A DNA stretch of 64,000 bases, from positions 1 to 64,000 of the forward strand of contig NZ_FNBO01000002.1 in the NCBI RefSeq assembly GCF_900102375.1, in the 5' to 3' direction. Positions 1 through 64,000 of the stretch are shown here, in pieces. The notes under the pieces were generated by a model. It did no database searches. It saw only the letters and a list, made by a program, of their open reading frames with translations, and was not told where the DNA came from. The stretch comes from Halorubrum xinjiangense (GTDB taxonomy: Archaea; Halobacteriota; Halobacteria; Halobacteriales; Haloferacaceae). Made by a program: the position numbers and the translations under genes. Within the stretch, counting starts at the first letter, position 1; the number at the start of each line of letters is the position of its first letter.

Positions 1-369
1 AAGGTCAGGTCGGAACGGAGCGATTCCGAACGGCCTTCGGAGGCGGCCTCGCCGCCGCTAATGAGACAATATCCGAAACACCAACACGGTGAACGCGAAT
101 GCCAGAAGCGTTCGTCTGTGCCTGTTGGTCGAGCAAGCCCAAAGATACCTCCAAGTCCGTCGAAGTGTCGGCGACTCCCTGCTGGCAAAAATAACAGGTG
201 GGAGTCAGCGGCATTGAGGATAGGAGTAACGGCGGTTTGGCACCGCCAGTCAGCCACCGTTTCGTGATGGGTTAAACGGGTTCCCGAAGAAGAAATCGGA
301 CTCATGGTTGCGAACCTGAAACTCCCACCGCTCGGGATTCCTCCCCGTTCACGCGGAGGAGGATGTCAA
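1..369 (+). mobile_element. Relict right end of an IS200/IS605 (IS1341-type) element
   Basis: No intact gene is visible in the first 370 bases. Positions 334-369 carry a hairpin (CCTCC.CG at 340-347, TTCA loop, CG.GGAGG at 352-359) followed by AGGAGGATGTCAA, which I recognise from memory as the typical right end of haloarchaeal IS1341-type tnpB elements. The upstream bases show no readable TnpB zinc-ribbon, so the transposase is either outside the window or decayed. In this family the right end also encodes the scaffold of the guide RNA used by TnpB, so an orphan RNA is possible. The assignment rests on the end motif only. Confidence 0.45.
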
Positions 370-393
370 TAGTGGTCGCGAGCGGTGCCGATC

Positions 394-752
394 CTGTTTA
401 TAAGTGGGCAGTCGGTTCGGCGACGAACACCGCCGAAGCCCCAGCCGCTCGTTTATAAATCGTTGCGGACAGATCATTGACGAACACCGCCGAAGCCCCA
501 GCCGCGAGGAGGCGGCACGCTCGCTGCGCTCCTCGTCACTCGCTTCGCTCGTTCCTGCGGTGCTTGCGTCCCCTGCCGCCTCCTCGCGGCTGCTCCTTCG
601 ATTCCCGCCCCCGCACAGCGACCGCACCTCACGCCTCCCCAACCTCGCGGTTCGCGCTCTCCGAGCGCTCACCGCGTCCCTCGCGCGTGCGACTCGCGCC
701 CTGTCGGGCGCTCGTCGGCACGCGCCACCGCACCGCCGCTCGTTTATAAATA
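394..752 (-). repeat. Dispersed structured repeat, copy A
   Basis: This is a non-coding, hairpin-rich element in reverse orientation, homologous to copies at 25968-26370 and 50673-51120. Read on the minus strand it starts at a TTTATAAA box (743-750), then has the conserved GCGCGTGC...GCACGCGC hairpin, a variable hairpin (646-676), the conserved GAGGTTGGGGAGGCGTGAGG core, and a perfect 19-bp inverted repeat (arms 499-517 and 574-592). It ends in two tail units that each begin GCGGCTGGGGCTTCGG and end in a TTATAAA box. The GC-rich frames are open but the pattern of change follows hairpins rather than codons. Function is unknown. Confidence 0.75.
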
Positions 753-768
753 CTCGCGCGGCGGCCAC

Positions 769-778
769 CTATTTATCC
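769..778 (+). promoter_or_regulatory. TATA box for the AlaX-like gene
   Basis: CTATTTATCC lies about 27 bp upstream of the ATG at 800. This is the usual spacing for a leaderless haloarchaeal transcript and supports that start over the upstream in-frame extension through the repeat. Confidence 0.55.
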
Positions 779-799
779 GACCGCCCCCACGACCCGGCA

Positions 800-2116
800 A
801 TGACCGCTTCACGCGCGCCGGCCGAGCCGACGGTCCGGGAGTTCGAAGCGACGGTCGACCGCGTCGACGGCCGCGAGGTCGTCCTCGACGAAACGTACTT
901 TTACCCCGAGTCGGGCGGCCAGCCGGCCGACAGGGGGACGCTCGACGGCCACCTCGTCGACGACGTGGTCGAGCGCGAGGGGGAGGTCGTCCACGCGCTC
1001 GCCCCCGACGCGGCCGTCGACCTCGCACCCGGCGACGAGGTCACGGGACTCGTCGACGACGCGTTCCGCACCTACTGCGCCCGGGCGCACACCGCCTCGC
1101 ACGTGCTGTACGGGGCCGTGCGCCGGATCGCCGAGGACCTCGGCTACGCCGGCTTCGACATCTCCGAGACGAAGGTCCGCGTCGATCTGACCACCGCAGA
1201 GCCGCTGGACGACGGCGACCTCGTCGAACTGGAGCGGCTCGCCAACCGGGCCGTCTGGGACTCGCTGTCCGTCTCGTGGGGCACCCACTCGGCGGAGGCG
1301 GCCCGCGATATCGACGGCATCGCGTTCAACACCAAGACCGAGGAGGGCGCGATGAGCGGCGGCGACGCGGTCCGCGTCGTGACGGTCGGCGGCGGCGCGG
1401 ACGCCGGAGATGGTACGGACGCCGGAGATGGTACGGACGCCGGCGGCGCGGCGGCGGACCCGGACGCCGAGCCCTGGGACGTCGCCGCCTGCGGCGGCAC
1501 CCACGTCGAGAACACCGCGGAGATCGGGCCGATCGCGGTCTTAGAGCGGTCGAACCCCGGCGAGGGCGTGACCCGCGTCGAGTTCGCGGTCGGCCCGACG
1601 GCCATCGACGAACTCGGCGCGGTCCACGCCGCCGCGCTCGACGCCGCGACGACGCTCGACGCGCGCGTCGGCGACCTCCCCGACGCTGTTTCCCGCCTCC
1701 GAGACGAGGCCGACCGGCTGGAGTCGGACCTCCGGGACGCCCGTGAGGAGCTGCTCGCGGCCCGCCTGCGCGACCTCCCGACCGCCGAGGTCGACGGGGC
1801 CCGCTGGGCGATCGGGGCCGTCGACGACGCCGATCCGAACGAACTCCGGGAGCCCGCGACCGAGGCGGTCGGGGGCGATACCGACCTCGACGCCATCGCC
1901 GCGGTCGGGACGGGAGACGCCCCGTTCGTCGTGGTCGCCGCCGCCGAGGGTACGGCCGACGGCGACGCGGCCGGCGCCGAAATCGACGCGGGCGAGGTCG
2001 TGGGCGCGGTCACCGACGAGTTCGGCGGCGGCGGCGGGGGTGGGCCGACGTTCGCGCAGGGCGGCGGCCTCGACGCCGACCCCGAGGCCGTCGCGGCGTG
2101 GCTCCGGGAGCGATGA
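800..2116 (+). CDS. AlaX-L type alanyl-tRNA editing protein with DHHA1 domain
   Basis: The 438-residue protein should hydrolyse mischarged Ser-tRNA(Ala) or Gly-tRNA(Ala) in trans. Residues 10-240 match the AlaRS editing (tRNA_SAD) fold. The zinc ligands are visible as H97-x3-H101 in HTASH and C231-x3-H235 in CGGTH. A coiled region (about 270-320) leads into a C-terminal DHHA1-like domain ending in a glycine run, and the aminoacylation domain of AlaRS is absent. An 18-bp in-frame duplication encodes DAGDGT repeats at about 197-210. The ATG at 800 is chosen because of the TATA box and because upstream codons lie inside a repeat. The stop overlaps the next start (ATGA). Confidence 0.85.
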   Translation: MTASRAPAEPTVREFEATVDRVDGREVVLDETYFYPESGGQPADRGTLDGHLVDDVVEREGEVVHALAPDAAVDLAPGDEVTGLVDDAFRTYCARAHTASHVLYGAVRRIAEDLGYAGFDISETKVRVDLTTAEPLDDGDLVELERLANRAVWDSLSVSWGTHSAEAARDIDGIAFNTKTEEGAMSGGDAVRVVTVGGGADAGDGTDAGDGTDAGGAAADPDAEPWDVAACGGTHVENTAEIGPIAVLERSNPGEGVTRVEFAVGPTAIDELGAVHAAALDAATTLDARVGDLPDAVSRLRDEADRLESDLRDAREELLAARLRDLPTAEVDGARWAIGAVDDADPNELREPATEAVGGDTDLDAIAAVGTGDAPFVVVAAAEGTADGDAAGAEIDAGEVVGAVTDEFGGGGGGGPTFAQGGGLDADPEAVAAWLRER

Positions 2117-3120
2117 CCGGCAAACTGGGTCCCGACGCGCTCGCGACGGCGCTCGCGGCGACCGGCGCGGCCGACCCGGCGGTGACGCAGGGGCCGGCCT
2201 ACGGCGAGGACGCGGCCGCGATCGACCTCGCCGGCGCCGGGGAGACGCTCGTCGTCGCGGCCGACCCGCTGTCGCTGGCCGCGGAGTCGGTCGGAACGCT
2301 AGCGGTCCACGTCGCCTGTAACGACGTCGCCGCGAGCGGCGCCGACCCGCGGTGGCTCACGCACACGCTCTTCCTCCCCGACGACGACCCCGAGCGCCTC
2401 CGGACGGTCGTCGACCAGGTCGACGCGACCGCGCGCGACCTCGGCTGCGCGGTCGTCGGGGGCCACACCGAGGTGCTGGACGCGCTCGACCGCCCGCTCT
2501 GCTCGATGACGGCGCTGGGAACGACGGACCGCTTCGTGTCGAGCGGCGGCGCCAAGCCGGGCGACCGCCTCCTGCTCACCAAGGGGGCGGCGGTCGAGGC
2601 GACCGCGATCCTCGCGACCGACTTCCGCGAGGAGTGCCGCGAGGCGGGCGTCCCGGCCGCGACGCTCGACGCCGCCGCCGAGTTCCTCGAGGAGGTGAGC
2701 GTCGTCCCCGACGCGGCCGCGGTCCGCGACGCCGCGACCGCGCTCCACGACCCGACCGAGGGCGGCGTCGCGACCGCGCTCGTCGAGATGGCGACGGCGA
2801 GCGAGGCCGCCTTCGCCGTCGAGCGCGACGCGGTCCCGGTCCGTCCCGAGACGCGCGCCTGCTGTGACGCCCTCGGCGTCGACCCGCTCGCGACGTTCGG
2901 TTCCGGCGCGCTGCTGGCGGCCGTCCCGCCGGAGCGGGTCGGGGACGTGCTCGGCGCCCTCGACGCGGCCGGGATCGAGGGGGCGGAGATCGGCGTCGTC
3001 GAGTCCATGGAGGGCGACGAGGGGAAGAGAGGGACCGTGCGCCTCGGCGACGAGACGCTCGCGGAGCCGCCCCAGGACGAGCTGTACCCCCTGTGGGAGG
3101 CGCGCGAGGCGGAGGAGTAA
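2113..3120 (+). CDS. AIR synthase / HypE-like ATP-binding protein
   Basis: The 335-residue protein belongs to the PurM/HypE/ThiL/SelD superfamily, which forms ATP-dependent acyl-phosphate or related intermediates. Visible hallmarks are an N-terminal GEDAAAID segment, the ACNDVAASGADPRW stretch that binds metal-ATP, the VVGGHTEV segment and a DPTEGGVATAL segment late in the protein. Haloarchaea usually lack NiFe hydrogenase, so a true HypE role is unlikely and the substrate is unknown. Its ATG overlaps the AlaX-like stop by four bases, indicating translational coupling. A GTG at 2098 is an alternative start. Confidence 0.75.
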   Translation: MTGKLGPDALATALAATGAADPAVTQGPAYGEDAAAIDLAGAGETLVVAADPLSLAAESVGTLAVHVACNDVAASGADPRWLTHTLFLPDDDPERLRTVVDQVDATARDLGCAVVGGHTEVLDALDRPLCSMTALGTTDRFVSSGGAKPGDRLLLTKGAAVEATAILATDFREECREAGVPAATLDAAAEFLEEVSVVPDAAAVRDAATALHDPTEGGVATALVEMATASEAAFAVERDAVPVRPETRACCDALGVDPLATFGSGALLAAVPPERVGDVLGALDAAGIEGAEIGVVESMEGDEGKRGTVRLGDETLAEPPQDELYPLWEAREAEE

Positions 3121-3152
3121 GGCGGGTCGACGCCGCGAGCCCCTTCCGATCG

Positions 3153-3170
3153 CTCACCTTTTTCGGTGAG
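3153..3170 (+). terminator. Hairpin with T-run between genes
   Basis: CTCACC (3153-3158), a TTTTTC loop and GGTGAG (3165-3170) form a perfect 6-bp stem. The T-run may terminate the upstream pair or act as a TATA-like element for the acyl-CoA dehydrogenase starting at 3188. Confidence 0.35.
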
Positions 3171-3187
3171 GGTCCGAAGGCGGTGAC

Positions 3188-4378
3188 ATGACCGGAGCAC
3201 GCGTCGGGTCGGCGCTCACCGACGAACAGGCGGCGGTCCGCGACCTCGTCCGCGAGTTCGCGGCCGAGGAGGTCCGGCCGACCGCGGCCGTGGCCGATGA
3301 GACGGAGACGTTCCCGGAAGACGTGTGGGACGGGCTGGCAGAACTCGGCCTGACGGGGCTGACGGTCCCCGAGGAGTACAGCGGGTTCGGCGCCGACGAG
3401 ACGACCTACGCGGTCGCCAACGAGGCGCTGGCGCACGGGTCGCTCGCGGTCGCGACCGCCCTCTCCGTCCACTGCCTCGCGACCTCCTGTATCGCCGAGT
3501 TCGGCACGGAGTCGCAGCGCGAGGCGTGGCTCCCGGAGATGGCGGAGACGGGTCGGCCGGTCGGGATGTTCTGTCTCTCCGAGCCGCACGCGGGCTCGAA
3601 CCCCGCGGAGATGTCGACGACCGCGACCTACGACGCCGAGGCCGACGAGTACGTCCTCAACGGCGAGAAGCAGTGGATCACGAACGGGCAACGCGGCGGC
3701 GTGGCGATCGTCTTCGCGAAGGTCGACGGCGGGGAGACCGACCGCGACGACGCGCACGCTACCGGCGACGACGCGATCACCCAGTTTCTCGTCCCGGCCG
3801 ACACCGCGGGCTTCGAGGTCGGCAAGAAGGAGGAGAAGCTCGGACTGCGCGCCTCGGACACGACCGGGATCACGTTCGACGACTGCCGGATCCCCGCCGA
3901 GAACCGGCTGACAGAGCCGGGGAGGGGGCTCTCGGCGGCCTTCCGGACGCTCACCGAGGGGCGGATCGGCATCGCGGCGCAGGCGGTCGGCGTCGCGCAG
4001 GCCGCGCTCGACGAGGCGACGTCGTACGCCGAGGAGCGCGAGCAGTTCGACCGCCCGATCGGCGACATCCAGACGATCCGGCACAAGCTCGCGGAGATGT
4101 CGACCGACGTGTCGGCCGCGCGGCTGCTCGTCCGCGAGGCGTGTCGGCAGGCGGAGGCGGGCGAGGACTACCGCGTCGCCGCCTCGAAGGCGAAGTACCG
4201 CGCCAGCGAGGCCGCGATGTCCGTGACGAACGAGGCGGTCCAGATCCACGGCGGCTACGGCTACACGACCGAGTTCGACGTCGAGCGGCTCTACCGCGAC
4301 GCGAAGATCACGGAGATCTACGAGGGGACGACAGAGGTCCAGAAGACGATCATCGCCCGGGGGGTGTTCGGCGAGTGA
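3188..4378 (+). CDS. Acyl-CoA dehydrogenase
   Basis: The 396-residue FAD flavoprotein catalyses alpha,beta-dehydrogenation of acyl-CoA. The length and domain order (N-terminal helical, middle beta barrel, C-terminal helical) are standard. Landmarks are FCLSEPHAGSN and KQWITNG in the middle domain, EEREQFDRPIG in the C-terminal domain, and the QIHGGYGYT...YRDAKITEIYEGTTE signature near the end, whose IYEGT glutamate is the usual catalytic base in this family. It is followed by an overlapping HAD-phosphatase gene. Chain-length specificity cannot be read from the sequence. Confidence 0.92.
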   Translation: MTGARVGSALTDEQAAVRDLVREFAAEEVRPTAAVADETETFPEDVWDGLAELGLTGLTVPEEYSGFGADETTYAVANEALAHGSLAVATALSVHCLATSCIAEFGTESQREAWLPEMAETGRPVGMFCLSEPHAGSNPAEMSTTATYDAEADEYVLNGEKQWITNGQRGGVAIVFAKVDGGETDRDDAHATGDDAITQFLVPADTAGFEVGKKEEKLGLRASDTTGITFDDCRIPAENRLTEPGRGLSAAFRTLTEGRIGIAAQAVGVAQAALDEATSYAEEREQFDRPIGDIQTIRHKLAEMSTDVSAARLLVREACRQAEAGEDYRVAASKAKYRASEAAMSVTNEAVQIHGGYGYTTEFDVERLYRDAKITEIYEGTTEVQKTIIARGVFGE

Positions 4379-4968
4379 CCGCCCGCGGTCCCGCTCGCCC
4401 CGCCGGCTACGACGCGGTCGTCTACGACCTCGACGGCACCCTCGTCGAGCTCGCGGTCGACTGGGACGCGGTCGCGGACGCGGTCCTCGACGTGTACGCC
4501 GAGCGCGCGCTCATCCCGCCGACCGAGGAGCTGTGGGGGCTCCTCGGCGCGGCCGACGACTACGGGATCCGCGACGAGGTCGAGGAGGCGATCGCGCTCC
4601 ACGAGCGCCCCGGCGCCCGTGAGTCGACCCGGCTCCCGCTCGGGGACCGGCTCGCCGGCGGGACCGCGGACCACGGGGACGCCGGCTCGCGTCCCCCCGC
4701 CGGGGTCTGCTCGCTCAACTGCGAGGAGGCGTGTCGGATCGCGGTCGAGACCCACGGGCTCGGCGACGCGCTCGTCTCGGACGCGATCGTCGGCCGAGAC
4801 ACGGTCGAGAGCCACAAGCCGGACCCGGGATCACTGCTCGCGGCGATCGATCGGCTCGGCGCCGCCCCCGAGGACGCGCTGTTCGTCGGCGATTCGCGGA
4901 GCGACGCGGTCGCCGCCGAGCGCGGCGGCGTCGACTTCGCGTGGGTCTCGGACCTGCTCGCCGAGTAG
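4375..4968 (+). CDS. HAD-superfamily hydrolase
   Basis: The 197-residue protein has the HAD motifs in order: YDLDGT (nucleophile Asp, motif I) near residue 20, a CSLN segment (motif II), SHKPDPG with the motif III lysine, and FVGDSRSD (motif IV acidic pair). It is likely a phosphatase of the phosphoglycolate phosphatase-like group with a small cap. The GTG at 4375 overlaps the preceding TGA and gives the compact start. The much longer in-frame extension across the acyl-CoA dehydrogenase gene is not real. The substrate is unknown. Confidence 0.8.
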   Translation: MTARGPARPAGYDAVVYDLDGTLVELAVDWDAVADAVLDVYAERALIPPTEELWGLLGAADDYGIRDEVEEAIALHERPGARESTRLPLGDRLAGGTADHGDAGSRPPAGVCSLNCEEACRIAVETHGLGDALVSDAIVGRDTVESHKPDPGSLLAAIDRLGAAPEDALFVGDSRSDAVAAERGGVDFAWVSDLLAE

Positions 4969-4998
4969 CGACCGCCGGGGAGTCGTCCCCGCGCGCGG

Positions 4999-5409
4999 TC
5001 AGTCCGTCCGCTCCGTCTCGTCGGTCGTCGGTTCAGCCCGCTCGCCGGTCGTCGGTTCAGCCCGCTCGCCGGTCGTCGGTTCAGCCCGCTCGCCGGTCGT
5101 CGGTTCAGCCCGCTCGTCCGTCGCCTCGGCGCTGGCCCCGCCGACCCCTCCGGCGGTGTCCTCGTCGCTCCCGCCGTCGCCGGCTTCGGTCCGCCTCGCG
5201 TACAGCGCGACGGCGACCGCGGTGACGAACCAGATGGGCGCGCCCACCCGGACCGCGAACGCGGCGCGCGCGCCCCACGACTCCAGCGTCACGAGCGTCG
5301 ACAGCAGGGCCGCGACGGGGGCGCCGACGATGATGGTGACGACGAACGTCGTCTGCATCACCCACGCGTAGTCGACCCCCTCGTACTCGGCCCGCTCGAC
5401 TGGTTGCAC
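4999..5409 (-). CDS. Small haloarchaeal membrane protein with repeated acidic tail
   Basis: The protein of about 136 residues has an EGVDYAWVMQTTFVVTI beginning reminiscent of the haloarchaeal DUF5822 family, as recalled from memory. Two predicted membrane segments (about residues 16-38 and 54-74) are followed by a charged tail. The tail contains four near-identical octapeptides ERAEPTTG, encoded by a 24-bp tandem repeat. I chose the GTG at 5409 because the conserved-looking part begins there. The ATG at 5436 is the alternative. It converges on the HAD gene. Confidence 0.6.
   Translation of the reverse strand: MQPVERAEYEGVDYAWVMQTTFVVTIIVGAPVAALLSTLVTLESWGARAAFAVRVGAPIWFVTAVAVALYARRTEAGDGGSDEDTAGGVGGASAEATDERAEPTTGERAEPTTGERAEPTTGERAEPTTDETERTD
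5023..5118. repeat. 24-bp tandem repeat (four units) inside a coding tail
   Basis: The unit GGTCGTCGGTTCAGCCCGCT plus CGCC repeats four times, the last imperfectly, in frame in the minus-strand gene. It encodes an acidic octapeptide. Copy number is likely to vary between strains. Confidence 0.9.
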
Positions 5410-5543
5410 GCGACGAACTCCGCGGCGGAGCGGCAAATCGGTGGCGGTCGGCCGCGGTGGTGGTGGGGTCGTGGCGAGCGCGTCGCCGCGTTCGCTTTCC
5501 GGTTCCCGACGATTTTACGGCGTCGCGCGGGTGACTCCGAGGC

Positions 5544-6350
5544 ATGACCACGACGCGGGGACTGCGGGAGGGAGACGACCCGATCACGATGCTCACCGCC
5601 TACGACGCCCCGACGGCGGCGGTCGTCGACGAGGCGGGGATCGACGTCGTCCTCGTCGGCGACAGCATGGGCAACGCCGCCTTAGGCTACGACTCCACGC
5701 TCCCCGTCACGTTCGACGAGGTGGCGAGCCGGACCGCGGCGGTCGCGCGCGCGACCGAGGACGCCCTCGTCGTCGCCGACATGCCGTTCCTCTCGTTCGG
5801 CGTCGACGAGGCCGAGTCGGTGCGCAACGCGGGCCGACTGCTGAAGGAGGCGAACGCGGACGCGGTGAAGATCGAGAGCGGTCCACACACCGTCGAGACC
5901 ACGCGCCGCATGACGGAGGTCGGCATCCCGGTGATGGCGCACCTCGGCTTGACCCCTCAGCACGTCAACCGCCTTGGCGGCTACACCCGGCAGGGGACCG
6001 AGCAGGAGGCGGCCGAGGAGATAATCGACCTCGCGGGCGACCACGCCGACGCCGGGGCGTTCGCGCTCGTGTTGGAACACGTCCCCGCGAACCTCGCGGG
6101 CGCGGTGACCGAGGCACTCGAGGTCCCGACAATCGGCATCGGCGCGGGCCCAGACTGCGACGGGCAGGTGCTGGTGATCAACGACGCGGTCGGCCTCGGC
6201 GAGTGGTCGCCGCCGTTCGCGAGGCGGTTCGGGAACGTGCGGTCGGAGATGGTCGACGCCGTCGAAGCGTATAAGGAGGCCGTGACGACCGGCGAGTTCC
6301 CGGCCGAGGAGCACTCGCACGTCGAAGAAGAGCTAGAGGACCTGTACTGA
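5544..6350 (+). CDS. panB: 3-methyl-2-oxobutanoate hydroxymethyltransferase (ketopantoate synthesis)
   Basis: The 268-residue PanB transfers a hydroxymethyl group from methylene-tetrahydrofolate (or the archaeal equivalent) to 2-oxoisovalerate, forming ketopantoate for coenzyme A synthesis. Signature segments are ITMLTAYDAP, VVLVGDSMGN (metal-binding aspartate), DMPFLSF, AVKIESG, PVMAHLGLTPQ and EHVPANLA. Full length for the family. A TTTTAC TATA-like element at about 5512-5517 precedes the ATG by roughly 27 bp. Confidence 0.95.
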   Translation: MTTTRGLREGDDPITMLTAYDAPTAAVVDEAGIDVVLVGDSMGNAALGYDSTLPVTFDEVASRTAAVARATEDALVVADMPFLSFGVDEAESVRNAGRLLKEANADAVKIESGPHTVETTRRMTEVGIPVMAHLGLTPQHVNRLGGYTRQGTEQEAAEEIIDLAGDHADAGAFALVLEHVPANLAGAVTEALEVPTIGIGAGPDCDGQVLVINDAVGLGEWSPPFARRFGNVRSEMVDAVEAYKEAVTTGEFPAEEHSHVEEELEDLY

Positions 6351-6388
6351 GCCGCGATCCGCCTGTTGTCGCACCGAAATCCGGTCGC

Positions 6389-7264
6389 TCAGACCGGGAC
6401 GAACTCGAGCACCGCCGGCATCGCGTCCGGACCGACCTGCGTGACGGTGACGTAGAGGACGGTGAAGATCACGGCGTTGTGGAGGCCGTGGAGCAGCGCG
6501 GGGACGACGAGGTTCTCCGTGTACTCGTACACCGCGCCGAAGACGAGGCTCGGCACGAAGAGGATGGAGACGGTCGTGAGCCGCGCGGAGAGCCCGCCCG
6601 TCAGCGCCATCACGTGGATGGTCGCGAAGATGGCGGCCGAGAGCACGATCGACGGGGCCGCCGGCAGCGACTCGCGGAGCCGCCCCTGGACGACGCCGCG
6701 GTAGAGGATCTCCTCGCAGGGGCCGATGACGAGGAACGAGGCCGCGATGAAAAGCGGGATGATCGTCGGGTTCCCCATCGCCAGCTCCGCGCTCTGGTTC
6801 GCGGCCGTCTCCGTCCCGAGCAGCTGGACGATCGTCGAGACCACGAGGATCAGGATCAAGATGACGACCCAGCTGCCGAGGACGATCCCGATCTCCTTGA
6901 GGCTCGGCACTCGGACGCCGAGGTACGAGACGATCCCCTCCCGGTCGAAGCCGCGCCACGCGAGGTAGCCCACCGCGAGCCCGCCGAACGCGACGTACTG
7001 CCCGAAGACGAGCGTGAGGACTACGCTCGCGACCAGGGAGAGCCCGCCGGTCAGCGAGTCGATCGCGAAGACGGCCACGCCGCTCGCGAGCGCGATGACC
7101 GGGCCGAGGACGCCGAGGAGCAGCGCGGTCGCGACCGCGATACCGGGCGACCCGCCGGTCCGTTCGGGGCCGCCGGCGTCGTCGACGGCGTCCGGGCCGA
7201 CGTCGTCGAACTCCTCGGAGACGCCCCCGTCCGAGACCGGATCGCCGCTGGAGGGATCTGTCAT
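6389..7264 (-). CDS. CPBP-family intramembrane glutamic protease (CAAX protease-like)
   Basis: The 291-residue membrane protein has about eight hydrophobic segments after an acidic N-terminal 40 residues. The Abi/CPBP motifs are present: EEILYRG with the two glutamates and arginine, an FATIH segment with the second conserved histidine, and LLHGLHNA near the C-terminus. Members cleave prenylated or other membrane peptides, but the substrate here is unknown. It converges with panB and is followed on the same strand by a Nudix gene upstream. Confidence 0.88.
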   Translation of the reverse strand: MTDPSSGDPVSDGGVSEEFDDVGPDAVDDAGGPERTGGSPGIAVATALLLGVLGPVIALASGVAVFAIDSLTGGLSLVASVVLTLVFGQYVAFGGLAVGYLAWRGFDREGIVSYLGVRVPSLKEIGIVLGSWVVILILILVVSTIVQLLGTETAANQSAELAMGNPTIIPLFIAASFLVIGPCEEILYRGVVQGRLRESLPAAPSIVLSAAIFATIHVMALTGGLSARLTTVSILFVPSLVFGAVYEYTENLVVPALLHGLHNAVIFTVLYVTVTQVGPDAMPAVLEFVPV

Positions 7265-7346
7265 TGCCGCGCGTAGGCACCGCCCGGCAAAATGGTTGTC
7301 CGTGTCGGAAGCCGCGCGGACCGTCTCGCCGGCGCGCGGGCCGCGG

Positions 7347-7937
7347 TCACCGGTGGAGCAGCTCGTACCACAGCACCGCGGTGACCGCCCGCCCGTCGCG
7401 CAGCTCGTCGTCGACGACCGCGGCGAGCAGGTCGTCGTACGGCATCGTCTCGACCGCGATCGACTCGTTGTGGTCCAGCTCGCGCTCGGCCGTCGGCTCG
7501 CAGCCGGTCGCCAGCACGTGGTGGTGGACCGCGTTCGCCATCCCGTTCGTCGGCTCGACGGTCGTCAGCCGCTCGAAGGCGTCGGCCTCGTACCCCGTCT
7601 CCTCGGCGAGCTCGCGGGCCGCCGCGCGCTCGATCGCGTCGTCGGTCGCTCCGCCCTCCGCGTTCCCCGCCCGCTCGTCTTCCGGCTCCATCGTCCCCGC
7701 CGGGATCCCGCGGTTCACCCGGCCGACGGCCTGCCGCCACTCGTCGATGACGACGATGTCGCCGTCGGGCGTCAGCGGGAGCACCACGACCGCCGGCGGC
7801 TCGTCGACGTAGTGGAACCCGTCCGTCTCGCCGTCCGGGAACCGCACCTCGTCCCGGCGCACGTCGAAGCCGGGACAGCGGTAGTCGATATCGGTGTCGA
7901 GCGTCTCCCACGCGAGGTCGGGGGCTGAATCGTCCAT
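7347..7937 (-). CDS. Nudix hydrolase (ADP-ribose pyrophosphatase-like)
   Basis: The 196-residue protein has a central Nudix box ending in RELAEETGY (the REUxEExGU motif). It is preceded by an insertion rich in acidic residues between the GIPAGTMEPE strand and the box, and followed by a PTNGMANAVHHH segment. The fold resembles ADP-ribose pyrophosphatases, which hydrolyse ADP-ribose to AMP and ribose 5-phosphate, but specificity is not determined. Starts at an ATG. Confidence 0.85.
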   Translation of the reverse strand: MDDSAPDLAWETLDTDIDYRCPGFDVRRDEVRFPDGETDGFHYVDEPPAVVVLPLTPDGDIVVIDEWRQAVGRVNRGIPAGTMEPEDERAGNAEGGATDDAIERAAARELAEETGYEADAFERLTTVEPTNGMANAVHHHVLATGCEPTAERELDHNESIAVETMPYDDLLAAVVDDELRDGRAVTAVLWYELLHR

Positions 7938-7994
7938 GGGTCGCGGTCGTCGCTCGGCGCGTAAATACCCGCCCGTCGCTCGTCCGGGGGCGGG

Positions 7995-8429
7995 CTACGC
8001 GGCTCGGAGGCGCTCGACGGCGAGACGGCCGACCGTCCCGACGACCCACGCGATCGTCCCCAACGCGAGGGCCTCGACGCCGACGAAGACGAGCCCGTCG
8101 AGTTCGACGAGCGCGGCGACGCGCTCGCCGAGGGGCCGTCCCGGGAGACCCAGCAGGTAGTGGTCGGCGCTGCTCCCGAGCAGCGCCCCGTAGACGGCCG
8201 CCCACGCGAGCGCGACCCCGGCCCCTCGATAGGCGATGACCCCGGTCGCGAGGAGGCCGAGGGCCGCGGCGTCGACCGCGAGGAACACGACCCCGCCGGC
8301 GTGCGCGAAGACGCCCACCCCGTAGGCGGCGAAGGAGACGAGAAAGAGGAGCGGCGGCACGAGGAGTCGATGCCGACGCGGCGGGCCGTCCGGCTCCGAG
8401 CCGAGGAGGACGCGGCGAGCGAGGGACAT
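7995..8429 (-). CDS. Hypothetical four-helix membrane protein
   Basis: The 144-residue protein has four predicted membrane segments (about 22-44, 46-66, 70-88 and 108-132) and a basic N-terminus of twenty residues with LLGSEPDGPPRRHR. I do not recognise the family. It lies between a Nudix gene and dinB, all on the same strand but with gaps of 50 bp or more. Confidence 0.6.
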   Translation of the reverse strand: MSLARRVLLGSEPDGPPRRHRLLVPPLLFLVSFAAYGVGVFAHAGGVVFLAVDAAALGLLATGVIAYRGAGVALAWAAVYGALLGSSADHYLLGLPGRPLGERVAALVELDGLVFVGVEALALGTIAWVVGTVGRLAVERLRAA

Positions 8430-8477
8430 GGGCCGAATCGTTCCGAGCGCATCATAAATCCACGCGCCGGGTGCGGC

Positions 8478-9920
8478 TCACGACCAGTCGCCGAGCGACG
8501 CCTGGCCGTCGTCGGTTCGCCGCCGGTCGCGGTCCGCGATCGATCCGGACTCGTCGCCGTCGCGCTCCGGCGGGCCGCCGACCCAGTCGGTGAGCTTCCC
8601 GCCGTCGCCGCGGTCGTCCCGTTCGGCCCGGTCGCCGCGACGCGGTCGCCCGCCGTCGCCGTCGCCCTCGGCGGCGTCGAACCCGCCGAGCGTCGCCTGG
8701 TCCGTCTCCGCGAAGTCGAGCTTCGAGACGCGGACGCCGAGCTTCCGCACCCGAGTCTCGTCGAACTCCGCCAGCAGGTCGAGCGCCACCTCCTCGACGA
8801 GGTCCGGGTCGTCGACGGGCCCCGGGAGGCTCCGCGCGCGGGTGTTGACGTCGAACGGCGGCTCGACAGCCTTGATCCCGATAGTGCGGTAGAGGCAGCC
8901 GCGCTCGCGGGCGCGCCGCGCCACGTCGGCGGCGAGCGCGGAGACGGTCTCCCGCTTCGTCGCCTCGTCGGCGGTCGCCGGCAGCGCCGACTCCCGCGAG
9001 AGGCTCTTCGGGAGGCCGGTCGGCGTCACCTCGCGGTCGTCGTCGCCCGCGGCGCGCCGGGAGAGCGCCGGGCCGCGCTCGCCTAACGCCTCGGCGAGGC
9101 GGTCGCGGTCGGCCGCGGCGAGGTCGGCGGCGGTCTCGATCCCCAGCTCCGCGAGGGTCTCCTCGGTCACGGGGCCGACGCCGTGGACGTCGGCGGTCGG
9201 CAGCGGCGCGAGGAACTCGGCGACCGACCCCGGCGGCACAACGACGAGCCCGTCCGGCTTGTCGGCGTCGCTGGCGACTTTCGCGGCCGACATGTTCGGC
9301 GCGACGCCGACGCTCGCCGGCACCCCCGCCTCCCGCTCGATCCGGTCTTTCACGTAGCGGGCGTACCCCTCCGCGAGCGTTCGCGCCTCCGCGGGCCCCG
9401 CGGCGCCGCTCGGCGGCGGGTCGTCGGGGTCGTCGCCCGCGACCGCCCACGCGGTCCGGTCGGTGACGTCGAGGTACGCCTCGTCGATGCTCACCTCGCG
9501 GCGGGTGTCGGCGCAGTCGCGGAGCACCGCTTTCACCTCGCCCGCCACGTCCTCGTAGAAGTCGAGGTCGACCGGGACGTATCGGCCGGTCTCCTCCGGG
9601 TCCGGCGCGTTCGGGTCGTCGGGGTCGGCGTCGGCGCGGCGGGGGAGCAGCTCTAACGCCTTCGAGATCGGCATCGCGCTCTCGACGCCGAATGCGCGGG
9701 CCTCGTAGCTCGCGGTCGCGACGGCGCCGATCGACTCGCCCGGCTCGTACCCCATCCCGACCACGACGGGCTCATCGTTGAGGTCGGAGCGTCGCAGCCG
9801 CTCGCAGGAGGCGTAAAAGCAGTCCATGTCGACGTGGCAGACGACGCGCTCGGGCGCGTCGTCGTCCTCGTCGCCGGCGCCCGGGAGCGTCTCCCCGGCG
9901 GCGGGCGTCCCGCCCGTCAT
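8478..9920 (-). CDS. dinB: DNA polymerase IV (Y-family translesion polymerase)
   Basis: The 480-residue protein is a Y-family polymerase for lesion bypass. The palm metal site appears as HVDMDCFYASCE near residue 30 and SIDEAYLD near residue 145. GIPASVGVAPNMSAAKVASD and helix-hairpin-helix segments (VHGVGPVTEETLAELGI) follow, then the little-finger domain to about residue 400. The acidic low-complexity tail ends in QASLGDWS, and a QATLGGFD segment lies about 60 residues earlier. Both resemble the QxxL core of PCNA-binding motifs, though without the two terminal aromatics. It is longer than bacterial DinB because of acidic insertions. Confidence 0.93.
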   Translation of the reverse strand: MTGGTPAAGETLPGAGDEDDDAPERVVCHVDMDCFYASCERLRRSDLNDEPVVVGMGYEPGESIGAVATASYEARAFGVESAMPISKALELLPRRADADPDDPNAPDPEETGRYVPVDLDFYEDVAGEVKAVLRDCADTRREVSIDEAYLDVTDRTAWAVAGDDPDDPPPSGAAGPAEARTLAEGYARYVKDRIEREAGVPASVGVAPNMSAAKVASDADKPDGLVVVPPGSVAEFLAPLPTADVHGVGPVTEETLAELGIETAADLAAADRDRLAEALGERGPALSRRAAGDDDREVTPTGLPKSLSRESALPATADEATKRETVSALAADVARRARERGCLYRTIGIKAVEPPFDVNTRARSLPGPVDDPDLVEEVALDLLAEFDETRVRKLGVRVSKLDFAETDQATLGGFDAAEGDGDGGRPRRGDRAERDDRGDGGKLTDWVGGPPERDGDESGSIADRDRRRTDDGQASLGDWS

Positions 9921-10033
9921 CGCGTTCGGTTCCGCGCTCCGCGGCCTTAAGAACCAGCCACGCGGGCCGGAAGTGGAGGCCGGCCCGGCCGGCGACGGCT
10001 CCGGATCCAGATCCGATAGTCGGGGCGGTACTC

Positions 10034-10041
10034 GTTTATTC
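10034..10041 (+). promoter_or_regulatory. TATA box of the LOV kinase gene
   Basis: GTTTATTC is centred about 25 bp upstream of the ATG at 10062, in a divergent region with dinB, consistent with a leaderless transcript. Confidence 0.5.
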
Positions 10042-10061
10042 CGCGCGCCCGTAGGACCTGT

Positions 10062-11846
10062 ATGTCCGGAGCGATCGACGTGCTACACGTCGACGACGAC
10101 CCCTCGGTGCTCGACCTCACGGAGGCGTACCTCGAGCGGGAGCTCGACTCGGTGGCGGTGACGAGCGTGACCGACCCCGAGGCCGCGTTAGCTCGGCTCG
10201 AGGAGGTCGACTTCGACTGCGTCGTCAGCGACTACGACATGCCCGCGATGGACGGTCTGGAGTTCTTCGACGTGCTCCGCGAGCGCAACCGGAAGATCCC
10301 GTTCGTGTTGTACACGGGGAAGGGGTCCGAGGAGATCGCGAGCCAGGCGCTCAACGCCGGCGTCACCGGTTACTTCCAGAAGGGCGGCCCCGAGCAGCTC
10401 CGCCGGCTCGCGAACCGCGTCGATCAGGCGATCGAGGAGCACCGGACCAAAGAGATCGCCGCCCGCTACTCGACCGTGATCGAGGCGCTCGGCTACCCCG
10501 TCTACGTCGTCGACGAGACCGGCGAGTTCCGGTTCGTCAACGAGCCGTTCGCCGAGCTCACCGGCTACGACCGCGAGGAGATCATCGGCCAGACGCCGGG
10601 GTTCATCAAGGACGACGCGGCGGTCCAGGAGGCCGAGGACCGGCTCGGGACGATCCTCTCGGACGACGGCCCCGACGTCCAGCACTTCGGGGTCGACATC
10701 GTCCCCAAGGAGGGCGAGCCGATCCCCTGTCGGGACCACATGGCCGCGCTGCCGTACGAGGGCGACTCCTTCGACGGCAGCGTCGGCATCCTCCGAACCG
10801 TCGCCGACGAGCGCGAGCGGCGCGAGGAGCTGGAGACGAAGACCCGCGCGCTCGACGAGGCGCCGGTCGGGATCACCATCACGGACCCCGAACAGGCGGA
10901 CAACCCGATGGTGTACGTCAACGACCGGTTCGTCGAGATGACGGGGTACGGCCGCGAGGAGTCGATCGGCGTCAACTGCCGGTTCCTCCAGGGGCCGGAC
11001 ACGGAGGAGGCGTCGGTCCGGGCGCTCCGCGAGGCGGTCGACGCCGAGGAGCCGACGAGCGTCGAGCTGCTGAACTACCGGAAAGACGGCACGGAGTTCT
11101 GGAACCGGGTGAGCATCGCCCCAATCTGCGACGCCGACGGGACCGTGACGCACTGGGTCGGCTTCCAGGAGGACATCACGGCGTTCAAAGACCGGGAGGC
11201 CGCCCTCGAACGGCAGAACGACCGGCTCGATTCCTTCGCGAGCATCGTCTCGCACGACCTCCGGAACCCGCTCAACGTCGCACAGGGGCGCGTCGAGCTG
11301 GCGCGCGAGGCGTCGGACGACACGGAGAGCCTCGACGCCGCGCTCGACGCGCTCGACCGCATGGAATCGATCGTCGAGCGCACCCTCACGCTGGCGCGGG
11401 AGGGTGAGACGGTCGGCGACCCCGAGCCCGTCGACCTCGCCGGCGTCGTCGCCGACAGCTGGTCGACGGTCGACACCGGGTCGGCCGACCTCTCGGTCGA
11501 GACCGACCGCGAGGTGCTCGCCGACCCGGACCGGCTCCGAAACCTCTTCGAGAACCTGATGCGCAACGCGGTCGACCACGTCGGCCCGGACGTCTCGATC
11601 CGCGTCGGCGACCTCTCGGACGGCTTCTTCGTCGAGGACGACGGCCCGGGGATCGACCCCGCGGTCGCCGACTCCCTCTTCGAGCCCGGCGAGAGCGGGG
11701 CCGCGGGCAACACCGGGTTCGGCCTCGCGATCGTCAAAGAGATCGCCACCGCGCACGGCTGGACCGTCGAGGCGACGACCGGCGACGACGGCGGCGCGCG
11801 GTTCGAGGTCCGCGGGATCGAAACGCGGACGCCGGCGGCCTGCTGA
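10062..11846 (+). CDS. Hybrid sensor: response-regulator receiver, PAS, LOV and histidine kinase
   Basis: The 594-residue soluble protein has an N-terminal receiver domain (residues 4-120; DDD near 11-13, phospho-acceptor D57 in VSDYDMP, lysine in YTGKG). A PAS domain follows at about 140-255, then a LOV-type PAS domain (about 265-375) and a HisKA/HATPase module. The LOV signature NCRFLQGPDT is complete and its cysteine (C306) is the flavin-adduct residue of blue-light receptors. FWNRVSIAP and VGFQEDIT also match LOV. H398 in SHDLRNPLN is the phosphorylation site. The N box (NLMRNAVDH), DDGPGI and GFGLAI follow. No DNA-binding output is fused, so signalling probably goes to a separate regulator. 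Known LOV proteins in haloarchaea make photochemistry plausible but it is not shown. Confidence 0.9.
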   Translation: MSGAIDVLHVDDDPSVLDLTEAYLERELDSVAVTSVTDPEAALARLEEVDFDCVVSDYDMPAMDGLEFFDVLRERNRKIPFVLYTGKGSEEIASQALNAGVTGYFQKGGPEQLRRLANRVDQAIEEHRTKEIAARYSTVIEALGYPVYVVDETGEFRFVNEPFAELTGYDREEIIGQTPGFIKDDAAVQEAEDRLGTILSDDGPDVQHFGVDIVPKEGEPIPCRDHMAALPYEGDSFDGSVGILRTVADERERREELETKTRALDEAPVGITITDPEQADNPMVYVNDRFVEMTGYGREESIGVNCRFLQGPDTEEASVRALREAVDAEEPTSVELLNYRKDGTEFWNRVSIAPICDADGTVTHWVGFQEDITAFKDREAALERQNDRLDSFASIVSHDLRNPLNVAQGRVELAREASDDTESLDAALDALDRMESIVERTLTLAREGETVGDPEPVDLAGVVADSWSTVDTGSADLSVETDREVLADPDRLRNLFENLMRNAVDHVGPDVSIRVGDLSDGFFVEDDGPGIDPAVADSLFEPGESGAAGNTGFGLAIVKEIATAHGWTVEATTGDDGGARFEVRGIETRTPAAC

Positions 11847-11928
11847 GCGCGCCCCCGCCGACCCCCTCGTTTCGCCTCGAATCCGGGTCGAGTCCGAAAG
11901 CGGATCGACTCCCCCCGTTCACAAGGGC

Positions 11929-11936
11929 CTTTATTC
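11929..11936 (+). promoter_or_regulatory. TATA box of the MFS gene
   Basis: CTTTATTC lies about 25 bp before the ATG at 11958, between it and the kinase gene, suggesting separate transcription. Confidence 0.5.
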
Positions 11937-11957
11937 TCCGTTCCGAACTTCGAGTGA

Positions 11958-13274
11958 ATGGGATCCCTCTCCGGTATCGCCGAGACCGACCGGCGCGTGA
12001 TCGTCTTAGCGCTCGCGCGGATGGTCGGCGCGGCCGGGAACTCCTTTCTCATCGTCGTCCTCCCGCTGTACATCACGAGCGACCTCGTCGACATCGAGTC
12101 GCTGCTCGGCGCCGAGGTCGGGGTCGGCGCGGCCGCGGTCACGCTGACCGAGCCGCTGCTCATCGGGGTCGTCCTCTCGCTTTTCGGCTTCCTCAACAGT
12201 CTCTCGCAGCCGTTCACCGGCCGGCTCTCGGACCGGGTCGGCGCGCGGCGTCCCTTCGTCCTCGCCGGAATCTTACTCCTCGGTACCGCCAGCGGGCTGT
12301 ACACGATCGCGACGAGCTACCCGACGCTGGTCGCGCTGCGCGCGATACAGGGGCTCGGCGCGGCGCTCATCATCCCCGCGACGGTCGCCTTGGTGAACGA
12401 GTACGCCGCGAGCGACACCGACCGCGGCGGGAACTTCGGGGTGTACAACACGTTCCGGCTCATCGGCTTCGGCTTCGGGCCGGTCCTCGCGGGCGCGGTC
12501 GTCGAGGCCGGGCCGTACGACCTCTCGCCCGTCAGGCTCCCGGTCCTCGACGGCTTCGACGCCGCGTTCGTCGCGGCCTGCGCGGGGGCGTACCTCAGCT
12601 TCACGCTCGTGTTCCTCCTCGTCCGCGACGCCGACGTCGAGGCCGAGGCGGGCGACGACGTCTCGATCCGGGTCCGCGGCGAGGACCGCCTGCTCGACCC
12701 CGTGTTCACGCTCGGGCTCGCGACCGTCGCCATGGGCGCGTGTATCGCGCTGTTCGCGACGCTCCAGAACCAGGTGAACGTCCGGCTGGATCAGGCCCCG
12801 ATCTGGTTCGGCGCCCAGTTCGCGGCCGTGACGATCGCGAACGTCATCTTCCAGGTCCCGGTGGGGCGCGCCAGCGACCGGATCGGGCGCCGCCCGTTCC
12901 TCGTCGCCGGGTTCGTCCTCCTCGTCCCGACCACCCTGCTCCAGGGGATCGTGACCGAGCCCGCGCTGATGATGCTCGTCCGGCTCGGGCAGGGGGTCGC
13001 GGTCGCGTGCGTGTTCGCCCCGTCGCTCGCGCTCGCCGGCGACCTCGCCCGCGAGGGCGAGTCCGGGACCACGCTCTCGGTGCTCACGATGGGGTTCGGC
13101 TTCGGCGTCGCCCTGGGACCGCTGGCGTCCGGCTGGCTCTACGGCTTCGGCTTCGTCGTCCCCTTCGCGGCCGGGGCCGCGGCCGCCGCCCTCGCCTTAG
13201 TCGCGGTGTTCACGCAGGTCGAGGAGACGCTCGACGTCGGCGACGAGCCGGCCGCGGCGGCGGGCGCCGACTGA
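11958..13274 (+). CDS. Major facilitator superfamily transporter
   Basis: The 438-residue membrane protein has about twelve hydrophobic segments in two halves. The MFS loop 2-3 motif is visible as GRLSDRVGARRP (about residue 95) with a second version GRASDRIGRRPF in the C-terminal half. RAIQGLGAALIIPA fits the helix 4 motif common in drug or sugar exporters. The central cytoplasmic loop (about 225-245) is acidic. Substrate is unknown. Confidence 0.9.
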   Translation: MGSLSGIAETDRRVIVLALARMVGAAGNSFLIVVLPLYITSDLVDIESLLGAEVGVGAAAVTLTEPLLIGVVLSLFGFLNSLSQPFTGRLSDRVGARRPFVLAGILLLGTASGLYTIATSYPTLVALRAIQGLGAALIIPATVALVNEYAASDTDRGGNFGVYNTFRLIGFGFGPVLAGAVVEAGPYDLSPVRLPVLDGFDAAFVAACAGAYLSFTLVFLLVRDADVEAEAGDDVSIRVRGEDRLLDPVFTLGLATVAMGACIALFATLQNQVNVRLDQAPIWFGAQFAAVTIANVIFQVPVGRASDRIGRRPFLVAGFVLLVPTTLLQGIVTEPALMMLVRLGQGVAVACVFAPSLALAGDLAREGESGTTLSVLTMGFGFGVALGPLASGWLYGFGFVVPFAAGAAAAALALVAVFTQVEETLDVGDEPAAAAGAD

Positions 13275-13381
13275 AAGGGCGAGCGGCGGCGATGCGGACG
13301 GCGACGCGCTCGGCGGCTTCGTCGAACCCCTCAGGCGACGACGAGGGGCGGCGGCCGCGCTGACCGCGATACGCGGTTCGC

Positions 13382-14776
13382 TCACCGATCGAGATCCACG
13401 TCCGTGAACTCGAACCGCGCCCCGCCGCCGGTCCCGTCACCAATCGCAACCCGCCAGCCGTGGGCCTCGGCGATCCGCTTGACGATGGTCAACCCGAACC
13501 CGGTCCCGCCGCTCTCCGAGGTGTACCCGTGGTCAAACACCTTCCCTCGGATCTCCTCAGGTATCCCCGGACCGGTGTCTTCCACGTAGATCCCGTAGTC
13601 ATCGATCCGGCCGACGCGGACGGTCACGTCCGGCCCGCCGTGTTCGACCGCGTTCCGAAACAGGTTCTCGAAGACGTGTTGGAGCCGGCTCTGGTCGCCG
13701 ACGACCGTAACATCGTCTTCGATCTCGATCGTCGCCTCGCCCGTGTGGACGTTTTTCCAGCAGCTGCCGACCAGATTCGTCAACTCGAACCGCTCTAAGT
13801 CCGAGACCACCTGGCCCTGTCTGGCGAGCGTGAGCGTGTCGGAGACGATCTCCTCCATCCGGTCGAGCGACCTCGCGATCGGGGGGAGGTGCTCGCTGTC
13901 GCACTCGACGGCGAGCAGCGCAGCTCGGCCCTGCGCGATGTTGAGGGGGTTCCGCAGGTCGTGGGACACCACGCTGGCGAACTCCTCCAGCTGTTCGTTC
14001 TGGCTCCGTAGCTGGCGCTCCTGTCTGATCCGCTCCGTGATGTTTCGCGTGATACCGATGATCTGGACCACCTCCCCGTTCGTGACGATCGGCGTGAGCA
14101 CCGTCTGCCAGAACCGCGCGCCCGCGTCGACGCGGAGCTCCTCCTCGTACGAGATCGGTTCGCGGGCCCGAACGCACCGGCGGTAGTTCGCGTCGAGGCC
14201 CGACCCGACGTCCTCCCCGAACACGTCGGTCGGAGTCTTCCCTCGGACCTCGTCGGTCGTGATCCCGGTCTCTTCCTCGTAGGCTCGGTTCAGGCGTTCG
14301 AAGCGGAACACGGGCTCCGCATCTCCAGACTCGACGGTGAGGAAGAAGATACTGTCCTCGACGCTGCCGAGGAGCGTCCTGTACTCCTCCGCGAGCTCTC
14401 GGAACCGGTGCTCCTGTTCCTTTCGCTGGGAGATGTCGCGGCTGTTCACGAGGATCCCGTCGATGTCCGGGTCGTCGAACCGATTCTGGAGGGTCGCCTC
14501 GATCCAGCACCACGACCCGTCGGCTCGCCGAAACCGCGTCTCGATTGTTCGGGTGTCGCTCGGGTCGACCATGATGGCCTCGATGGCCTCGGCGACGGCG
14601 GCGCGGTCGTCGGGATGCTGGTACTCGTACCCGACTTCCCCGATCAGATCCTCGGGCTCGTAGCCGAGCGTCTGCGTGACCGAAGGGCTCACGTACGTTA
14701 TCGTCCCCTCCGAATCGATGATCGTCGGAATGTCCGACGACTCCTCGACGAGCTTCCGATATAGATTCCCGCCCAT
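13382..14776 (-). CDS. PAS-domain sensor histidine kinase
   Basis: The 464-residue soluble kinase has PAS 1 (residues 5-118, RRADGSWCWIEATLQ) and PAS 2 (about 125-250), then HisKA with SHDLRNPLN as the H box and HATPase motifs (NLFRNAVEHGG, EDTGPGIP, GTGFGLTIVKR). The kinase module is close in wording to that of the LOV kinase at 10062-11846, so the two may be paralogues. No membrane segments are present. A TATA box (TTTATAC on the minus strand, 14800-14806) lies about 25 bp upstream of the ATG, so the mRNA is probably leaderless. Confidence 0.9.
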   Translation of the reverse strand: MGGNLYRKLVEESSDIPTIIDSEGTITYVSPSVTQTLGYEPEDLIGEVGYEYQHPDDRAAVAEAIEAIMVDPSDTRTIETRFRRADGSWCWIEATLQNRFDDPDIDGILVNSRDISQRKEQEHRFRELAEEYRTLLGSVEDSIFFLTVESGDAEPVFRFERLNRAYEEETGITTDEVRGKTPTDVFGEDVGSGLDANYRRCVRAREPISYEEELRVDAGARFWQTVLTPIVTNGEVVQIIGITRNITERIRQERQLRSQNEQLEEFASVVSHDLRNPLNIAQGRAALLAVECDSEHLPPIARSLDRMEEIVSDTLTLARQGQVVSDLERFELTNLVGSCWKNVHTGEATIEIEDDVTVVGDQSRLQHVFENLFRNAVEHGGPDVTVRVGRIDDYGIYVEDTGPGIPEEIRGKVFDHGYTSESGGTGFGLTIVKRIAEAHGWRVAIGDGTGGGARFEFTDVDLDR

Positions 14777-14925
14777 ACGTGTCGTACGGTTGGCCAGGGT
14801 ATAAACGGGCGCCGCGCGCCGGCGAAGCCGGCATCGATGAGCGCGCCCTTCGGGATCCGCGGCCGTCTCCCAGCAGCCGCACCACAGTCAACAGAGCCAT
14901 ATCGATCACGACCGAAGCGGCGTCC

Positions 14926-15204
14926 GTGCCGAGCGACCGCGTCCACTGCGTCGACTGCCGAGAGCCGATCCCGGCCGACGCGCGGATCTGCCCGCGCTGC
15001 CGCGCGATCCAGCCCTCGCCGCTGCTGGACGTCGGCGTCGTCGTCGCGGGCGTGTTCGCGCTGTTGTTCGGCGTCGTCCTCGCGGTGATGACCGTCGGGA
15101 CGAGCCGCCTCCTCGGGTTCCTCCTGCTCGTCGTCGGCTTCGGGCTGGCGGTCGGCGGCTACACGCGGTACGTCGACCGGCAGGCGGCGAGTCGCGCGCG
15201 GTAG
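14926..15204 (+). CDS. Zinc-ribbon membrane protein
   Basis: The 92-residue protein starts with a four-cysteine ribbon (CVDC and CPRC, separated by 12 residues) typical of the zinc_ribbon_2 group. Two hydrophobic helices (about 35-58 and 62-82) and a short basic tail follow. The GTG at 14926 is chosen because the domain begins just after it. An upstream in-frame ATG at 14779 would add an unlike, basic extension. Function is unknown. Confidence 0.6.
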   Translation: MPSDRVHCVDCREPIPADARICPRCRAIQPSPLLDVGVVVAGVFALLFGVVLAVMTVGTSRLLGFLLLVVGFGLAVGGYTRYVDRQAASRAR

Positions 15205-15284
15205 GGTGCCCTTTCTCACCGGACCGCGCTTCCCGTCGTCGCGGCTGCGACAGTTTAAATACCAGCGACCGTCACGATACCCAC

Positions 15285-15965
15285 ATGTTCACCCCACTTA
15301 CCGGCGGCTTGGTCCTCGCGGGGCTGGCGCTCGCGTTCGTCGGCGCGGCGGTCTCCGTCTACGCGGTGACGCTGACGGGGCTGCTCGTCGGCGCCGGCGC
15401 CGGCTACCTCTTCGCGCCGAACGTCGTCGGCCTCATCGCGATCGACGGCGCGGTCCTGACCGCCGGCGCGGTCGGAGTCGGCGGGCTCCTCGGCGGCTTC
15501 CTCGCGTACGCCGGGCTCTCGTTCGCGGTGCTGGGGATCGGCGCGGTCGTCGGCGGCTTCGCCGGTCGGTTCGCTGTCGGCCCGTTCTACGCGGCGGACG
15601 CGGCGGGGATCGAGGGGACGGCGCTGCTCGTCGGCGCGACGCTGGCGGGCGTCGCGGTCGGCGCGCTGTTCGGGTTCGTCCTCACGCGGACGACGCTCGT
15701 GGTCTCGACCGCGCTCATCGGCGCGGCGGTCGCCTCGCGGTCGCTCACGCCCGCGGACTTCGAGGCGGCCGCCGCGGAGACGACCGTCGAACCGCTCCTC
15801 TTCGACCTCTCGGCGCCCGCGTTCCTCGCGGTGTTCGTCCTCGGAACGCTCTCGCAGCTCGGCCTCTTCCGGTTCGGCTACGTGACGAAGCTGGTCGGAC
15901 TGCTGCCCGGCGCGCGCCGGTGGACGGCGGACGACGACCGCGACGGCGACGCCGGCGCGGCCTGA
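15285..15965 (+). CDS. Hypothetical multi-pass membrane protein
   Basis: The 226-residue protein is rich in Gly, Ala and Val, with about seven predicted membrane helices, some carrying GxxxG-like packing motifs, and a short acidic tail. The overall look resembles the DUF4203-type glycine-rich membrane family, but I cannot assign it firmly. A TTTAAATA box at 15254-15261 lies about 25 bp upstream of the ATG. Confidence 0.65.
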   Translation: MFTPLTGGLVLAGLALAFVGAAVSVYAVTLTGLLVGAGAGYLFAPNVVGLIAIDGAVLTAGAVGVGGLLGGFLAYAGLSFAVLGIGAVVGGFAGRFAVGPFYAADAAGIEGTALLVGATLAGVAVGALFGFVLTRTTLVVSTALIGAAVASRSLTPADFEAAAAETTVEPLLFDLSAPAFLAVFVLGTLSQLGLFRFGYVTKLVGLLPGARRWTADDDRDGDAGAA

Positions 15966-16013
15966 TCGCGCCGCAGTCGCCGGAGCGCTTCGTCGCGCGT
16001 CGCCGGAGCTCGT

Positions 16014-16874
16014 TCAGTCGTCGTACTCGTAGAAGCCGCAGCCGGTCTTTTTCCCGAGGTCGCCCGCTTCGACCTTGCGCTTGAGGAGGTAGGCGGGCTT
16101 GTAGCGGTCGCCGAGCTCCTCGTGGAGCGTCTCGCTGGCGTCGAGCGCCACGTCGAGGCCGATGTGGTCGGCGAGTTCGAGGGGGCCCATCGGGACGTTC
16201 GTCCCGAGCTTCATCCCGCGGTCGATGTCGGTCTTGTCCGCGACGCCCTCGTCGTACGCGCGGATCCCTTCGTTTATCCACGGCATCAGGATCCGGTTGG
16301 TGACGAAGCCGGGCTTGTCGTCGGCCTCCCACGTCTCCTTGCCGAGGTCCTCGGCGAACGCGTGTGCGAAGTCGACGACCGCGGGGTCGGTGCGCTCGCC
16401 CACCACGACCTCGACGCCGTCCATGATCGGGACGGGGTTCATGAAGTGGAGGCCGACCACGTCGCTCGCGCGGTCCGTGGCGCTCGCGACGCTCGTGATA
16501 GACAGCGTGGAGGTGTTCGTCGCGAGGACGGCGTCGTCGTCGGTGACGCGGTCGAGGTCGGCGAACACCTCGCGTTTCACGTCGAGGTCCTCGATCACGG
16601 CCTCGACGACGAGGTCGGCGTCGGCGAGGTCGTCGAGGTCGGTCGTGCCCGCGATCCGGTCGCGGATCGCGTCCGGCGCCTCGTCGAGCGCGTCCTTCCC
16701 CGCCAGCCGGTCCAGGCTGTCCGCGACGCTGTCGAGGCCGCGCTCGACGTACTCGGCCTCCACGTCCCGCATCACCACGTCGTAGCCCGCCGTCGCCGCG
16801 ACCTGCGCGATGCCGTTGCCCATCGTCCCGGCGCCGACGACGCCGACCACGTCGACCTCGGATAATGCTCGCAT
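16014..16874 (-). CDS. hbd: 3-hydroxyacyl-CoA dehydrogenase
   Basis: The 286-residue NAD-dependent enzyme oxidises 3-hydroxyacyl-CoA in beta-oxidation or runs in reverse in polyester or butyrate-type routes. The Rossmann motif GAGTMGNGIA sits at about 14-23, and ATNTSTLSI and VVGLHFMNPVP carry the catalytic Ser, His and Asn region. DKPGFVTNRILMPWINE begins the C-terminal helical domain. It has the single-domain length of the Hbd/PaaH group, without a fused crotonase. Confidence 0.93.
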   Translation of the reverse strand: MRALSEVDVVGVVGAGTMGNGIAQVAATAGYDVVMRDVEAEYVERGLDSVADSLDRLAGKDALDEAPDAIRDRIAGTTDLDDLADADLVVEAVIEDLDVKREVFADLDRVTDDDAVLATNTSTLSITSVASATDRASDVVGLHFMNPVPIMDGVEVVVGERTDPAVVDFAHAFAEDLGKETWEADDKPGFVTNRILMPWINEGIRAYDEGVADKTDIDRGMKLGTNVPMGPLELADHIGLDVALDASETLHEELGDRYKPAYLLKRKVEAGDLGKKTGCGFYEYDD

Positions 16875-17013
16875 GCGGACCGCTGCCGCGCCGCGGGTGG
16901 TAAGTATTGCGAAAGCCGCCCCGGGACCGCGCCCCGCACGGAGAAATTAACAATTTGAGTAGTAACGAGTTGGTTATCTCGATCGCTCGATACTCTCCCC
17001 GAAACGCCGCTTA

Positions 17014-17053
17014 ACCGGGCGTTTAGTTTCTTTACGCCCGGTGGTTTCACCAC
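17014..17053. promoter_or_regulatory. Nested inverted repeats upstream of the aldolase gene
   Basis: ACCGGGCGT (17014-17022) and ACGCCCGGT (17034-17042) form a perfect 9-bp inverted repeat with an 11-bp spacer. It is followed directly by GTGGT-TTC-ACCAC (17041-17053). Both lie just upstream of a TTTTTACG TATA-like element (about 17059-17066) and the ATG at 17089. They are candidate operator sites for carbon-source control. Confidence 0.4.
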
Positions 17054-17088
17054 AGCCCTTTTTACGTATGTAACGGAACTACGAACTG

Positions 17089-17892
17089 ATGCTTCCTCAC
17101 GCCGCCGACGACATCGAGCGCGACGGTAAATCCCTGATCCTCGCGTACGACCACGGGCTCGAACACGGGCCGGTCGACTTCGAACCGAACCCGGACACGG
17201 CGGACCCGGAACGGATCTTCGAGCTCGCCACCCACGAGGCGGTCACCTCGCTGGCCGTCCAGAAGGGGCTCGCCGAGGCGTACTACCCGGACTACGCGGA
17301 CGAGGTCAACCTCCTGTTGAAGCTCAACGGGACCTCGAACCTCTGGATGGGCGAGCCGAACAGCGCGGTCAACTGTACGGCGGAGTACGCGGCCGAACTG
17401 GGCGCCGACGCGGTCGGGTTCACCGTCTACGGCGGCTCGAACCACGAGGTCGAGATGGCCGAGGAGTTCCGCGAGGCGCAGGAGGGCGCCCGCGAACACG
17501 ACATGGCCGTCGTCATGTGGTCGTACCCGCGCGGTCAGGGGCTCCGAAACGACGGGAGCCCGGATGTGATCTCATACGGCGCGCGGCTCGGCTTAGAGCT
17601 CGGCGCCGACGTGGTGAAGGTGAAGTACCCCGGCTCCGCTGAGGCGATGGGCCACGCCGTCGAGATGGCCGGCCCCGCGGACGTCGTCATGTCCGGCGGG
17701 ACGATGCGCGACGACAAGGCGTTCCTCCGGAACGTCTCGAACGCCATCGACGCGGGCGCCACCGGGATCGCCGTCGGCCGGAACGTCTTCCAGCGCGACA
17801 AGCCCGAGCGCATCCTCGACGCGCTGGAGGCCGTGATCTTCCAGGAGGTCGAGCCCGACGAGGCGCTGGCCATCGCCGAGAGCGACGACTGA
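17089..17892 (+). CDS. fba: Class I fructose-bisphosphate aldolase (archaeal DhnA/DeoC type)
   Basis: The 267-residue Schiff-base aldolase interconverts fructose 1,6-bisphosphate with two triose phosphates. Landmarks are AYDHGLEHGP at residue 19 on, LNGTSNL, VMWSYPRG, and VVKVKYPGS with the probable Schiff-base lysine at 177 or 179. SGGTM and GIAVGRNVFQ phosphate-binding loops are near the C-terminus. The stop overlaps the start of the FBPase gene, so the two are co-translated. The pairing points to a gluconeogenic role. Confidence 0.93.
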   Translation: MLPHAADDIERDGKSLILAYDHGLEHGPVDFEPNPDTADPERIFELATHEAVTSLAVQKGLAEAYYPDYADEVNLLLKLNGTSNLWMGEPNSAVNCTAEYAAELGADAVGFTVYGGSNHEVEMAEEFREAQEGAREHDMAVVMWSYPRGQGLRNDGSPDVISYGARLGLELGADVVKVKYPGSAEAMGHAVEMAGPADVVMSGGTMRDDKAFLRNVSNAIDAGATGIAVGRNVFQRDKPERILDALEAVIFQEVEPDEALAIAESDD

Positions 17893-18788
17893 TGGCGTCC
17901 CCGAACTCGACCGTCGACGCGGTGTTCGACGCGGTCGCGGCGACCGCCCCCGAGATCCGCGCCGCGCTCCCCGGCCGCCGCGTCGAGAGCGGGACGGAGA
18001 ACGCCTCGGGCGAGTCGGTGCTGGCCGGCGACCTCTACGCCGACGAGCTGCTCGGTGAAGCGATCACCGCGGTCGACGGCGTCGGCTCGTTCGTCAGCGA
18101 GGAGCGCGAGACCGCCGTCGACGCCGGCGGCGCCGTGGGGAGCGGCCACGACGACGCCTACGCGGTCGCGATCGACCCCCTCGACGGCTCCTCGAACCTC
18201 CGGTCGAACAACGCCATGGGGACGGTCGTCGGGGTCTACGACGCCCCGCTGCCCGCGAGCGGCCGGGACTTGGTCGCCGCCGGCTACGTCCTCTACGGCC
18301 CGATCACGACGATGGTGGTCGCCGACGAGGCGGGCGTCCGCGAGGAGGTCGTCGCGCGCGACGCCGACGGCGGCGTCGACAGGTCGGTCGTCGAGGCCGA
18401 CCTCTCGCTGCCGGGGACGCCGACCGTCTACGGGTTCGGCGGGCGCGTCCCCGACTGGCCCGCGGACTTCCGCGCGTACGCCCGCTCGATCGAAGACGAG
18501 CTGAAGCTCCGCTACGGGGGCGCGATGGTCGGCGACGTGAACCAGGTGCTCACCTACGGCGGCGTGTTCGCGTACCCCGCGCTCCGGAGCGCGTCGGCCG
18601 GGAAGCTCCGGCTCCAGTTCGAGGCGAACCCCGTCGCGTACATCGTCGAGCGCGCGGGCGGCGCCTCCTCGGACGGAACCGGCTCGATCCTCGACGTCGA
18701 GCCCGAGGCGGTCCACCAGCGCACGCCGCTGTACGTCGGCAACGAGGCGCTGATCGAGCGGCTGGAGGACGCGCTCGACGACGGGTGA
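17892..18788 (+). CDS. fbp: Class I fructose-1,6-bisphosphatase
   Basis: The 298-residue phosphatase belongs to the FBPase I/inositol monophosphatase fold and catalyses an irreversible step of gluconeogenesis. The metal site appears as VSEERE (about 75) and AIDPLDGSSNLRSNN (about 94-108). The PVAYIVERAGGASSDG segment near residue 250 closes the active site. ATG overlaps the aldolase TGA by one base. Confidence 0.92.
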   Translation: MASPNSTVDAVFDAVAATAPEIRAALPGRRVESGTENASGESVLAGDLYADELLGEAITAVDGVGSFVSEERETAVDAGGAVGSGHDDAYAVAIDPLDGSSNLRSNNAMGTVVGVYDAPLPASGRDLVAAGYVLYGPITTMVVADEAGVREEVVARDADGGVDRSVVEADLSLPGTPTVYGFGGRVPDWPADFRAYARSIEDELKLRYGGAMVGDVNQVLTYGGVFAYPALRSASAGKLRLQFEANPVAYIVERAGGASSDGTGSILDVEPEAVHQRTPLYVGNEALIERLEDALDDG

Positions 18789-18926
18789 CGTCGCGGCCGA
18801 CCGGGGAACGGCCACGGTTCCCGGGACGTATCGACGACGTAACCCGCGCGTATTCGCAGTAGGCCGCGGCGATCGGTTCGACGGGCCGCGGCGTCCGCCG
18901 ACTTCGCCGAGCCTACGCGCCGCTAT

Positions 18927-18936
18927 GGAGGTGATT
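18927..18936 (+). promoter_or_regulatory. Perfect Shine-Dalgarno box before an out-of-frame ATG
   Basis: GGAGGTGATT matches the complement of the archaeal 16S rRNA 3' end and sits at ideal distance from an ATG at 18940. That ATG opens a frame different from the likely downstream gene at 18983. See the finding on possible leader translation or frameshift. Confidence 0.6.
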
Positions 18937-18982
18937 ACAATGTCCGATCGCTCCCGTACACTCGGTGCGGAGGAACAAACGA

Positions 18983-19213
18983 ATGGAACTCACAGCAGAT
19001 GCCGAAGGCAAGCGCGTCGTGAACCAAGAGGGAACGAAGATCGGGACGGTGTCCGCAGTCGAGGGCAGCCGCGCGCACGTCCACCCCGACCCGGGCGTCA
19101 GCGACACGATCAAATCGAAGCTCGGCTGGGGCGACGCCGACGAGGAGACGTACCCCGTCGACGAGGCCGACATCGAGTCGGTCGACGACGACGAGGTCAG
19201 GCTCAAGCGATAG
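18983..19213 (+). CDS. PRC-barrel-like small acidic protein
   Basis: The 76-residue acidic protein (MELTADAEGKRVVNQEG...) has the alternation of short strands and a GTV/IESVDDDEVRL ending seen in haloarchaeal PRC-barrel-type proteins. ATG at 18983 is preceded by GGAGG at about 18969. A GTG at 18965 would add six residues. It may bind RNA or other proteins, but function is not known. Confidence 0.6.
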   Translation: MELTADAEGKRVVNQEGTKIGTVSAVEGSRAHVHPDPGVSDTIKSKLGWGDADEETYPVDEADIESVDDDEVRLKR

Positions 19214-19240
19214 CCCCGCACCGCGGACGGACCGACCCGG

Positions 19241-19325
19241 CTCCGTCAGACGGCCGGACCGACCTCATCCGACGGCCGAACCGACCCCATCCGACGGCCA
19301 AACCGACCCCGTCCGACGGCCGACG
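19241..19325. repeat. 22-bp intergenic tandem repeat, about four units
   Basis: Units of the type ATCCGACGGCCGAACCGACC repeat about every 22 bp with a few substitutions between the small acidic gene and the next promoter. No coding role is apparent. Confidence 0.8.
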
Positions 19326-19463
19326 TCGGGCGCGGCTCGATTTTTCGCCGTCGACGCCCGAACTCGCGCCGCTCACCGCCTCAGGGCCGTCGCCGATACG
19401 CACGTCCGACCCACCGAGATTCTTCTATTAGTTCATGACTAACGTTAAATTCAAAATCAAGAA

Positions 19464-19471
19464 AATATAAA
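19464..19471 (+). promoter_or_regulatory. AT-rich promoter of the TraB-like gene
   Basis: A notably AT-rich stretch (19426-19480) contains ATATAAAT at 19464-19471. A transcript from here would begin near 19490 and carry about 70 nt of leader before the ATG at 19562. Confidence 0.45.
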
Positions 19472-19561
19472 TTACCATCTGTGGAGGAATCAGGAATTCT
19501 TATTCGAAGCGTGCTCCTACCTCGGGGTACGCGCCGGTACGCAGTCATTACCGGCCTCCAC

Positions 19562-20308
19562 ATGGACTCGCACCACGACGACCCGCGGCTAACGGGCGAA
19601 CACCTCCGTTCGATCGACGCTCCTACGGGCACCGTTACGCTGGTCGGCGTCGTCCACGACCACCCCGCCAGCGCCTTCCGGGTTCGGACCGCGGTCGCGG
19701 ACCGGGCCCCCGACGTCCTCGCGCTCGAACTGCCGCCGCTCTCGCTGCCGCTCTTCGAGCGGTACGCCGAGGATACCCGCACCCCGCCGGCGTTCGGCGG
19801 GGAGGCGAGCGCCGCGATCCAGGCGGCGTCGACGGACCGAGTCGTCGGCGTCGACGGGCCGACCCTGCCGTTCCTCCGCCGACTCGCCGCCGCGCTGTAC
19901 CGCGAGGGCGGGTCGATGGGGACCGTTCGTGGCGTTCTCGGCGGTCTCACGTCGGTGGCGAAGAACGCCCTCAGGTGTCGCCTCGCGGCCTCGATCGCGG
20001 CACTCACGTCGGTCCGGCTGGAGGTCGACTCGCCGGTCTCGTACGCGGTCGACCGCACCGACAGCCCCGAGCGACAGGCGGAGAGCGAGCGCGCCCAGAT
20101 CGCTCGCGCCCGCGCCGTGATGGACACGTTCGAGCCCTCCCGGGCGACCTCGTTCGGCGACGACGTGCGCGAGACCCACATGGTCGACCGCCTCGCCGAC
20201 CTCCGCGGCGAGGGCGACGTCGTCGCCGTCGTCGGCCGTCACCACCTCGACCGGGTCGCCGAGGGGCTCAGCGAGCGGATGGGCGGCGACGCGGACTCGG
20301 ACCGCTGA
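19562..20308 (+). CDS. TraB/PrgY-like protein
   Basis: The 248-residue protein carries VTLVGVVHDHPAS near the N-terminus, VLALELPPL after about thirty residues and a VVAVVGRHHLDRV segment near the end. This spacing resembles the TraB/PrgY/GumN (Tiki-like) fold with its GxxH and E motifs. The C-terminal membrane helices of full TraB proteins are missing. The start at 19562 is preferred because the GTG at 19481 would lie upstream of the predicted transcription start. Assignment is tentative. Confidence 0.5.
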   Translation: MDSHHDDPRLTGEHLRSIDAPTGTVTLVGVVHDHPASAFRVRTAVADRAPDVLALELPPLSLPLFERYAEDTRTPPAFGGEASAAIQAASTDRVVGVDGPTLPFLRRLAAALYREGGSMGTVRGVLGGLTSVAKNALRCRLAASIAALTSVRLEVDSPVSYAVDRTDSPERQAESERAQIARARAVMDTFEPSRATSFGDDVRETHMVDRLADLRGEGDVVAVVGRHHLDRVAEGLSERMGGDADSDR

Positions 20309-20394
20309 GCTGACTCGCGGGTTCGGGTCGTCGGATCGCCGTCCGCCGATCCCGCATGGAAAACTGTTTAGGACTCTCCGCAAATCTTGCGTCC

Positions 20395-22206
20395 ATGAGA
20401 GTCCACGTCGGCGCGGCGGCGACCCCCGAGGAGGCCGAAGCGATCGCGAAATCGCTCGCGGAACACCTCGGCGTCGACGTCGACGTCCACATCCAGGGCG
20501 AGGAGACGCCGGTCGCGAGCGCCGAGCCGCCCGAGCCGAGCTACCCACTCGACGACGACCTCGGACCCACCGACCGCGAGCGCGACCTCCGCGCCGAGAT
20601 AGCCGACATCCGCGAGGGCGGGCCGGAGAAGTACCGCGAGCGGCTCTCGGAGCAGGGGAAGCTGTTCGTCCGGGACCGCCTCGACCTCTGGTTTGGCGGC
20701 GAGGGCGGTACCCGCGGCGCCGGCGACGCGAGCGCCGCCGACGGCGACCCCGCGGGCGTGACGTTCGAGGACGGGAAGTTCGCCGCCTTCGACGACTGGC
20801 ACCCCGACGCGCCAGCCGGCGAGGACGGGGAGGAGAACGAGGCGGGCGGCGACCGCCTCCCGGGCGACGGCCTGCTGACGGGCGCCGCGGAGTTCGAGGG
20901 GCGCGACGTCCACTTCATGGCAAACGACTTCACGGTGAAGGCGGGGTCGATGGCGTCGAAGGGCGTCGAGAAGTTCCTCCGGATGCAACAGCGCGCGCTG
21001 AAGACGGGGAACCCCGTCCTCTACCTGATGGACTCCTCCGGCGGCCGGATCGACCAGCAGACCGGCTTCTTCGCCAACCGCGAGGGGATCGGGAAGTACT
21101 ACTACAACCATTCGATGCTCTCCGGCGCGGTCCCGCAGATCTGCGTCCTCTACGGCCCGTGTATCGCCGGCGCCGCCTACACGCCCGTCTTCGCCGACTT
21201 CACCGTGATGGTCGAGGAGATGTCCGCGATGGCGATAGCCTCCCCCCGGATGGTGGAGATGGTCACCGGCGAGGAGATCGACTTAGCGGACCTCGGCGGC
21301 CCTCGCGTCCACGCCGAAGAGTCCGGCTCCGCGGACCTAATCGCGCGCGACGAGGAGCACGCCCGCGAACTGGTCGCGGACCTGATCGGCTACCTCCCGG
21401 ACCGGGCGGGCGAGAAGCCCCCACGACGCGAGACGAAGCCGCCCAAGTACTCGCCGGAGGGGATCGACGAGCTGATCCCCGAGTCGCCGAACCGCCCGTA
21501 CGACGCCCACGACCTGATCGAACGGATCGCCGACGCCGAGTCGGCCTTCGAGCTGAAAGAGGGGTACGGCCCGGAGATCGTCACGGCGTTCTGCCGGATC
21601 GACGGCCGTCCCGTCGGCGTAGTCGCCAACCAGCCGACGGAGCGGTCGGGGGCCATCTTCCCGGACGCGGCGGAGAAGGCCGCGGAGTTCATCTGGACCT
21701 GCGACGCCTACGAGATCCCCCTGTTGTACCTCTGTGACACGCCCGGCTTCATGGCCGGCTCGCAGGTCGAGAAGGACGCCATCTTAGAGAAGGGGAAGAA
21801 GATGATCTACGCCACCTCCTCGGCGACGGTGCCGAAGCAGACCGTCGTCGTCCGGAAGGCGTACGGCGCGGGGATCTACGCGATGGGCGGCCCGGCATAC
21901 GACCCCGAGAGCGTGATCGGGCTCCCTTCCGGCGAGATCGGGATCATGGGCCCCGAGGCCGCGATCAACGCCGTCTACGCCCGGAAGCTCGCCGCGATCG
22001 ACGACCCGGAGGAGCGCGCGGCCGAAGAGGAGCGCTTGCGCGAGGAGTACCGCGAGGGGATTGACGTCCACCGGATGGCGAGCGAGGTCGTCATCGACGA
22101 GATCGTTCCCCCCTCCGACCTCCGCGCGGAACTGGCCGCGCGGTTCGACTTCTACGCGGACGTTCAGAAGGATCTCCCCGACAAGAAACACGGGACCGTT
22201 CTGTAA
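20395..22206 (+). CDS. Acyl-CoA carboxylase, carboxyltransferase (beta) subunit
   Basis: The 603-residue biotin-dependent carboxyltransferase moves the carboxyl group from carboxybiotin to acetyl-CoA or propionyl-CoA. The crotonase-like N and C halves are recognisable: LYLMDSSGGRIDQQTGFF, CVLYGPCIAGAAYTPVF, then EIVTAFCRIDGRPVGVVANQP, LLYLCDTPGFMAGSQVE, RKAYGAGIYAMGGPAYDP. About 50 extra N-terminal residues (VHVGAAATPEEAEAIAKSL) precede the usual core. No biotin carboxylase gene is adjacent. ATG at 20395 follows a TATA-like TGTTTAGG at about 20365. Confidence 0.9.
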   Translation: MRVHVGAAATPEEAEAIAKSLAEHLGVDVDVHIQGEETPVASAEPPEPSYPLDDDLGPTDRERDLRAEIADIREGGPEKYRERLSEQGKLFVRDRLDLWFGGEGGTRGAGDASAADGDPAGVTFEDGKFAAFDDWHPDAPAGEDGEENEAGGDRLPGDGLLTGAAEFEGRDVHFMANDFTVKAGSMASKGVEKFLRMQQRALKTGNPVLYLMDSSGGRIDQQTGFFANREGIGKYYYNHSMLSGAVPQICVLYGPCIAGAAYTPVFADFTVMVEEMSAMAIASPRMVEMVTGEEIDLADLGGPRVHAEESGSADLIARDEEHARELVADLIGYLPDRAGEKPPRRETKPPKYSPEGIDELIPESPNRPYDAHDLIERIADAESAFELKEGYGPEIVTAFCRIDGRPVGVVANQPTERSGAIFPDAAEKAAEFIWTCDAYEIPLLYLCDTPGFMAGSQVEKDAILEKGKKMIYATSSATVPKQTVVVRKAYGAGIYAMGGPAYDPESVIGLPSGEIGIMGPEAAINAVYARKLAAIDDPEERAAEEERLREEYREGIDVHRMASEVVIDEIVPPSDLRAELAARFDFYADVQKDLPDKKHGTVL

Positions 22207-22209
22207 CCG

Positions 22210-22265
22210 ACCCCACCCTACTTCGCTCGGCCTTGCGGCCTCGCTCGTTGAGGGTGGGGTTTTGA
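22210..22265 (+). terminator. Long hairpin after the carboxyltransferase gene
   Basis: ACCCCACCCT (22210-22219) pairs perfectly with AGGGTGGGGT (22251-22260). A smaller GGCC-TTGC-GGCC stem lies inside and a T-run follows. It starts four bases after the stop codon, so it is a plausible terminator, though it may also belong to the relict described next. Confidence 0.5.
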
Positions 22266-22440
22266 TGTGGTTTTCGCCCTCGGTTGGCGCGACGGGGCGT
22301 CTTGTGCGCCCCGCCTACCGGACGCCCCTCGGGGTCGACAAACCCACCATTCAGGGCCGGGCTACTGCGGCCCGTACTGCGCGCCACTTGTGGACGCACA
22401 GCACTAGCTGGCAGTAAGATATGGTGTAAGATAGTGGTTG
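22211..22440 (-). pseudogene. Possible C-terminal relict of a TnpB-type transposase
   Basis: On the minus strand one open frame reads ...ALNGGFVDPEGRPVGGA and later HQNPTLNERGRK. The order of an LNGG segment and an SPTLN/NPTLN segment near the C-terminus reminds me of haloarchaeal TnpB tails. No zinc ribbon or RuvC motif is present, so at most a scar remains. The rest of 22440-22587 holds a GAGG.CGGAG.CTCCG.CCTC hairpin and no gene. Confidence 0.25.
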
Positions 22441-22587
22441 CGAAAGTTCGTGTCGGCTTCCTCTCCGGCCTACTCGCGTCGCGCTTCCGACTGAGCGTCG
22501 GAACCCCTCGCTCCTTGAGGCCGGAGGCTCCGCCTCGAAAACTGCTGACCGACGCGTGCGAAGCGCGGGCGCGCCGGCGGTCTGCTC

Positions 22588-23136
22588 TTAAATAGCCGCG
22601 ACCCAACCGGCGCCGAGGAGGTCGGCCGCGCTCCCGACCCCGAGCGCCACCGCGACGCCGACCGCCAGCAGCGCGCCGACGTACGCGGCCGACCCGACCA
22701 GCGACGCGGCGGCGAACCGCGGGGCGGAGACGGACGAGGCGTTCGCGGTCGGGACGGCGAGCCAGCCGCGCGTCCCCGGGACCGCGTTCGAGGCCGCCAC
22801 CGCGGGGAGCCCCCACCGGTCGAACCAGCGGCCCGCGCCGGCGAGCCGAGACTCGCCGACCGGAACGAGAGGGAGCGACGCCGGGTCCACGTCGAACCGG
22901 CGGACGGCCGCGAAGACGACGGACTGGCCGAGGGTCGCGCCGACCACCGCCGCGGCGAACACCGGCAGGACCGCGAGCGCCTCGACGCCGACGGCGACGA
23001 CCGCGGCGACGAACAGCGTCCGCGCCGGGAGCACCTTCCCGACGAGCGCGCCCTCGAGCGCGAACACGGCGAACACCGCGACGGCCCCGTAGCTCTCCAC
23101 GAGGGCGAGCGCGGTCGCGGCGTGGGCGCTGAACAC
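22588..23136 (-). CDS. DedA-like (VTT/SNARE-associated) membrane protein
   Basis: The 182-residue membrane protein has about four to five hydrophobic segments. FALEGALVGKVLPARTLFVAA near the start and FDRWGLPAVAASNAVPGTRGW in the middle correspond to the re-entrant-loop segments of DedA proteins, whose members act in lipid transport or membrane homeostasis. GTG start with a GATATAC box (minus strand, about 23158-23165) some 25 bp upstream. It is short for the family. Confidence 0.65.
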   Translation of the reverse strand: MFSAHAATALALVESYGAVAVFAVFALEGALVGKVLPARTLFVAAVVAVGVEALAVLPVFAAAVVGATLGQSVVFAAVRRFDVDPASLPLVPVGESRLAGAGRWFDRWGLPAVAASNAVPGTRGWLAVPTANASSVSAPRFAAASLVGSAAYVGALLAVGVAVALGVGSAADLLGAGWVAAI

Positions 23137-23162
23137 GCCTCTCCTCGGTCGGCCACACGTAT

Positions 23163-23189
23163 ATCTCTTACACCGTGAGAGATGCTCTC
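23163..23189. promoter_or_regulatory. Overlapping palindromes at the divergent DedA/peroxiredoxin promoters
   Basis: ATCTCT-TA-CAC and GTGAGAGAT (23163-23183) form an imperfect palindrome. GAGAG-ATG-CTCTC (23177-23189) overlaps it. The first arm abuts the TATA box of the minus-strand gene, the position expected for a repressor site. An AACCGGTT palindrome lies a little further right, near 23213. Confidence 0.4.
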
Positions 23190-23296
23190 AGGAGTCATAA
23201 CGGGATTTAACCGGTTTAATTGACAGCTCCGCCCCTCCGGCGGGAACCGGGCCGCTGGGAGTGAGTATTTAATAGCCGCGTCCACCTGTTCCGATC

Positions 23297-23824
23297 GTGA
23301 TAGATACCGGAGTCACGGCGCCGGACTTCATCGCCCCTGCGGTCGCCGGCGGGGCGGCCGCGGAGCTGGAGCTGTTCCGGCTCGTGGACGGCCACGAGGC
23401 CGTCGTCTGCTGTTTCGCGCCGGCGACGTTCGTGCCCGCGTGTACGGCCGAGTTCGCCGCGGTCCGCGACGCCGGCTGGGACGACCGCGACGACCTCGCC
23501 GTCGTCGCGCTCACCGGCGACTCGCTGTACGCCGGGTTCGCGTACGCCGACCGGTTCGACCTCCCGTTCCCGGTCGTCGCCGACTTCCACGGCGGCGTCG
23601 CCGAGTCGTACGACCTGCTCGCCGAGTCGTGGGAGGGCCACTCCGACATCCCGCGGCGCGCGACGCTCGTGATCGACGGCGACTGGACGGTCCGGTTCGC
23701 CGCGGCGACCGACGACCCGCTCGACCGCGCCGATCCAGCGCCCGTCGAGCGCGCGACTGAGACACTGCGGGCGCTCGGCGTCGACGTCGACCGCCCGCGA
23801 GTGGACTACGACGGGGAGTGGTGA
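23297..23824 (+). CDS. Peroxiredoxin / AhpC-TSA family protein
   Basis: The 175-residue thioredoxin-fold protein reads GVTAPDFIAPAV at the start. The peroxidatic-cysteine region reads FAPATFVPACTAEF, where the C precedes T-x-E as in the AhpE/BCP groups. LAVVALTGDSLYAGFAYADRFDLPFPVVAD follows in the expected order. It should reduce peroxides with an external thiol partner. GTG start, with GTATTTAATA at about 23263-23272. Confidence 0.82.
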   Translation: MIDTGVTAPDFIAPAVAGGAAAELELFRLVDGHEAVVCCFAPATFVPACTAEFAAVRDAGWDDRDDLAVVALTGDSLYAGFAYADRFDLPFPVVADFHGGVAESYDLLAESWEGHSDIPRRATLVIDGDWTVRFAAATDDPLDRADPAPVERATETLRALGVDVDRPRVDYDGEW

Positions 23825-23876
23825 GCGAGGGGGCGTCGCGGGGGGTTATTTGGCGCCCGCGCGTCGACTTCCCGGT

Positions 23877-24968
23877 ATGGAAGCCGCCTTCGCGGAGTAC
23901 CTCGACGAGTTCGCGCGACGGGACTGGGAGACGCTCGATCCGGACGCCGTCACCGATCCCGTCCGGGTCGCGGTCGTCGGCCTCGGCTGGTTCGCCCGCG
24001 AGTGGGCGCTGCCCGGCATCGAGCGGTCGGCGTACACCGAGGCGACCGTCGTCACCGACGTCGACGCGGACGCGGTCGAGACGGTCGCGGCCGAGCACGG
24101 CCTGACGGGGGTCGCGCCCGAGGCGTTCCGGTCGGGCGCCGTCGCCGAGGAGTACGACGCGGTCTACATCGCGACGCCGAACGCGACCCACCTGGAGTAC
24201 GTCGAGGCCGCCGCCGGGCAGGGGAAGGCCGTCCTCTGTGAGAAGCCGCTGGAGGCGACCCTCGACCGCGCCCGCCGGCTCGTGAGCGCGTGCCGCGACG
24301 CGGACGCGCCCCTGATGGTCGGCTACCGGATGCAGACCGACCCCGCCGTGCGGCGGCTCCGCGACCTCCTCGACGCGGGCGTCGCCGGCGAGGTGATCGG
24401 GGTCCACGCGACGATGTCGCAGACGATGCTCGGCGAGCTCGGCGGCGACGCGGACCAGTGGCGGCTCGACCCCGACCTCTCCGGCGGCGGCGCGCTCATG
24501 GATCTGGGCGTCTACCCGCTCAACACGACCCGCTTCGTCCTCGGCGAGGACCCCGTCCGCGTCTCCGGGCGGACCCGGTCGGAACACGAGGCGTTTGCCG
24601 ACGTCGACGAGCACGCCACGTTCCGGCTTGAGTTCCCCGGCGACGTCGACGCGCTGTGTACGGTGAGCCAGAACGCCCAGCACGCGAGCCGGCTAGAGGT
24701 CACCGGGACGGACGCCCGGCTAATCTTAGACCCGGCGTTCTACGAGCGCGAGGACCGCGGCTTCGCGGTCGTCCGCGACGGGACGCGCGTCGACGTCGAC
24801 TTCGACCAGGTCCACCAGATCGAAGCGGAGTTCGCGTACTTCGGCCACCAGCTCTTGGCGGGCGAGCCGTTCCACCCGGACGGCGAACACGCGCTCACGG
24901 ACATGCGCGCGCTCGACGGGATCTACGAGTCGGCCGAGACCGGGCGGCCGGTCGATCTCGGCGACTGA
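23877..24968 (+). CDS. Gfo/Idh/MocA dehydrogenase, Gfo6 (D-xylose 1-dehydrogenase)-like
   Basis: The 363-residue NAD(P)-dependent dehydrogenase starts with an N-terminal Rossmann domain (VAVVGLGWFAREWALPG), then YDAVYIATPNATHLEYVEAA and AVLCEKPLEATL, whose EKP lysine is catalytic in the family. DPDLSGGGALMDLGVYPLNTTRF follows. The wording, including the N-terminal RRDWETLD segment, is close to the haloarchaeal xylose dehydrogenase I recall, but no xylose pathway neighbours are visible. Start at 23877 follows a GGTTATTTGG box. Confidence 0.82.
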   Translation: MEAAFAEYLDEFARRDWETLDPDAVTDPVRVAVVGLGWFAREWALPGIERSAYTEATVVTDVDADAVETVAAEHGLTGVAPEAFRSGAVAEEYDAVYIATPNATHLEYVEAAAGQGKAVLCEKPLEATLDRARRLVSACRDADAPLMVGYRMQTDPAVRRLRDLLDAGVAGEVIGVHATMSQTMLGELGGDADQWRLDPDLSGGGALMDLGVYPLNTTRFVLGEDPVRVSGRTRSEHEAFADVDEHATFRLEFPGDVDALCTVSQNAQHASRLEVTGTDARLILDPAFYEREDRGFAVVRDGTRVDVDFDQVHQIEAEFAYFGHQLLAGEPFHPDGEHALTDMRALDGIYESAETGRPVDLGD

Positions 24969-25011
24969 GGCGCGCTCGCGGTGCGCTCGCGGCTGTGAGA
25001 CCGAGAGACCG

Positions 25012-25854
25012 CTACTGCTCGATCCCGTACACGTCGCTCGTCCAGTCGCGGGCGGGCGTGTCGTACACCGGCTCGTCGCGGTCGCGCTCGTCGAGGCGCC
25101 GCCGGTCGGTCGCGTCGAGCTCCCAGTCCGTCTCGGCGTTGGCCCGGACGTGCTCCGGGGTCGACGAGCGCGGGAGCGGGACGACGCCGTTATCGATCGC
25201 CCACCGGACGACGACCTGCGCCGGATGCTTGTCGTACGTCTCCGCCAGCTCGGCGACGACTTCGTCGCCGAACACGTCGGTCCGCGCGAGCGGGGCCGCG
25301 GCCTCGATCACGGTGTCGGTCTCGCGGCAGTAGTCGACGAGGTCGGGGCGCTGGAACCACGGGTGGAACTCGATCTGGTTGACCGCGATGGGAACGTCCG
25401 AAATGTGGTGCGCGCAGCTCAGCTGGTACGCGCTGAAGTTCGAGACGCCGACGTCGCGGACGAGCCCACGATCGCGCAGCTCCGCCATCGCCCGGAGCGT
25501 CTCCCGCAGCGAGATGGCCGGGTTGGGCCAGTGGATGAGGTATAAATCGAGGTAGTCGGTCCCGAGGCGGTCGAGCGACGCCTCGCACGATTCGATCACC
25601 GACTCGTAGTTGAGGTTCTTCGCGAGCACCTTCGAGGTGAGGAAGGCGTCGTCGCGGTCGACGTCGCTCGCCGCGAGGGCGTCTCCAACGGCCTCTTCGT
25701 TGTGATACCCCTCGGCTGTGTCGATGTGCGCGTAGCCGGCGTCGAGGGCCGCGCGCACGCTGTCGGCCGTCTCGCCGTTGCTGAGGTCGTACGTGCCCAG
25801 TCCGAGCCCCGGCAGCTCGGCGCCGCTCGGGAGCGTCTTCGTTGGTACGGTCAC
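25012..25854 (-). CDS. Aldo/keto reductase
   Basis: The 280-residue NADPH-dependent TIM-barrel reductase carries the Asp-Tyr-Lys-His tetrad as HIDTAEGYHNEEAVG, LTSKVLAKNL and LYLIHWPNP. VGVSNFSAYQL and VPLPRSSTPEHVRAN (cofactor loop) complete the signature. It converges with the Gfo6-like gene. Substrate is unknown. Confidence 0.9.
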   Translation of the reverse strand: MTVPTKTLPSGAELPGLGLGTYDLSNGETADSVRAALDAGYAHIDTAEGYHNEEAVGDALAASDVDRDDAFLTSKVLAKNLNYESVIESCEASLDRLGTDYLDLYLIHWPNPAISLRETLRAMAELRDRGLVRDVGVSNFSAYQLSCAHHISDVPIAVNQIEFHPWFQRPDLVDYCRETDTVIEAAAPLARTDVFGDEVVAELAETYDKHPAQVVVRWAIDNGVVPLPRSSTPEHVRANAETDWELDATDRRRLDERDRDEPVYDTPARDWTSDVYGIEQ

Positions 25855-25967
25855 ACCGGAGGGGTTCGCCGGATCGCCGATTGAAACTACCGGTCGGGGA
25901 ACCCTCCCCCATCGCGGTCCTCGGCGACCGAGTCGGTATTTAAACTGCCGGCGCCGCTGGCCAACCG

Positions 25968-26370
25968 CTTATAAATAACAGGCGGTGGCGCGTGCCGACG
26001 AGCGCCCGATAGGGCGCGAGTCGCACGCGCGAGGTCGCCGGCGCTACGCGCCGGCTGCCAGAGGGACCTTCGGTCCCTCGCTGGAGTCGGTCGCCGAGCG
26101 AAGCGACGGCGACCGACGAGGCTGGGGAGGCGTGAGGTGCGGTCGCTGTGCTGGGTGGGACTCAAAGGGGCAGCCGCGAGGGCGAAGCACGGCGACGCAA
26201 GCACCGCAGGGAGCGAACAAAGTGAGCGACCGAGGAGCGCAGCGAGCCGCGCGAGTCCTCGCGGCTGGGGCTTTGGAGGTGTTCGCCGCCGATCTGCTGG
26301 TAGCCATTTATAAGCAAAGTACCGGGGTTTTGGAGGTGTTCGCCGCCGATCCGTCGTCGGCTTATAAATA
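25968..26370 (+). repeat. Dispersed structured repeat, copy B
   Basis: It is bounded by CTTATAAATA at 25968-25977 and again at 26361-26370. In order come the GCGCGTGC...GCACGCGC hairpin with an inner GCGCCC-GATA-GGGCGC stem, two extra hairpins, and the variable hairpin (arms 26086-26096 and 26107-26117). The conserved GAGGCTGGGGAGGCGTGAGG core and ACTCAAAGGGGCAGCCGCGAGG follow, then a long-range stem (26171-26181 with 26257-26267) and two tail units ending in TTATAAR boxes. It is inserted between an aldo/keto reductase gene and tRNA-Gly. Confidence 0.75.
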
Positions 26371-26467
26371 ACTGATTGCGTTTAAATCTCTCTCGGCGAT
26401 TTCTCTCACTACGTTCGAGAGTTCGCTGAACGAAGTGAAGCGAACGCTAACTGTCGAAGTCAGTTAG

Positions 26468-26615
26468 AAAATGCACCGGCCGAGATTTGAACTAGGGAAA
26501 GACGGTCCTGCTCGCTCACTCTGTTCGCTGCGCGGGCTGCGTCTTTCTGAGTTCAAATCTCTCTCGGTAATTTTGCTCACTTCGTTCGCAAAATGCACCG
26601 GCCGAGATTTGAACT
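26468..26615. repeat. Duplicated 3' end of tRNA-Gly (26-bp direct repeat)
   Basis: AAAATGCACCGGCCGAGATT plus TGAACT occurs at 26468-26493 and at 26590-26615, the latter being the tRNA 3' end and flank. Inverted partial copies of the T-arm (GTTCAAATCTCTCTCGG, 26551-26567, and a GTTTAAAT version at 26389-26405) precede each. This looks like scars of integration at a tRNA gene. The remaining bases between 26371 and 26593 hold small hairpins and no gene. Confidence 0.65.
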
Positions 26616-26664
26616 CGGGTTGCAACCATGGCAAGGTTGCGTGATACCACTACACTACCGGTGC
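26594..26664 (-). tRNA. tRNA-Gly (anticodon GCC)
   Basis: On the minus strand the acceptor GCACCGG pairs with CCGGTGC. The D-arm contains GTGTAGTGGTATCAC, the anticodon stem CAACC/GGTTG encloses loop TTGCCAT with anticodon GCC, and the T-arm is CCGAG-TTCAAAT-CTCGG. The discriminator is A, CCA is not encoded and there is no intron. Confidence 0.95.
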
Positions 26665-26695
26665 GTGCTTCGCATTTGATCGTAGCCCGAGTCGG

Positions 26696-26704
26696 AGATA
26701 TAAG
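26696..26704 (-). promoter_or_regulatory. TATA box of tRNA-Gly
   Basis: CCTTATATC on the minus strand lies about 35 bp upstream of the mature tRNA 5' end. Confidence 0.5.
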
Positions 26705-26761
26705 GGTTCCGAACGACGGTCGGCGGAAGGGTCATCGGTGCCGCGTCCACACTTGTGACCG

Positions 26762-28039
26762 ATGACCGATCTCCCCGACCGCATCGACAGGCGCACCGCC
26801 CTCCGCGCGACTGGCGGCCTCGCCGGGATCACCTCCCTTTCCGCGCTCTCGGGCTGCCTCGGCGGTAGCAATGATGACGTCCCAGGCGGCGACGACGGAT
26901 CCAACGGCTCCGACGACGACGCCCCACCGGACGACGGCGCCGACGTCGCGTACGCCGTCGAGACCGTCGCCAAGGGGTTTGCGAATCCGTGGGGGCTCGC
27001 GTTCCTGCCCGACGACGGCCGCCTGCTCGTGACCGAGCGCCCGGGGGGACTCTCGCTCGTCGACCCCGGGGACGGGGCGGTCGAGGAAGTCGCGGGCGCG
27101 CCCGAGGTGTTCGCCGAGGGGCAGGGCGGCCTGCTCGACGTCGCGGTTCACCCCGACTACCCGGACGACCCGCGCGTTTACCTCACCTACGCGGCGGCGA
27201 ACGACGCGGGCGAGGCGACGACGCACGTCGGCGCCGGACGGCTCTCGCTCGACGACGGCGACGCGCCGACCCTGCGAGAATTCGAGCCGATCCGCGTTGC
27301 CGAGCCGTTCCGCGACTCCGCGAACCACTTCGGGTCGCGGGCGACGTTCGGCTCTGACGGCGCGCTGTTCGTCACGGTGGGGGACCGGCGCGACACCGAC
27401 TTCGGCCCCGAACACGTCTCGCAGGACCGGTCGAACGAACTGGGCGCGACGCTGCGGCTGACGCCCGACGGCGACGCACACCCGGACAACCCCTTCGTCG
27501 ACGACCCGGACGCGGCCGACGCGGTCTACAGCTACGGTCACCGCAATCCGCAGGCGATGGCGGTGCGCCCGGAGACGGGCGCGCTCTGGCAGTGCGAACA
27601 CGGCGAGGAGGACGGCGACGAGATCAACGTGATCGAACGCGGCGGCAACTACGGGTGGCCGGTCGCGAGCGAGGCGTGCCGCTACGGGACCGACGACCCC
27701 GTCGCGCCCGGCCACGACGAGCGCGACAACGTCGTCGCGCCGGTCCACTACTGGCCCTGCGGCTCCGGGGGGTTCCCGCCGAGCGGGGCGGTCTTCTACG
27801 ACGGCGACGCGTTCCCGGAGTGGGACGGCGACCTCTTCGCGGGCACGCTCGCGGGGGAGTACCTCGGGCGGTTCACGGTCGACGGCGACGGCCTCGACGC
27901 GGCCGTCACCGAGCGCGACCCGCTGCTCGCCGACCGCGGGTGGCGTGTCCGGGCGCTCGCGGTCGAGCCCGGCACCGGCCACCTCTACGTCGCGGTCGAC
28001 GACGCCGACGCGCCGGTCGTGCGGTTGGTCCCCGAGTGA
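26762..28039 (+). CDS. PQQ-type soluble aldose sugar dehydrogenase, Tat lipoprotein
   Basis: The 425-residue exported protein has a twin-arginine signal (RR at 10-11) with lipobox LSGC (C32), and an acidic linker to about residue 60. The beta-propeller of the GSDH family follows: VAKGFANPWGLAFLPDDGRLLVTERPG, GGLLDVAVHPDYPDD, FGSDGALFVTVGDR, YSYGHRNPQAMA, CEHGEEDGDEINVIERGGNYGWP. It should oxidise sugars with PQQ on the outer face of the membrane. Whether the host makes PQQ is not visible here. Confidence 0.9.
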   Translation: MTDLPDRIDRRTALRATGGLAGITSLSALSGCLGGSNDDVPGGDDGSNGSDDDAPPDDGADVAYAVETVAKGFANPWGLAFLPDDGRLLVTERPGGLSLVDPGDGAVEEVAGAPEVFAEGQGGLLDVAVHPDYPDDPRVYLTYAAANDAGEATTHVGAGRLSLDDGDAPTLREFEPIRVAEPFRDSANHFGSRATFGSDGALFVTVGDRRDTDFGPEHVSQDRSNELGATLRLTPDGDAHPDNPFVDDPDAADAVYSYGHRNPQAMAVRPETGALWQCEHGEEDGDEINVIERGGNYGWPVASEACRYGTDDPVAPGHDERDNVVAPVHYWPCGSGGFPPSGAVFYDGDAFPEWDGDLFAGTLAGEYLGRFTVDGDGLDAAVTERDPLLADRGWRVRALAVEPGTGHLYVAVDDADAPVVRLVPE

Positions 28040-28185
28040 GACCGTCGGTCGGCCGGCCCGTGTCGCCGCCGGTCATGGGGTCGACCCGCCACCGCTACCC
28101 GCGGTGACGGTTGCCACGATCGAGCGGGCAGATCCCGCGGCAAACCCCGTGTGAACGCGGCACAGCCCGAAATCGGGACCGCTAT

Positions 28186-28192
28186 CCTTTTA
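28186..28192 (+). promoter_or_regulatory. TATA-like element of the S10-spc superoperon
   Basis: CCTTTTA (28186-28192) lies about 40 bp before the first ATG at 28231. It is the only good TATA-like element between the sugar dehydrogenase and the ribosomal protein genes, so it probably drives the whole operon. Confidence 0.4.
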
Positions 28193-28230
28193 CGGTGGCG
28201 TCCGGAATCGAGGGATACAGTCTCGCCACG

Positions 28231-29097
28231 ATGCGTACCGAAGACGGGCTCACGATCTGTGTTCCGTCTTCGCTCGTCCGGGAGGCCGAGGACGACCGCG
28301 AGGCGACTCGCAAACTCGGCTACGTCGCCCGTGCGGCGGCGGTATTCCGGGCGGATCGGCTCGTCGTCTTCCCAGACCGGGACGGCGACGGCCGACGGGG
28401 CGGGGAGTACGTCCGCACCGTGCTGGGGTACGCCGCAACGCCGCCGGAGCTCCGGAAGGACCTCTGGGGGCAGCGCGACGAACTCCGGTACGTCGGCGTA
28501 CTCCCCCCGCTCCGCGTGCCGTGGCGGACCGGCTCGACCCCTAGCGGGGGAGAGTCGAAAACACAGGGACTCGTGACCGAGGTCGGACCTGAAGGCCGCG
28601 TCCGGGTCAATTCCCCGCTGCGGGAACACCCGATCTCCCTGCTCGTTCCCTCCGGAATGGAGGTCGAGCAGGGGGAGCGCGTCACCATCAGGGTCTCTTC
28701 GAGAGAACCGGTCCGCGCCCGCATCGCCGGGAAGCCCGAGGAGGGGTTCCAGGTCGTGGCCGCGGACCTGTCGGAAGCGCTCGCCGGCGACGGAGTGGCC
28801 GTCGCGACGTCGCGACACGGAGAATCGCTCTCCGTCTCGCGGCTCGGCGACCTCGTCTCGGACGCCCGCGAGGCCGGCGGTTACACCGTCGCCTTCGGGG
28901 CGCCCGAGCGGGGGCTTCCGGAGATGCTCGGGCTTTCGCCCGACCGCATTCGGGCGGCCGTCGCCGACGGCCGCTCGGTCGAACCCGATCCGGGGTTCGA
29001 CCTCTGGCTGAACACGATCCCGGCACAGGCGAGCGAGGTCGTCCGGACGGAGGAGGCTCTGTTCGCGACCCTCGGCTCGCTCACACTCACGGAGTAA
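28231..29097 (+). CDS. SPOUT-type RNA methyltransferase (Methyltrn_RNA_3 / DUF171-like)
   Basis: The 288-residue protein opens the ribosomal operon, as its homologues do in many archaea. The N-terminal TICVPSSLVREAEDD, the ADRLVVFPD and YAATPPELRKDLW segments and an inserted OB-like region (about residues 110-170) are typical. FGAPERGLPEML and DLWLNTIPAQASEVVRTEEALFATL form the SAM-binding knot near the C-terminus. The target is probably rRNA. The gap to rpl3 is four bases. Confidence 0.82.
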   Translation: MRTEDGLTICVPSSLVREAEDDREATRKLGYVARAAAVFRADRLVVFPDRDGDGRRGGEYVRTVLGYAATPPELRKDLWGQRDELRYVGVLPPLRVPWRTGSTPSGGESKTQGLVTEVGPEGRVRVNSPLREHPISLLVPSGMEVEQGERVTIRVSSREPVRARIAGKPEEGFQVVAADLSEALAGDGVAVATSRHGESLSVSRLGDLVSDAREAGGYTVAFGAPERGLPEMLGLSPDRIRAAVADGRSVEPDPGFDLWLNTIPAQASEVVRTEEALFATLGSLTLTE

Positions 29098-29101
29098 ACA
29101 C

Positions 29102-30118
29102 ATGCCACAACCAAGCCGACCACGAAAAGGCTCGCTGGGCTACGGCCCGCGCACCCGCGCAGACAGCGAGGTGCCGCGCATCCGTTCGTGGCCAGAAGAC
29201 GACGGGGCCCCTGCGCTGCAGGGATTCGCCGGCTACAAGGCCGGGATGACCCACGTCATGATGGTCAACGACGAGGCGAACTCGCCGCGTGAAGGGATGG
29301 AAGAGGCCGTCCCCGTCACCGTCGTCGAGACGCCGCAGATGTACGCCGTCGCCGTGCGTGCCTACGAGAACACGCCGTACGGACAGAAGCCGGTCGAAGA
29401 GGTCTGGGCGACCGAGTTCCACGAGGAGCTCGACCGCGCGCTCGACCTCCCGGCCGAGGAAACATTCGAGGAAGACGCCGACGAGCTGCGCGCGCTGCTC
29501 GACGACGACGTCGTCGACGACGTGCGCGTCATCACGCACACGGCCCCCTCGGACCTCTCGAACGTCCCCAAAAAGAAGCCCGACGTCATGGAGACGCGCG
29601 TCGGCGGCGGCTCCTTAGAGGAGCGCGCCGACTTCGCGTTAGACCTCGTCGCCGAGGGCGGCGCCCACGAGTTCGGCGACGTCTTCCGCGCGGGCCAGTA
29701 CACCGACGTCTCCGGCATCACGAAGGGGAAGGGGACACAGGGTCCCGTCAAGCGCTGGGGCGTCCAGAAGCGGAAGGGCAAACACGCCCGCCAGGGATGG
29801 CGGCGCCGGATCGGCAACCTCGGTCCGTGGAACCCCTCCCGCGTCCGCTCTACCGTGCCCCAGCAGGGCCAGACCGGCTACCACCAGCGCACCGAGCTCA
29901 ACAAGCGCCTCATCGACTTCGGCGAGGGCGACGACGCCTCCGTCGACGGCGGCTTCGTCAACTACGGCGAGGTCGACGGCGAGTACGCGCTCATCAAGGG
30001 CTCGCTGCCCGGTCCGGACCAGCGTCTGCTGCGGTTCCGCCCGGCCATCCGACCGAACGACCAGCCGCGCCTCGACCCCGAGGTCCGGTACGTTTCTACC
30101 GAATCCAACCAGGGATAA
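29102..30118 (+). CDS. rpl3: 50S ribosomal protein L3 (uL3)
   Basis: The 338-residue archaeal-type L3 starts MPQPSRPRKGSLGYGPR. FAGYKAGMTHVMM and VSGITKGKGTQGPVKRWGVQ, with the loop that reaches the peptidyl transferase centre, are visible. An acidic region lies at about residues 115-150. First r-protein gene of the operon, with three bases to rpl4. Confidence 0.97.
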   Translation: MPQPSRPRKGSLGYGPRTRADSEVPRIRSWPEDDGAPALQGFAGYKAGMTHVMMVNDEANSPREGMEEAVPVTVVETPQMYAVAVRAYENTPYGQKPVEEVWATEFHEELDRALDLPAEETFEEDADELRALLDDDVVDDVRVITHTAPSDLSNVPKKKPDVMETRVGGGSLEERADFALDLVAEGGAHEFGDVFRAGQYTDVSGITKGKGTQGPVKRWGVQKRKGKHARQGWRRRIGNLGPWNPSRVRSTVPQQGQTGYHQRTELNKRLIDFGEGDDASVDGGFVNYGEVDGEYALIKGSLPGPDQRLLRFRPAIRPNDQPRLDPEVRYVSTESNQG

Positions 30119-30121
30119 CCA

Positions 30122-30868
30122 ATGAACGCAACAGTACACGACCTGGACGGCGACGAGGCGGGCAGCATCGATCTGCCGGCCGTCTTCGAGACCGCGTTCC
30201 GACCGGACCTCATCGGTCGCGCGGTCGGCGCCGCCCAGGCAAACCGGAAGCAGGCCTACGGGGCCGACGAGTTCGCCGGGCTGCGGACGCCCGCCGAGTC
30301 GTTCGGCTCCGGCCGCGGGCTCGCGCACGTGCCACGTTCCGAGAACGTCGCCCGTCGCGTCCCGCACGCCGTGTCGGGGCGCGCCGCGCACCCGCCGAAG
30401 GCCGAGAAGGACCAGACGAAGAGCCTCAACGACAAGGAGCGACAGCTCGCGATCCGGTCGGCCATCGCGGCCACCGCGGACGCCGAGCTCGTCGCCGAGC
30501 GCGGTCACGCGTTCGACGAGGACCTCGACCTCCCGCTCGTCGTGAGCGACGAGTTCGAGGACTTAGAGAAGACCCAGGAGGCCCTGGGCGTGCTCGAAGC
30601 GGTCGGCGTCGACGCCGACATCGAGCGCTCCGAGGAGGGCCGCTCCGTCCGCGCCGGACAGGGCAAGGCCCGCGGTCGCAAGTACCGCCAGCCGAAGTCC
30701 GTTCTCGTCGTCACCAGCGAGGAGCCGTCCCGCGCCGCCCGCAACCTCGCGGGCGTCGACGTCGCGACCGCTCGCGAGGTCAACGCGGAGGACCTCGCGC
30801 CCGGCGCGCACCCGGGCCGACTCACGCTGTGGACCGAAAGCGCCGTCTCGGAGGTGGCCGACCGATGA
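30122..30868 (+). CDS. rpl4: 50S ribosomal protein L4 (uL4/L1e)
   Basis: The 248-residue protein carries the GSGRGLAHVPRS loop region that lines the exit tunnel, and QGKARGRKYRQPKSVLVV towards the C-terminus. The stop overlaps the rpl23 start (ATGA). Confidence 0.96.
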   Translation: MNATVHDLDGDEAGSIDLPAVFETAFRPDLIGRAVGAAQANRKQAYGADEFAGLRTPAESFGSGRGLAHVPRSENVARRVPHAVSGRAAHPPKAEKDQTKSLNDKERQLAIRSAIAATADAELVAERGHAFDEDLDLPLVVSDEFEDLEKTQEALGVLEAVGVDADIERSEEGRSVRAGQGKARGRKYRQPKSVLVVTSEEPSRAARNLAGVDVATAREVNAEDLAPGAHPGRLTLWTESAVSEVADR

Positions 30869-31119
30869 ACTCGATCATCGAGCATCCGATCGTCACCGAG
30901 CAGGCGATGAACGAGATGGACTTCAACAACAAGCTGCTGTTCCTCGTCGACGTGGACGCGACCAAACCGGAGATCCGCTCCGAAGTCGCCGAGCGCTACG
31001 ACGTGGGCGTCGTCAACGTGAACACGCAGGTGACGCCGCAAGGCGAGAAGAAGGCGGTCGTCACCCTGTCCGCGGACGACGACGCGACCGAAATCGCCTC
31101 GCGCATCGGGGTGTTCTGA
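30865..31119 (+). CDS. rpl23: 50S ribosomal protein L23 (uL23)
   Basis: The 84-residue protein reads IIEHPIVTEQAMNEMDFNNK at its start, the usual archaeal L23 opening, and ends ASRIGVF. It lies at the exit of the tunnel and docks SRP and the translocon. ATG at 30865 overlaps the rpl4 stop. Confidence 0.96.
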   Translation: MNSIIEHPIVTEQAMNEMDFNNKLLFLVDVDATKPEIRSEVAERYDVGVVNVNTQVTPQGEKKAVVTLSADDDATEIASRIGVF

Positions 31120-31120
31120 G

Positions 31121-31843
31121 ATGGGACGACGAATTCAAGGACAACGGCGCGGACGCGGCGGCCCGACGTTCCGGGCCCCCTCCCACCGTTACAAGGCGGA
31201 ACTGTCGCACAAGAAGCTCGAAGACGTGGACACGATCACCGGCGAAATCGTCGGGATCGAACACGACCCGGCCCGCTCGGCCCCCCTCGCGGAGGTCGAG
31301 TTCGAGGACGACGACCGTCGGCTCGTGCTCGCGCCGGAAGGCGTGCGCGTGGGCGAGACGATCCAGGTCGGCGTCTCGGCGGAGATCAAGCCGGGCAACA
31401 CGCTCCCGCTGGCGGAGATCCCCGAGGGCGTCCCGGTGTGTAACGTCGAGAGCAACCGCGGGGACGGCGGGAAGTTCGCGCGCGCCTCCGGCGTGTCGGC
31501 GACGCTTCTCACCCACGACCGCGACGTCGCGGTCGTCCAGCTCCCCAGCGGCGAAGTGAAGCGACTCGACCCCCAGTGCCGCGCCACGATCGGCGTGGTC
31601 GCGGGCGGCGGCCGGACGGAGAAGCCCTTCGTCAAGGCCGGCAACAAGCACCACAAGATGAAAGCGCGCGGCACCAAATACCCGCGCGTGCGCGGCGTCG
31701 CGATGAACGCCGTCGACCACCCCTTCGGTGGCGGTGGTCGCCAACACCCCGGCCAGCCGAAGTCCGTCTCGCGGGACGCCCCGCCGGGACGCAAGGTCGG
31801 TGACATCGCATCCAAGCGCACCGGACGAGGTGGCAACAAATGA
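31121..31843 (+). CDS. rpl2: 50S ribosomal protein L2 (uL2)
   Basis: The 240-residue protein starts [14 protein letters not shown]. The [19 protein letters not shown] segment near the C-terminus carries the conserved histidine close to the peptidyl transferase centre. Its stop overlaps the rps19 start. Confidence 0.97.
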
Positions 31844-32265
31844 GTTCAGATTACCGCACCGGCCGCGAGGGCAAGGAGTTCGCCTACCGCGGTCACTCGC
31901 TCGACGAGCTGCAGGAGATGGACGTAGACGAGGTCGCGGAACTGCTCCCCGCACGCCAGCGGCGAAGCATCGTTCGCGGACTCAGCACCGAACAGCAGAA
32001 GCTGCTGGAGACGGTCCGAAGCCGCGACAAGGAGACGACGGCGGACGACCCGATCCGGACGCACTTACGCGACATGCCGGTCCTGCCGGAGTTCGTCGGC
32101 GTCACCTTCGCCGTGTACAACGGACACAGCTTCGAGCGCGTTCAGGTCGAGCCCGAGATGATCGGGCACTACCTCGGTGAGTTCCACCTCACGCGAAGCA
32201 CCGTCGAACACGGTCAGGCCGGCATCGGCGCGACCCGGTCCTCGAAGTTCGTGCCCCTCAAGTAA
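31840..32265 (+). CDS. rps19: 30S ribosomal protein S19 (uS19)
   Basis: The 141-residue protein has an archaeal N-terminal extension ([29 protein letters not shown]) before the core with [28 protein letters not shown] and RSSKFVPLK at the end. It binds 16S rRNA in the head. Confidence 0.96.
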
Positions 32266-32268
32266 CCC

Positions 32269-32733
32269 ATGGGAATCAACTACAGCGTCGAGGCCGACCC
32301 GGAGACCACCGCCAAGGGGATGCTCCGCGACCGGCCCATCAGCGTGAAGGACAGCAAGGAGATCTCCCGAGAGATCAAAGGCGAGACGGTCGCCGACGCG
32401 GAGCAGTTCCTCCGGGAGGTCATCGACGAGGAGACCTCGGTCCCCATGCGCCAGCACAACGCCGGCGCGGGCCACCGCTCCGACATCGACGGCTGGGACG
32501 CGGGACGGTACCCCGAGAAGGCCGCCAAGGACTTCCTCAAGCTCTTGGAGAACGTCAAGAACAACGCCGACGAGCAGGGGTTCGACGGCGAGGCGATGAT
32601 CATCAAACACGTCGCCCCTCACAAGGTCGGCGAGCGACCCGGCCGGAACCCCCGCGCCGCGGGCGCGACGGAGTGGAACACCACTCTCGCGGACGTCGAA
32701 CTGATCATCGAGGAGCCGGAGGCTGACAACTAA
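32269..32733 (+). CDS. rpl22: 50S ribosomal protein L22 (uL22)
   Basis: The 154-residue archaeal L22 starts [20 protein letters not shown]. The long loop region [14 protein letters not shown] lies where the tunnel constriction hairpin is expected. Its final A is the first base of the rps3 ATG. Confidence 0.96.
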
Positions 32734-33677
32734 TGGCTGACGAACACCAATTCATCGAGGACGGCCTGCGCCGTTCCCAGATCAACGAGTTCTTCGCGGA
32801 CGAGCTCGGCCGCGCCGGCTACGGCGGGATGGACGTCGCCCAGACGCCGATGGGCACGCAGATCGTCTTGAAGGCCGAAAAGCCCGGCATGGTGATCGGG
32901 AAAGGCGGGAAGAACATCCGCAAGATCACCACCGAGCTCGAGGACCGCTTCGACATGGACGACCCGCAGATCGACGTTCAGGAGGTCGACGAGCCCGACC
33001 TGAACGCCCAGATCGTCGCGGACCGTCTCGCGAACGCCTTAGAGCGCGGCTGGTACTTCCGGAAGGCCGGCCACACGACGATCGACCGGATCATGGACGC
33101 GGGCGCCCTCGGCGCCGAGATCGTCTTATCCGGCAAGGTCACCGGCGCGCGCTCGCGCGTCGAGAAGTTCAACCGCGGCTACATCAAGCACAACGGCGAG
33201 CCCGCCGAGGAGGTCGTCGACCACGGCCAGGGTGTCGCCGTCATGAAGCTCGGGACGATCGGCGTCAACGTGAAGATCATCCCGCCGGGCGCGACGCTCC
33301 CGGACGACTTCGACGTCCGCGAGGACGCCGAGGTCCCGGAGGTCGAGCAGGCGGCGGTCGACGCCGACGCCGACGAGGGCGTCGAGTCGCTCCTCGAGGA
33401 GGAACCCGAAGAGGTCCCCGACGTGGGCGCCGACGAGGACGTCGACGTCCCCGACGAGGACCCCGCGGAGGTCATCGACGAGGAGGTCGTCGAGGAAGTC
33501 GTCGAGGAGACGCAGGAGACGGCCACCGAGGCGACCGACGTGGCCGCGGAGGAACCGGTCGACGAGGACGTCGAGGCCGACGAGCTCGACGAACTCGACG
33601 AAGAGATCGAGTCCGAGGCGGCCGACCTCGTCGCGGAAATGGAGGCGGCCGACGAGGAAGACGAGGAGGACGAGTAA
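32733..33677 (+). CDS. rps3: 30S ribosomal protein S3 (uS3) with long acidic tail
   Basis: The KH domain is visible in [19 protein letters not shown] (about residues 50-70), followed by the S3 C-terminal domain to about residue 190. The last 110 or so residues are almost entirely Glu, Asp, Val and Ala, an acidic tail found in haloarchaeal S3. The total of 314 residues is therefore much longer than bacterial S3. Confidence 0.96.
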
Positions 33678-33893
33678 ATGGCGATCCTCTACACCGACGA
33701 GATCCGCGACATGACCGCGGCGGAGCGGGAAGTCGAACTCGAGGAGCTCGAGACCGAGCTGCTCAACTCGAAGGCGCAGCGGGCGGCCGGCGGCATGCCG
33801 GAGAGCCCGGGCCGCGTCAACGAGCTGAAAAAGACCATCGCGCGGATCAAGACGATCCAGGCGGAAGAAGGCGACTTCGACGAGGAACAGTGA
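33678..33893 (+). CDS. rpl29: 50S ribosomal protein L29 (uL29)
   Basis: The 71-residue helical protein ([30 protein letters not shown]) starts directly after the rps3 stop codon. Confidence 0.95.
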
Positions 33894-33894
33894 G

Positions 33895-34353
33895 ATGATC
33901 TCCCCCGACACGCTCGTTCGACACGAGCTCGTCGGCCTCCCGGTTCGGGTGGTCGACGCCGACAGCGACGCCCACGTGGGTATCGCCGGTCGCGTGCTCG
34001 ACGAGACGTTCGGTACCCTCGTGGTCCGGACGGGGTCGGGGGACAAGCGCGTGCCCAAATCGGGCGCGACGTTCGAGTTCGGCGTCGTCGAGACGCCGAC
34101 CGCTCGCACAGATGAAGCCGCCGGCGACGCGCAGTCGCCGGGGTCCGCGTCCCAACTCGGGTCGGATACTACGGGGGTCCGCCCCCGTCAGTCTGGCCCG
34201 TCCGGGTCCACAAGCGTCGTCACCGGTGACGGCGCGGGTCCGGCGAGCCGACGAGGCGAGTGCAAAGACGCGGTCTACGCGACGGTGGATGGCGATCGGT
34301 TGCGATATCGGCCCGCCGAACGCACCGAACGAGGTGCCACACAATGGCGATAG
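33895..34353 (+). CDS. rnp1: Ribonuclease P protein component 1 (aRpp29)
   Basis: The 152-residue protein has the Sm-like aRpp29 core at residues 1-65 (LVRHELVGLPVRVVDA, GIAGRVLDETFGTLVV, KRVPKSGATFEF) and a final strand segment (VYATVDGDRLRYRPAERTERG). Between them lies a linker of about 50 residues, rich in Ser, Gly, Thr and Pro, longer than in many homologues. It is embedded between rpl29 and rps17, as usual in archaea. The end overlaps rps17 by ten bases. Confidence 0.9.
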   Translation: MISPDTLVRHELVGLPVRVVDADSDAHVGIAGRVLDETFGTLVVRTGSGDKRVPKSGATFEFGVVETPTARTDEAAGDAQSPGSASQLGSDTTGVRPRQSGPSGSTSVVTGDGAGPASRRGECKDAVYATVDGDRLRYRPAERTERGATQWR

Positions 34354-34685
34354 GAATCGACGTACCCACGCCTCCGGAGCCAGACAACCCGGAGGATTAC
34401 GACTACGAGAAGTGCCCGTTCTACGGGCAGCTCTCCGTCCGCGGCCAGACCCGCGAGGGAACGGTCGTGTCGACGGATATGGAAAAGACCGTCATCGTCG
34501 AGCGAGAGTACGACGTGTTCGTACCGAAATACGACCGGTACATGAAGCGTCGCTCGCGCATCCCGGCCCACGTGCCGGGCGTGCTCGACTCGCTCGAAGT
34601 TGGTGACGAAGTGACAATCGCGGAGACGCGACCGCTCTCGAAGACGAAGTCCCACGTCGTCGTCGAGATCCTGGGTGATCAGTGA
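34344..34685 (+). CDS. rps17: 30S ribosomal protein S17 (uS17)
   Basis: The 113-residue protein has the OB-fold with [23 protein letters not shown] and [16 protein letters not shown]. The ATG at 34344 lies inside the end of rnp1. Upstream in-frame codons are shadows of rnp1. Confidence 0.95.
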
Positions 34686-35083
34686 TGGAGGCGCTCAAGG
34701 CCGACGTCACGCAGGGGCTCTCGAAGGGCTCGCTCATCACGTGCGCCGACAACACCGGCGCCCGTGAGCTGAAGGTGATCTCCGTGTCGGGCTACTCCGG
34801 CACGAAGAACCGCCACCCGAAGGCAGGAATCGGCGACAAGGTGACCGTCTCGGTCACCAAGGGGACCCCGGAGATGCGGCGGCAGGTGCTGGAGGCGGTC
34901 GTCGTCCGCCAGCGCAAGCCGATCCGCCGCCCGGACGGCACGCGCGTGAAGTTCGAGGACAACGCGGCCGTCATCATCGACGACCTCGAGGAGCCGCGGG
35001 GCACGGAGATCAAAGGCCCCGTCGCCCGCGAGGTCGCCGAACGATTCGGGAGCATCGCCTCGACCGCGACGATGATCGTCTAA
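34685..35083 (+). CDS. rpl14: 50S ribosomal protein L14 (uL14)
   Basis: The 132-residue protein starts [16 protein letters not shown], with [18 protein letters not shown] and the [15 protein letters not shown] loop. The ATG shares one base with the rps17 stop. A GTG one codon earlier is a less likely start. Confidence 0.96.
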
Positions 35084-35085
35084 CT

Positions 35086-35442
35086 ATGACGAAACAGCCA
35101 CGCAAACAGCGAAAACGGTCGGAGACCGCGCCGCTCCACGAGCGGCAGAATCAGGTCCGGGCCACCCTCACCGAGGATCTCCGCGAGGAGTACGGACAGC
35201 GGAACGTCCGCGTCAACGCCGGCGACACCGTCGAGGTGCTTCGCGGCGACGCGGCCGGGACGGAGGCCGAAGTCGTCTCCGTCGACCTGTCCGCCGAGCG
35301 GATCACGGTCGAGGACGTCACCGTCGAGAAGGCGGACGGGGAGGAAGTTCCCCGCCCCATCCCGGCGAGCAACGTCCGGGTGACCGATCTGGACCTCGAA
35401 GACGAGCGCCGCGAGGCGCGGCTCCAGGAGGATAACGAATGA
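35086..35442 (+). CDS. rpl24: 50S ribosomal protein L24 (uL24)
   Basis: The 118-residue protein has the KOW motif in [22 protein letters not shown] and a basic N-terminus ([12 protein letters not shown]). It overlaps rps4e by four bases. Confidence 0.95.
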
Positions 35443-36161
35443 CGCGACACCAGAAGCGACTGTCAGTACCGAACTCCTGGCCGGTCGAGCGCAAGACGAA
35501 CACGTTCACCGTGAAGGCGGGCGCGGGCCCGCACGGCGAGGCGGGCGTTCCGCTCGTCGTCCTGCTGCGGGACGTGCTCGGCTACGTCGACTCGACGAAG
35601 GAGGCGCGCTACGCGCTGAACAACGACTCGATCCTCGTCAACGGGGACGCGGTTTCGGACGAGCAGCGTCCGATCGGGATGTTCGACATCCTGGCGTTCC
35701 CCGAGCGCGGGGAGTACTTCCGCGTCTTCCCCGACGAGGGCGGTCGGCTCGCGCTGACGCCCGTCGACGAGGAGGCCGCGGGCAGCCGGCTCGGGAAGAT
35801 CACGAACAAGACCGTCGTCCCCGGCGGGGCCGTCCAGCTGACGCTCCACGACGGGACGAACGTCCGCGTCGACGACGACGCGGACTACGAGACGAACGAC
35901 TCGATCGTCGTCGACAACGAGACGAAGGAGATCGTCGCCCACTTCGAGTACGAGGAGGGCGCCCTCGTCACCGCCGTCGCCGGCCAGCACGCCGGCCAGA
36001 TCGGCGAGGTCGACGACATCGACGTGACGCTCGGCTCCGGCGACAACACCGTCACCGTCGCCAGCGACGACGACGGCTACGAGACGGTCGAGGAGTACGT
36101 CGTCGTCATCGACGAGAACTTCACCGACGACGCCGACGAGGCGGGTGATTCGGATGAGTGA
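35439..36161 (+). CDS. rps4e: 30S ribosomal protein S4e (eS4)
   Basis: The 240-residue archaeal/eukaryal protein opens with the conserved [16 protein letters not shown]. An S4-like RNA-binding segment ([26 protein letters not shown]) and a KOW-like C-terminal part follow. Overlaps rpl5 by eight bases. Confidence 0.96.
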
Positions 36162-36678
36162 AGCCGAGAGCGCCGACCACGAGATGCGCGAGCCGTCTCT
36201 CGAGAAGGTCGTCGTCCACATGGGCGTCGGGCAGGGCGGTGAACCCCTCGCCGACGCCGAGGAGATCATCGAGGCGATCACGGGCCAGCAGTCGGTCCGG
36301 ACCACCTCGAAGCGCACCATCGCCGAGTTCGGGATCCGCAAGGGCGACCCGATCGGCGTGAAGGTGACGCTGCGGGGCGAGGACGCGCACGCGTTCCTCG
36401 AGACCGCGCTGGAGCTGGTCGACGTCGGCCGGAGCCAGTTCGACGACACGGGCAACCTCAGCTTCGGGGTCGAGGACCACACCGACTTCCCGAGCCAGGA
36501 GTACGACCCCAACACCGGTATCTACGGCCTCGACGTGACGACGACGATCGTCCGTCCCGGCTACCGCGTCTCGAAACGCGACAAGGCGACGGGGACCATC
36601 CCCGCCCGCCACCGGATGACAGCCGAGGACGCGGCCGCGTTCCTCGAAACGAACTTCGACGTCGAGGTATCCGAATGA
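36154..36678 (+). CDS. rpl5: 50S ribosomal protein L5 (uL5)
   Basis: The 174-residue 5S rRNA-binding protein has [39 protein letters not shown] and the [18 protein letters not shown] segment. ATG at 36154 lies inside the rps4e end. The stop overlaps rps14. Confidence 0.95.
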
Positions 36679-36848
36679 GCGAAGCGAACAACGACACGGG
36701 CGAGCACGCCGCGAAGCGCACCGACTCCCGGCACACGTGCCGGCGGTGCGACCGCGAGCAGGGGCTCGTCGGCAAGTACGACATCAACCTCTGCCGGCAG
36801 TGCTTCCGCGAGGTCGCCCGAGACATGGGATTCGAGAAGTACAGCTGA
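36675..36848 (+). CDS. rps14: 30S ribosomal protein S14 (uS14), zinc-binding form
   Basis: The 57-residue protein is encoded between rpl5 and rps8. The zinc ribbon is formed by CRRC and CRQC, separated by KYDIN-type residues, and the end reads [13 protein letters not shown] overlaps the rpl5 stop and the next gene starts two bases after its TGA. Confidence 0.95.
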
Positions 36849-36850
36849 TC

Positions 36851-37243
36851 ATGACGGGAAACGATCCATTCACCAACGCGCTCGCCGGCATGGACAACGC
36901 CGAGAGCGTTGGCCACCTGTCGTACACGGTAGAGCCCGCTTCGAACATCATCGGCTCCGTCCTCGAGGTCCTCTACGACCGCGGGTACGTCGACGGCTTC
37001 GAGTACGTCGACGACGGAAAAGCCGGGAAGTTCGAGGTCGAACTGAAAGGCGCGATCAACGAGTGTGGCGCCGTCAAGCCCCGCTACTCGGCGGGCGCAG
37101 ACGAGTTCGAGAAGTGGGAGAAGCGATACCTCCCCGCCCGTGACTACGGGACGCTCATCGTCACGACGAGCCACGGCGTCATGAGCCACTACGAGGCCCG
37201 CGAGGAGGGCATCGGTGGCCAAGTGATCGCATACGTCTACTAA
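36851..37243 (+). CDS. rps8: 30S ribosomal protein S8 (uS8)
   Basis: The 130-residue protein starts MTGNDPFTNALAGMDNAES. The C-terminal TTSHGVMSHYEAREEGIGGQ is the S8 signature. The ATG at 36851 is two bases after the rps14 stop. Longer in-frame ORFs cover rps14 out of frame. Confidence 0.95.
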   Translation: MTGNDPFTNALAGMDNAESVGHLSYTVEPASNIIGSVLEVLYDRGYVDGFEYVDDGKAGKFEVELKGAINECGAVKPRYSAGADEFEKWEKRYLPARDYGTLIVTTSHGVMSHYEAREEGIGGQVIAYVY

Positions 37244-37245
37244 CA

Positions 37246-37779
37246 ATGAACAGAGTCGAAATCGAGATTCCGGACGACGTCTCCGCCGAGACCGATCACC
37301 TCGAACTCACCGTCGAGGGGCCCAACGGAAGCGTCACGCGACGCCTCTGGTACCCCGACGTCGACGTCGCGGTCGAGGAGGGCGCGGTGGTCATCACCGC
37401 CGAGAACGAGGACGCGAAGACCAACGCCACGGTCGGCACCTTCGAGAGCCACGTCGCCAACATGGTCCACGGCGTCACCGACGGGTGGGAGTACACGATG
37501 GAAGTGTACTACGCCCACTTCCCGATGCAGGTGAACGTGGAGGGCGACGAGGTCGTCATCGAGAACTTCCTCGGAGAGAGCGCCGCGCGGCGCACCCCGA
37601 TCCGCGGAGACACTGACGTACAGATCGACGGCGAGACGGTACGGCTCACGGGCTCCGACAAGGAGGCCGTCGGGCAGACCGCCGCCGACATCGAACAGCT
37701 GACGAAGGTGACCGACAAGGACACGCGCGTCTTCCAGGACGGCGTGTACATCGTCGAGAAGCCCACCGGAGGTGCCTAA
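37246..37779 (+). CDS. rpl6: 50S ribosomal protein L6 (uL6)
   Basis: The 177-residue protein has two L6 repeats. HVANMVHGVTDGWEYTMEVYY and EKPTGGA at the end are archaeal L6 features. It lies near the factor-binding site of the large subunit. Confidence 0.95.
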   Translation: MNRVEIEIPDDVSAETDHLELTVEGPNGSVTRRLWYPDVDVAVEEGAVVITAENEDAKTNATVGTFESHVANMVHGVTDGWEYTMEVYYAHFPMQVNVEGDEVVIENFLGESAARRTPIRGDTDVQIDGETVRLTGSDKEAVGQTAADIEQLTKVTDKDTRVFQDGVYIVEKPTGGA

Positions 37780-37782
37780 CCA

Positions 37783-38490
37783 ATGGCAGACGAACTGGAA
37801 GACATCAGCGGTGTCGGTCCCTCGAAGGCGGACGCCCTTCGCGAGGCCGGCTACGAGACGGTCGAGGACGTGAAGGCCGCCTCCCAGTCGGAGCTCTCCG
37901 AGGTCGACGGCGTCGGCAACGCGCTCGCCGCGCGTATCAAGGCCGACGTCGGCGGGCTGGAGGTCGACGAGGAGGCGGACGCGGAGATCGAAGACGAGAC
38001 GGACGAGGAGGAGGCCGACGAGGCCGACGCCGACGAGACCGTCGAGACGGAGCTTCGCCCCCGCGGCCACGCCGACAAGACGCCGGCGCTGGACGACGAG
38101 ACCGCTCGCGCGCTCGCACAGAAGCACCGTGAGGGGAAACCGCAGTTCAACCGGCAGGACTACCACAAGAAAAAGCGGATCCCGACGTCGTGGCGCAAGC
38201 CGCGCGGCGGGCTCTCCAAGCAGCGCCGTCGCATGAAGTCGAAGGGCCCGGTCGTCGAGGCCGGCTTCCGTTCGCCCACGGCGTCGCGCGACCTACACCC
38301 GAGCGGCTTCGAGGAGGTCCGCGTGCACAACACGGACGACCTCGAGGGCGTCGACGGCGACACGCAGGCGGTGCGTATCGCCTCGAAGGTCGGCGGTCGC
38401 AAGCGCGAACTGATCGAAGACGAGGCGGAGGAGCGGGGAATTCGCGTGCTGAACCCGACCTACGTCGAAGTGGAGGTCAACGATGAGTGA
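37783..38490 (+). CDS. rpl32e: 50S ribosomal protein L32e (eL32) with N-terminal helix-hairpin-helix extension
   Basis: The 235-residue protein has an N-terminal HhH region ([20 protein letters not shown] and [18 protein letters not shown], residues 5-60) and an acidic linker (60-90). The L32e core begins near residue 115 ([21 protein letters not shown]). The extension is typical of haloarchaeal L32e. Overlaps rpl19e by eight bases. Confidence 0.95.
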
Positions 38491-38944
38491 TCTGAAGGCG
38501 CAGAAACGGCTCGCAGCGGACGAGCTGGACGTCGGCAAGGGCCGCGTCTGGCTCGACCCCGAAGCACAGGAGGAGATCGCGGACGCGATCACCCGCGAGG
38601 ACGTCCGCGACCTCATCGACCAGGGAACGATCCGCGCGAAAGACGCGAAGACGAACTCCCGCGGTCGCGCCCGCGAGCGCGCCGAGAAGCGCTCGTACGG
38701 ACACCAGTCCGGCGCCGGTACCCGGAAGGGTCGCTCCGGCGCGCGGCAGAACACGAAAGACGACTGGAAGGCGCGCATCCGCGCACAGCGCGCGCGCCTG
38801 AAGGAGCTTCGCGACGAGGAAGACGTGCTCGACGCCTCCGAGTACCGCACGCTCTACAACAAGGCGAGCGGGGGAGACTTCGAGGACGTCGCCCGTCTCG
38901 AGGCGTACATTCGGACGCAGTACGGCTACGAGGTGACGGACTAA
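38483..38944 (+). CDS. rpl19e: 50S ribosomal protein L19e (eL19)
   Basis: The 153-residue protein starts [26 protein letters not shown]. The basic stretch [19 protein letters not shown] plus TRKG is the usual L19e rRNA-binding segment. Last base overlaps rpl18. Confidence 0.95.
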
Positions 38945-39501
38945 TGGCGACAGGACCACGATACAAGGTGCCGATGCGGCGCCGCCGCGAGGTCCGGACG
39001 GATTACCATCAGAGGTTGCGCCTGCTGAAATCGGGCAAGCCTCGCCTGGTCGCCCGGGTGAGCAACGCTCACGTCAGGGCGCAGCTGGTGACCCCCGGAT
39101 CGGACGGCGACGAGACCCACGCGGCCGCCTCCAGCGAGGAGCTCGGCGAGTACGGCTGGGACGCCCCCACGGGCAACCTCCCCAGCGCGTACCTCACCGG
39201 CTTCCTCGCGGGCGCCCGCGCCGTCGACGCCGGCCTCGAAGAGGCCGTCCTCGACATCGGGCTCAACACGGCGACGCCCGGCAACAAGACGTTCGCGGTA
39301 CAGGAAGGAGCGATCGACGCGGGGCTCGATATCCCGCACAACGACGACGTGCTGGCCGACTGGTCGCGCACGCGCGGCGAACACATCGCCGACTACGCCG
39401 AGCAGCTCGACGAGCCGCTGTACAGCGGCGCGTTCGACGCCAGCGAGCTACCCGAGCACTTCGACGACGTGCTCGCGACTATCCAGGAGGACCATGAGTA
39501 G
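38944..39501 (+). CDS. rpl18: 50S ribosomal protein L18 (uL18)
   Basis: The 185-residue 5S rRNA-binding protein starts [21 protein letters not shown] and carries [24 protein letters not shown]. It overlaps rps5 by eight bases. Confidence 0.95.
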
Positions 39502-40141
39502 ACACAACGACGGCTGGGAACCGCGGACGCGACTCGGCCGCAAGGTACAGGACGGCGATATCACGTCGATGGAACAGGCGCTCGAATCCGGCCTCCCGCT
39601 GAAGGAGGCGGAGATCGTCGACCAGCTCCTCCCGGGGCTCGAAGACGAGGTGCTGGACATCAACATGGTCCAGCGCATGACCGACTCCGGCCGCCGCGTG
39701 AAGTTCCGCTGCGTGGTCGCCGTGGGCAACCGCGACGGCTACCTCGGCTACGCGCAGGCCCGCGACGACCAGGTCGGCGGCGCGATCCAGAAGGCGATCG
39801 ACGTCGCGAAGCTGAACATCATCTCGGTCGACCGCGGCTCGGGCTCGTGGGAGGACCAGCCCGGCGGCACCAACTCCCTCACCCGCACGGCGAAGGGGAA
39901 GGCCGGCTCCGTCACCGTCGAGATCAAGCCCGCCCCGCAGGGGCTGGGCCTCGCGGCCGCGGAGACGGTCCGCAACATCTTAGAGCTCGCCGGCGTCGAG
40001 GACGCCTGGACGAACTCCGACGGCAACACGCGCACGACGGTGAACCTCGCGAAGGCGACGTTCAACGCGCTGGAGAACGCGGCGCAGTCCCGCACGCCCC
40101 AGCACGCGCGTGAGGTTCACTACGACGAGGTGAGCGAGTGA
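39494..40141 (+). CDS. rps5: 30S ribosomal protein S5 (uS5)
   Basis: The 215-residue protein has the double-stranded RNA-binding-like N-terminal domain ([15 protein letters not shown]-type segment, [21 protein letters not shown]) and a C-terminal domain ([20 protein letters not shown]). Its TGA shares one base with the rpl30 ATG. Confidence 0.95.
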
Positions 40142-40605
40142 TGCAGGCGATCGTACAGCTCCGCGGCGACGTCAACCTCGAGTACGGCGTCGAGGACACG
40201 CTCGACATGCTGAACGTCGGGCGCGTCAACCACGCGACGTTCGTCCCCGAGACGGACTCGTACCGCGGCATGATCGCGAAGGTCAACGACGTCGTCGCGT
40301 TCGGGGAACCGAGCGTCGAGGCCGTCGCGCGGACGATCGCGCGACGCGGCGAGCCCCTCGAGGGGTCCGCCGACGTCGACGACGAGTGGATCGACGACAA
40401 CACCGACTACGCCGACCTGGAGGCGCTGGCCGAGGCGCTCGTCGACGAGGAGACGACCCTGCGCGAGCAGGGCCTCTCGCCGACGCTCCGGCTCCACGCC
40501 CCCCGCGGCGGTCACGAGGGCATCAAGCACCCGGTGATCGAGGGCGGCGAACTCGGCAAACACACCACCGAGGAGATCGACGGTCTCCTGGAGGCGATGC
40601 GATGA
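40141..40605 (+). CDS. rpl30: 50S ribosomal protein L30 (uL30)
   Basis: The 154-residue archaeal L30 starts [12 protein letters not shown], with DTLDMLNVGRVNHATFVPETD and LRLHAPRGGHEGIKHPVIEGG. The GTG at 40138 is an alternative start, the ATG at 40141 being more likely. Overlaps rpl15. Confidence 0.94.
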   Translation: MQAIVQLRGDVNLEYGVEDTLDMLNVGRVNHATFVPETDSYRGMIAKVNDVVAFGEPSVEAVARTIARRGEPLEGSADVDDEWIDDNTDYADLEALAEALVDEETTLREQGLSPTLRLHAPRGGHEGIKHPVIEGGELGKHTTEEIDGLLEAMR

Positions 40606-41099
40606 CGAGCAAGAAACGACGACAGCGCGGATCTCGCACGCACGGCGGCGGCACGCACAAGAACCGGCGCGGCGCCGGACACCGCGGCGGCCGCGGCGCG
40701 GCCGGCCGCTCGAAACACGAGTACCACAACTACGGCCCGCTCGGCAAGCACGGATTCAAGCGCCCCGAGGACGCCCAGACGGAGGTCCTCGAAGTGAAGG
40801 TCCAGAAGCTCGACGAGGACGCGGCGCTGTACGCCGCGGACGGCCTCGCCGAGGAGGACGGCGACGCGTACGTCTTCGACGCGCGCGACGTCGTTGAGGA
40901 CGGCCACGAGGCGGACGTCGTGAAGGTGCTCGGCGGCGGGCAGGTCCGGCGCGAGCTCCGCGTCACGGCCGACGCGTTCACGGCCGGTGCGGTCGAGCTC
41001 ATCGAGGAGGCCGGCGGCGAGGCGACGCTCTCCGAGCGCGCCGAAGCGGCCGCTGACGAACCGGAAAACACTTCCGACGACGAGAACGACGAGGCGTAA
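40602..41099 (+). CDS. rpl15: 50S ribosomal protein L15 (uL15)
   Basis: The 165-residue protein has the glycine/arginine-rich N-terminus (RRQRGSRTHGGGTHKNRRGAG). HGFKRPED is the archaeal motif and an acidic tail ends the protein. secY starts one base after its stop. Confidence 0.95.
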   Translation: MTSKKRRQRGSRTHGGGTHKNRRGAGHRGGRGAAGRSKHEYHNYGPLGKHGFKRPEDAQTEVLEVKVQKLDEDAALYAADGLAEEDGDAYVFDARDVVEDGHEADVVKVLGGGQVRRELRVTADAFTAGAVELIEEAGGEATLSERAEAAADEPENTSDDENDEA

Positions 41100-41100
41100 C

Positions 41101-42582
41101 ATGAGCTGGAAGGAGGCCGCCGAACCCGTGCTCTCGCGGATGCCCGTCGTGGAGCGGCCCGCGGGGCACGTCCCGTTCAAACGGAAGCTCACGTGGACGG
41201 CCGGGATCCTGATCGTCTACTTCTTCCTGACCAACATCAACCCGTTCGGGTTGGCGGTCGGGCAGGGGTCGGACTTCTTCGGGCAGTTCCGGTCCGTTCT
41301 CGCCGGTTCGTCCGGTTCGCTGCTGCAGGTCGGTATCGGACCGATCGTCACGGCGTCCATCGTCCTCCAGCTTTTGGGCGGTGCCAACCTCCTCGGGCTC
41401 GACACGGAGAACGACCCGCGTGACCAGGTCCTCTATCAGGGCCTCCAGAAGCTGCTGGTGGTCATCGTCACCGCCCTCACGGCGGCGCCGATGGTGTTCA
41501 CCGGCGGCTTCCTTCCGGCCGACGACGCCGTTGCGAGCGCGCTCGGGATCGGCACGTTCGGCGTGCAGGCGCTGATCTTCGCGCAGATCTTCGTCGGCGG
41601 CATCCTCATCCTGTTCATGGACGAGATCGTGAGCAAGTGGGGGGTCGGCTCCGGCGTCGGGCTGTTCATCATCGCGTCGGTGAGCCAGCAGATCGTCGGC
41701 GGCTTCTTCAGCTTCTCCGCGCTCGGCGCGTCCGGCTTCTTCGCGAGCTGGTACGGCGTCATCGTCGGCGACGTGCCCGCCTCGCTGTCGCCGTTCACGG
41801 CGGAGGGGCTCCAGAACCTGCTGTTCGATCCGGGGAACATTCTGGCGCTTTTCACCACGGTGTTCATCTTCGGGATCGTCGTGTACGCGGAGTCGGTCCG
41901 CGTCGAGATCCCGCTGTCGCACGCCCGCGTGAAGGGCGCCCGCGGACGCTTCCCGGTGAAGCTCATCTACGCCTCCGTCCTGCCGATGATCCTCGTTCGC
42001 GCGCTGCAGGCGAACATCCAGTTCCTCGGCCAGATCCTCTCCTCGCAGTGGGCGGGGATGCCGGCGGTACTCGGGACCTACAGCGACCAGGGACAGCCCA
42101 TCGGCGGCCTGTTCTACTACCTGAACCCGATTCAGAGCCGCGAACAGTGGATGTGGTTCCTCGGTGAGATACCGGCGTCCGTCGAACCGTGGATGATCGC
42201 GATCCGGCTCGCCGTCGACCTCACGTTCATGATCGTCGGCGGCGCCATCTTCGCGATCTTCTGGGTCGAGACCACCGGTATGGGACCGGAGGCCACCGCG
42301 AAACAGATCCAGAACTCCGGGATGCAGATTCCCGGGTTCCGCCGGAACCCGCAGGTCGTCGAGAAGGTCATGGAACGGTACATCCCGCAGGTGACCGTTA
42401 TCGGCGGCGCCCTCGTCGGGCTGCTCGCCGTGATGGCGAACCTGCTCGGTACCATCGGTCAGGTCTCCGGTACCGGGCTGCTGCTCGCGGTCTCTATCAC
42501 GTACAAGCTGTACGAGGAGATCGCCGAAGAGCAGCTGATGGAGATGCATCCGATGATGCGCCAGATGTTCGGCAACAAGTAA
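41101..42582 (+). CDS. secY: Preprotein translocase subunit SecY
   Basis: The 493-residue protein has ten membrane segments, forming the channel for Sec-dependent export and insertion. PFKRKLTWTAGILIVYFFLTNINPFG is helix 1. Cytoplasmic loop 4 (VEIPLSHARVKGARGRFPVKL) has the conserved basic ribosome contact, and a second cytoplasmic region carries MQIPGFRRNP. It is the last gene of the superoperon. A GTTTTTCG run at about 42600 is a likely termination signal. Confidence 0.97.
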   Translation: MSWKEAAEPVLSRMPVVERPAGHVPFKRKLTWTAGILIVYFFLTNINPFGLAVGQGSDFFGQFRSVLAGSSGSLLQVGIGPIVTASIVLQLLGGANLLGLDTENDPRDQVLYQGLQKLLVVIVTALTAAPMVFTGGFLPADDAVASALGIGTFGVQALIFAQIFVGGILILFMDEIVSKWGVGSGVGLFIIASVSQQIVGGFFSFSALGASGFFASWYGVIVGDVPASLSPFTAEGLQNLLFDPGNILALFTTVFIFGIVVYAESVRVEIPLSHARVKGARGRFPVKLIYASVLPMILVRALQANIQFLGQILSSQWAGMPAVLGTYSDQGQPIGGLFYYLNPIQSREQWMWFLGEIPASVEPWMIAIRLAVDLTFMIVGGAIFAIFWVETTGMGPEATAKQIQNSGMQIPGFRRNPQVVEKVMERYIPQVTVIGGALVGLLAVMANLLGTIGQVSGTGLLLAVSITYKLYEEIAEEQLMEMHPMMRQMFGNK

Positions 42583-42680
42583 CGCAACTCCGAACTCACC
42601 GTTTTTCGACTCCCTCGGCCGCCGAGCGACGCTTTCCTGGCACGTACCGGTGTCGTCTCCGATTTCGGCGGTGGGCAAGC

Positions 42681-42688
42681 CATATTAC
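42681..42688 (+). promoter_or_regulatory. TATA-like element before a leader ORF and the Lrp-type gene
   Basis: CATATTAC lies about 27 bp before the ATG at 42711. A leaderless mRNA from here would start translating the small ORF rather than the regulator. Confidence 0.4.
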
Positions 42689-42710
42689 GTCCGAACGGGT
42701 AGCTTTCGAT

Positions 42711-42809
42711 ATGACTCGTACCGCGACGCGTCCGTCCGCGTCGGTCCGCGCGCTCCGCTCGAAGCGTCGCGCGCCGCGGCCGAGCCGGCGGTCGCGGAGG
42801 CGACTATGA
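42711..42809 (+). CDS. Possible coupled leader peptide, arginine-rich (32 aa)
   Basis: ATG at 42711 opens 32 codons (12 Arg, 1 Lys) that end in a TGA overlapping the ATG of the Lrp-type regulator in the ATGA configuration. The TATA-like box is at the correct distance for leaderless initiation. Arginine-rich frames often arise by chance in GC-rich DNA, so coding is uncertain. Confidence 0.35.
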   Translation: MTRTATRPSASVRALRSKRRAPRPSRRSRRRL

Positions 42810-43570
42810 GCCGCCACCTCGACGAGATCGACCGACAGATCGTCCACGCGCTGATGTCGGACGCGCGGAACACCTCAGCACCGATGATCGCGGAGGGCAT
42901 GAACGTCTCCGCGGGAACGGTCCGAAACCGGATCGAACGCCTCGAAGAGGCTGGCGTGATCCGCGGGTACACGGCGATCGTCGACTTCGAACAGGCGGAC
43001 GGTCGACTCACCTCGGTGTTCATGTGTACGGTACCCGCCGACGAGCGGGAGCAGTTGGCGCTGGCGGCGCGGTCCATCCCCGGCGTGATCAACGTCCGCG
43101 TGCTCATGGCGGGTCGACGGGACCTCCAGGTGGTCGCGGTCGGCGAGGAGACGAGCGACTTGCGAGAGATCGCGCGGGCGCTGTCGGGGCTCGATATCCG
43201 AATCGAGGACGAGGAGCTGCTCCAGACGGAGCTTCACACACCTTACTCTCGGTTCCTCTCCGACGACTCGAGGCAGTCCGTCGTCACCGACACGGTCACC
43301 CTCGCGGACGGGACCGCCGTGATCGAGGTGTGCGTCACCGCGGACGCGCCGATCGTCGGCCGGTCGCCGTCGGAAGCCCGTGCTGACGGGACCCTGTCGA
43401 CCGACGCCGTCGTGACGTCGATAGAGCGAGACGGGTCGATAATCCATCCGGTCGACGACGCGACGATCCGGCCGGACGACGTGGTGACCGTCCTCCCCAA
43501 GGAGTCCTCCGAAGACGACGTGCTGGAGGCGTTCCTCGCCGATGAGGAGACCCCGCCGCAGACCTCGTGA
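42806..43570 (+). CDS. Lrp/AsnC-type regulator with C-terminal TrkA_C (RCK_C) domain
   Basis: The 254-residue protein begins with an AsnC-type winged helix (LDEIDRQIVHALMSDARNTSAPMIAEGMNVSAGTVRNRIERLEEAGVIRGY). An Lrp ligand-binding-like domain (about 60-140) and a final RCK_C domain (about 160-245; VIEVCVTADAPIVGRS, IIHPVDDATIRPDDVVTVL) follow. This architecture is common next to amino acid permeases in haloarchaea, and RCK_C domains bind small ligands. A USP gene and an APC permease follow. The ATG at 42806 begins directly at the helix-turn-helix domain. Confidence 0.88.
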   Translation: MSRHLDEIDRQIVHALMSDARNTSAPMIAEGMNVSAGTVRNRIERLEEAGVIRGYTAIVDFEQADGRLTSVFMCTVPADEREQLALAARSIPGVINVRVLMAGRRDLQVVAVGEETSDLREIARALSGLDIRIEDEELLQTELHTPYSRFLSDDSRQSVVTDTVTLADGTAVIEVCVTADAPIVGRSPSEARADGTLSTDAVVTSIERDGSIIHPVDDATIRPDDVVTVLPKESSEDDVLEAFLADEETPPQTS

Positions 43571-43632
43571 ACCGATCCCTCCGACGGCGGCGTCTCCCCC
43601 CGTTTATTATTCCGGACCGTCTACTCTGACCC

Positions 43633-44340
43633 ATGGCTGACACGATCCTCGTGCCGCTCGAACTGCCGGACCCGGAACCGCTGTCACCGGTGCTGGTCGA
43701 GGACCTCGCGTCGCTTTCAGTCGTGATCCTCGGTCACTACGACCTCCCGGAGCAGACGCCGGCGAGCTCCGCGCGCGAACAGTTCGGCGAGGCGGCACAG
43801 GCGACCCTTGAAGAGGTCGCCGACGCGTTTTCCGACGCCGGTGCCTCCGTTCGAACGCGACTGGTGTTCGGGAAGGACCGTGCGGCCGCGATCCGGCAGA
43901 TCGCGGCGGAAGAAGACTGCGCGGCCGAGCTCGACCCCGCCCCGACGGAGGGGATCGCTCGGATACTCGTGCCGCTTCCGGACGTCGCCGAGCTCGACCG
44001 CCTCCCGACGTTCATCCGCATTCTGGCCGAAGACTCGACCCAGCAGATCACGCTGTTCCACGTCGTCGAGGGCGACGAGTCACGTGACCGCGGCGAGACG
44101 GTCGTCTCGGAGACTCGCGAGCGCCTCGTCGCGGACGGGTTCGACCCGGACGCGGTCGACACGCTGATAATCGAGGGCGACGAACACGACGAGGAGATCC
44201 TCGGGGTCGCGACGGACTACGACGCCGTCGTGATGTACGAGCCGGAGGCTCGCCTCGGAGACCGCGTGTTCGGCTCGCTGGCCGACCGGATCGCGGACGA
44301 GACGGGCGATCCGGTGATCCTCGTCAACCGAGACTACTGA
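43633..44340 (+). CDS. Universal stress protein (UspA) family
   Basis: The 235-residue protein has two USP-like regions. The first is ILVPLELPD at the N-terminus and the second begins ILVPLPDVAEL at about residue 115. It ends DRIADETGDPVILVN. The glycine loop for ATP binding is weak (DRVFGSLADRI), so ATP binding is uncertain. The neighbouring permease suggests a regulatory role on transport. A GTTTATTATT box at about 43600-43610 precedes the ATG. Confidence 0.75.
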   Translation: MADTILVPLELPDPEPLSPVLVEDLASLSVVILGHYDLPEQTPASSAREQFGEAAQATLEEVADAFSDAGASVRTRLVFGKDRAAAIRQIAAEEDCAAELDPAPTEGIARILVPLPDVAELDRLPTFIRILAEDSTQQITLFHVVEGDESRDRGETVVSETRERLVADGFDPDAVDTLIIEGDEHDEEILGVATDYDAVVMYEPEARLGDRVFGSLADRIADETGDPVILVNRDY

Positions 44341-44379
44341 GCCCGGCTCGGACCGGGACTCGTCGCCCGGTCCGTCTCT

Positions 44380-45762
44380 TCACTCCGCCTCCGTCGAGGC
44401 GAGCCCGTCGTCTTCCTCTCCGCGACGGGCGCGGACGATTGTCCCAACCGCCCCGGTCCGGTCCGTCCGCGACCGGCCGTACACGAGGTAGACGAGCGCG
44501 CTGCCGGCGATGATTCCGACCGCCCCGAGAATGGGGAGCGTCCCCATCTGCGTCAGGAGGCCGAGCCCGGCGAGGAAGCCGAACACCTGGACGAACGGGT
44601 AGCCGGGCGCTTCGAACTCCGGATCGTACGACGGTACGTCTGCCACTCGGAAGGCAACCAGCGCCATGTTCTCGAACGAGAAAACGAGGATCTGGAACGC
44701 ACTCGCGAGCTTCGCCAGTTCGATCACGGGGACAAACGCGATGAGCAGCAGCAACACGACCCCGGTGAGCAGCACGGAGTTCCGCGGCGTCTTGAACCGC
44801 GGGTCGATGGTCTGGAGCGCCGGCGGGAGCAGGTCGTCGCGGCTCATCGCCAGCGGGAACCGCGAGGAGGAGAGCACGCCGGCGTTCGCCATGCTCGTGA
44901 GCGCGACAACGGCGATCACGGAAATGAACAGTACTCCCACGCCGCCGAGAAGCGCCCCTGCGCCGTCCGCCATCGGCGTGAGCGACGCTGTCCCGCCCGG
45001 ACCCCCCGTCGTCAGCAGCTCAGGATCGCTGAGTCCGACGATCGCGCCGACGACCGCGACGTACAGGACGGTCATGATCCCCATCGATCCGAGCATCGCG
45101 CGCGGGAGGTTCTTCCCGGGGTGTTTCACCTCCTCCGCGACGCTCGCGACCTTCGTAACGCCCGCGTAGGAGACGAAGACGAATGCGGCGGCCGTGACGA
45201 CTCCGCCGCTCCCGTGGGTCGCGAAGGGCGTGTACCGGGCGGTGTCGAGGACGAAGCCGGCGTTGACGACGTACGCGAGGAGACCGGCGACGACAAGGGT
45301 GACGATGACCGCCTGTATCCCCCCGCTCATCTTCGTCCCCGAGACGTTCAGGGCGACGACGAGGGTCCCGAGCGCCAGCGCGACGTAGACGACCGCTCCC
45401 TGCGAGAGCGGCGCGAAAAGCAGTAGGTAAGCACCTAAACCGACGAGCGCGAACGAGCTCTTGAACACGAGCGAGAACCACGCGCCGATCCCAGCGATCG
45501 TCCCGAAGAGCGGGCCGAGAGCCCGGTCGATGTAGAGGTAGGTCCCCCCGGACTCGGGCATCGCCGTCGCCATCTCGGCCTTCGACAGCGCCGCCGGTAA
45601 GACGACGAGCGCGGCCAACACGTACGCGAGGACCACCGCCGGTCCGGCCTTCTTATATCCCAACGCCGGGAGGACGAAGATCCCGCTCCCGATCATCGCG
45701 CCCATACTGATCATCATCGTCGGGTACAACCCGAGACTCCGATCGAGGTCGTGGTGGCCCAT
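44380..45762 (-). CDS. APC-family amino acid permease
   Basis: The 460-residue membrane protein has twelve predicted helices. The first helix motif SMGAMIGSGIFVLPA is the unwound substrate site of APC transporters. PESGGTYLYIDRALGPLFG and FVSYAGVTKVASVAEEVKHPGKNLPRAM are standard. The cytoplasmic tail is short and has no fused USP domain, that role perhaps being filled by the separate convergent USP gene. Substrate is an amino acid or polyamine. Confidence 0.9.
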   Translation of the reverse strand: MGHHDLDRSLGLYPTMMISMGAMIGSGIFVLPALGYKKAGPAVVLAYVLAALVVLPAALSKAEMATAMPESGGTYLYIDRALGPLFGTIAGIGAWFSLVFKSSFALVGLGAYLLLFAPLSQGAVVYVALALGTLVVALNVSGTKMSGGIQAVIVTLVVAGLLAYVVNAGFVLDTARYTPFATHGSGGVVTAAAFVFVSYAGVTKVASVAEEVKHPGKNLPRAMLGSMGIMTVLYVAVVGAIVGLSDPELLTTGGPGGTASLTPMADGAGALLGGVGVLFISVIAVVALTSMANAGVLSSSRFPLAMSRDDLLPPALQTIDPRFKTPRNSVLLTGVVLLLLIAFVPVIELAKLASAFQILVFSFENMALVAFRVADVPSYDPEFEAPGYPFVQVFGFLAGLGLLTQMGTLPILGAVGIIAGSALVYLVYGRSRTDRTGAVGTIVRARRGEEDDGLASTEAE

Positions 45763-45884
45763 TCGCCTACGCGTATTACCGGCTCGTCGGGTTTATCACC
45801 ATCGGTGATTCCGAAATAACCGCCTCAGAAATTGTTGATACAGTAGCGAACCACGCCACAAAATCCGGATAGCGTCGACACCAG

Positions 45885-46769
45885 CTACGAGTCGTCGCGT
45901 CGACCGGTCGCCTCGTCGGCGCCCTCGTCCGTCTCTTCGACCTTCTCGTCGACGGTTTCTTCGACCTTCTCGTCAACGGTCTCTTCGACTTTTTCGTCGA
46001 CGGTTTCCTCAACCTTCTCGTCGACGGTCTCCTCGACCTTTTCGCCGACGGTCTCTTCGACCTTTTCATCGACGGTTTCTTCGACCTTTTCGCCGACTGT
46101 CTCCTCGACCGTTTTCTCGACGGTCTCTTCGACCTTTTCACCGACAGTCTCCTCGACCGTCTTCTCGACCGTCTCTTCGACGGTTTCGCCGACCTTCTCC
46201 TCGACGGTTTCGCCGACCTTCTCCTCGACGGTCTTCTCGACGGTCTCGCCGACTGTCTCCTCGACTTTCCCCGTGACCTCCTCGCTCACGGTGTCGCTGA
46301 CGTCGTCGGCGACCTCGTTGACCTCCTTGTTGACGGTCTCGCCGACGGTCTTCTCGACTGTTTCGCCGACGCTCTTTTCGACCTCCTTGCTCACCGTCTC
46401 CTCGACCTTCTCGCCGACCGTCTCCTCGACGGTCTTTTCGACCTCCTTGCTCACTGTCTCGCCGACGGTCTTTTCGACCTCCTTGTTGACGGTCTCGCCC
46501 ACGGTCTTCTCGACCTCCTTGTCGACGGTCTCGCCGACGCTCTCCTCGACCTGTTTCCCGACCTGGTCCGCGACCTCGCGGGTCATCCAGTCCGGGTCGA
46601 ACCGGGCCATCTTCCAGACGACGTGGATCACGTACGAGGCGAACACCCCGATCCCGAACGCGATGGCGACGTTGTTCACCTGGAACGTCGCGATGAGCAC
46701 GATCGACAGGGCGATCAGCGCGCCGTATGCGATGTCGGTTATCGCGTCCACCCGCGCCGGACTTACCAT
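45885..46769 (-). CDS. Membrane-anchored protein with valine-tetrad repeat helix
   Basis: The 294-residue protein has two hydrophobic segments (about 10-30 and 32-52). About 220 residues of almost pure V-E-E-T / V-D-E-K type tetrads follow, with V every four residues and E, K, T, D or G between. The C-terminal part approaches exact octapeptide repeats. The four-residue period is unlike a heptad coiled coil. The gene-level repeat has diverged at synonymous sites, which suggests selection on the protein. I do not know a function, and a helical stalk or membrane-surface helix is an inference. The 45763-45884 gap is AT-richer and holds no gene. Confidence 0.75.
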   Translation of the reverse strand: MVSPARVDAITDIAYGALIALSIVLIATFQVNNVAIAFGIGVFASYVIHVVWKMARFDPDWMTREVADQVGKQVEESVGETVDKEVEKTVGETVNKEVEKTVGETVSKEVEKTVEETVGEKVEETVSKEVEKSVGETVEKTVGETVNKEVNEVADDVSDTVSEEVTGKVEETVGETVEKTVEEKVGETVEEKVGETVEETVEKTVEETVGEKVEETVEKTVEETVGEKVEETVDEKVEETVGEKVEETVDEKVEETVDEKVEETVDEKVEETVDEKVEETDEGADEATGRRDDS

Positions 46770-46962
46770 CCTCGCTCCCCCGTGTCGCCGCCGACCGCGT
46801 CCGACAGTCCACCAGTGACGTCTCCGTTCATACGTTTACGTTCCGAGCCCACGGCGTAAAAGCCTCCCATTGTCCCCGCCGCCGCCCGCCGCGGTCGACG
46901 CTTCCGAGTCGCTCCCGGCCCCGGAGCGCGGTCCTTTTACCCGGGATGACCGAACCGGTCGT

Positions 46963-48093
46963 ATGGACATCGAAGAGGGCGGACTCACCGTCTCCGTCCC
47001 GGAGGCCCGCGACGGCGCCAGCGAGGGCACCGGTGGCGGCGTCTTCTTCAACCCGACGCAGGAGCTGAACCGCGACGTGACGGTCGCGACGCTGCGCGCC
47101 TACCGCGACCGCGAACCCCGCGCCGCCTCGTACCTCGACGCGATGGCCGCCTCGGGGATCCGGGGCGTCCGCGCCGCGGCCGAGGGATATCGGGTCACCT
47201 GCGCCGACGTCGACGCCGACGCAGTCGACCTCGCCGCCGCCAACCTCGACGCCAACGGCCTCGACGGCGAGGCGGTCCACCGCGACGTGAACGCCCTGCT
47301 GTACGATGAGGGGCCGTTCGACGTCGTCGACCTCGACCCTTACGGCACGCCGATCCCCTTCGCGGACGCGGCGTTCGCGAACGGCCGCAACCTGATCTGC
47401 GTCACCGCCACCGACACCGCGCCGCTGTGCGGCGCGCACCTCAACAGCGGGATCCGCAAGTACGGCGCGGTCCCGCGAAACACCGACTACCACCCGGAGA
47501 TGGGGCTCCGGACGCTGATCTCTGCGCTCGTCCGGACCGCGGCGCGCTACGACAAGGCGGCGCGACCGATCCTCTCGCACGTCTCCCGGCACTACGCGCG
47601 GACCTACCTCGAGCTGGAGTCGGGCGCCCGCGCGGCCGACGACTGCCTCGAGGCCCTCGGGCACGTCGATCACTGCGAGGACTGCCTCTGGCGCGAGGCG
47701 ACGCCCGGACACATCGCCGACCCCGTCGCCGCCTGTCCCGAGTGCGGGAGCGACCGCGTCCTCACGGCGGGTCCGATCTGGCTCGGCCCGGTCGCGGACG
47801 CCGACTTCGCGCGCGCCGTCCGCCGCGAGGTGACCGACGACATGGGAGAGGCGAAGCGCGCGCGCAAGCTGCTCGGCACCGTCGCGCGCGAGCTCGACAC
47901 CCCGACGCACTACGACCAGCACCGGCTGTACAAGGAGTGGGGCGAGCCCGCCATCGGGATGGAAGAGTTCGTTGAGCGCGTGCGCGCGGCCGGCCACGAG
48001 GCGAGCCGCGCGCACTACCGCGGCACGGCCGTGAAGAGCACGGCGTCGATCCCCGAGATGCGCGAGGCGGTCCTCGGCGACGACGCGGACTGA
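46963..48093 (+). CDS. trm1: tRNA (guanine26-N2)-dimethyltransferase
   Basis: The 376-residue SAM-dependent enzyme methylates G26 of tRNA. Landmarks are [13 protein letters not shown] at the start, [16 protein letters not shown] (SAM-binding), [15 protein letters not shown] with the DPYG catalytic motif, and [18 protein letters not shown]...CPECG zinc ribbon occurs at about 245-275. ATG at 46963 follows CCTTTTACC at about 46933; the upstream in-frame residues look non-coding. Confidence 0.94.
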
Positions 48094-48141
48094 CGGGGTC
48101 ACACCCCCCCGTTTTTGTCGCGGTCGGCCGAAACGCGTGAC

Positions 48142-49455
48142 GTGTCTCGACACTCGCGCACCGCGTTCGGCACGGCTCGGCGCGTCGCCGACCTCGCGAT
48201 AGACCGGCAGGCGACGTTCCTCGCGGCCGCCATCGCCTACTACGCGTTCGTCTCGCTCGTCCCCGCGCTCCTGTTGCTCGTCGTCGTTGCCACCGCCGTC
48301 TTCGGCGAGACCATCGCCGCGGAGCTGGTCGCGTCGACGGGGAACTTCCTCACGCCGGCCGGCGAGGAGGCTGTCGTCGCCGCCGTCTCCTCGGCCGGCG
48401 GGCGGACCGGCGCCAGCCTGCTCGGGCTCGGCGTGTTGCTCTGGTCGACGCTGAAGGTGTTCCGCGGGCTCGACACGGCGTTCGTCTCGCTGTACGGCGG
48501 CGACGAGCCGCCGGGCTTCCTCAAGCAGGTCGCCGACGCCGCCTCGGTCGTCGTCGCCGTCGGCGTCGGCATCGGCGTGATGGTCGCCGTCGGCGCGTTC
48601 GTCGCGGCCGCGGACGCGGTCCCGCTGGTCGGTGTGGCGAGCGTCCTCGCTCTACCCCTCTTCCTCGCCGCCGTCTTCTTCCCCATGTACTACATCCTCC
48701 CGCAGCCGTCGATCGGCGTCCGCGAGGCCCTTCCGGGCGCGGCGTTCGCGGCGGTCTGCTGGACGCTGCTCCAGGCCGGCTTTCAGGTGTACGCCGCAGG
48801 CGCCGCGCAGTACCAGGTGTACGGCGTCATCGGCGGGATCCTCCTCTTGGTCACCTGGCTCTACCTCGCCGCCGTCGTCGTCGTCCTCGGCGGCGCGGTC
48901 AACGTGGTGCTCGCGGGCCGAGGAGACGACGGCGACCGCCTCGGGAACGATCGCGGCGCCGGGCTCGCGGGGCCCTCGGACGACGCCGCGGACCGGCAGT
49001 TACAACAGGACCGCGACCGACCCACGGGTATGAACGGCGAGTCGGATCCCGACGGGGACGACGGCGAGCGGCCGCGCGGCGCGCCGGACGTCGCCGCCCT
49101 CGAAGCGGAGGTCCGGGAGCTACGGTCGCAACTCGACGAGTTCGAGGACGACGTGGAACGCCGCACGGTCGACAAACCCGAGGTCGAGTCGGAGCTGAAG
49201 CGGTACGTCCGCTCGCGGATGCGGCGCGGCCACGCCCGCGGCTGGGGCCCGTACCTCGTGTTGCTGTACGGGACCGTGCTGACGCTCGCGGCGCTGACCT
49301 CGCTTCAGGGGATCTACGCGGTCGGCGCCATCGTGGTCCTCGGGCTGTCGACGCTCGGCCTGTACACGATATTCGTCGTCGTCGGCATCGGCCTCAACCT
49401 GATCGAGACGCCCGGCAAGGCGCTCGATTACGCCCGCCGCCGCGGCGATGACTGA
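48142..49455 (+). CDS. YihY/BrkB-family membrane protein with cytoplasmic extension
   Basis: The protein has about 437 residues. The YihY domain fills residues 1-255 (ATFLAAAIAYYAFVSLVPALLLLV; six helices; GGILLLVTWLYLAAVVVVLGGAVN). A hydrophilic region of about 90 residues with a coiled coil (ALEAEVRELRSQLDEFEDDVE) and two more C-terminal helices follow, making it longer than bacterial YihY. GTG at 48142 fits a GTTTTTGTC element about 27 bp upstream, but a TTG at 48115 is also possible. Function of the family is unsettled. Confidence 0.8.
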   Translation: MSRHSRTAFGTARRVADLAIDRQATFLAAAIAYYAFVSLVPALLLLVVVATAVFGETIAAELVASTGNFLTPAGEEAVVAAVSSAGGRTGASLLGLGVLLWSTLKVFRGLDTAFVSLYGGDEPPGFLKQVADAASVVVAVGVGIGVMVAVGAFVAAADAVPLVGVASVLALPLFLAAVFFPMYYILPQPSIGVREALPGAAFAAVCWTLLQAGFQVYAAGAAQYQVYGVIGGILLLVTWLYLAAVVVVLGGAVNVVLAGRGDDGDRLGNDRGAGLAGPSDDAADRQLQQDRDRPTGMNGESDPDGDDGERPRGAPDVAALEAEVRELRSQLDEFEDDVERRTVDKPEVESELKRYVRSRMRRGHARGWGPYLVLLYGTVLTLAALTSLQGIYAVGAIVVLGLSTLGLYTIFVVVGIGLNLIETPGKALDYARRRGDD

Positions 49456-49576
49456 CGCGGCGACGCCCACGCCCGCGTCGGCGCCGGCCGAACTGCCGGC
49501 GACGCCCGCCCTGGCGCCGGCCGAACTGCCGGCGACGCCCGCCCCGGCAACGATTCACCGGGTGATCGACGCGTGA
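49448..49576 (+). CDS. Possible small Pro/Ala-rich linking ORF (42 aa)
   Basis: ATG at 49448 overlaps the YihY-family stop by eight bases. The TGA overlaps the GTG of the PAP2 gene (GTGA). The product contains an 11-residue repeat APAELPATPAL encoded by a 33-bp duplication. The exact bridging of both genes suggests translational coupling, but chance in GC-rich DNA is not excluded. Confidence 0.35.
   Translation: MTDAATPTPASAPAELPATPALAPAELPATPAPATIHRVIDA
49480..49544. repeat. 33-bp direct repeat between YihY and PAP2 genes
   Basis: GGCGCCGGCCGAACTGCCGG plus CGACGCCCGCCC occurs at 49480-49511 and again at 49513-49544. Confidence 0.9.
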
Positions 49577-50559
49577 CCGGACTCGTCGCCGCCGAGCGCG
49601 GGCTCGGCGAGACCGCGTTCGTCGAGGCGCTCCCGGAGGTCGTCGTCGTCGCCTTCGCGGCCGTCACCCATCTCGCGGACCCGTGGTTCCTCTTCGCGCT
49701 GCTCGCGGTCGGCTACTGGTTCGCGAGCGAAAGGGTCGCGGGGTCGCCGCGCCGTGCCGGCGCGACGGCCATCGCGGCCGTCACCTGCGCGTACGCCGCG
49801 ACGGCGCTCGGCAAGGCGTGGTTCGCGGTCCCCCGCCCGCCCGGAGCGATGCCGCCCGCCGACGTGCCGACGTGGCTCCCCGCGCTCCTCTCCGGCTGGT
49901 ACGAGGCGCAGGTGCTCTCGGACGGGTTCGGCTTCCCGAGCGGCCACGCCACCGGCGGCGCGGCCGCGTACCTCGCCGTGGCCCTGTTGTACGACCGGTT
50001 CTGGGCGGACCGCGCCCGCTACCTCGCGGCCGGCGCGGTCGCCGTCGCCGTCGCGACCTCGCGGGTCGTCATCGAGGTGCACTACCTCGTCGACGTGCTC
50101 GCGGGGCTGGCCGTCGGCGCGGGGACGGTCGCCGTCGCGCTGTGGCTCGCCGGCGACCCCCGCGTCCGGCGCTCCGCGAGCGCGGAGACGGCGGCCGGCC
50201 CGACCGCCGCACTGAACCCCGCCCCGGCGTTCCTCCTCGCGGCGGTCGTCTCGACCGGCGCGCTGGCCGTCGCGGTCGCGGGCGGCCACACCGGGGAGGT
50301 GGTCGAGGCGGGGATCGGGATCGCGACCGGCGCGGGCGGCGCGGTCGGCTGGCGGCTCGTCGAGGGCGACGAGCCCGCGGTCCCGGTCCGGGTCGCGGTC
50401 CCCGCCCTCGCCGTCACCGGTGGGCTCTGGGTCGGCGCGTACGCGCTCGCGGGGACTCTCCCGGTGACGCTGGTCGCGACGACCGCCGCCGTGGTCGCCG
50501 TCGTCGCGCTCCCCGCGCTGCCCGAGCGGGTCGAGGCGCTGTCGGACGCCCGGAACTGA
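49573..50559 (+). CDS. PAP2-family membrane phosphatase
   Basis: The 328-residue membrane protein carries all three phosphatidic-acid phosphatase motifs: KAWFAVPRP (K-x6-RP), FPSGHATGG (PSGH) and SRVVIEVHYLVD (SR-x5-H-x3-D). About nine hydrophobic segments are predicted, and the C-terminal half beyond the PAP2 domain has extra helices. It probably dephosphorylates lipid phosphates or polyprenyl pyrophosphate. GTG start overlapping the small ORF stop. Confidence 0.88.
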   Translation: MTGLVAAERGLGETAFVEALPEVVVVAFAAVTHLADPWFLFALLAVGYWFASERVAGSPRRAGATAIAAVTCAYAATALGKAWFAVPRPPGAMPPADVPTWLPALLSGWYEAQVLSDGFGFPSGHATGGAAAYLAVALLYDRFWADRARYLAAGAVAVAVATSRVVIEVHYLVDVLAGLAVGAGTVAVALWLAGDPRVRRSASAETAAGPTAALNPAPAFLLAAVVSTGALAVAVAGGHTGEVVEAGIGIATGAGGAVGWRLVEGDEPAVPVRVAVPALAVTGGLWVGAYALAGTLPVTLVATTAAVVAVVALPALPERVEALSDARN

Positions 50560-50672
50560 GTGGTCTTGCGAGTCGCCGCCGCGGACGCCTCGCAGCCGGC
50601 CACGGGAGCGGACGAACGGGCGCGCCGACGGCGATATCACATTTACATGGCCGTGAGCGGATGCGACGATCG

Positions 50673-51120
50673 CTTATAAATAGCGGTGCGGCTGGCGCGT
50701 GCCGACGAGCGCCCGATAGGGCGCGATGTCGCACGCGCGAGGGAGTCGGTGGTCCGGAGCGAAGCGGAGGACCACCGACGAGGCTGGGGAGGCGTGAGGC
50801 TGCGGTCGCTGTGCGGTGCGGGGCGGGACTCAAAGGGGCAGTCGCGAGGGCGAAGCACGCCGCAGTAAGCACCGCAGCGAAGGAGCGGTAGCGACTGAGC
50901 GAGGCGCGCAGCAAGGCGCGCGAGCCGTCGCGGCTGGGGCTTTGGAGGAGTCTGCTGTCGATCCGTGATCAATCATTTATAAACGAGCGGTTGGGGCTTT
51001 GGAGGAGTCTGCTGTCGATCCGCGATCAATCATTTATAAACGAGCGGTTGGGGCTTTGGAGAAGTCTGCTGTCGATCCGCGATCAATCATTTATAAATGA
51101 GCGGCCGGGGCTTGGAGGCG
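50673..51120 (+). repeat. Dispersed structured repeat, copy C with expanded tail
   Basis: It starts at CTTATAAATA (50673-50682). The GCGCGTGC...GCACGCGC hairpin, the variable hairpin (arms 50745-50755 and 50769-50779), the conserved core and a long-range stem (50839-50847 with 50929-50937, including a G-U pair) follow in the same order as in copies A and B. The tail is expanded to three full 57-bp units and a partial fourth. The flanks 50560-50672 and 51121-51342 contain no gene that I can support. Confidence 0.75.
50931..51101 (+). repeat. Three 57-bp tail units, each ending in TTTATAAA
   Basis: The units at 50931-50987, 50988-51044 and 51045-51101 are nearly identical. Each begins GCGGYTGGGGCTTTGGAG, contains CTGCTGTCGATCCGYGATCA and ends ATCATTTATAAAYGA. 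The TATA-like ends resemble haloarchaeal promoters. Confidence 0.9.
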
Positions 51121-51277
51121 TCTACCGCACCGCTGTTGCTCACAGAGAGACAGCCGACAGCGACGCCGCTCGCACACGGGTACCCACCAATTCCAACCGC
51201 GTCTCACACCCGCCCCCGAAACCGATCGCTCGATGAGTTCACGCGCTCGTGGGGGGCGAAGCGCTGACACGCAAAAA

Positions 51278-51300
51278 CGCGTAGAAAATGAAATCAGACG
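51278..51300 (-). terminator. T-rich run after glnA
   Basis: On the minus strand a T-rich stretch (TTTCATTTTCTACGCGTTTTT) lies about 45-65 bases past the glnA stop, the common form of haloarchaeal termination signals. Confidence 0.35.
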
Positions 51301-51342
51301 AAACGAGACTGCTGCGACCGCCCGAGCGATCGAGCCGTCGCC

Positions 51343-52713
51343 TCAGAACGTCTCCAGGTAGCGGTCCTCCTCCCACTGCGACACCTGGGTGAGGTACTCG
51401 CTGAACTCCTGGGACTTCGCCTCGGCGAACTTCTCGGAGGTGTGGGGGCCGAGCGCCTCCTGGAGCACCTCGTCGGTCTCCAGCTCCTCGACGGCGGCGC
51501 CGAGGTTCGGCGGCAGCGTCTCGATGCCGTACTCCTCGCGTTTCGCGTCGTCGAACTCGTAGATGTCCTCGCGGACCGGGTCGCCGGGGTCGGCCTCGGT
51601 CTTGATCCCGTCGAGGCCGGCGGCGATGAGCGACGCCATCCCGAGGTACGGGTTACAGGACGGGTCGGGGCTGCGGACCTCGAAGCGCGCGGAGACGCCC
51701 GCGGCGTCGGGCACGCGGACGAGCGCCGAGCGGTTCGTGTCGGACCACGCGACGTAGATGGGCGCCTCGTAGCCGGGCACCAGGCGCTTGTAGGAGTTCA
51801 CGGTCGGGTTCGTCACGGCCGTGAACGCGGGGGCGTGGTTCAGGATACCGCCCATGAACTGGTAGGCCGTCTCGCTCAGGTTGAACTCGTCGTCGTCGTC
51901 GGCGAAGGCGTTGCCGTCCTCGTCGAACAGCGAGATGTGGCTGTGCATGCCCGAGCCGTTGATGTCGGCGATGGGCTTGGGCATGAACGTCGCGTGGAGG
52001 TCGTGTTGGCTCGCGACCGCGCGGACGACGGCGCGGAACGTCGCGATGTTGTCCGCGGTGGTGAGCGCGTCGTCGTACTTGAAGTTGATCTCGTGTTGCC
52101 CCTCTGCGACCTCGTGGTGGGAGGCCTCGATCTCGAAGCCCATCTCCTCTAAGGTGAAGATGATCTCCTTGCGCACGTCCGAGGCGAGGTCCTTCGGCGC
52201 CAGATCGAAGTAGCCGCCGTTGTCGTGGGGGACGGTGGTCGCGTTCCCCTCGTCGTCGGTCTTGAACAGGAAGAACTCGGGTTCCGGACCGATCGAGACG
52301 GAGTAGCCCATCTCCTCGGCCTCGGCGAGAACCGACTTCAGCACCTGGCGCGGGCCGCCGGCGAACGGCTCGCCGTCGGTGTCGACGATGTCACAGATGA
52401 GGCGGGCGGCCCCGCTGCCGTCGTCGCCGTTGCTGCGCCACGGGAGCACCGCGAACGTGTCGGGGTCGGGGACGAGCCGCATGTCCGACTCCTGGATGCG
52501 CACGAACCCCTCGATGGAGGAGCCGTCGAAGTAGATTCCCTCGGTGAACGCCTTTTCCGCCTGGTGGGCGGGAACGGAGACGTTCTTCACGACGCCGAGG
52601 ATGTCGGTGAACTGGAGCCGCAGGAAGTCGACGTTCTCTTCCTCGATCTCGTCGAGTACCGCCTGTTCCTCGGCCGTGAGGCCGCCGTCTGTTTTCGCGT
52701 GTTCGTCCGTCAT
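51343..52713 (-). CDS. glnA: Glutamine synthetase, type I
   Basis: The 456-residue enzyme makes glutamine from glutamate, ammonia and ATP. Landmarks are [56 protein letters not shown] (metal and substrate site), [36 protein letters not shown] and [15 protein letters not shown]. No adenylylation-type tyrosine site is evident. A divergent Lrp gene at 52840 probably regulates it. A CTTTATACTG box (minus strand, 52741-52750) is about 30 bp upstream of the ATG. Confidence 0.96.
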
Positions 52714-52839
52714 GTTCTGGACGCTTCATTCGTTATCTGCCAGTATAAAGGCCTTATCGCTTGGCGCATGAACCGCCAGACAGGCAAAACTGCTGGACGT
52801 TCGTAAAATTCTAAACCCCCGAAAGCGTGGTTGGGTGTG
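52714..52839. promoter_or_regulatory. Divergent glnA/lrp promoter region
   Basis: It contains the glnA TATA box at 52741-52750 on the minus strand and an AATTCTAAAC element at about 52807-52816, some 25 bp before the lrp ATG. The 126-bp gap is the natural place for Lrp binding, though I see no clear long palindrome. Confidence 0.5.
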
Positions 52840-53298
52840 ATGACGTACGAAAACCTCGACGCGAAACTTATCAACTCGCTGCTCAGCAACGGCCGCGCGA
52901 GCCTCCGGAGCCTGGGCGACGAGCTCGACGTCTCGGTGACGACCGTTTCGAACCATCTCCGCGACCTTGAAGAGGAGGGCGTGATCCGGGGGTACACGCC
53001 CGTCGTCGACTACGACAAGCTCGGCTACGACGTGACGGCCGTGCTCCAGCTCAAGGTCGAGGGGAGCGCGCTGCCGGACGTCACCGAGAAGCTGCGCCAG
53101 GAGAAGCAGATGGTGAGCGTCTACGAGGTCACGGGCGACTACGACGTGATCGCCATCGGGAAGTTCACCGACACGGACGGCATGAACGACCAGATCAAGT
53201 CGATCCTCACGGACGCGGACATCCGGGAGTCGAACACGAGCGTCGTCCTCAACGCGGTCACGGAAAACGAGCAGTTCGACCTCGACGTCCAGGAGTAG
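52840..53298 (+). CDS. lrp: Lrp/AsnC-family transcriptional regulator
   Basis: The 152-residue protein has a winged helix ([48 protein letters not shown]) and the RAM ligand-binding domain ([16 protein letters not shown]). Haloarchaeal Lrp genes next to glnA control glutamine synthetase and amino acid metabolism, and the divergent arrangement supports the same here. The ATG at 52840 is preferred over upstream GTG and TTG codons. Confidence 0.9.
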
Positions 53299-53350
53299 CT
53301 CGGTCGCCCGAATCAAACGCCCCTCCCCGCCCGGAGACGACTCCGCCCTT

Positions 53351-54574
53351 CTACTGCCGCTCTGCCGCCGCCTCCAAGACTTCCACCGCCGGGAGCGGCT
53401 CGCCAGTCAGCGCGCGGATGTACGCCCCGCCCGCGATGGAGACGTGCGAGAAGTCGTCCTCGCGCAGGCCGTACATCTCGATGGCCCGCGAGGTGTCGCC
53501 GCCGCCGACGACGGAGAAGCAGTCCGTCTCCGCGATGGCCTCGAGCACGCCGACGGTGCCGTCCGCGAACCGCTCGTCCTCGAAGACGCCGAGCGCGCCC
53601 TTCACGAAGACGGCGTCGGAGTCGCGGATCGCCGGCTCGTAGTCGGCGACCGTCGCGGAGCCCACGTCGAGGTACCCCGTCTCCTTCTCGTCGATGTCGT
53701 CGACGGCGACCTCGGCGCGCTCGCCCTCTGGGCCCTCGTACGCGAGGTCGCTCGCGAGGCGGATCGCGTCGCCGCGCTCGTCGAGGACCGACTCGATCAG
53801 CTCGCGGTTCGCCTCCCACTGCTCGTCGAACAGGTCTAGCCCCGCCACGTCGCGGCCGACTGGGTGGCCCGCGGCGCGCAAGAACAGCTCGCCGGCGACG
53901 CCACCGAGGAGGAACCGGTCGACGCGGTCGTCCAAAGCGTCCATCACGCCGATCACGTCGGTCGCCTTCGTCCCGCCGACGACCATCGTCACGGGGCCGT
54001 CGAACTCGCGGGTCGCGATGGCGGTGTTCGCCTCGTACTCCGTCTCCATCACGCGGCCCGCGTACGCGGGGAGGGCGAGCGGGAAGCCGACCAGCGAGGC
54101 GTGTTTCCGATGCGCCGCCGAGTAGGCGTCGTTGACGTACGCGTCGAAGTGCGGCGCGAGGGTCCGAACGAACTCCGTCTCGGCCTTCTCCTCGGGCGAC
54201 TCCTCGGGCAGTTCGTCGTCGCACATCCGGGTGTTCTCCAAGAGGAGGACTTCGCCCGCGTCGAGCGCGTCGACGGCGTCGAGCGCCTCGTCGCCGTACG
54301 TGTCCGCGACGAAGCCGACCTCGCGGCCGACGTGGTCGGTGAGGATGTCGGCGTGGCCCGAAAGCGACGTGAAGTCGTCGCGGCCGGGCCGGCCCTGATG
54401 CGCCATGAGCACGACGCGGTGACCGGCGTCGGCCAGCTCGCGGACCGTCTCCGCGTGACGCTCGAAGCGGCGGTTGTCCTGCGGTGCTCCGTCCTCGATT
54501 GGGGAGTTGAGGTCGAGTCGGACGAGGACGCGTTTGTCTGCCGGGAGGTCGTCGATGGTGTCGAAGGTGGGCAT
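53351..54574 (-). CDS. pgk: Phosphoglycerate kinase
   Basis: The 407-residue enzyme interconverts 1,3-bisphosphoglycerate and ATP. RVLVRLDLNSPIEDG at the N-terminus and VVLMAHQGRPGR are the substrate-site segments. VMVVGGTKATDVI-type and FSVVGGGDTSRAIEMYG are the nucleotide-domain loops. It lies just downstream of gap on the same strand, separated by 173 bp containing a tandem repeat. Confidence 0.95.
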   Translation of the reverse strand: MPTFDTIDDLPADKRVLVRLDLNSPIEDGAPQDNRRFERHAETVRELADAGHRVVLMAHQGRPGRDDFTSLSGHADILTDHVGREVGFVADTYGDEALDAVDALDAGEVLLLENTRMCDDELPEESPEEKAETEFVRTLAPHFDAYVNDAYSAAHRKHASLVGFPLALPAYAGRVMETEYEANTAIATREFDGPVTMVVGGTKATDVIGVMDALDDRVDRFLLGGVAGELFLRAAGHPVGRDVAGLDLFDEQWEANRELIESVLDERGDAIRLASDLAYEGPEGERAEVAVDDIDEKETGYLDVGSATVADYEPAIRDSDAVFVKGALGVFEDERFADGTVGVLEAIAETDCFSVVGGGDTSRAIEMYGLREDDFSHVSIAGGAYIRALTGEPLPAVEVLEAAAERQ

Positions 54575-54633
54575 GGGTGAACAGTCGTCGATGAGATAGT
54601 TAAGGGGTGGTGCTCCGGGGGAACGTTGCCGCC

Positions 54634-54708
54634 CGGGTGGCTGGCGTCGTCCGTCAGTCGGGTGGCTGGCGTCGTCCGTCAGTCGGGTGGCTGGCGTCGT
54701 CCGTCGGC
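54634..54708. repeat. 25-bp tandem repeat between pgk and gap
   Basis: CGGGTGGCTGGCGTCGTCCG plus TCAGT occurs three times in direct succession (54634-54658, 54659-54683, 54684-54708), the last with two changes. Confidence 0.9.
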
Positions 54709-54747
54709 CGGATGTCGCCCTTCGTTCGTCGCCCGGGTGTCGGGCGT

Positions 54748-55800
54748 TCAGGCCTCGTCTTGAACGTACGCGGCCATGTCGAGCATCCGGTTCGAGAAGC
54801 CGTACTCGTTGTCGTACCAGGTGAGGATCTTCACCAGCTTCCCGCCGGCGATGACGTTCGTCGACTGGAGGTCGACGTAGCTGGAGAAGGGGAGCCCGAC
54901 GATGTCCGAGGAGACGACCTCGTCGTCGGTGTAGCCGAGGACGCCCGCGAGCGGGCCGGAGTCGGCGGCGTCGCGGAAGGCGGCGTTGACCTCCTCCGCG
55001 GTGACGTCCTCGTCGAGGCTGACGACGAACTCGGTGATGGAGCCGGTCGGGACCGGGACGCGCATCGCCATCCCGTCGATCTTGCCCTCAAGCTGCGGGA
55101 GGACCTCCTGAGCGGCGCCCGCGGCGCCCGTCGAGGTCGGGACGATATTCTCGGCGGCCGCGCGGCCGCGGCGCCGCTTGGCCATCGGGCCGTCGATGAG
55201 GCTCTGGGAGCCGGTGTAGGCGTGAACGGTGGTGAGGGTGCCGGCGTCGATGCCGAACTCCGCGTCGAGCACCTTCGCGACCGGAGTGATGGAGTTCGTG
55301 GTACAGGACGCGTTCGAGATCACGTCGTCGCCCTCGTACTCGTCGTGGTTGACGCCGTAGACGAGCTGCTTGACCGGCTTCTCGCCCTTCGGGGGCGCCG
55401 AGATGATCACTGTGTCGGCGCCGCCGTCGAGGTGCGCGCTGGCGTCGTCGCGGGTGCGGAAGATGCCCGTGCACTCCAAGGCGACGTCGACGTCCAGCTC
55501 GTCCCAGGGGAGGTCCGCGGGGTCCTGAACGTTGAACAGCGGGACGGCGGTGCCGCCGACCGTCAGCTCGTCGTCGTCGCGCTCGACGCCGTCGAGCCGG
55601 CCCATGACGGTGTCGTACTTCGCGAGGTAGCCCATGTCGTCGAAGTCCATCACGTCGTTGATCCCGACGAGCTCGATCCGCGGGCTCTCTAACACCGCGC
55701 GGAACACGTTGCGCCCGATGCGACCGAAGCCGTTGAGCCCCACCCGAACGACCTCGTCGTCGCTCACGTCGTCACCGGCAGACAGATACGATTTACTCAT
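54748..55800 (-). CDS. gap: Glyceraldehyde-3-phosphate dehydrogenase
   Basis: The 350-residue protein is of the bacterial/eukaryal type rather than the archaeal GapN/GAPDH type. VRVGLNGFGRIGRNVFRA is the Rossmann motif and SNASCTTNSITPV carries the catalytic cysteine. HAYTGSQSLIDGP and WYDNEYGFSNRM are standard. Its pairing with pgk suggests the gluconeogenic isoform. ATG at 55800 is chosen because a TTTAAGTA box (minus strand, about 55822-55830) is 25 bp upstream. Longer in-frame extension lacks support. Confidence 0.95.
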   Translation of the reverse strand: MSKSYLSAGDDVSDDEVVRVGLNGFGRIGRNVFRAVLESPRIELVGINDVMDFDDMGYLAKYDTVMGRLDGVERDDDELTVGGTAVPLFNVQDPADLPWDELDVDVALECTGIFRTRDDASAHLDGGADTVIISAPPKGEKPVKQLVYGVNHDEYEGDDVISNASCTTNSITPVAKVLDAEFGIDAGTLTTVHAYTGSQSLIDGPMAKRRRGRAAAENIVPTSTGAAGAAQEVLPQLEGKIDGMAMRVPVPTGSITEFVVSLDEDVTAEEVNAAFRDAADSGPLAGVLGYTDDEVVSSDIVGLPFSSYVDLQSTNVIAGGKLVKILTWYDNEYGFSNRMLDMAAYVQDEA

Positions 55801-56016
55801 GTTCGAAAAAAGCGAGCCGCAACTACTTAAATCCGGCCCAGTCGCTCCGAGACCGTCATAATCGTTAGAATTTGTTACGACCGGCGCTTCGAATCGCGGT
55901 CGGTCCCGGAGTTCGCTGTCGGCCGACGCCGGTCGTCGACTCGGCGGGCGGGAGGGGTAGCGGCCGATACGGCGACCGACAGAAGGCTTATCGGGATCAC
56001 CGACTTCACGGGAGGT

Positions 56017-56397
56017 ATGGACAGAGACGACCGCGACGATCCGTTCGGAGACTTCTTCGAGGAGATCGAGCGGATGATGAACGAGATGGCCGGCGGCGAC
56101 GCTCCGTCGGCAGACGACGCGGGGTTCGGCTCCGACACCCACGTCGACGCGTACACCACCGAGGAGTCGGTGCGTCTCGTCGCCGACCTCCCCGCCGTCT
56201 CGAAGGACGACCTCTCGCTGCGCTGCGACGGTGACGCGCTGACCATCTCCGCGGTCACCGGCCGGCGCGAGTACGACGAGACGGTCGAGCTCCCCGTGCC
56301 GGTCGACGAGCACTCCGCGGACGCGACGTTCAACAACGGCGTCTTAGAGGTCTCGTTCGACCGCGACGACGACAGCGCGTCAATCGATCTCGTCTGA
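56017..56397 (+). CDS. Small heat-shock protein (Hsp20/alpha-crystallin-like)
   Basis: The 126-residue protein has an N-terminal acidic helix with DPFGDFFEEIERMMNEM, typical of archaeal sHSPs. The alpha-crystallin core follows (VRLVADLPAVSKDDLSLRCDGDALTI), with FNNGVLEVSF close to the family GVL motif. It likely acts as a holdase. It lacks a clear C-terminal IxI motif. Confidence 0.85.
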   Translation: MDRDDRDDPFGDFFEEIERMMNEMAGGDAPSADDAGFGSDTHVDAYTTEESVRLVADLPAVSKDDLSLRCDGDALTISAVTGRREYDETVELPVPVDEHSADATFNNGVLEVSFDRDDDSASIDLV

Positions 56398-56417
56398 GTC
56401 TGCGGTCGCCCCCGCTT

Positions 56418-57317
56418 TTATTCCGCTTCGGCGGTCCGCCGGATCAGCGCCGCGAACCGGTCGTAGAAGTCGTCCGCGTACTTCGTCGCGGCGTCGACGG
56501 TCGGCCGCGCGTTCGTCTCGTTGACGACGAGGCGGTCGGCCGTCGCGAGCAGGTCGACGCCGAGGTAGTCGATCCCGAGCGCCGCGGCCGCGCGCTCCGC
56601 GAGATCGCGGGCCTCGGGCTCCAACTCGACGCCGCGAGCGGTCGCGCCGCGGTGGACGTTGTGCTTCCACCGGCCGGCCGCGAGCGCCTCGTCGTCGAGT
56701 TCGCGCTCCACCGCCCCCGCACACGCGCCGTCGACGACCATCGCGCGGTAGTCGCGCGCGTCGGGGAGGTACTCCTGAATCAGGAACGACTTGTCGCCGG
56801 TGGCGCGGTAGTCGTGGATCAAGTTTAGGTAGTCGACGACGCCGAGCAGGGAGTCGAGGTCGGTCGCGGTCGCCACGCCGACCCCGCGCGTCGCGGAGTT
56901 CGGCTTCACGACGACGGGGTACGAGAACTCCTCGACGGCGTCGACGACGACCGACTCGTCGACGGGGTTCGACACGAGCGTCGTCTTCGGCGTCGGCACC
57001 CCCGCGGCCGACAGCCTCGCCAGCACGCCCGCCTTGTTGCGCGAGGCGACGACCGCGTCGCGGCCGTTCACCCACGGGACGCCGAGGCGCTCGTCGACGA
57101 CCGCCCCCTCCATCAGGCGAGTCGGGTAGACGAGGCCGACGTCGAAGCCGTCGAACTCCTCGGGGTCGACCGCCGCCGCTTCGCCGCTTTCTCCGCCGGA
57201 CACCCGGAGCGCCCGCTCCTTCGCTTGGACGTGACCCACCTCGATGCCGCGGTCCGCGAGGGGCTCGCGCACGCGTTCGAACGTCTCCGCGTCGGTGGTC
57301 ATCGCGAGCCGGAGCAT
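56418..57317 (-). CDS. RimK-type ATP-grasp ligase
   Basis: The 299-residue protein has an N-terminal pre-ATP-grasp domain (LRLAMTTDAETFERVREPL) and the ATP-grasp core: NKAGVLARLSAAGVPTPKT, YPVVVKPNSATRGVGV, FLIQEYLPDARDYRAMVVDG and VNETNARPTVDAATKY. RimK-group enzymes add glutamate or other amino acids to proteins or cofactors. The haloarchaeal substrate is not known to me. Convergent with the Hsp20 gene. Confidence 0.85.
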   Translation of the reverse strand: MLRLAMTTDAETFERVREPLADRGIEVGHVQAKERALRVSGGESGEAAAVDPEEFDGFDVGLVYPTRLMEGAVVDERLGVPWVNGRDAVVASRNKAGVLARLSAAGVPTPKTTLVSNPVDESVVVDAVEEFSYPVVVKPNSATRGVGVATATDLDSLLGVVDYLNLIHDYRATGDKSFLIQEYLPDARDYRAMVVDGACAGAVERELDDEALAAGRWKHNVHRGATARGVELEPEARDLAERAAAALGIDYLGVDLLATADRLVVNETNARPTVDAATKYADDFYDRFAALIRRTAEAE

Positions 57318-57386
57318 AGCCGTGTTGCGGGCCGATCGGACTTAAAAACGGCGTGAGCGCCGCGACGGCAGCGTTACTTTCCGATA

Positions 57387-57508
57387 GGCGGTGGCGCGTG
57401 CCTCCGAGCGGCCGGGACGTTGACGGCGTTCACCGCCGATCCGTAGTCAGATACTTATAAATAAGCGGCCGGGATTCCGGCGACCTCTCCCGCCGATCCG
57501 CGCGAACC
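57387..57508 (+). repeat. Dispersed structured repeat, internally deleted copy D
   Basis: GGCGGTGGCGCGTGCC at the left matches the beginning of the full copies. It then passes directly into tail-unit sequence (GCGGCCGGGACG..., TTCACCGCCGATCCG, CTTATAAATAA, GCGGCCGGGATTCCGG). The core and long stem are missing. It abuts the 3' end of the aIF1A gene. Confidence 0.55.
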
Positions 57509-57511
57509 GAC

Positions 57512-57802
57512 TTATTGGAGGTGGCCTTCCTCGCGGAGCTGTTCGGCCTCGCTCTTCTCGTAGCGCCACGAGATGTCGGCCTTCTCGTCCTGCCAGTCCC
57601 ACGGCTCGACGAGGACGATGTCGTCTTCGCGGATCCACACCCGCTTTTGCATCCGACCGGGGATGCGCGCGGTTCGCTGTTTTCCGTCCGCACAGCGCAC
57701 CTTGACGCGGTTCGCGCCGAGCATCTCGACGACCTCCGCGAACACCTCGTCGTCGTCGGGCATCCGGAGGTCGTTCCGACCGCCGCCGTCTCCGTTGCTC
57801 AT
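57512..57802 (-). CDS. eif1a: Translation initiation factor aIF1A
   Basis: The 96-residue OB-fold factor of the 30S initiation complex carries [55 protein letters not shown]-type sequence, diagnostic of aIF1A. Starts at ATG 57802. Confidence 0.96.
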
Positions 57803-57897
57803 GCGTACGCGGTGATACGCGCTCGCGGAAATAAAAGGGCCGCTCTCCGCCGCCGAGATCCTTCCGTTTTAACAACGACCGAGGATCACCAGACGAC

Positions 57898-58077
57898 ATG
57901 CGCGACACGCTCGGTCTCGAAGGCATCGCCGGGGTTTTCGTCGTCTTCGTCGCCGTCGGTATCATCGCCGTCCGCGATCCCGTCATCGCCGGCGCCGTAC
58001 TGCTCCTCATTGCCGGCCTCGCGCTGATAGCGAAGGGGCTCGTCGACACCGCCATGCGGTCGTTCGGACTGAAATGA
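57898..58077 (+). CDS. Small two-helix membrane protein (59 aa)
   Basis: ATG at 57898 opens 59 codons with two hydrophobic segments (GIAGVFVVFVAVGIIAV and PVIAGAVLLLIAGLALIAKG) and a short end MRSFGLK. It resembles a small haloarchaeal family of the DUF7470 kind, recalled from memory. A CGTTTTAAC element at about 57866-57875 is 25 bp upstream. Function is unknown. Confidence 0.65.
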   Translation: MRDTLGLEGIAGVFVVFVAVGIIAVRDPVIAGAVLLLIAGLALIAKGLVDTAMRSFGLK

Positions 58078-58140
58078 GCCGACTGCGGCGGTTCACCGCG
58101 CTCCCGAAAAGCTCATAATCGCCGACCGTTCCTCTCAGAT

Positions 58141-58386
58141 ATGGTCGAAGTACCCGCCGTCGCGGTCGAACTCGTCGAACTCCTCGCCGTCACCGTCGGC
58201 GCCGGCGCGGCCGCCGCGGTCGGCGTCGTCCTCGAACAGTTCGGGCTCTCGGCGGCCTCGGGCGGCGACCTCGTCCTCGGCGCGTGGGCCGTCGGCATGG
58301 GGCTAATCGCGCTGTACGTGGGGCTCGTCGGACTCGGCTACGAGCAGGCGCTCCCGCGGTTGCGCCGGCTCGCGAGCGGCGAGTAG
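58141..58386 (+). CDS. Small membrane protein (81 aa)
   Basis: Two hydrophobic segments (LLAVTVGAGAAAAVGVVL and WAVGMGLIALYVGLVGLGY) are followed by a basic tail LPRLRRLASGE. Compact protein with a clear promoter-like gap (CTCATAATC about 30 bp upstream). Family is not recognised. Confidence 0.6.
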   Translation: MVEVPAVAVELVELLAVTVGAGAAAAVGVVLEQFGLSAASGGDLVLGAWAVGMGLIALYVGLVGLGYEQALPRLRRLASGE

Positions 58387-58389
58387 GCG

Positions 58390-60189
58390 CTACAGCTTCC
58401 CCTCGCCGGCGAGTTCGCGCACCCGATCCGCGCGCTCGCGGATCGACTCCCACTCCGCGTCGTCTTTGTTGTCGACGTGCGAGTACATCAGGCCCATCCG
58501 GCCGGTGCCCCGGAGCGTCTCCTCGTTCTCCTTCAAGAAGTCCCAGTAGAGCGCGTTGAACGGGCACGCGCCCTCGCCCGTGGTCCGCGAGACGGCGTAC
58601 CGGCAGTCCGCGCAGTGGTCGCTCATCCGGTTGACGTAGCTCCCCGAGGAGGCGTACGGCTTCGAGGAGAGCACGTCGGTGCCGAACGACCCCATCGCGA
58701 CCACGTTCGGCGTCGTCACCCAGTGGTAGGCGTCGACGAAGCCGAGGTGGAACCACTCGTTCAGTTCCGCCGGGTCGGCGCCGTAGACGAGCGCGAAGTT
58801 CGCGAGCACCATCAGCCGCTCGATGTGGTGCGCGTAGCCGTACTCGCGGACGTGACCCACCGCCTCGGAGAGACACCGCATGTCGGTGTCGCCGTCCCAG
58901 TAGGCGGGCGGGAGGTCCCGCGACTGCTCCAGCCGGTTCGCGTCGGCCAGCTCGGGCATCGCCTCGCGGTAGACGTGGCGCACGAACTCCCGCCAGCCGA
59001 TCACCTGCCTGATGAACCCCTCCGCGGCGTTGAGCGGGACGGGGGCGAGGTCGCCGCTCGACGCCGCTTCCGTCTCCTCCCCGCCACCGGCCGCGTCGTT
59101 GCCACTCGGCCCCTCCTCGTCCGAGTCGTCGTCCCCGAAGTCGTCGAGCGACGTCGCCGCCGCGCCGCCCCCGCCGTGCTCGGCGGGGTCGTACGCGCCC
59201 GGCTCGACGCCCCGCTCCGCGTAGGCGCGCTCGACGGCCCGCACCGGCTCGCGCGGGTCGAGCAGCCCGAGGTTGATCGCCGGCGAGCACAGCGAGTGCG
59301 AGCAGAACGGCTCGCCGCCGACCATCGCGTCCTGATACCGGCCGAACGCGGGGAGCCCCTCGCGGACGAAGCGGTCGAGCGCCTCGCGCGCCTCGTCGCG
59401 GGTGACCGGCCACGCGAACTCGTCGAGCGAGTCGTTCCCCCACGTGTCGAACCGCTCGCGCACCCACGCGTGGGTCTCGCGGGTCAGCTCGTCCGGCTCG
59501 AACGTCGGCCGCGCGGGCGGCTCCCACCCCTCCGGCGGCGTCTCCTGGTTGTCGTCGTCGTAGTTCCACTCGCCGCCGACGGGCTCGCCGTCGGCCATCA
59601 ACACGCCCGTCTCGCGGCGGACGTGTCGGTACCAGTTCTCCTGTCGGTAGGTGCGCTCGGCCGCCCCGTCGGCGCCGATCTCCGTCTCCTCCCCGCCGGT
59701 CCACGCCCGCCAGTCTCCGGGGGTCGTCCAGAACAGCTCGTTGTCGACGAGTTCGAGGGTGCCGCCGCGCTCGGCGACGTGCTCGCGGAGCCGCTCGCCG
59801 GCGCCGTGACTCGCGGGGCGCATCAGCTGAAGGTGCGGTCCGTCGCTGTCGGTGTCGCCGTCACCGTCGGCGCCGCCGTCGCGGCCGTCGGCCGCCCCGG
59901 CCGTGCGCTCAGCGAAGAAAGCGTCGAGCCCGTCGCCGAACGAGTCCGCTCGCAGGTACGTCACGTCGTGGCCGCGCTCGCGGAGCTCGTCGCGGAAGTG
60001 CCGCATCGCCGAGAACACGAGGGTCAGCTTGTGGGCGTGGTACGGCTTTCGATCGGCGAAGCCGTGCGCTTCGATCAGCAGCACGTCGTCGGCTGCGTCG
60101 AGGACGTCGAGGTCGGGGTTGAGCTGGTCGCCGAGCAGCCAGCAGGTCGTCCGGTCGCTCACGATGAGACTCAGGGGCGCCAGCGGCAT
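58390..60189 (-). CDS. FeS-type cryptochrome/photolyase-related protein
   Basis: The protein has about 599 residues. The N-terminal Rossmann-like domain (WLLGDQLNPDLDVL, VLLIEAHGFADRKPYHAHKL, RHFRDELRERGHDVTYL) and the C-terminal FAD domain (FIRQVIGWREFVRHVYREAMPEL, SGSYVNRMSDHCADCRY) match the prokaryotic (6-4) photolyase family. CADC and later CPF cysteines supply the 4Fe-4S site. Two acidic low-complexity insertions (about 105-130 and 335-370) explain the length. It likely repairs (6-4) photoproducts. ATG at 60189 is the best start, and 60210 is possible. Confidence 0.88.
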   Translation of the reverse strand: MPLAPLSLIVSDRTTCWLLGDQLNPDLDVLDAADDVLLIEAHGFADRKPYHAHKLTLVFSAMRHFRDELRERGHDVTYLRADSFGDGLDAFFAERTAGAADGRDGGADGDGDTDSDGPHLQLMRPASHGAGERLREHVAERGGTLELVDNELFWTTPGDWRAWTGGEETEIGADGAAERTYRQENWYRHVRRETGVLMADGEPVGGEWNYDDDNQETPPEGWEPPARPTFEPDELTRETHAWVRERFDTWGNDSLDEFAWPVTRDEAREALDRFVREGLPAFGRYQDAMVGGEPFCSHSLCSPAINLGLLDPREPVRAVERAYAERGVEPGAYDPAEHGGGGAAATSLDDFGDDDSDEEGPSGNDAAGGGEETEAASSGDLAPVPLNAAEGFIRQVIGWREFVRHVYREAMPELADANRLEQSRDLPPAYWDGDTDMRCLSEAVGHVREYGYAHHIERLMVLANFALVYGADPAELNEWFHLGFVDAYHWVTTPNVVAMGSFGTDVLSSKPYASSGSYVNRMSDHCADCRYAVSRTTGEGACPFNALYWDFLKENEETLRGTGRMGLMYSHVDNKDDAEWESIRERADRVRELAGEGKL

Positions 60190-60258
60190 AGCTCCGACGC
60201 CCCTCCGCACTGCCGCGGCATCCGCGGCTTTTTGTCGCCGCCCCGTGTCGGGCGAGCC

Positions 60259-60456
60259 ATGGACGACATCCTCACGAACTGGCTGCTCGGGCTGATCGCC
60301 GCCCTCCTCGCGGTCCTGGTGCTCGACTCGACCGGCGAGTCGTTCCTCGCCCCCCTCTCGCCGGTCGCGAACGTGCTCGCGCTCGTGACGTTCCTCGCGT
60401 TCGTCCTCCTCACCGGCGCGTTCCTCGTGTACACGGCGTCGTTCCGGGACCTCTAG
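60259..60456 (+). CDS. Small two-helix membrane protein (65 aa)
   Basis: Starts MDDILTNWLLGLIAALLAVLV and has a second helix (LALVTFLAFVLLTGAFLVYT). It is divergent from the photolyase-like gene. Longer in-frame extension upstream is the antisense shadow of that gene. Family not recognised. Region 60457-60581 holds an imperfect 37-bp duplication and no gene. Confidence 0.6.
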   Translation: MDDILTNWLLGLIAALLAVLVLDSTGESFLAPLSPVANVLALVTFLAFVLLTGAFLVYTASFRDL

Positions 60457-60581
60457 CGCGCTCGCGCCGACCGGCGGGTCGACTCGACCGCCGCTCCGCG
60501 ACCGCTACCGCGTTGACTCGACCGTCGCTCCGCGACCGCCGCCGCGCGTAGCTTTTTGTCTCGCCTCGAACTGGGACGAGT

Positions 60582-61559
60582 ATGGAGTACACGACTCTCG
60601 GCGACACCGGCGTGACCGTCTCGAAGATCTGCCTCGGCTGTATGAGCTTCGGCGACTCCGACTGGCGCGAGTGGGTCCTCGACGAGGAAGACGGGAAAGA
60701 GCTCGTCGAGCGCGCGATCGACCTCGGGGTGAACTTCTTCGACACCGCCAACATGTACTCGAACGGCGAGAGCGAGCGCGTCCTCGGCGAGGCGCTCGAC
60801 GGGTACGACCGCGACGAGTTCGTCGTGGCCACGAAGGGGTACTTCCAGATGGACGAGTCAAACCCCAACTCGGGCGGCCTCTCGCGGAAGGCGATCGAAC
60901 AGGAGCTCCAGAACTCCCTCGACCGGCTCGGCACCGACACGATCGACCTCTATCAGATCCACCGGTGGGACGACGAGACGCCGATCGAGGAGACGCTGGC
61001 CGCGCTCGACGACGCCGTGCGACGCGGCGACGTGCGGTATATCGGCGCCTCCTCGATGTGGGCCCACCAGTTCGCCGAATCGCTCCACACGAGCGAGCGC
61101 GAGGGGTACGAGCGGTTCGCCACGATGCAGAACCACTACAACCTCGCGTACCGCGAGGAGGAGCGCGAGATGCTCCCGCTCTGTGAGAAGGAGAACGTCG
61201 GCGTGATGCCGTGGAGCCCGCTCGCGCGCGGCTACCTGACGCGCCCGCACGAGGACGTGGACGCGACGCTCCGCGGCGAGACCGAAGAGCACCTCTACGC
61301 GCACCCCTACCGCGAGGGCGGCGGACGCGAGGTCAACGAGCGCGTCGAGGAGCTCGCCGCCGAGAAGGGCGTGAAGATGGCACAGATCGCCTTGGCGTGG
61401 CTCTTCCACAAGGAGTCGGTCGACACGCCTATCGTCGGCACGACGAGCGTCGAACACCTCGAAGACGCGGTCGAGGCGCTCGACATCGACCTCTCGGACT
61501 CCGATCTGGAGTGGCTCGAAGCGCCCTACGAGCCGGTCCGCGTCTCTGGCCACGAGTAG
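60582..61559 (+). CDS. Aldo/keto reductase (AKR7/YajO-like)
   Basis: The 325-residue TIM-barrel oxidoreductase carries the catalytic tetrad in FDTANMYSNGESERVLGEAL, VVATKGY and DLYQIHRWD. VGVMPWSPLARGYLTRP and VDTPIVGTTSVEHLEDAVEAL are the usual later motifs. NADP(H)-dependent with unknown substrate. Distinct from the reductase at 25012-25854. Confidence 0.9.
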   Translation: MEYTTLGDTGVTVSKICLGCMSFGDSDWREWVLDEEDGKELVERAIDLGVNFFDTANMYSNGESERVLGEALDGYDRDEFVVATKGYFQMDESNPNSGGLSRKAIEQELQNSLDRLGTDTIDLYQIHRWDDETPIEETLAALDDAVRRGDVRYIGASSMWAHQFAESLHTSEREGYERFATMQNHYNLAYREEEREMLPLCEKENVGVMPWSPLARGYLTRPHEDVDATLRGETEEHLYAHPYREGGGREVNERVEELAAEKGVKMAQIALAWLFHKESVDTPIVGTTSVEHLEDAVEALDIDLSDSDLEWLEAPYEPVRVSGHE

Positions 61560-61629
61560 GCCGCGCGCGGGCGTCGGCCGCCTCTGCGGCCTAAATGGTG
61601 TTTTAGGGATATGTCGGAAACCTATTTGT

Positions 61630-61646
61630 GTGATAGAGAGTATCAC
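61630..61646. promoter_or_regulatory. Perfect palindrome in the promoter of the zinc-ribbon gene
   Basis: GTGATA-GAGAG-TATCAC lies between a CCTATTTG TATA-like element (61621-61628) and the ATG at 61653. It is a likely operator. Confidence 0.45.
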
Positions 61647-61652
61647 TCAGGC

Positions 61653-61808
61653 ATGAGCGACGACACCGACCACTCCGCGGTTCGGTCGAGCACGGAGTAC
61701 GCCCGCACCCGGACGCGGTGTCCGAACTGCGGCGACCACGTGCCCGCGGCCGGCGGGAACACGGAGGCGACGGAGTGTCCGAACTGCCACCGCATGGTGC
61801 GGACCTGA
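61653..61808 (+). CDS. Small zinc-ribbon protein (51 aa)
   Basis: Contains CPNCGDHV and CPNCHRMV, a four-cysteine zinc ribbon of a type frequent in haloarchaeal small proteins (DUF7563-like). The N-terminus is acidic. ATG at 61653 is placed after the operator-like palindrome. An in-frame ATG at 61611 would include the promoter and is unlikely. Function is unknown. Confidence 0.65.
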   Translation: MSDDTDHSAVRSSTEYARTRTRCPNCGDHVPAAGGNTEATECPNCHRMVRT

Positions 61809-61960
61809 CGCCGGCATCGACCCTCCGGCGAGACGTCGGCGGCCATCCGTCGAGACAGCGGCCGTCCTCCGCCGTTCGCGGCGGCCCGCCGGCCACTTAT
61901 AAATACACCGTCGCGGACGCCACGACAACCCTTTTCGGCGGCGCCGCCGAACCGTGGCGC

Positions 61961-62407
61961 ATGGCAGACGACGACGCCACCGACCCCGAGAACGGCGATG
62001 CCGGCGAACAGGGCGACTCCGCCGACGGCGACGACGGCGAGGAGAAGTCCTTCCGCGAGCGCGTCGAGGAGATCCGCGAGCGACGCGAGCAGGAGCGCGA
62101 GGAGGGCGACCGGCCCGACCCCGAAGAGATGATGGGCGGCGGCGGCCCGCCGGGGATGGGCGGTGGCGGCGGCGGCAACCCCTTCGCGCAGATGATGTCC
62201 GGCATGATGGGCGGCGGCGGCGGCCCCGGCGGCGCGGGCGGCCCGCCCGGCATGGGCGGCGGTCCCGGCGCGCCCGGCGAGCAGGGCGCTCGCGGCGACG
62301 ACGGCGGCAACGAGGAACTCGTCCGCGAGGTGCGCCAGCTCCGCGACGAGGTCCGCGACGCGACCCGGCAGCTCCAGCGCATCGCGCAGGCGCTCGAAGA
62401 CGACTGA
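61961..62407 (+). CDS. Glycine/methionine-rich acidic protein
   Basis: The 148-residue protein begins with an acidic segment and a charged helix (SFRERVEEIRERREQEREEG). A Gly-Met-Pro-rich middle (GGGPPGMGGGG, MMSGMMGGGG) and a C-terminal amphipathic coiled coil (LVREVRQLRDEVRDATRQLQRIAQAL) follow. It is probably an oligomeric soluble protein. No family recognised. CTTATAAATAC at about 61896 could serve as its TATA box with a leader of about 40 nt. Confidence 0.6.
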   Translation: MADDDATDPENGDAGEQGDSADGDDGEEKSFRERVEEIRERREQEREEGDRPDPEEMMGGGGPPGMGGGGGGNPFAQMMSGMMGGGGGPGGAGGPPGMGGGPGAPGEQGARGDDGGNEELVREVRQLRDEVRDATRQLQRIAQALEDD

Positions 62408-62575
62408 CCGGTCGCGACCCCGCGTCGCGGTGACGCGGACTCGCGGTGTCTCGCCGCCACCTTCTTTCGTTACTTCCCGTACTAAACCCTACAGAAGTCC
62501 ATAAATTCGCATTTTAACGATAGCGTTACGCATACCGATATCGTTTTTATCACGTGGTCGTATCAACACACCGCA

Positions 62576-63346
62576 ATGTTCGCGAGCCGGGAGCGACAGA
62601 CCCGTTCGGGGTCGCGACGAACGACGCGGCGACGGGCATTGGCCGCCATCGGCGCGGCGGCCATGCCGGCCGTCGCCGGCTGTTCCGGCGCACAGGACGA
62701 CGGACGAAACGACGATTCGAGCGACGACATGACCGACGACACGACGACTCGACAGACGGAGGACTCGGCGATGGACACTCGGTTCGGCTACGTCGGCACC
62801 GGCGACGACTCGCCGCCCGTCGAGCCCGACCACACTGTCCAGCTGTTGATCCGCCCGCGCGAGGATACACCGATCCCGGAGTTCTACTTCGAGCCGACCG
62901 GTCTCGCGGTCGATGTCGGCGACACCGTCCGGTTCGATCTGGCGACGCCCCACCACAACGTCAACGCGTACCACCCCGCGTTCGGCTACACCCAGCGGGT
63001 GCCCGACTCGGTGCCGGCGTACTCGTCGCCGATCCTGAGCGTCGACGAGTACTGGCTCTACACGTTCGAAACGGAAGGGGTCCACAACATCATGTGTGCG
63101 CCACACGAGCTGTTCGGCATGGTCGGCAGCATCGTCGTCGGCTCCCCTTCTGGCCCCGGCGCCAACCCCGTCGGCGAGGCCCCCGCGCCGACGGAGGAGT
63201 CGCGACCGCCGGAGTTCACCGCCGGACTGGTGTTGAGCGACCCGGCGCTCGAACCGGAGAACATCGTCGACGCCGGCTCCGTCTCGTGGGACGACCTCGA
63301 CCCCGCAAGCAAGGAACTACGGCTCGCGCCGATTGGCGAGGCGTAG
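62576..63346 (+). CDS. Halocyanin-like cupredoxin, Tat lipoprotein
   Basis: The 256-residue protein has an RR-containing signal (RR at 14-15 and 18-20) and lipobox VAGC (C36). The plastocyanin-like domain is at about residues 85-190, with copper ligands H126 or H127 (TPHHN) and C174, H177, M182 in CAPHELFGM. A C-terminal segment of about 65 residues follows. It should carry electrons on the outer membrane face. TTTTTATC at about 62545 precedes the ATG by 30 bp. Confidence 0.85.
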   Translation: MFASRERQTRSGSRRTTRRRALAAIGAAAMPAVAGCSGAQDDGRNDDSSDDMTDDTTTRQTEDSAMDTRFGYVGTGDDSPPVEPDHTVQLLIRPREDTPIPEFYFEPTGLAVDVGDTVRFDLATPHHNVNAYHPAFGYTQRVPDSVPAYSSPILSVDEYWLYTFETEGVHNIMCAPHELFGMVGSIVVGSPSGPGANPVGEAPAPTEESRPPEFTAGLVLSDPALEPENIVDAGSVSWDDLDPASKELRLAPIGEA

Positions 63347-63378
63347 GACCGGCCGCCGTCGCGGTCCCCGCTACCCGC

Positions 63379-64000
63379 CTAACACTCCGACCAGCCGCAC
63401 GACTCGCACGTCTTGCAGCCCTCGGAGTAGTAGAGGTTCATTCCGCCGCACTCGGGACACTCGGGCGACTCGCCCGCCGCGATGAGCTCTTGCGTCGAGT
63501 CGTCGGCGCCGGCGGCGTCGTCTTCCGCCGCCGGACCGGGACCGCCCGCGCTCGGCGCGTCGGTCGCCGTCCCGGCGTCGACCGCGCCGCCGTCCGTCTG
63601 GCTCGGGGGGCTCGCGCCCGACGCGGCCTCCTCGACGTCGTCGAGGCTCTGCTGTTGGGGAATCCCCTTGTCGACGTCGTCGTCGAGGTAGCGCCGCAGC
63701 GCGGTGCCGATGGCGTCCGGGATCGACTGGATCTGCTCGCCTTTGTCCCAGGCGACCTTCGGGCTCCGGGTGCCCTGAAGCTCGTCGACGATCTCCTCGG
63801 GGTCGACGCCGGAGCGCAGCGCCGTCGAGATGACCTTCGCGAGCGCCTCCGTGAAGGAGTTGGTGTAGCCGCCGGAGTGGCCGATGTTCGCGAACAGCTC
63901 GAACGGCAGTCCCTGCTCGTCCTCGTTGATGGTGACGTACAGCTTGCCGTAGCCCGTCTCGACGCGCTGGGTAACGCCCGACAGCGAGTCGGGGCGCGGG
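63379..64000 (-). CDS. nrdJ: Class II (adenosylcobalamin-dependent) ribonucleotide reductase, C-terminal part
   Basis: Only the last 207 or so codons are in the window and the 5' part lies beyond 64000. YGKLYVTINEDEQGLPFELFANIGHSGGYTNSFTEALAKVIS is diagnostic of NrdJ. An acidic linker follows, and the tail has CPECGGMNLYYSEGCKTCESCGWSEC, which supplies the redox-active cysteines. The enzyme reduces ribonucleotides to deoxyribonucleotides with vitamin B12. Confidence 0.92.
   Translation of the reverse strand, partial: PRPDSLSGVTQRVETGYGKLYVTINEDEQGLPFELFANIGHSGGYTNSFTEALAKVISTALRSGVDPEEIVDELQGTRSPKVAWDKGEQIQSIPDAIGTALRRYLDDDVDKGIPQQQSLDDVEEAASGASPPSQTDGGAVDAGTATDAPSAGGPGPAAEDDAAGADDSTQELIAAGESPECPECGGMNLYYSEGCKTCESCGWSEC

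Follow-up and report, generated by a model that had tools for sequence, protein, structure and literature searches.

The window analysed here, a stretch of 64,000 nucleotides of Halorubrum xinjiangense DNA, carries at 45885..46769 on the (-) strand an open reading frame of 294 amino acids with an ATG start, its coordinates being exactly those of the sequence-only reading; a similar start position is found in Halorubrum relatives. For residues 1-63 a membrane hairpin of two helices is predicted, which supports the view, taken in the sequence-only reading, that a membrane protein is encoded. Helix 1 (residues 4-28; 46686..46760, (-)) and helix 2 (residues 31-56; 46602..46679, (-)) were both predicted by AlphaFold2, with block pLDDT of 59-76 and 65-83, respectively. 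The hairpin ends in the signature WKMARFDPDWMT (residues 52-63; 46581..46616, (-)), situated at the end of helix 2. A valine tetrad array, delimited by valine count and containing DNA tandem units of 24, 36 and 60 bases, extends from V66 to V277 (45939..46574, (-)). Its four-residue spacing is interrupted once, by a slip of 3 residues that leads from V150 to V153 within the element VNKEVNEVADDV (46299..46334, (-)). The protein closes with an acidic C-terminal tail ending in RRDDS (residues 279-294; 45888..45935, (-)), and R-x-[DE]-S-like ends could be recognised by eye in many, not all, of 27 Halorubrum-type genes.

Valine had been described as recurring every fourth residue over about 220 residues, and this pattern was confirmed over a length of about 212. 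The array (residues 66-277) contains 54 valines, of whose 53 intervals 52 are exactly 4 and one, V150 to V153, is 3, giving a mean spacing of 3.98. The longest unbroken run of V/I/L/M at spacing 4 is 32, compared with a maximum of 6 in 2000 shuffles, and among the six-frame stop-to-stop ORFs of at least 60 aa elsewhere in the window a spacing-4 run never exceeded 6. By eye, the 12 longest other four-spaced runs in the fetched loci either lay antisense to family genes, as their shadows, or belonged to a second family, described below. The positions between the valines are mainly occupied by E, K, T, G, D, S and N, and the net charge of the array is -51 over 214 residues. Its valine codons (n=54) are GTC 48, GTG 4 and GTT 2; the claim that codons vary while amino acids do not is correct as far as the valine codons differ, and fails for the residues other than valine, which change between repeats. 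The antisense strand of the array (window 46273-46818, (+)) contains long open stretches, likewise in relatives. Read in this frame, it gives repeats of serine, threonine and valine that result from the codon pattern and could mislead gene finders.

In 12 divergent hairpin sequences the invariant positions were P4, D8, D12 and G16 of helix 1, A37, G39, G41, S45, Y46 and H49 of helix 2, and WKM, RFDP and WM of the signature (W52, K53, M54, R56, F57, D58, P59, W61 and M62). The window hairpin conforms to the family pattern PxRVDxxxDxxYG ... GxGxxxSYxxHxxWKMxRFDPxWMT, and the family hairpin profile matched the window gene with an E-value of 2.3e-36, the window hairpin itself being among the 12 rows of the profile. 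The mean number of K+R residues (n=125) was 1.17 before helix 1, 0.12 in the loop, where K or R was present in 15 of the 125 sequences, and 2.53 after helix 2. This charge placement weakly suggests that both hairpin ends are located in the cytoplasm, since the basic residues after helix 2 (2.53) are balanced by acidic ones (2.46).

The valine-tetrad hairpin proteins are a widespread uncharacterised family of membrane proteins of haloarchaea. Using a 78-residue query, the hairpin was found in 50 of the 52 genomes of the genus; in the order it is present in 176 of 293 sampled genomes and 60 of 87 genera. The hairpin profile gave 41 matches on 294 genomes of the phylum, every one inside the order. 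A scan of named genomes returned 190 encoding stretches, the best 80 of 190 belonging to haloarchaea such as Halorubrum, Natrialba, Natrinema, Natronococcus, Haloferax, Halobaculum, Halobellus and Halovenus or to halobacterial/archaeal bins. Absence is patchy: in the order and phylum samples, several genera belonging to the same taxonomic family as the window gave no match. Phage records searched with the family gave no match. Eight plasmid records carry a family gene, six of them with the annotation "hypothetical protein" and two without annotation.

Nothing above cut-off was found for hairpin or array in Pfam and NCBIfam, and sequence searches of the PDB gave no E-value < 0.012, the best match (E 0.012) being judged spurious. 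The best Pfam match of the array is DUF445 (PF04286), at residues 64-282 and with 32.4 bits versus a curated (gathering) cut-off of 33.8; it covers the array alone, not the hairpin. When DUF445 was searched in 10 genomes, the window's own included, no match passed the cut-off, while controls matched in E. coli, B. subtilis, S. elongatus and C. glutamicum. The weak array matches to DUF445, CdrL, GvpQ, SseC and others were judged compositional. No description of the hairpin family or of a 4.0-period helix was recognised in the titles and abstract starts of the papers listed from the open PMC literature, and a matching protein is unmentioned in the examined portions of PMC10869688.

A second membrane protein encoded in the same genome (G000:C11:5750-6232, L003/L197) has the hairpin GRQTQFHIELVYG...WEKMSIYERI followed by E/Q-type valine tetrads. 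Matches to it at E <=0.001 occur in 52 of 117 genomes of the order, the weak placeable ones belonging to the first family, and strong matches (E 6.1e-17 or better) occur at 23 places in 18 genomes. Comparison of the hairpins of both families, tetrads excluded, yielded an hhalign probability of 96.3 and an E-value of 1.6e-9 over 50 columns (8 vs 12 sequences). Like the window family, the second family (GRQTQFxIELLYG...WEKMSIYERI) thus has a homologous hairpin and then valine tetrads. It differs in having SIYER after helix 2 instead of RFDPxWMT, tetrads mostly with E/Q/A in place of T and a less strict spacing. In the 13 of 18 loci (L197-L214) where the pattern extracted a protein, 249 of 326 hydrophobic intervals were 4, and the residue before valine was mostly E, Q, A or D, not T. 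Since two homologous families share the hairpin and the valine at every fourth residue yet differ in the rest of the tail, the comparison argues that the 4-residue period is the functional property.

Conservation of phase and length was analysed in a set of 126 complete genes with distinct DNA, consisting of the window gene, 60 genes from L053-L112 and 65 from L113-L192; eight truncated genes, identical copies and loci L001-L052 were left out. Many rows of this set are closely related, and its counts are therefore not independent. Of the 4695 V/I/L/M intervals after the signature, 4120 were 4, 362 were 3 and 88 were 1, while the remaining ones included 63 intervals of 9 (62 of which span the RRP element), nine of 8 and five of 12. 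The 14 intervals of 8 or 12 are skipped valine sites, mostly filled by Ala. The entropy was 0.39 bit at the valine site and 2.29, 1.83 and 2.09 bits at the three sites that follow it. Met was found at the valine site 162 times, 124 of these being the constant Met of the WMT signature, and valine codons over the whole set were GTC 3023, GTG 522, GTT 238 and GTA 95. For the 27 Halorubrum-type genes, a hand count over tetrads 1 to 10, with the register taken from the signature, gave valine in 268 of 270 cells and Met in two, with 56 non-GTC valine codons, and the neighbouring columns change (e.g. E16/Q11, K16/E11, N13/D12). A 3-residue slip within NKEV-xxV-ADxV or near variants, at the same place as in the window gene, was counted by hand in 22 of these 27 genes, which are otherwise almost wholly four-spaced.

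The number of four-spaced intervals per protein ranged from 6 to 66, with a median of 35 (126 genes). The nearest named relative of the window gene (Halorubrum distributum, L113) shows 4 base differences over 180 positions of the hairpin region, and its length deviates by 28 residues. The DNA alignments of the 25 closest Halorubrum-type pairs contain 147 gaps. Their lengths in bases are divisible by 12 in 88 cases, by 3 but not by 12 in 40, and not by 3 in 19. The latter are accompanied by further gaps that restore the frame and are read as alignment ambiguity in repeats, with compensated local frameshifts being possible. The frame through the array is open in all complete genes. Free variation of length and phase in close relatives, with frameshifts, had been named beforehand as the mark of neutral repeat expansion. 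Length does vary freely, as the nearest named relative illustrates, but phase is kept, and even the slip is shared. The earlier suggestion that the pattern is selected holds for phase, given the valine retained in the 126 genes and in 268 of the 270 hand-counted cells and the homologous second family. Judged from these alignments, phase is under selection and length is not.

AlphaFold2 modelling of the window protein with a 47-sequence alignment gave a block pLDDT of 59-83 for the hairpin and a pTM of 0.23. The array was modelled mainly as helix, with block pLDDT of 34-51 and coil at 82-112, at 157-168 and from 257. For a 156-residue capped relative (27 sequences) one helix was predicted at 60-130, with block pLDDT of 46-57 and pTM of 0.28. 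These models favour, at low confidence, a helical array. On a helix propensity scale, the mean was 0.53 for the array and 0.44 for the hairpin; valine, threonine and glycine all have a low tendency to form helix. Beta structure was set aside by reasoning only, as alternate residues yield no amphipathic strand.

Charge pairs were counted in 19 representatives with hairpin identity <75%. Opposite charges at i, i+4 numbered 153 against 127.2 expected (14 representatives above, 3 below) and like charges 382 against 447.4. The excess of opposite charges at i, i+4 is modest (ratio 1.20; 1.24-1.28 in another count), and duplicated two-tetrad units may contribute to it. In that other count, opposite charges at i, i+7 were depleted. 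Adjacent glycine tetrads were observed 3 times in these representatives, compared with 20.5 expected, glycine tetrads lying mostly 2-4 tetrads apart. A role of glycine as a regular pi-bulge site was considered and set aside, since duplicated units can account for this spacing.

On a helix of 3.6 residues per turn, a period of 4.0 shifts the stripe by ~40 degrees per tetrad, which by arithmetic amounts to a full right-handed turn per 36 residues. The hydrophobic moment of the whole window array was 0.18 at 3.6, 0.07 at 3.667 and 1.38 at 4.0. The proposal that the pattern is neither a heptad nor an 11-residue one is supported. Over 18-residue pieces it was 1.32 at 3.6 and 1.95 at 4.0. With these moments at 3.6, a straight alpha helix would present hydrophobic faces that are local, not lasting. 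Perilipin- or LEA-type eleven-residue amphipathic membrane helices have an 11/3 periodicity and a straight hydrophobic face, a type from which the array departs by its moment at 3.667 versus that at 4.0.

The period was further analysed in the 109 genes with an uninterrupted series of 3- and 4-spacings at least 15 intervals long, the longest such stretch of each gene being used. The mean spacing was at least 3.95 in 58 of them, 3.8-3.95 in 46 and below 3.8 in 5, and in 21 the longest stretch was slip-free, over 22-66 intervals. According to the part of PMC4786415 used here, the accessible hydrophobic periodicity of coiled coils is ~3.33-3.9, with 4.0 outside. The window array (3.98) lies beyond this range; across the family, 58 of 109 genes are at 3.95 or above and 51 are below, and the periods run from inside the known coiled-coil range to past it. 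The right-handed winding of the stripe that had been deduced at 4.0 is arithmetically correct, although the range given in this part of PMC4786415 does not extend to a right-handed coiled coil of conventional type with a period of 4.0. Known right-handed coiled coils (hendecad 11/3, pentadecad 15/4, YadA 19/5) share with the family a long repetitive hydrophobic spacing on a presumed helix, and a spacing >3.63 winds right-handed. They differ from the family arrays, which keep 4.0 without slips for up to 66 intervals, outside the accessible range (PMC4786415, in part).

Single alpha-helix (SAH, ER/K) domains share with the array opposite charges at i, i+4 and, as proposed here, a long charged helix and a spacer role, and by analogy they would be its nearest functional model, the hydrophobic seam apart. 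They have no such seam and are rich in E/K/R (PMC5347031, in part), whereas the array has valine at one position in four, 54 four-spaced valines in all, and far more acidic than basic residues. Pairing of opposite charges at i, i+4 beyond composition is shared, modestly (153 vs 127.2, to which duplicated units may add). A designed SAH in 4 M NaCl retained 60% of its helicity at 100 mM (PMC5347031, in part), indicating that such helices can survive haloarchaeal salt.

Several explanations of the array were weighed against this evidence. In a neutral tandem-repeat expansion, a 12-base unit would grow and shrink, and sameness would stem from recent copying, not selection. The DNA tandem units of 24, 36 and 60 bases, the different lengths of close relatives and the 88 of 147 gaps in multiples of 12 fit such a process, and DNA tandem repeats are also present within second-family arrays (six loci tested), pointing to repeat turnover there too. 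However, copying would homogenise all four codons alike, and only valine is kept, with synonymous change; nearly all genomes of the genus (50 of 52) moreover have the hairpin gene, and the array frame is open in all complete genes. Neutral expansion is thus already largely refuted and was considered very unlikely. An amphipathic helix on the inner membrane surface, a role also put forward in the sequence-only reading, would suit a membrane anchor beside a repetitive striped helix and the local moment of 18-residue pieces (1.32 at 3.6 vs 1.95 at 4.0). Over the whole array, however, the stripe would wind round a straight helix (0.18 at 3.6 vs 1.38 at 4.0), and an array with a net charge of -51 would adjoin the lipids of haloarchaea, which are anionic. 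This role was not borne out and is highly improbable.

An acidic disordered brush, in which an unfolded charged tether uses its valines for weak multivalent contacts only, is in line with the low AlphaFold2 confidence, the beta-branched, glycine-containing composition and the free length. Such a tether needs composition, not exact phase, but phase is kept in the 126 genes and largely in the second family, and glycine tetrads stand side by side less often than expected (3 vs 20.5 in the 19 representatives), making a brush doubtful. An oligomeric stalk could be formed if chains bundled via their valines as a right-handed coiled coil, with a core hopping between V and the preceding T at a local period of ~3.75-3.8. 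T does precede V in 2414 of 4120 tetrads (126 genes), some members have periodic 3-residue slips, and the 46 of 109 genes that average 3.8-3.95, with 5 below, come near the value of 3.8 (19/5) that the used part of PMC4786415 cites for a stretch of YadA. The stalk is opposed by the 58 genes averaging at least 3.95, by the 21 that are slip-free over 22-66 intervals, by an expected upper limit of ~3.9 that places 4.0 outside the accessible range (PMC4786415, in part) and by the second family, with mostly E or Q before V, not T. It was regarded as a possible, though on the whole unlikely, arrangement.

The reading preferred here is a membrane-tethered, cytoplasmic, length-tolerant helical rod, stabilised by charge pairs and by contacts between valines at i and i+4, to which we give somewhat less than an even chance. 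A stalk or rod, in agreement with the rigid stalk proposed earlier, would be the best reading of the role. The rod builds on the observed sequence pattern, the selection on phase with the valine site kept, the tolerance of length, the distribution of the family and the homologous second family; the i, i+4 charge excess, the AlphaFold2 helix and the K+R placement also speak for it. From these we infer a helix, its topology, a valine ladder and a spacer role. Two membrane helices would anchor the protein with both ends cytoplasmic, and a long alpha helix would start behind the RFDPxWMT kink. Each valine could touch the valine four residues on, producing a ladder that winds right-handed with one turn per ~36 residues. 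This ladder would be assisted by the opposite charges at i, i+4 and would depend on the hydrophobic effect, which is stronger in molar KCl. As 12-base units and multiples are gained and lost, selection would retain one valine per tetrad. The rod could then serve as a length-tolerant spacer that separates the C-terminal end from the membrane hairpin and holds this end (the RRPR-like element or RR-D-S-like tail) away from the membrane. Against the rod stand the poor pLDDT and coil segments of the array, its helix-poor Val/Thr/Gly, the modest charge excess, the weak topology, the less strict second family (249 of 326 intervals being 4) and the known single alpha helices without a hydrophobic seam (PMC5347031, in part).

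A true 4.0-period helical assembly outside the accepted coiled-coil range could take the form of a mixed alpha/pi helix with a straight valine stripe, or of right-handed ropes wound tightly to a pitch of about 54 angstroms, with molar intracellular salt as the source of stability. We see only a small chance for it; if true, it would represent a new helical architecture and a membrane-linked scaffold throughout Halobacteria. Among helical repeat proteins, the valine-tetrad rod would be a new variant, and the chance that it is a new helical architecture is modest. The upper limit for coiled coils (just below 4 in the used part of PMC4786415) becomes testable on a natural protein, since a spacing of exactly 4.0 is maintained over as many as 66 intervals in a row and a majority of the long arrays examined stay near 4.0. 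The haloarchaeal family would also gain a concrete architecture of anchor, variable rod and end.

Concerning this end, an RRPR-like element (typically VDRRPR) was found in 66 of the 126 family genes, near the end or inside the array. At least five tetrads follow it in 11 of the 66 carriers, and VDRRPR lies within the array in L060-L069 and other relatives. None of the 27 Halorubrum-type genes has the element, and many of them end in an RR-D-S-like tail. The shortest full members have ~115-118 residues, several of them consisting of the hairpin, a few tetrads and the RRPR-like element.

The trm1 gene (Pfam TRM, window 46963-48093) neighbours the family gene in divergent orientation in 28 of the 29 Halorubrum-type loci L113-L141, the exception being L140, which ends 46 bases upstream of the family gene. 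Among 16 loci listed, no neighbour common across genera was seen by eye, and no neighbour points to a role. A UspA-type gene occurs in 45 of 103 mostly non-Halorubrum loci; in many Natrialbaceae-like loci (L143-L180) it is convergent and just downstream of the family gene, and in the window a Usp gene is located at 43633-44340, beyond a permease. Two family genes lie within ~5 kb of each other in some Natrialbaceae-type loci (L074, L112 and apparently L163 and L166), and the pairs of L074 and L112 are in opposite orientation, with one long and one short member. Outside the family gene, at window 50930-51123, a 57-base tandem unit is present in 3.4 copies with 93% matches.
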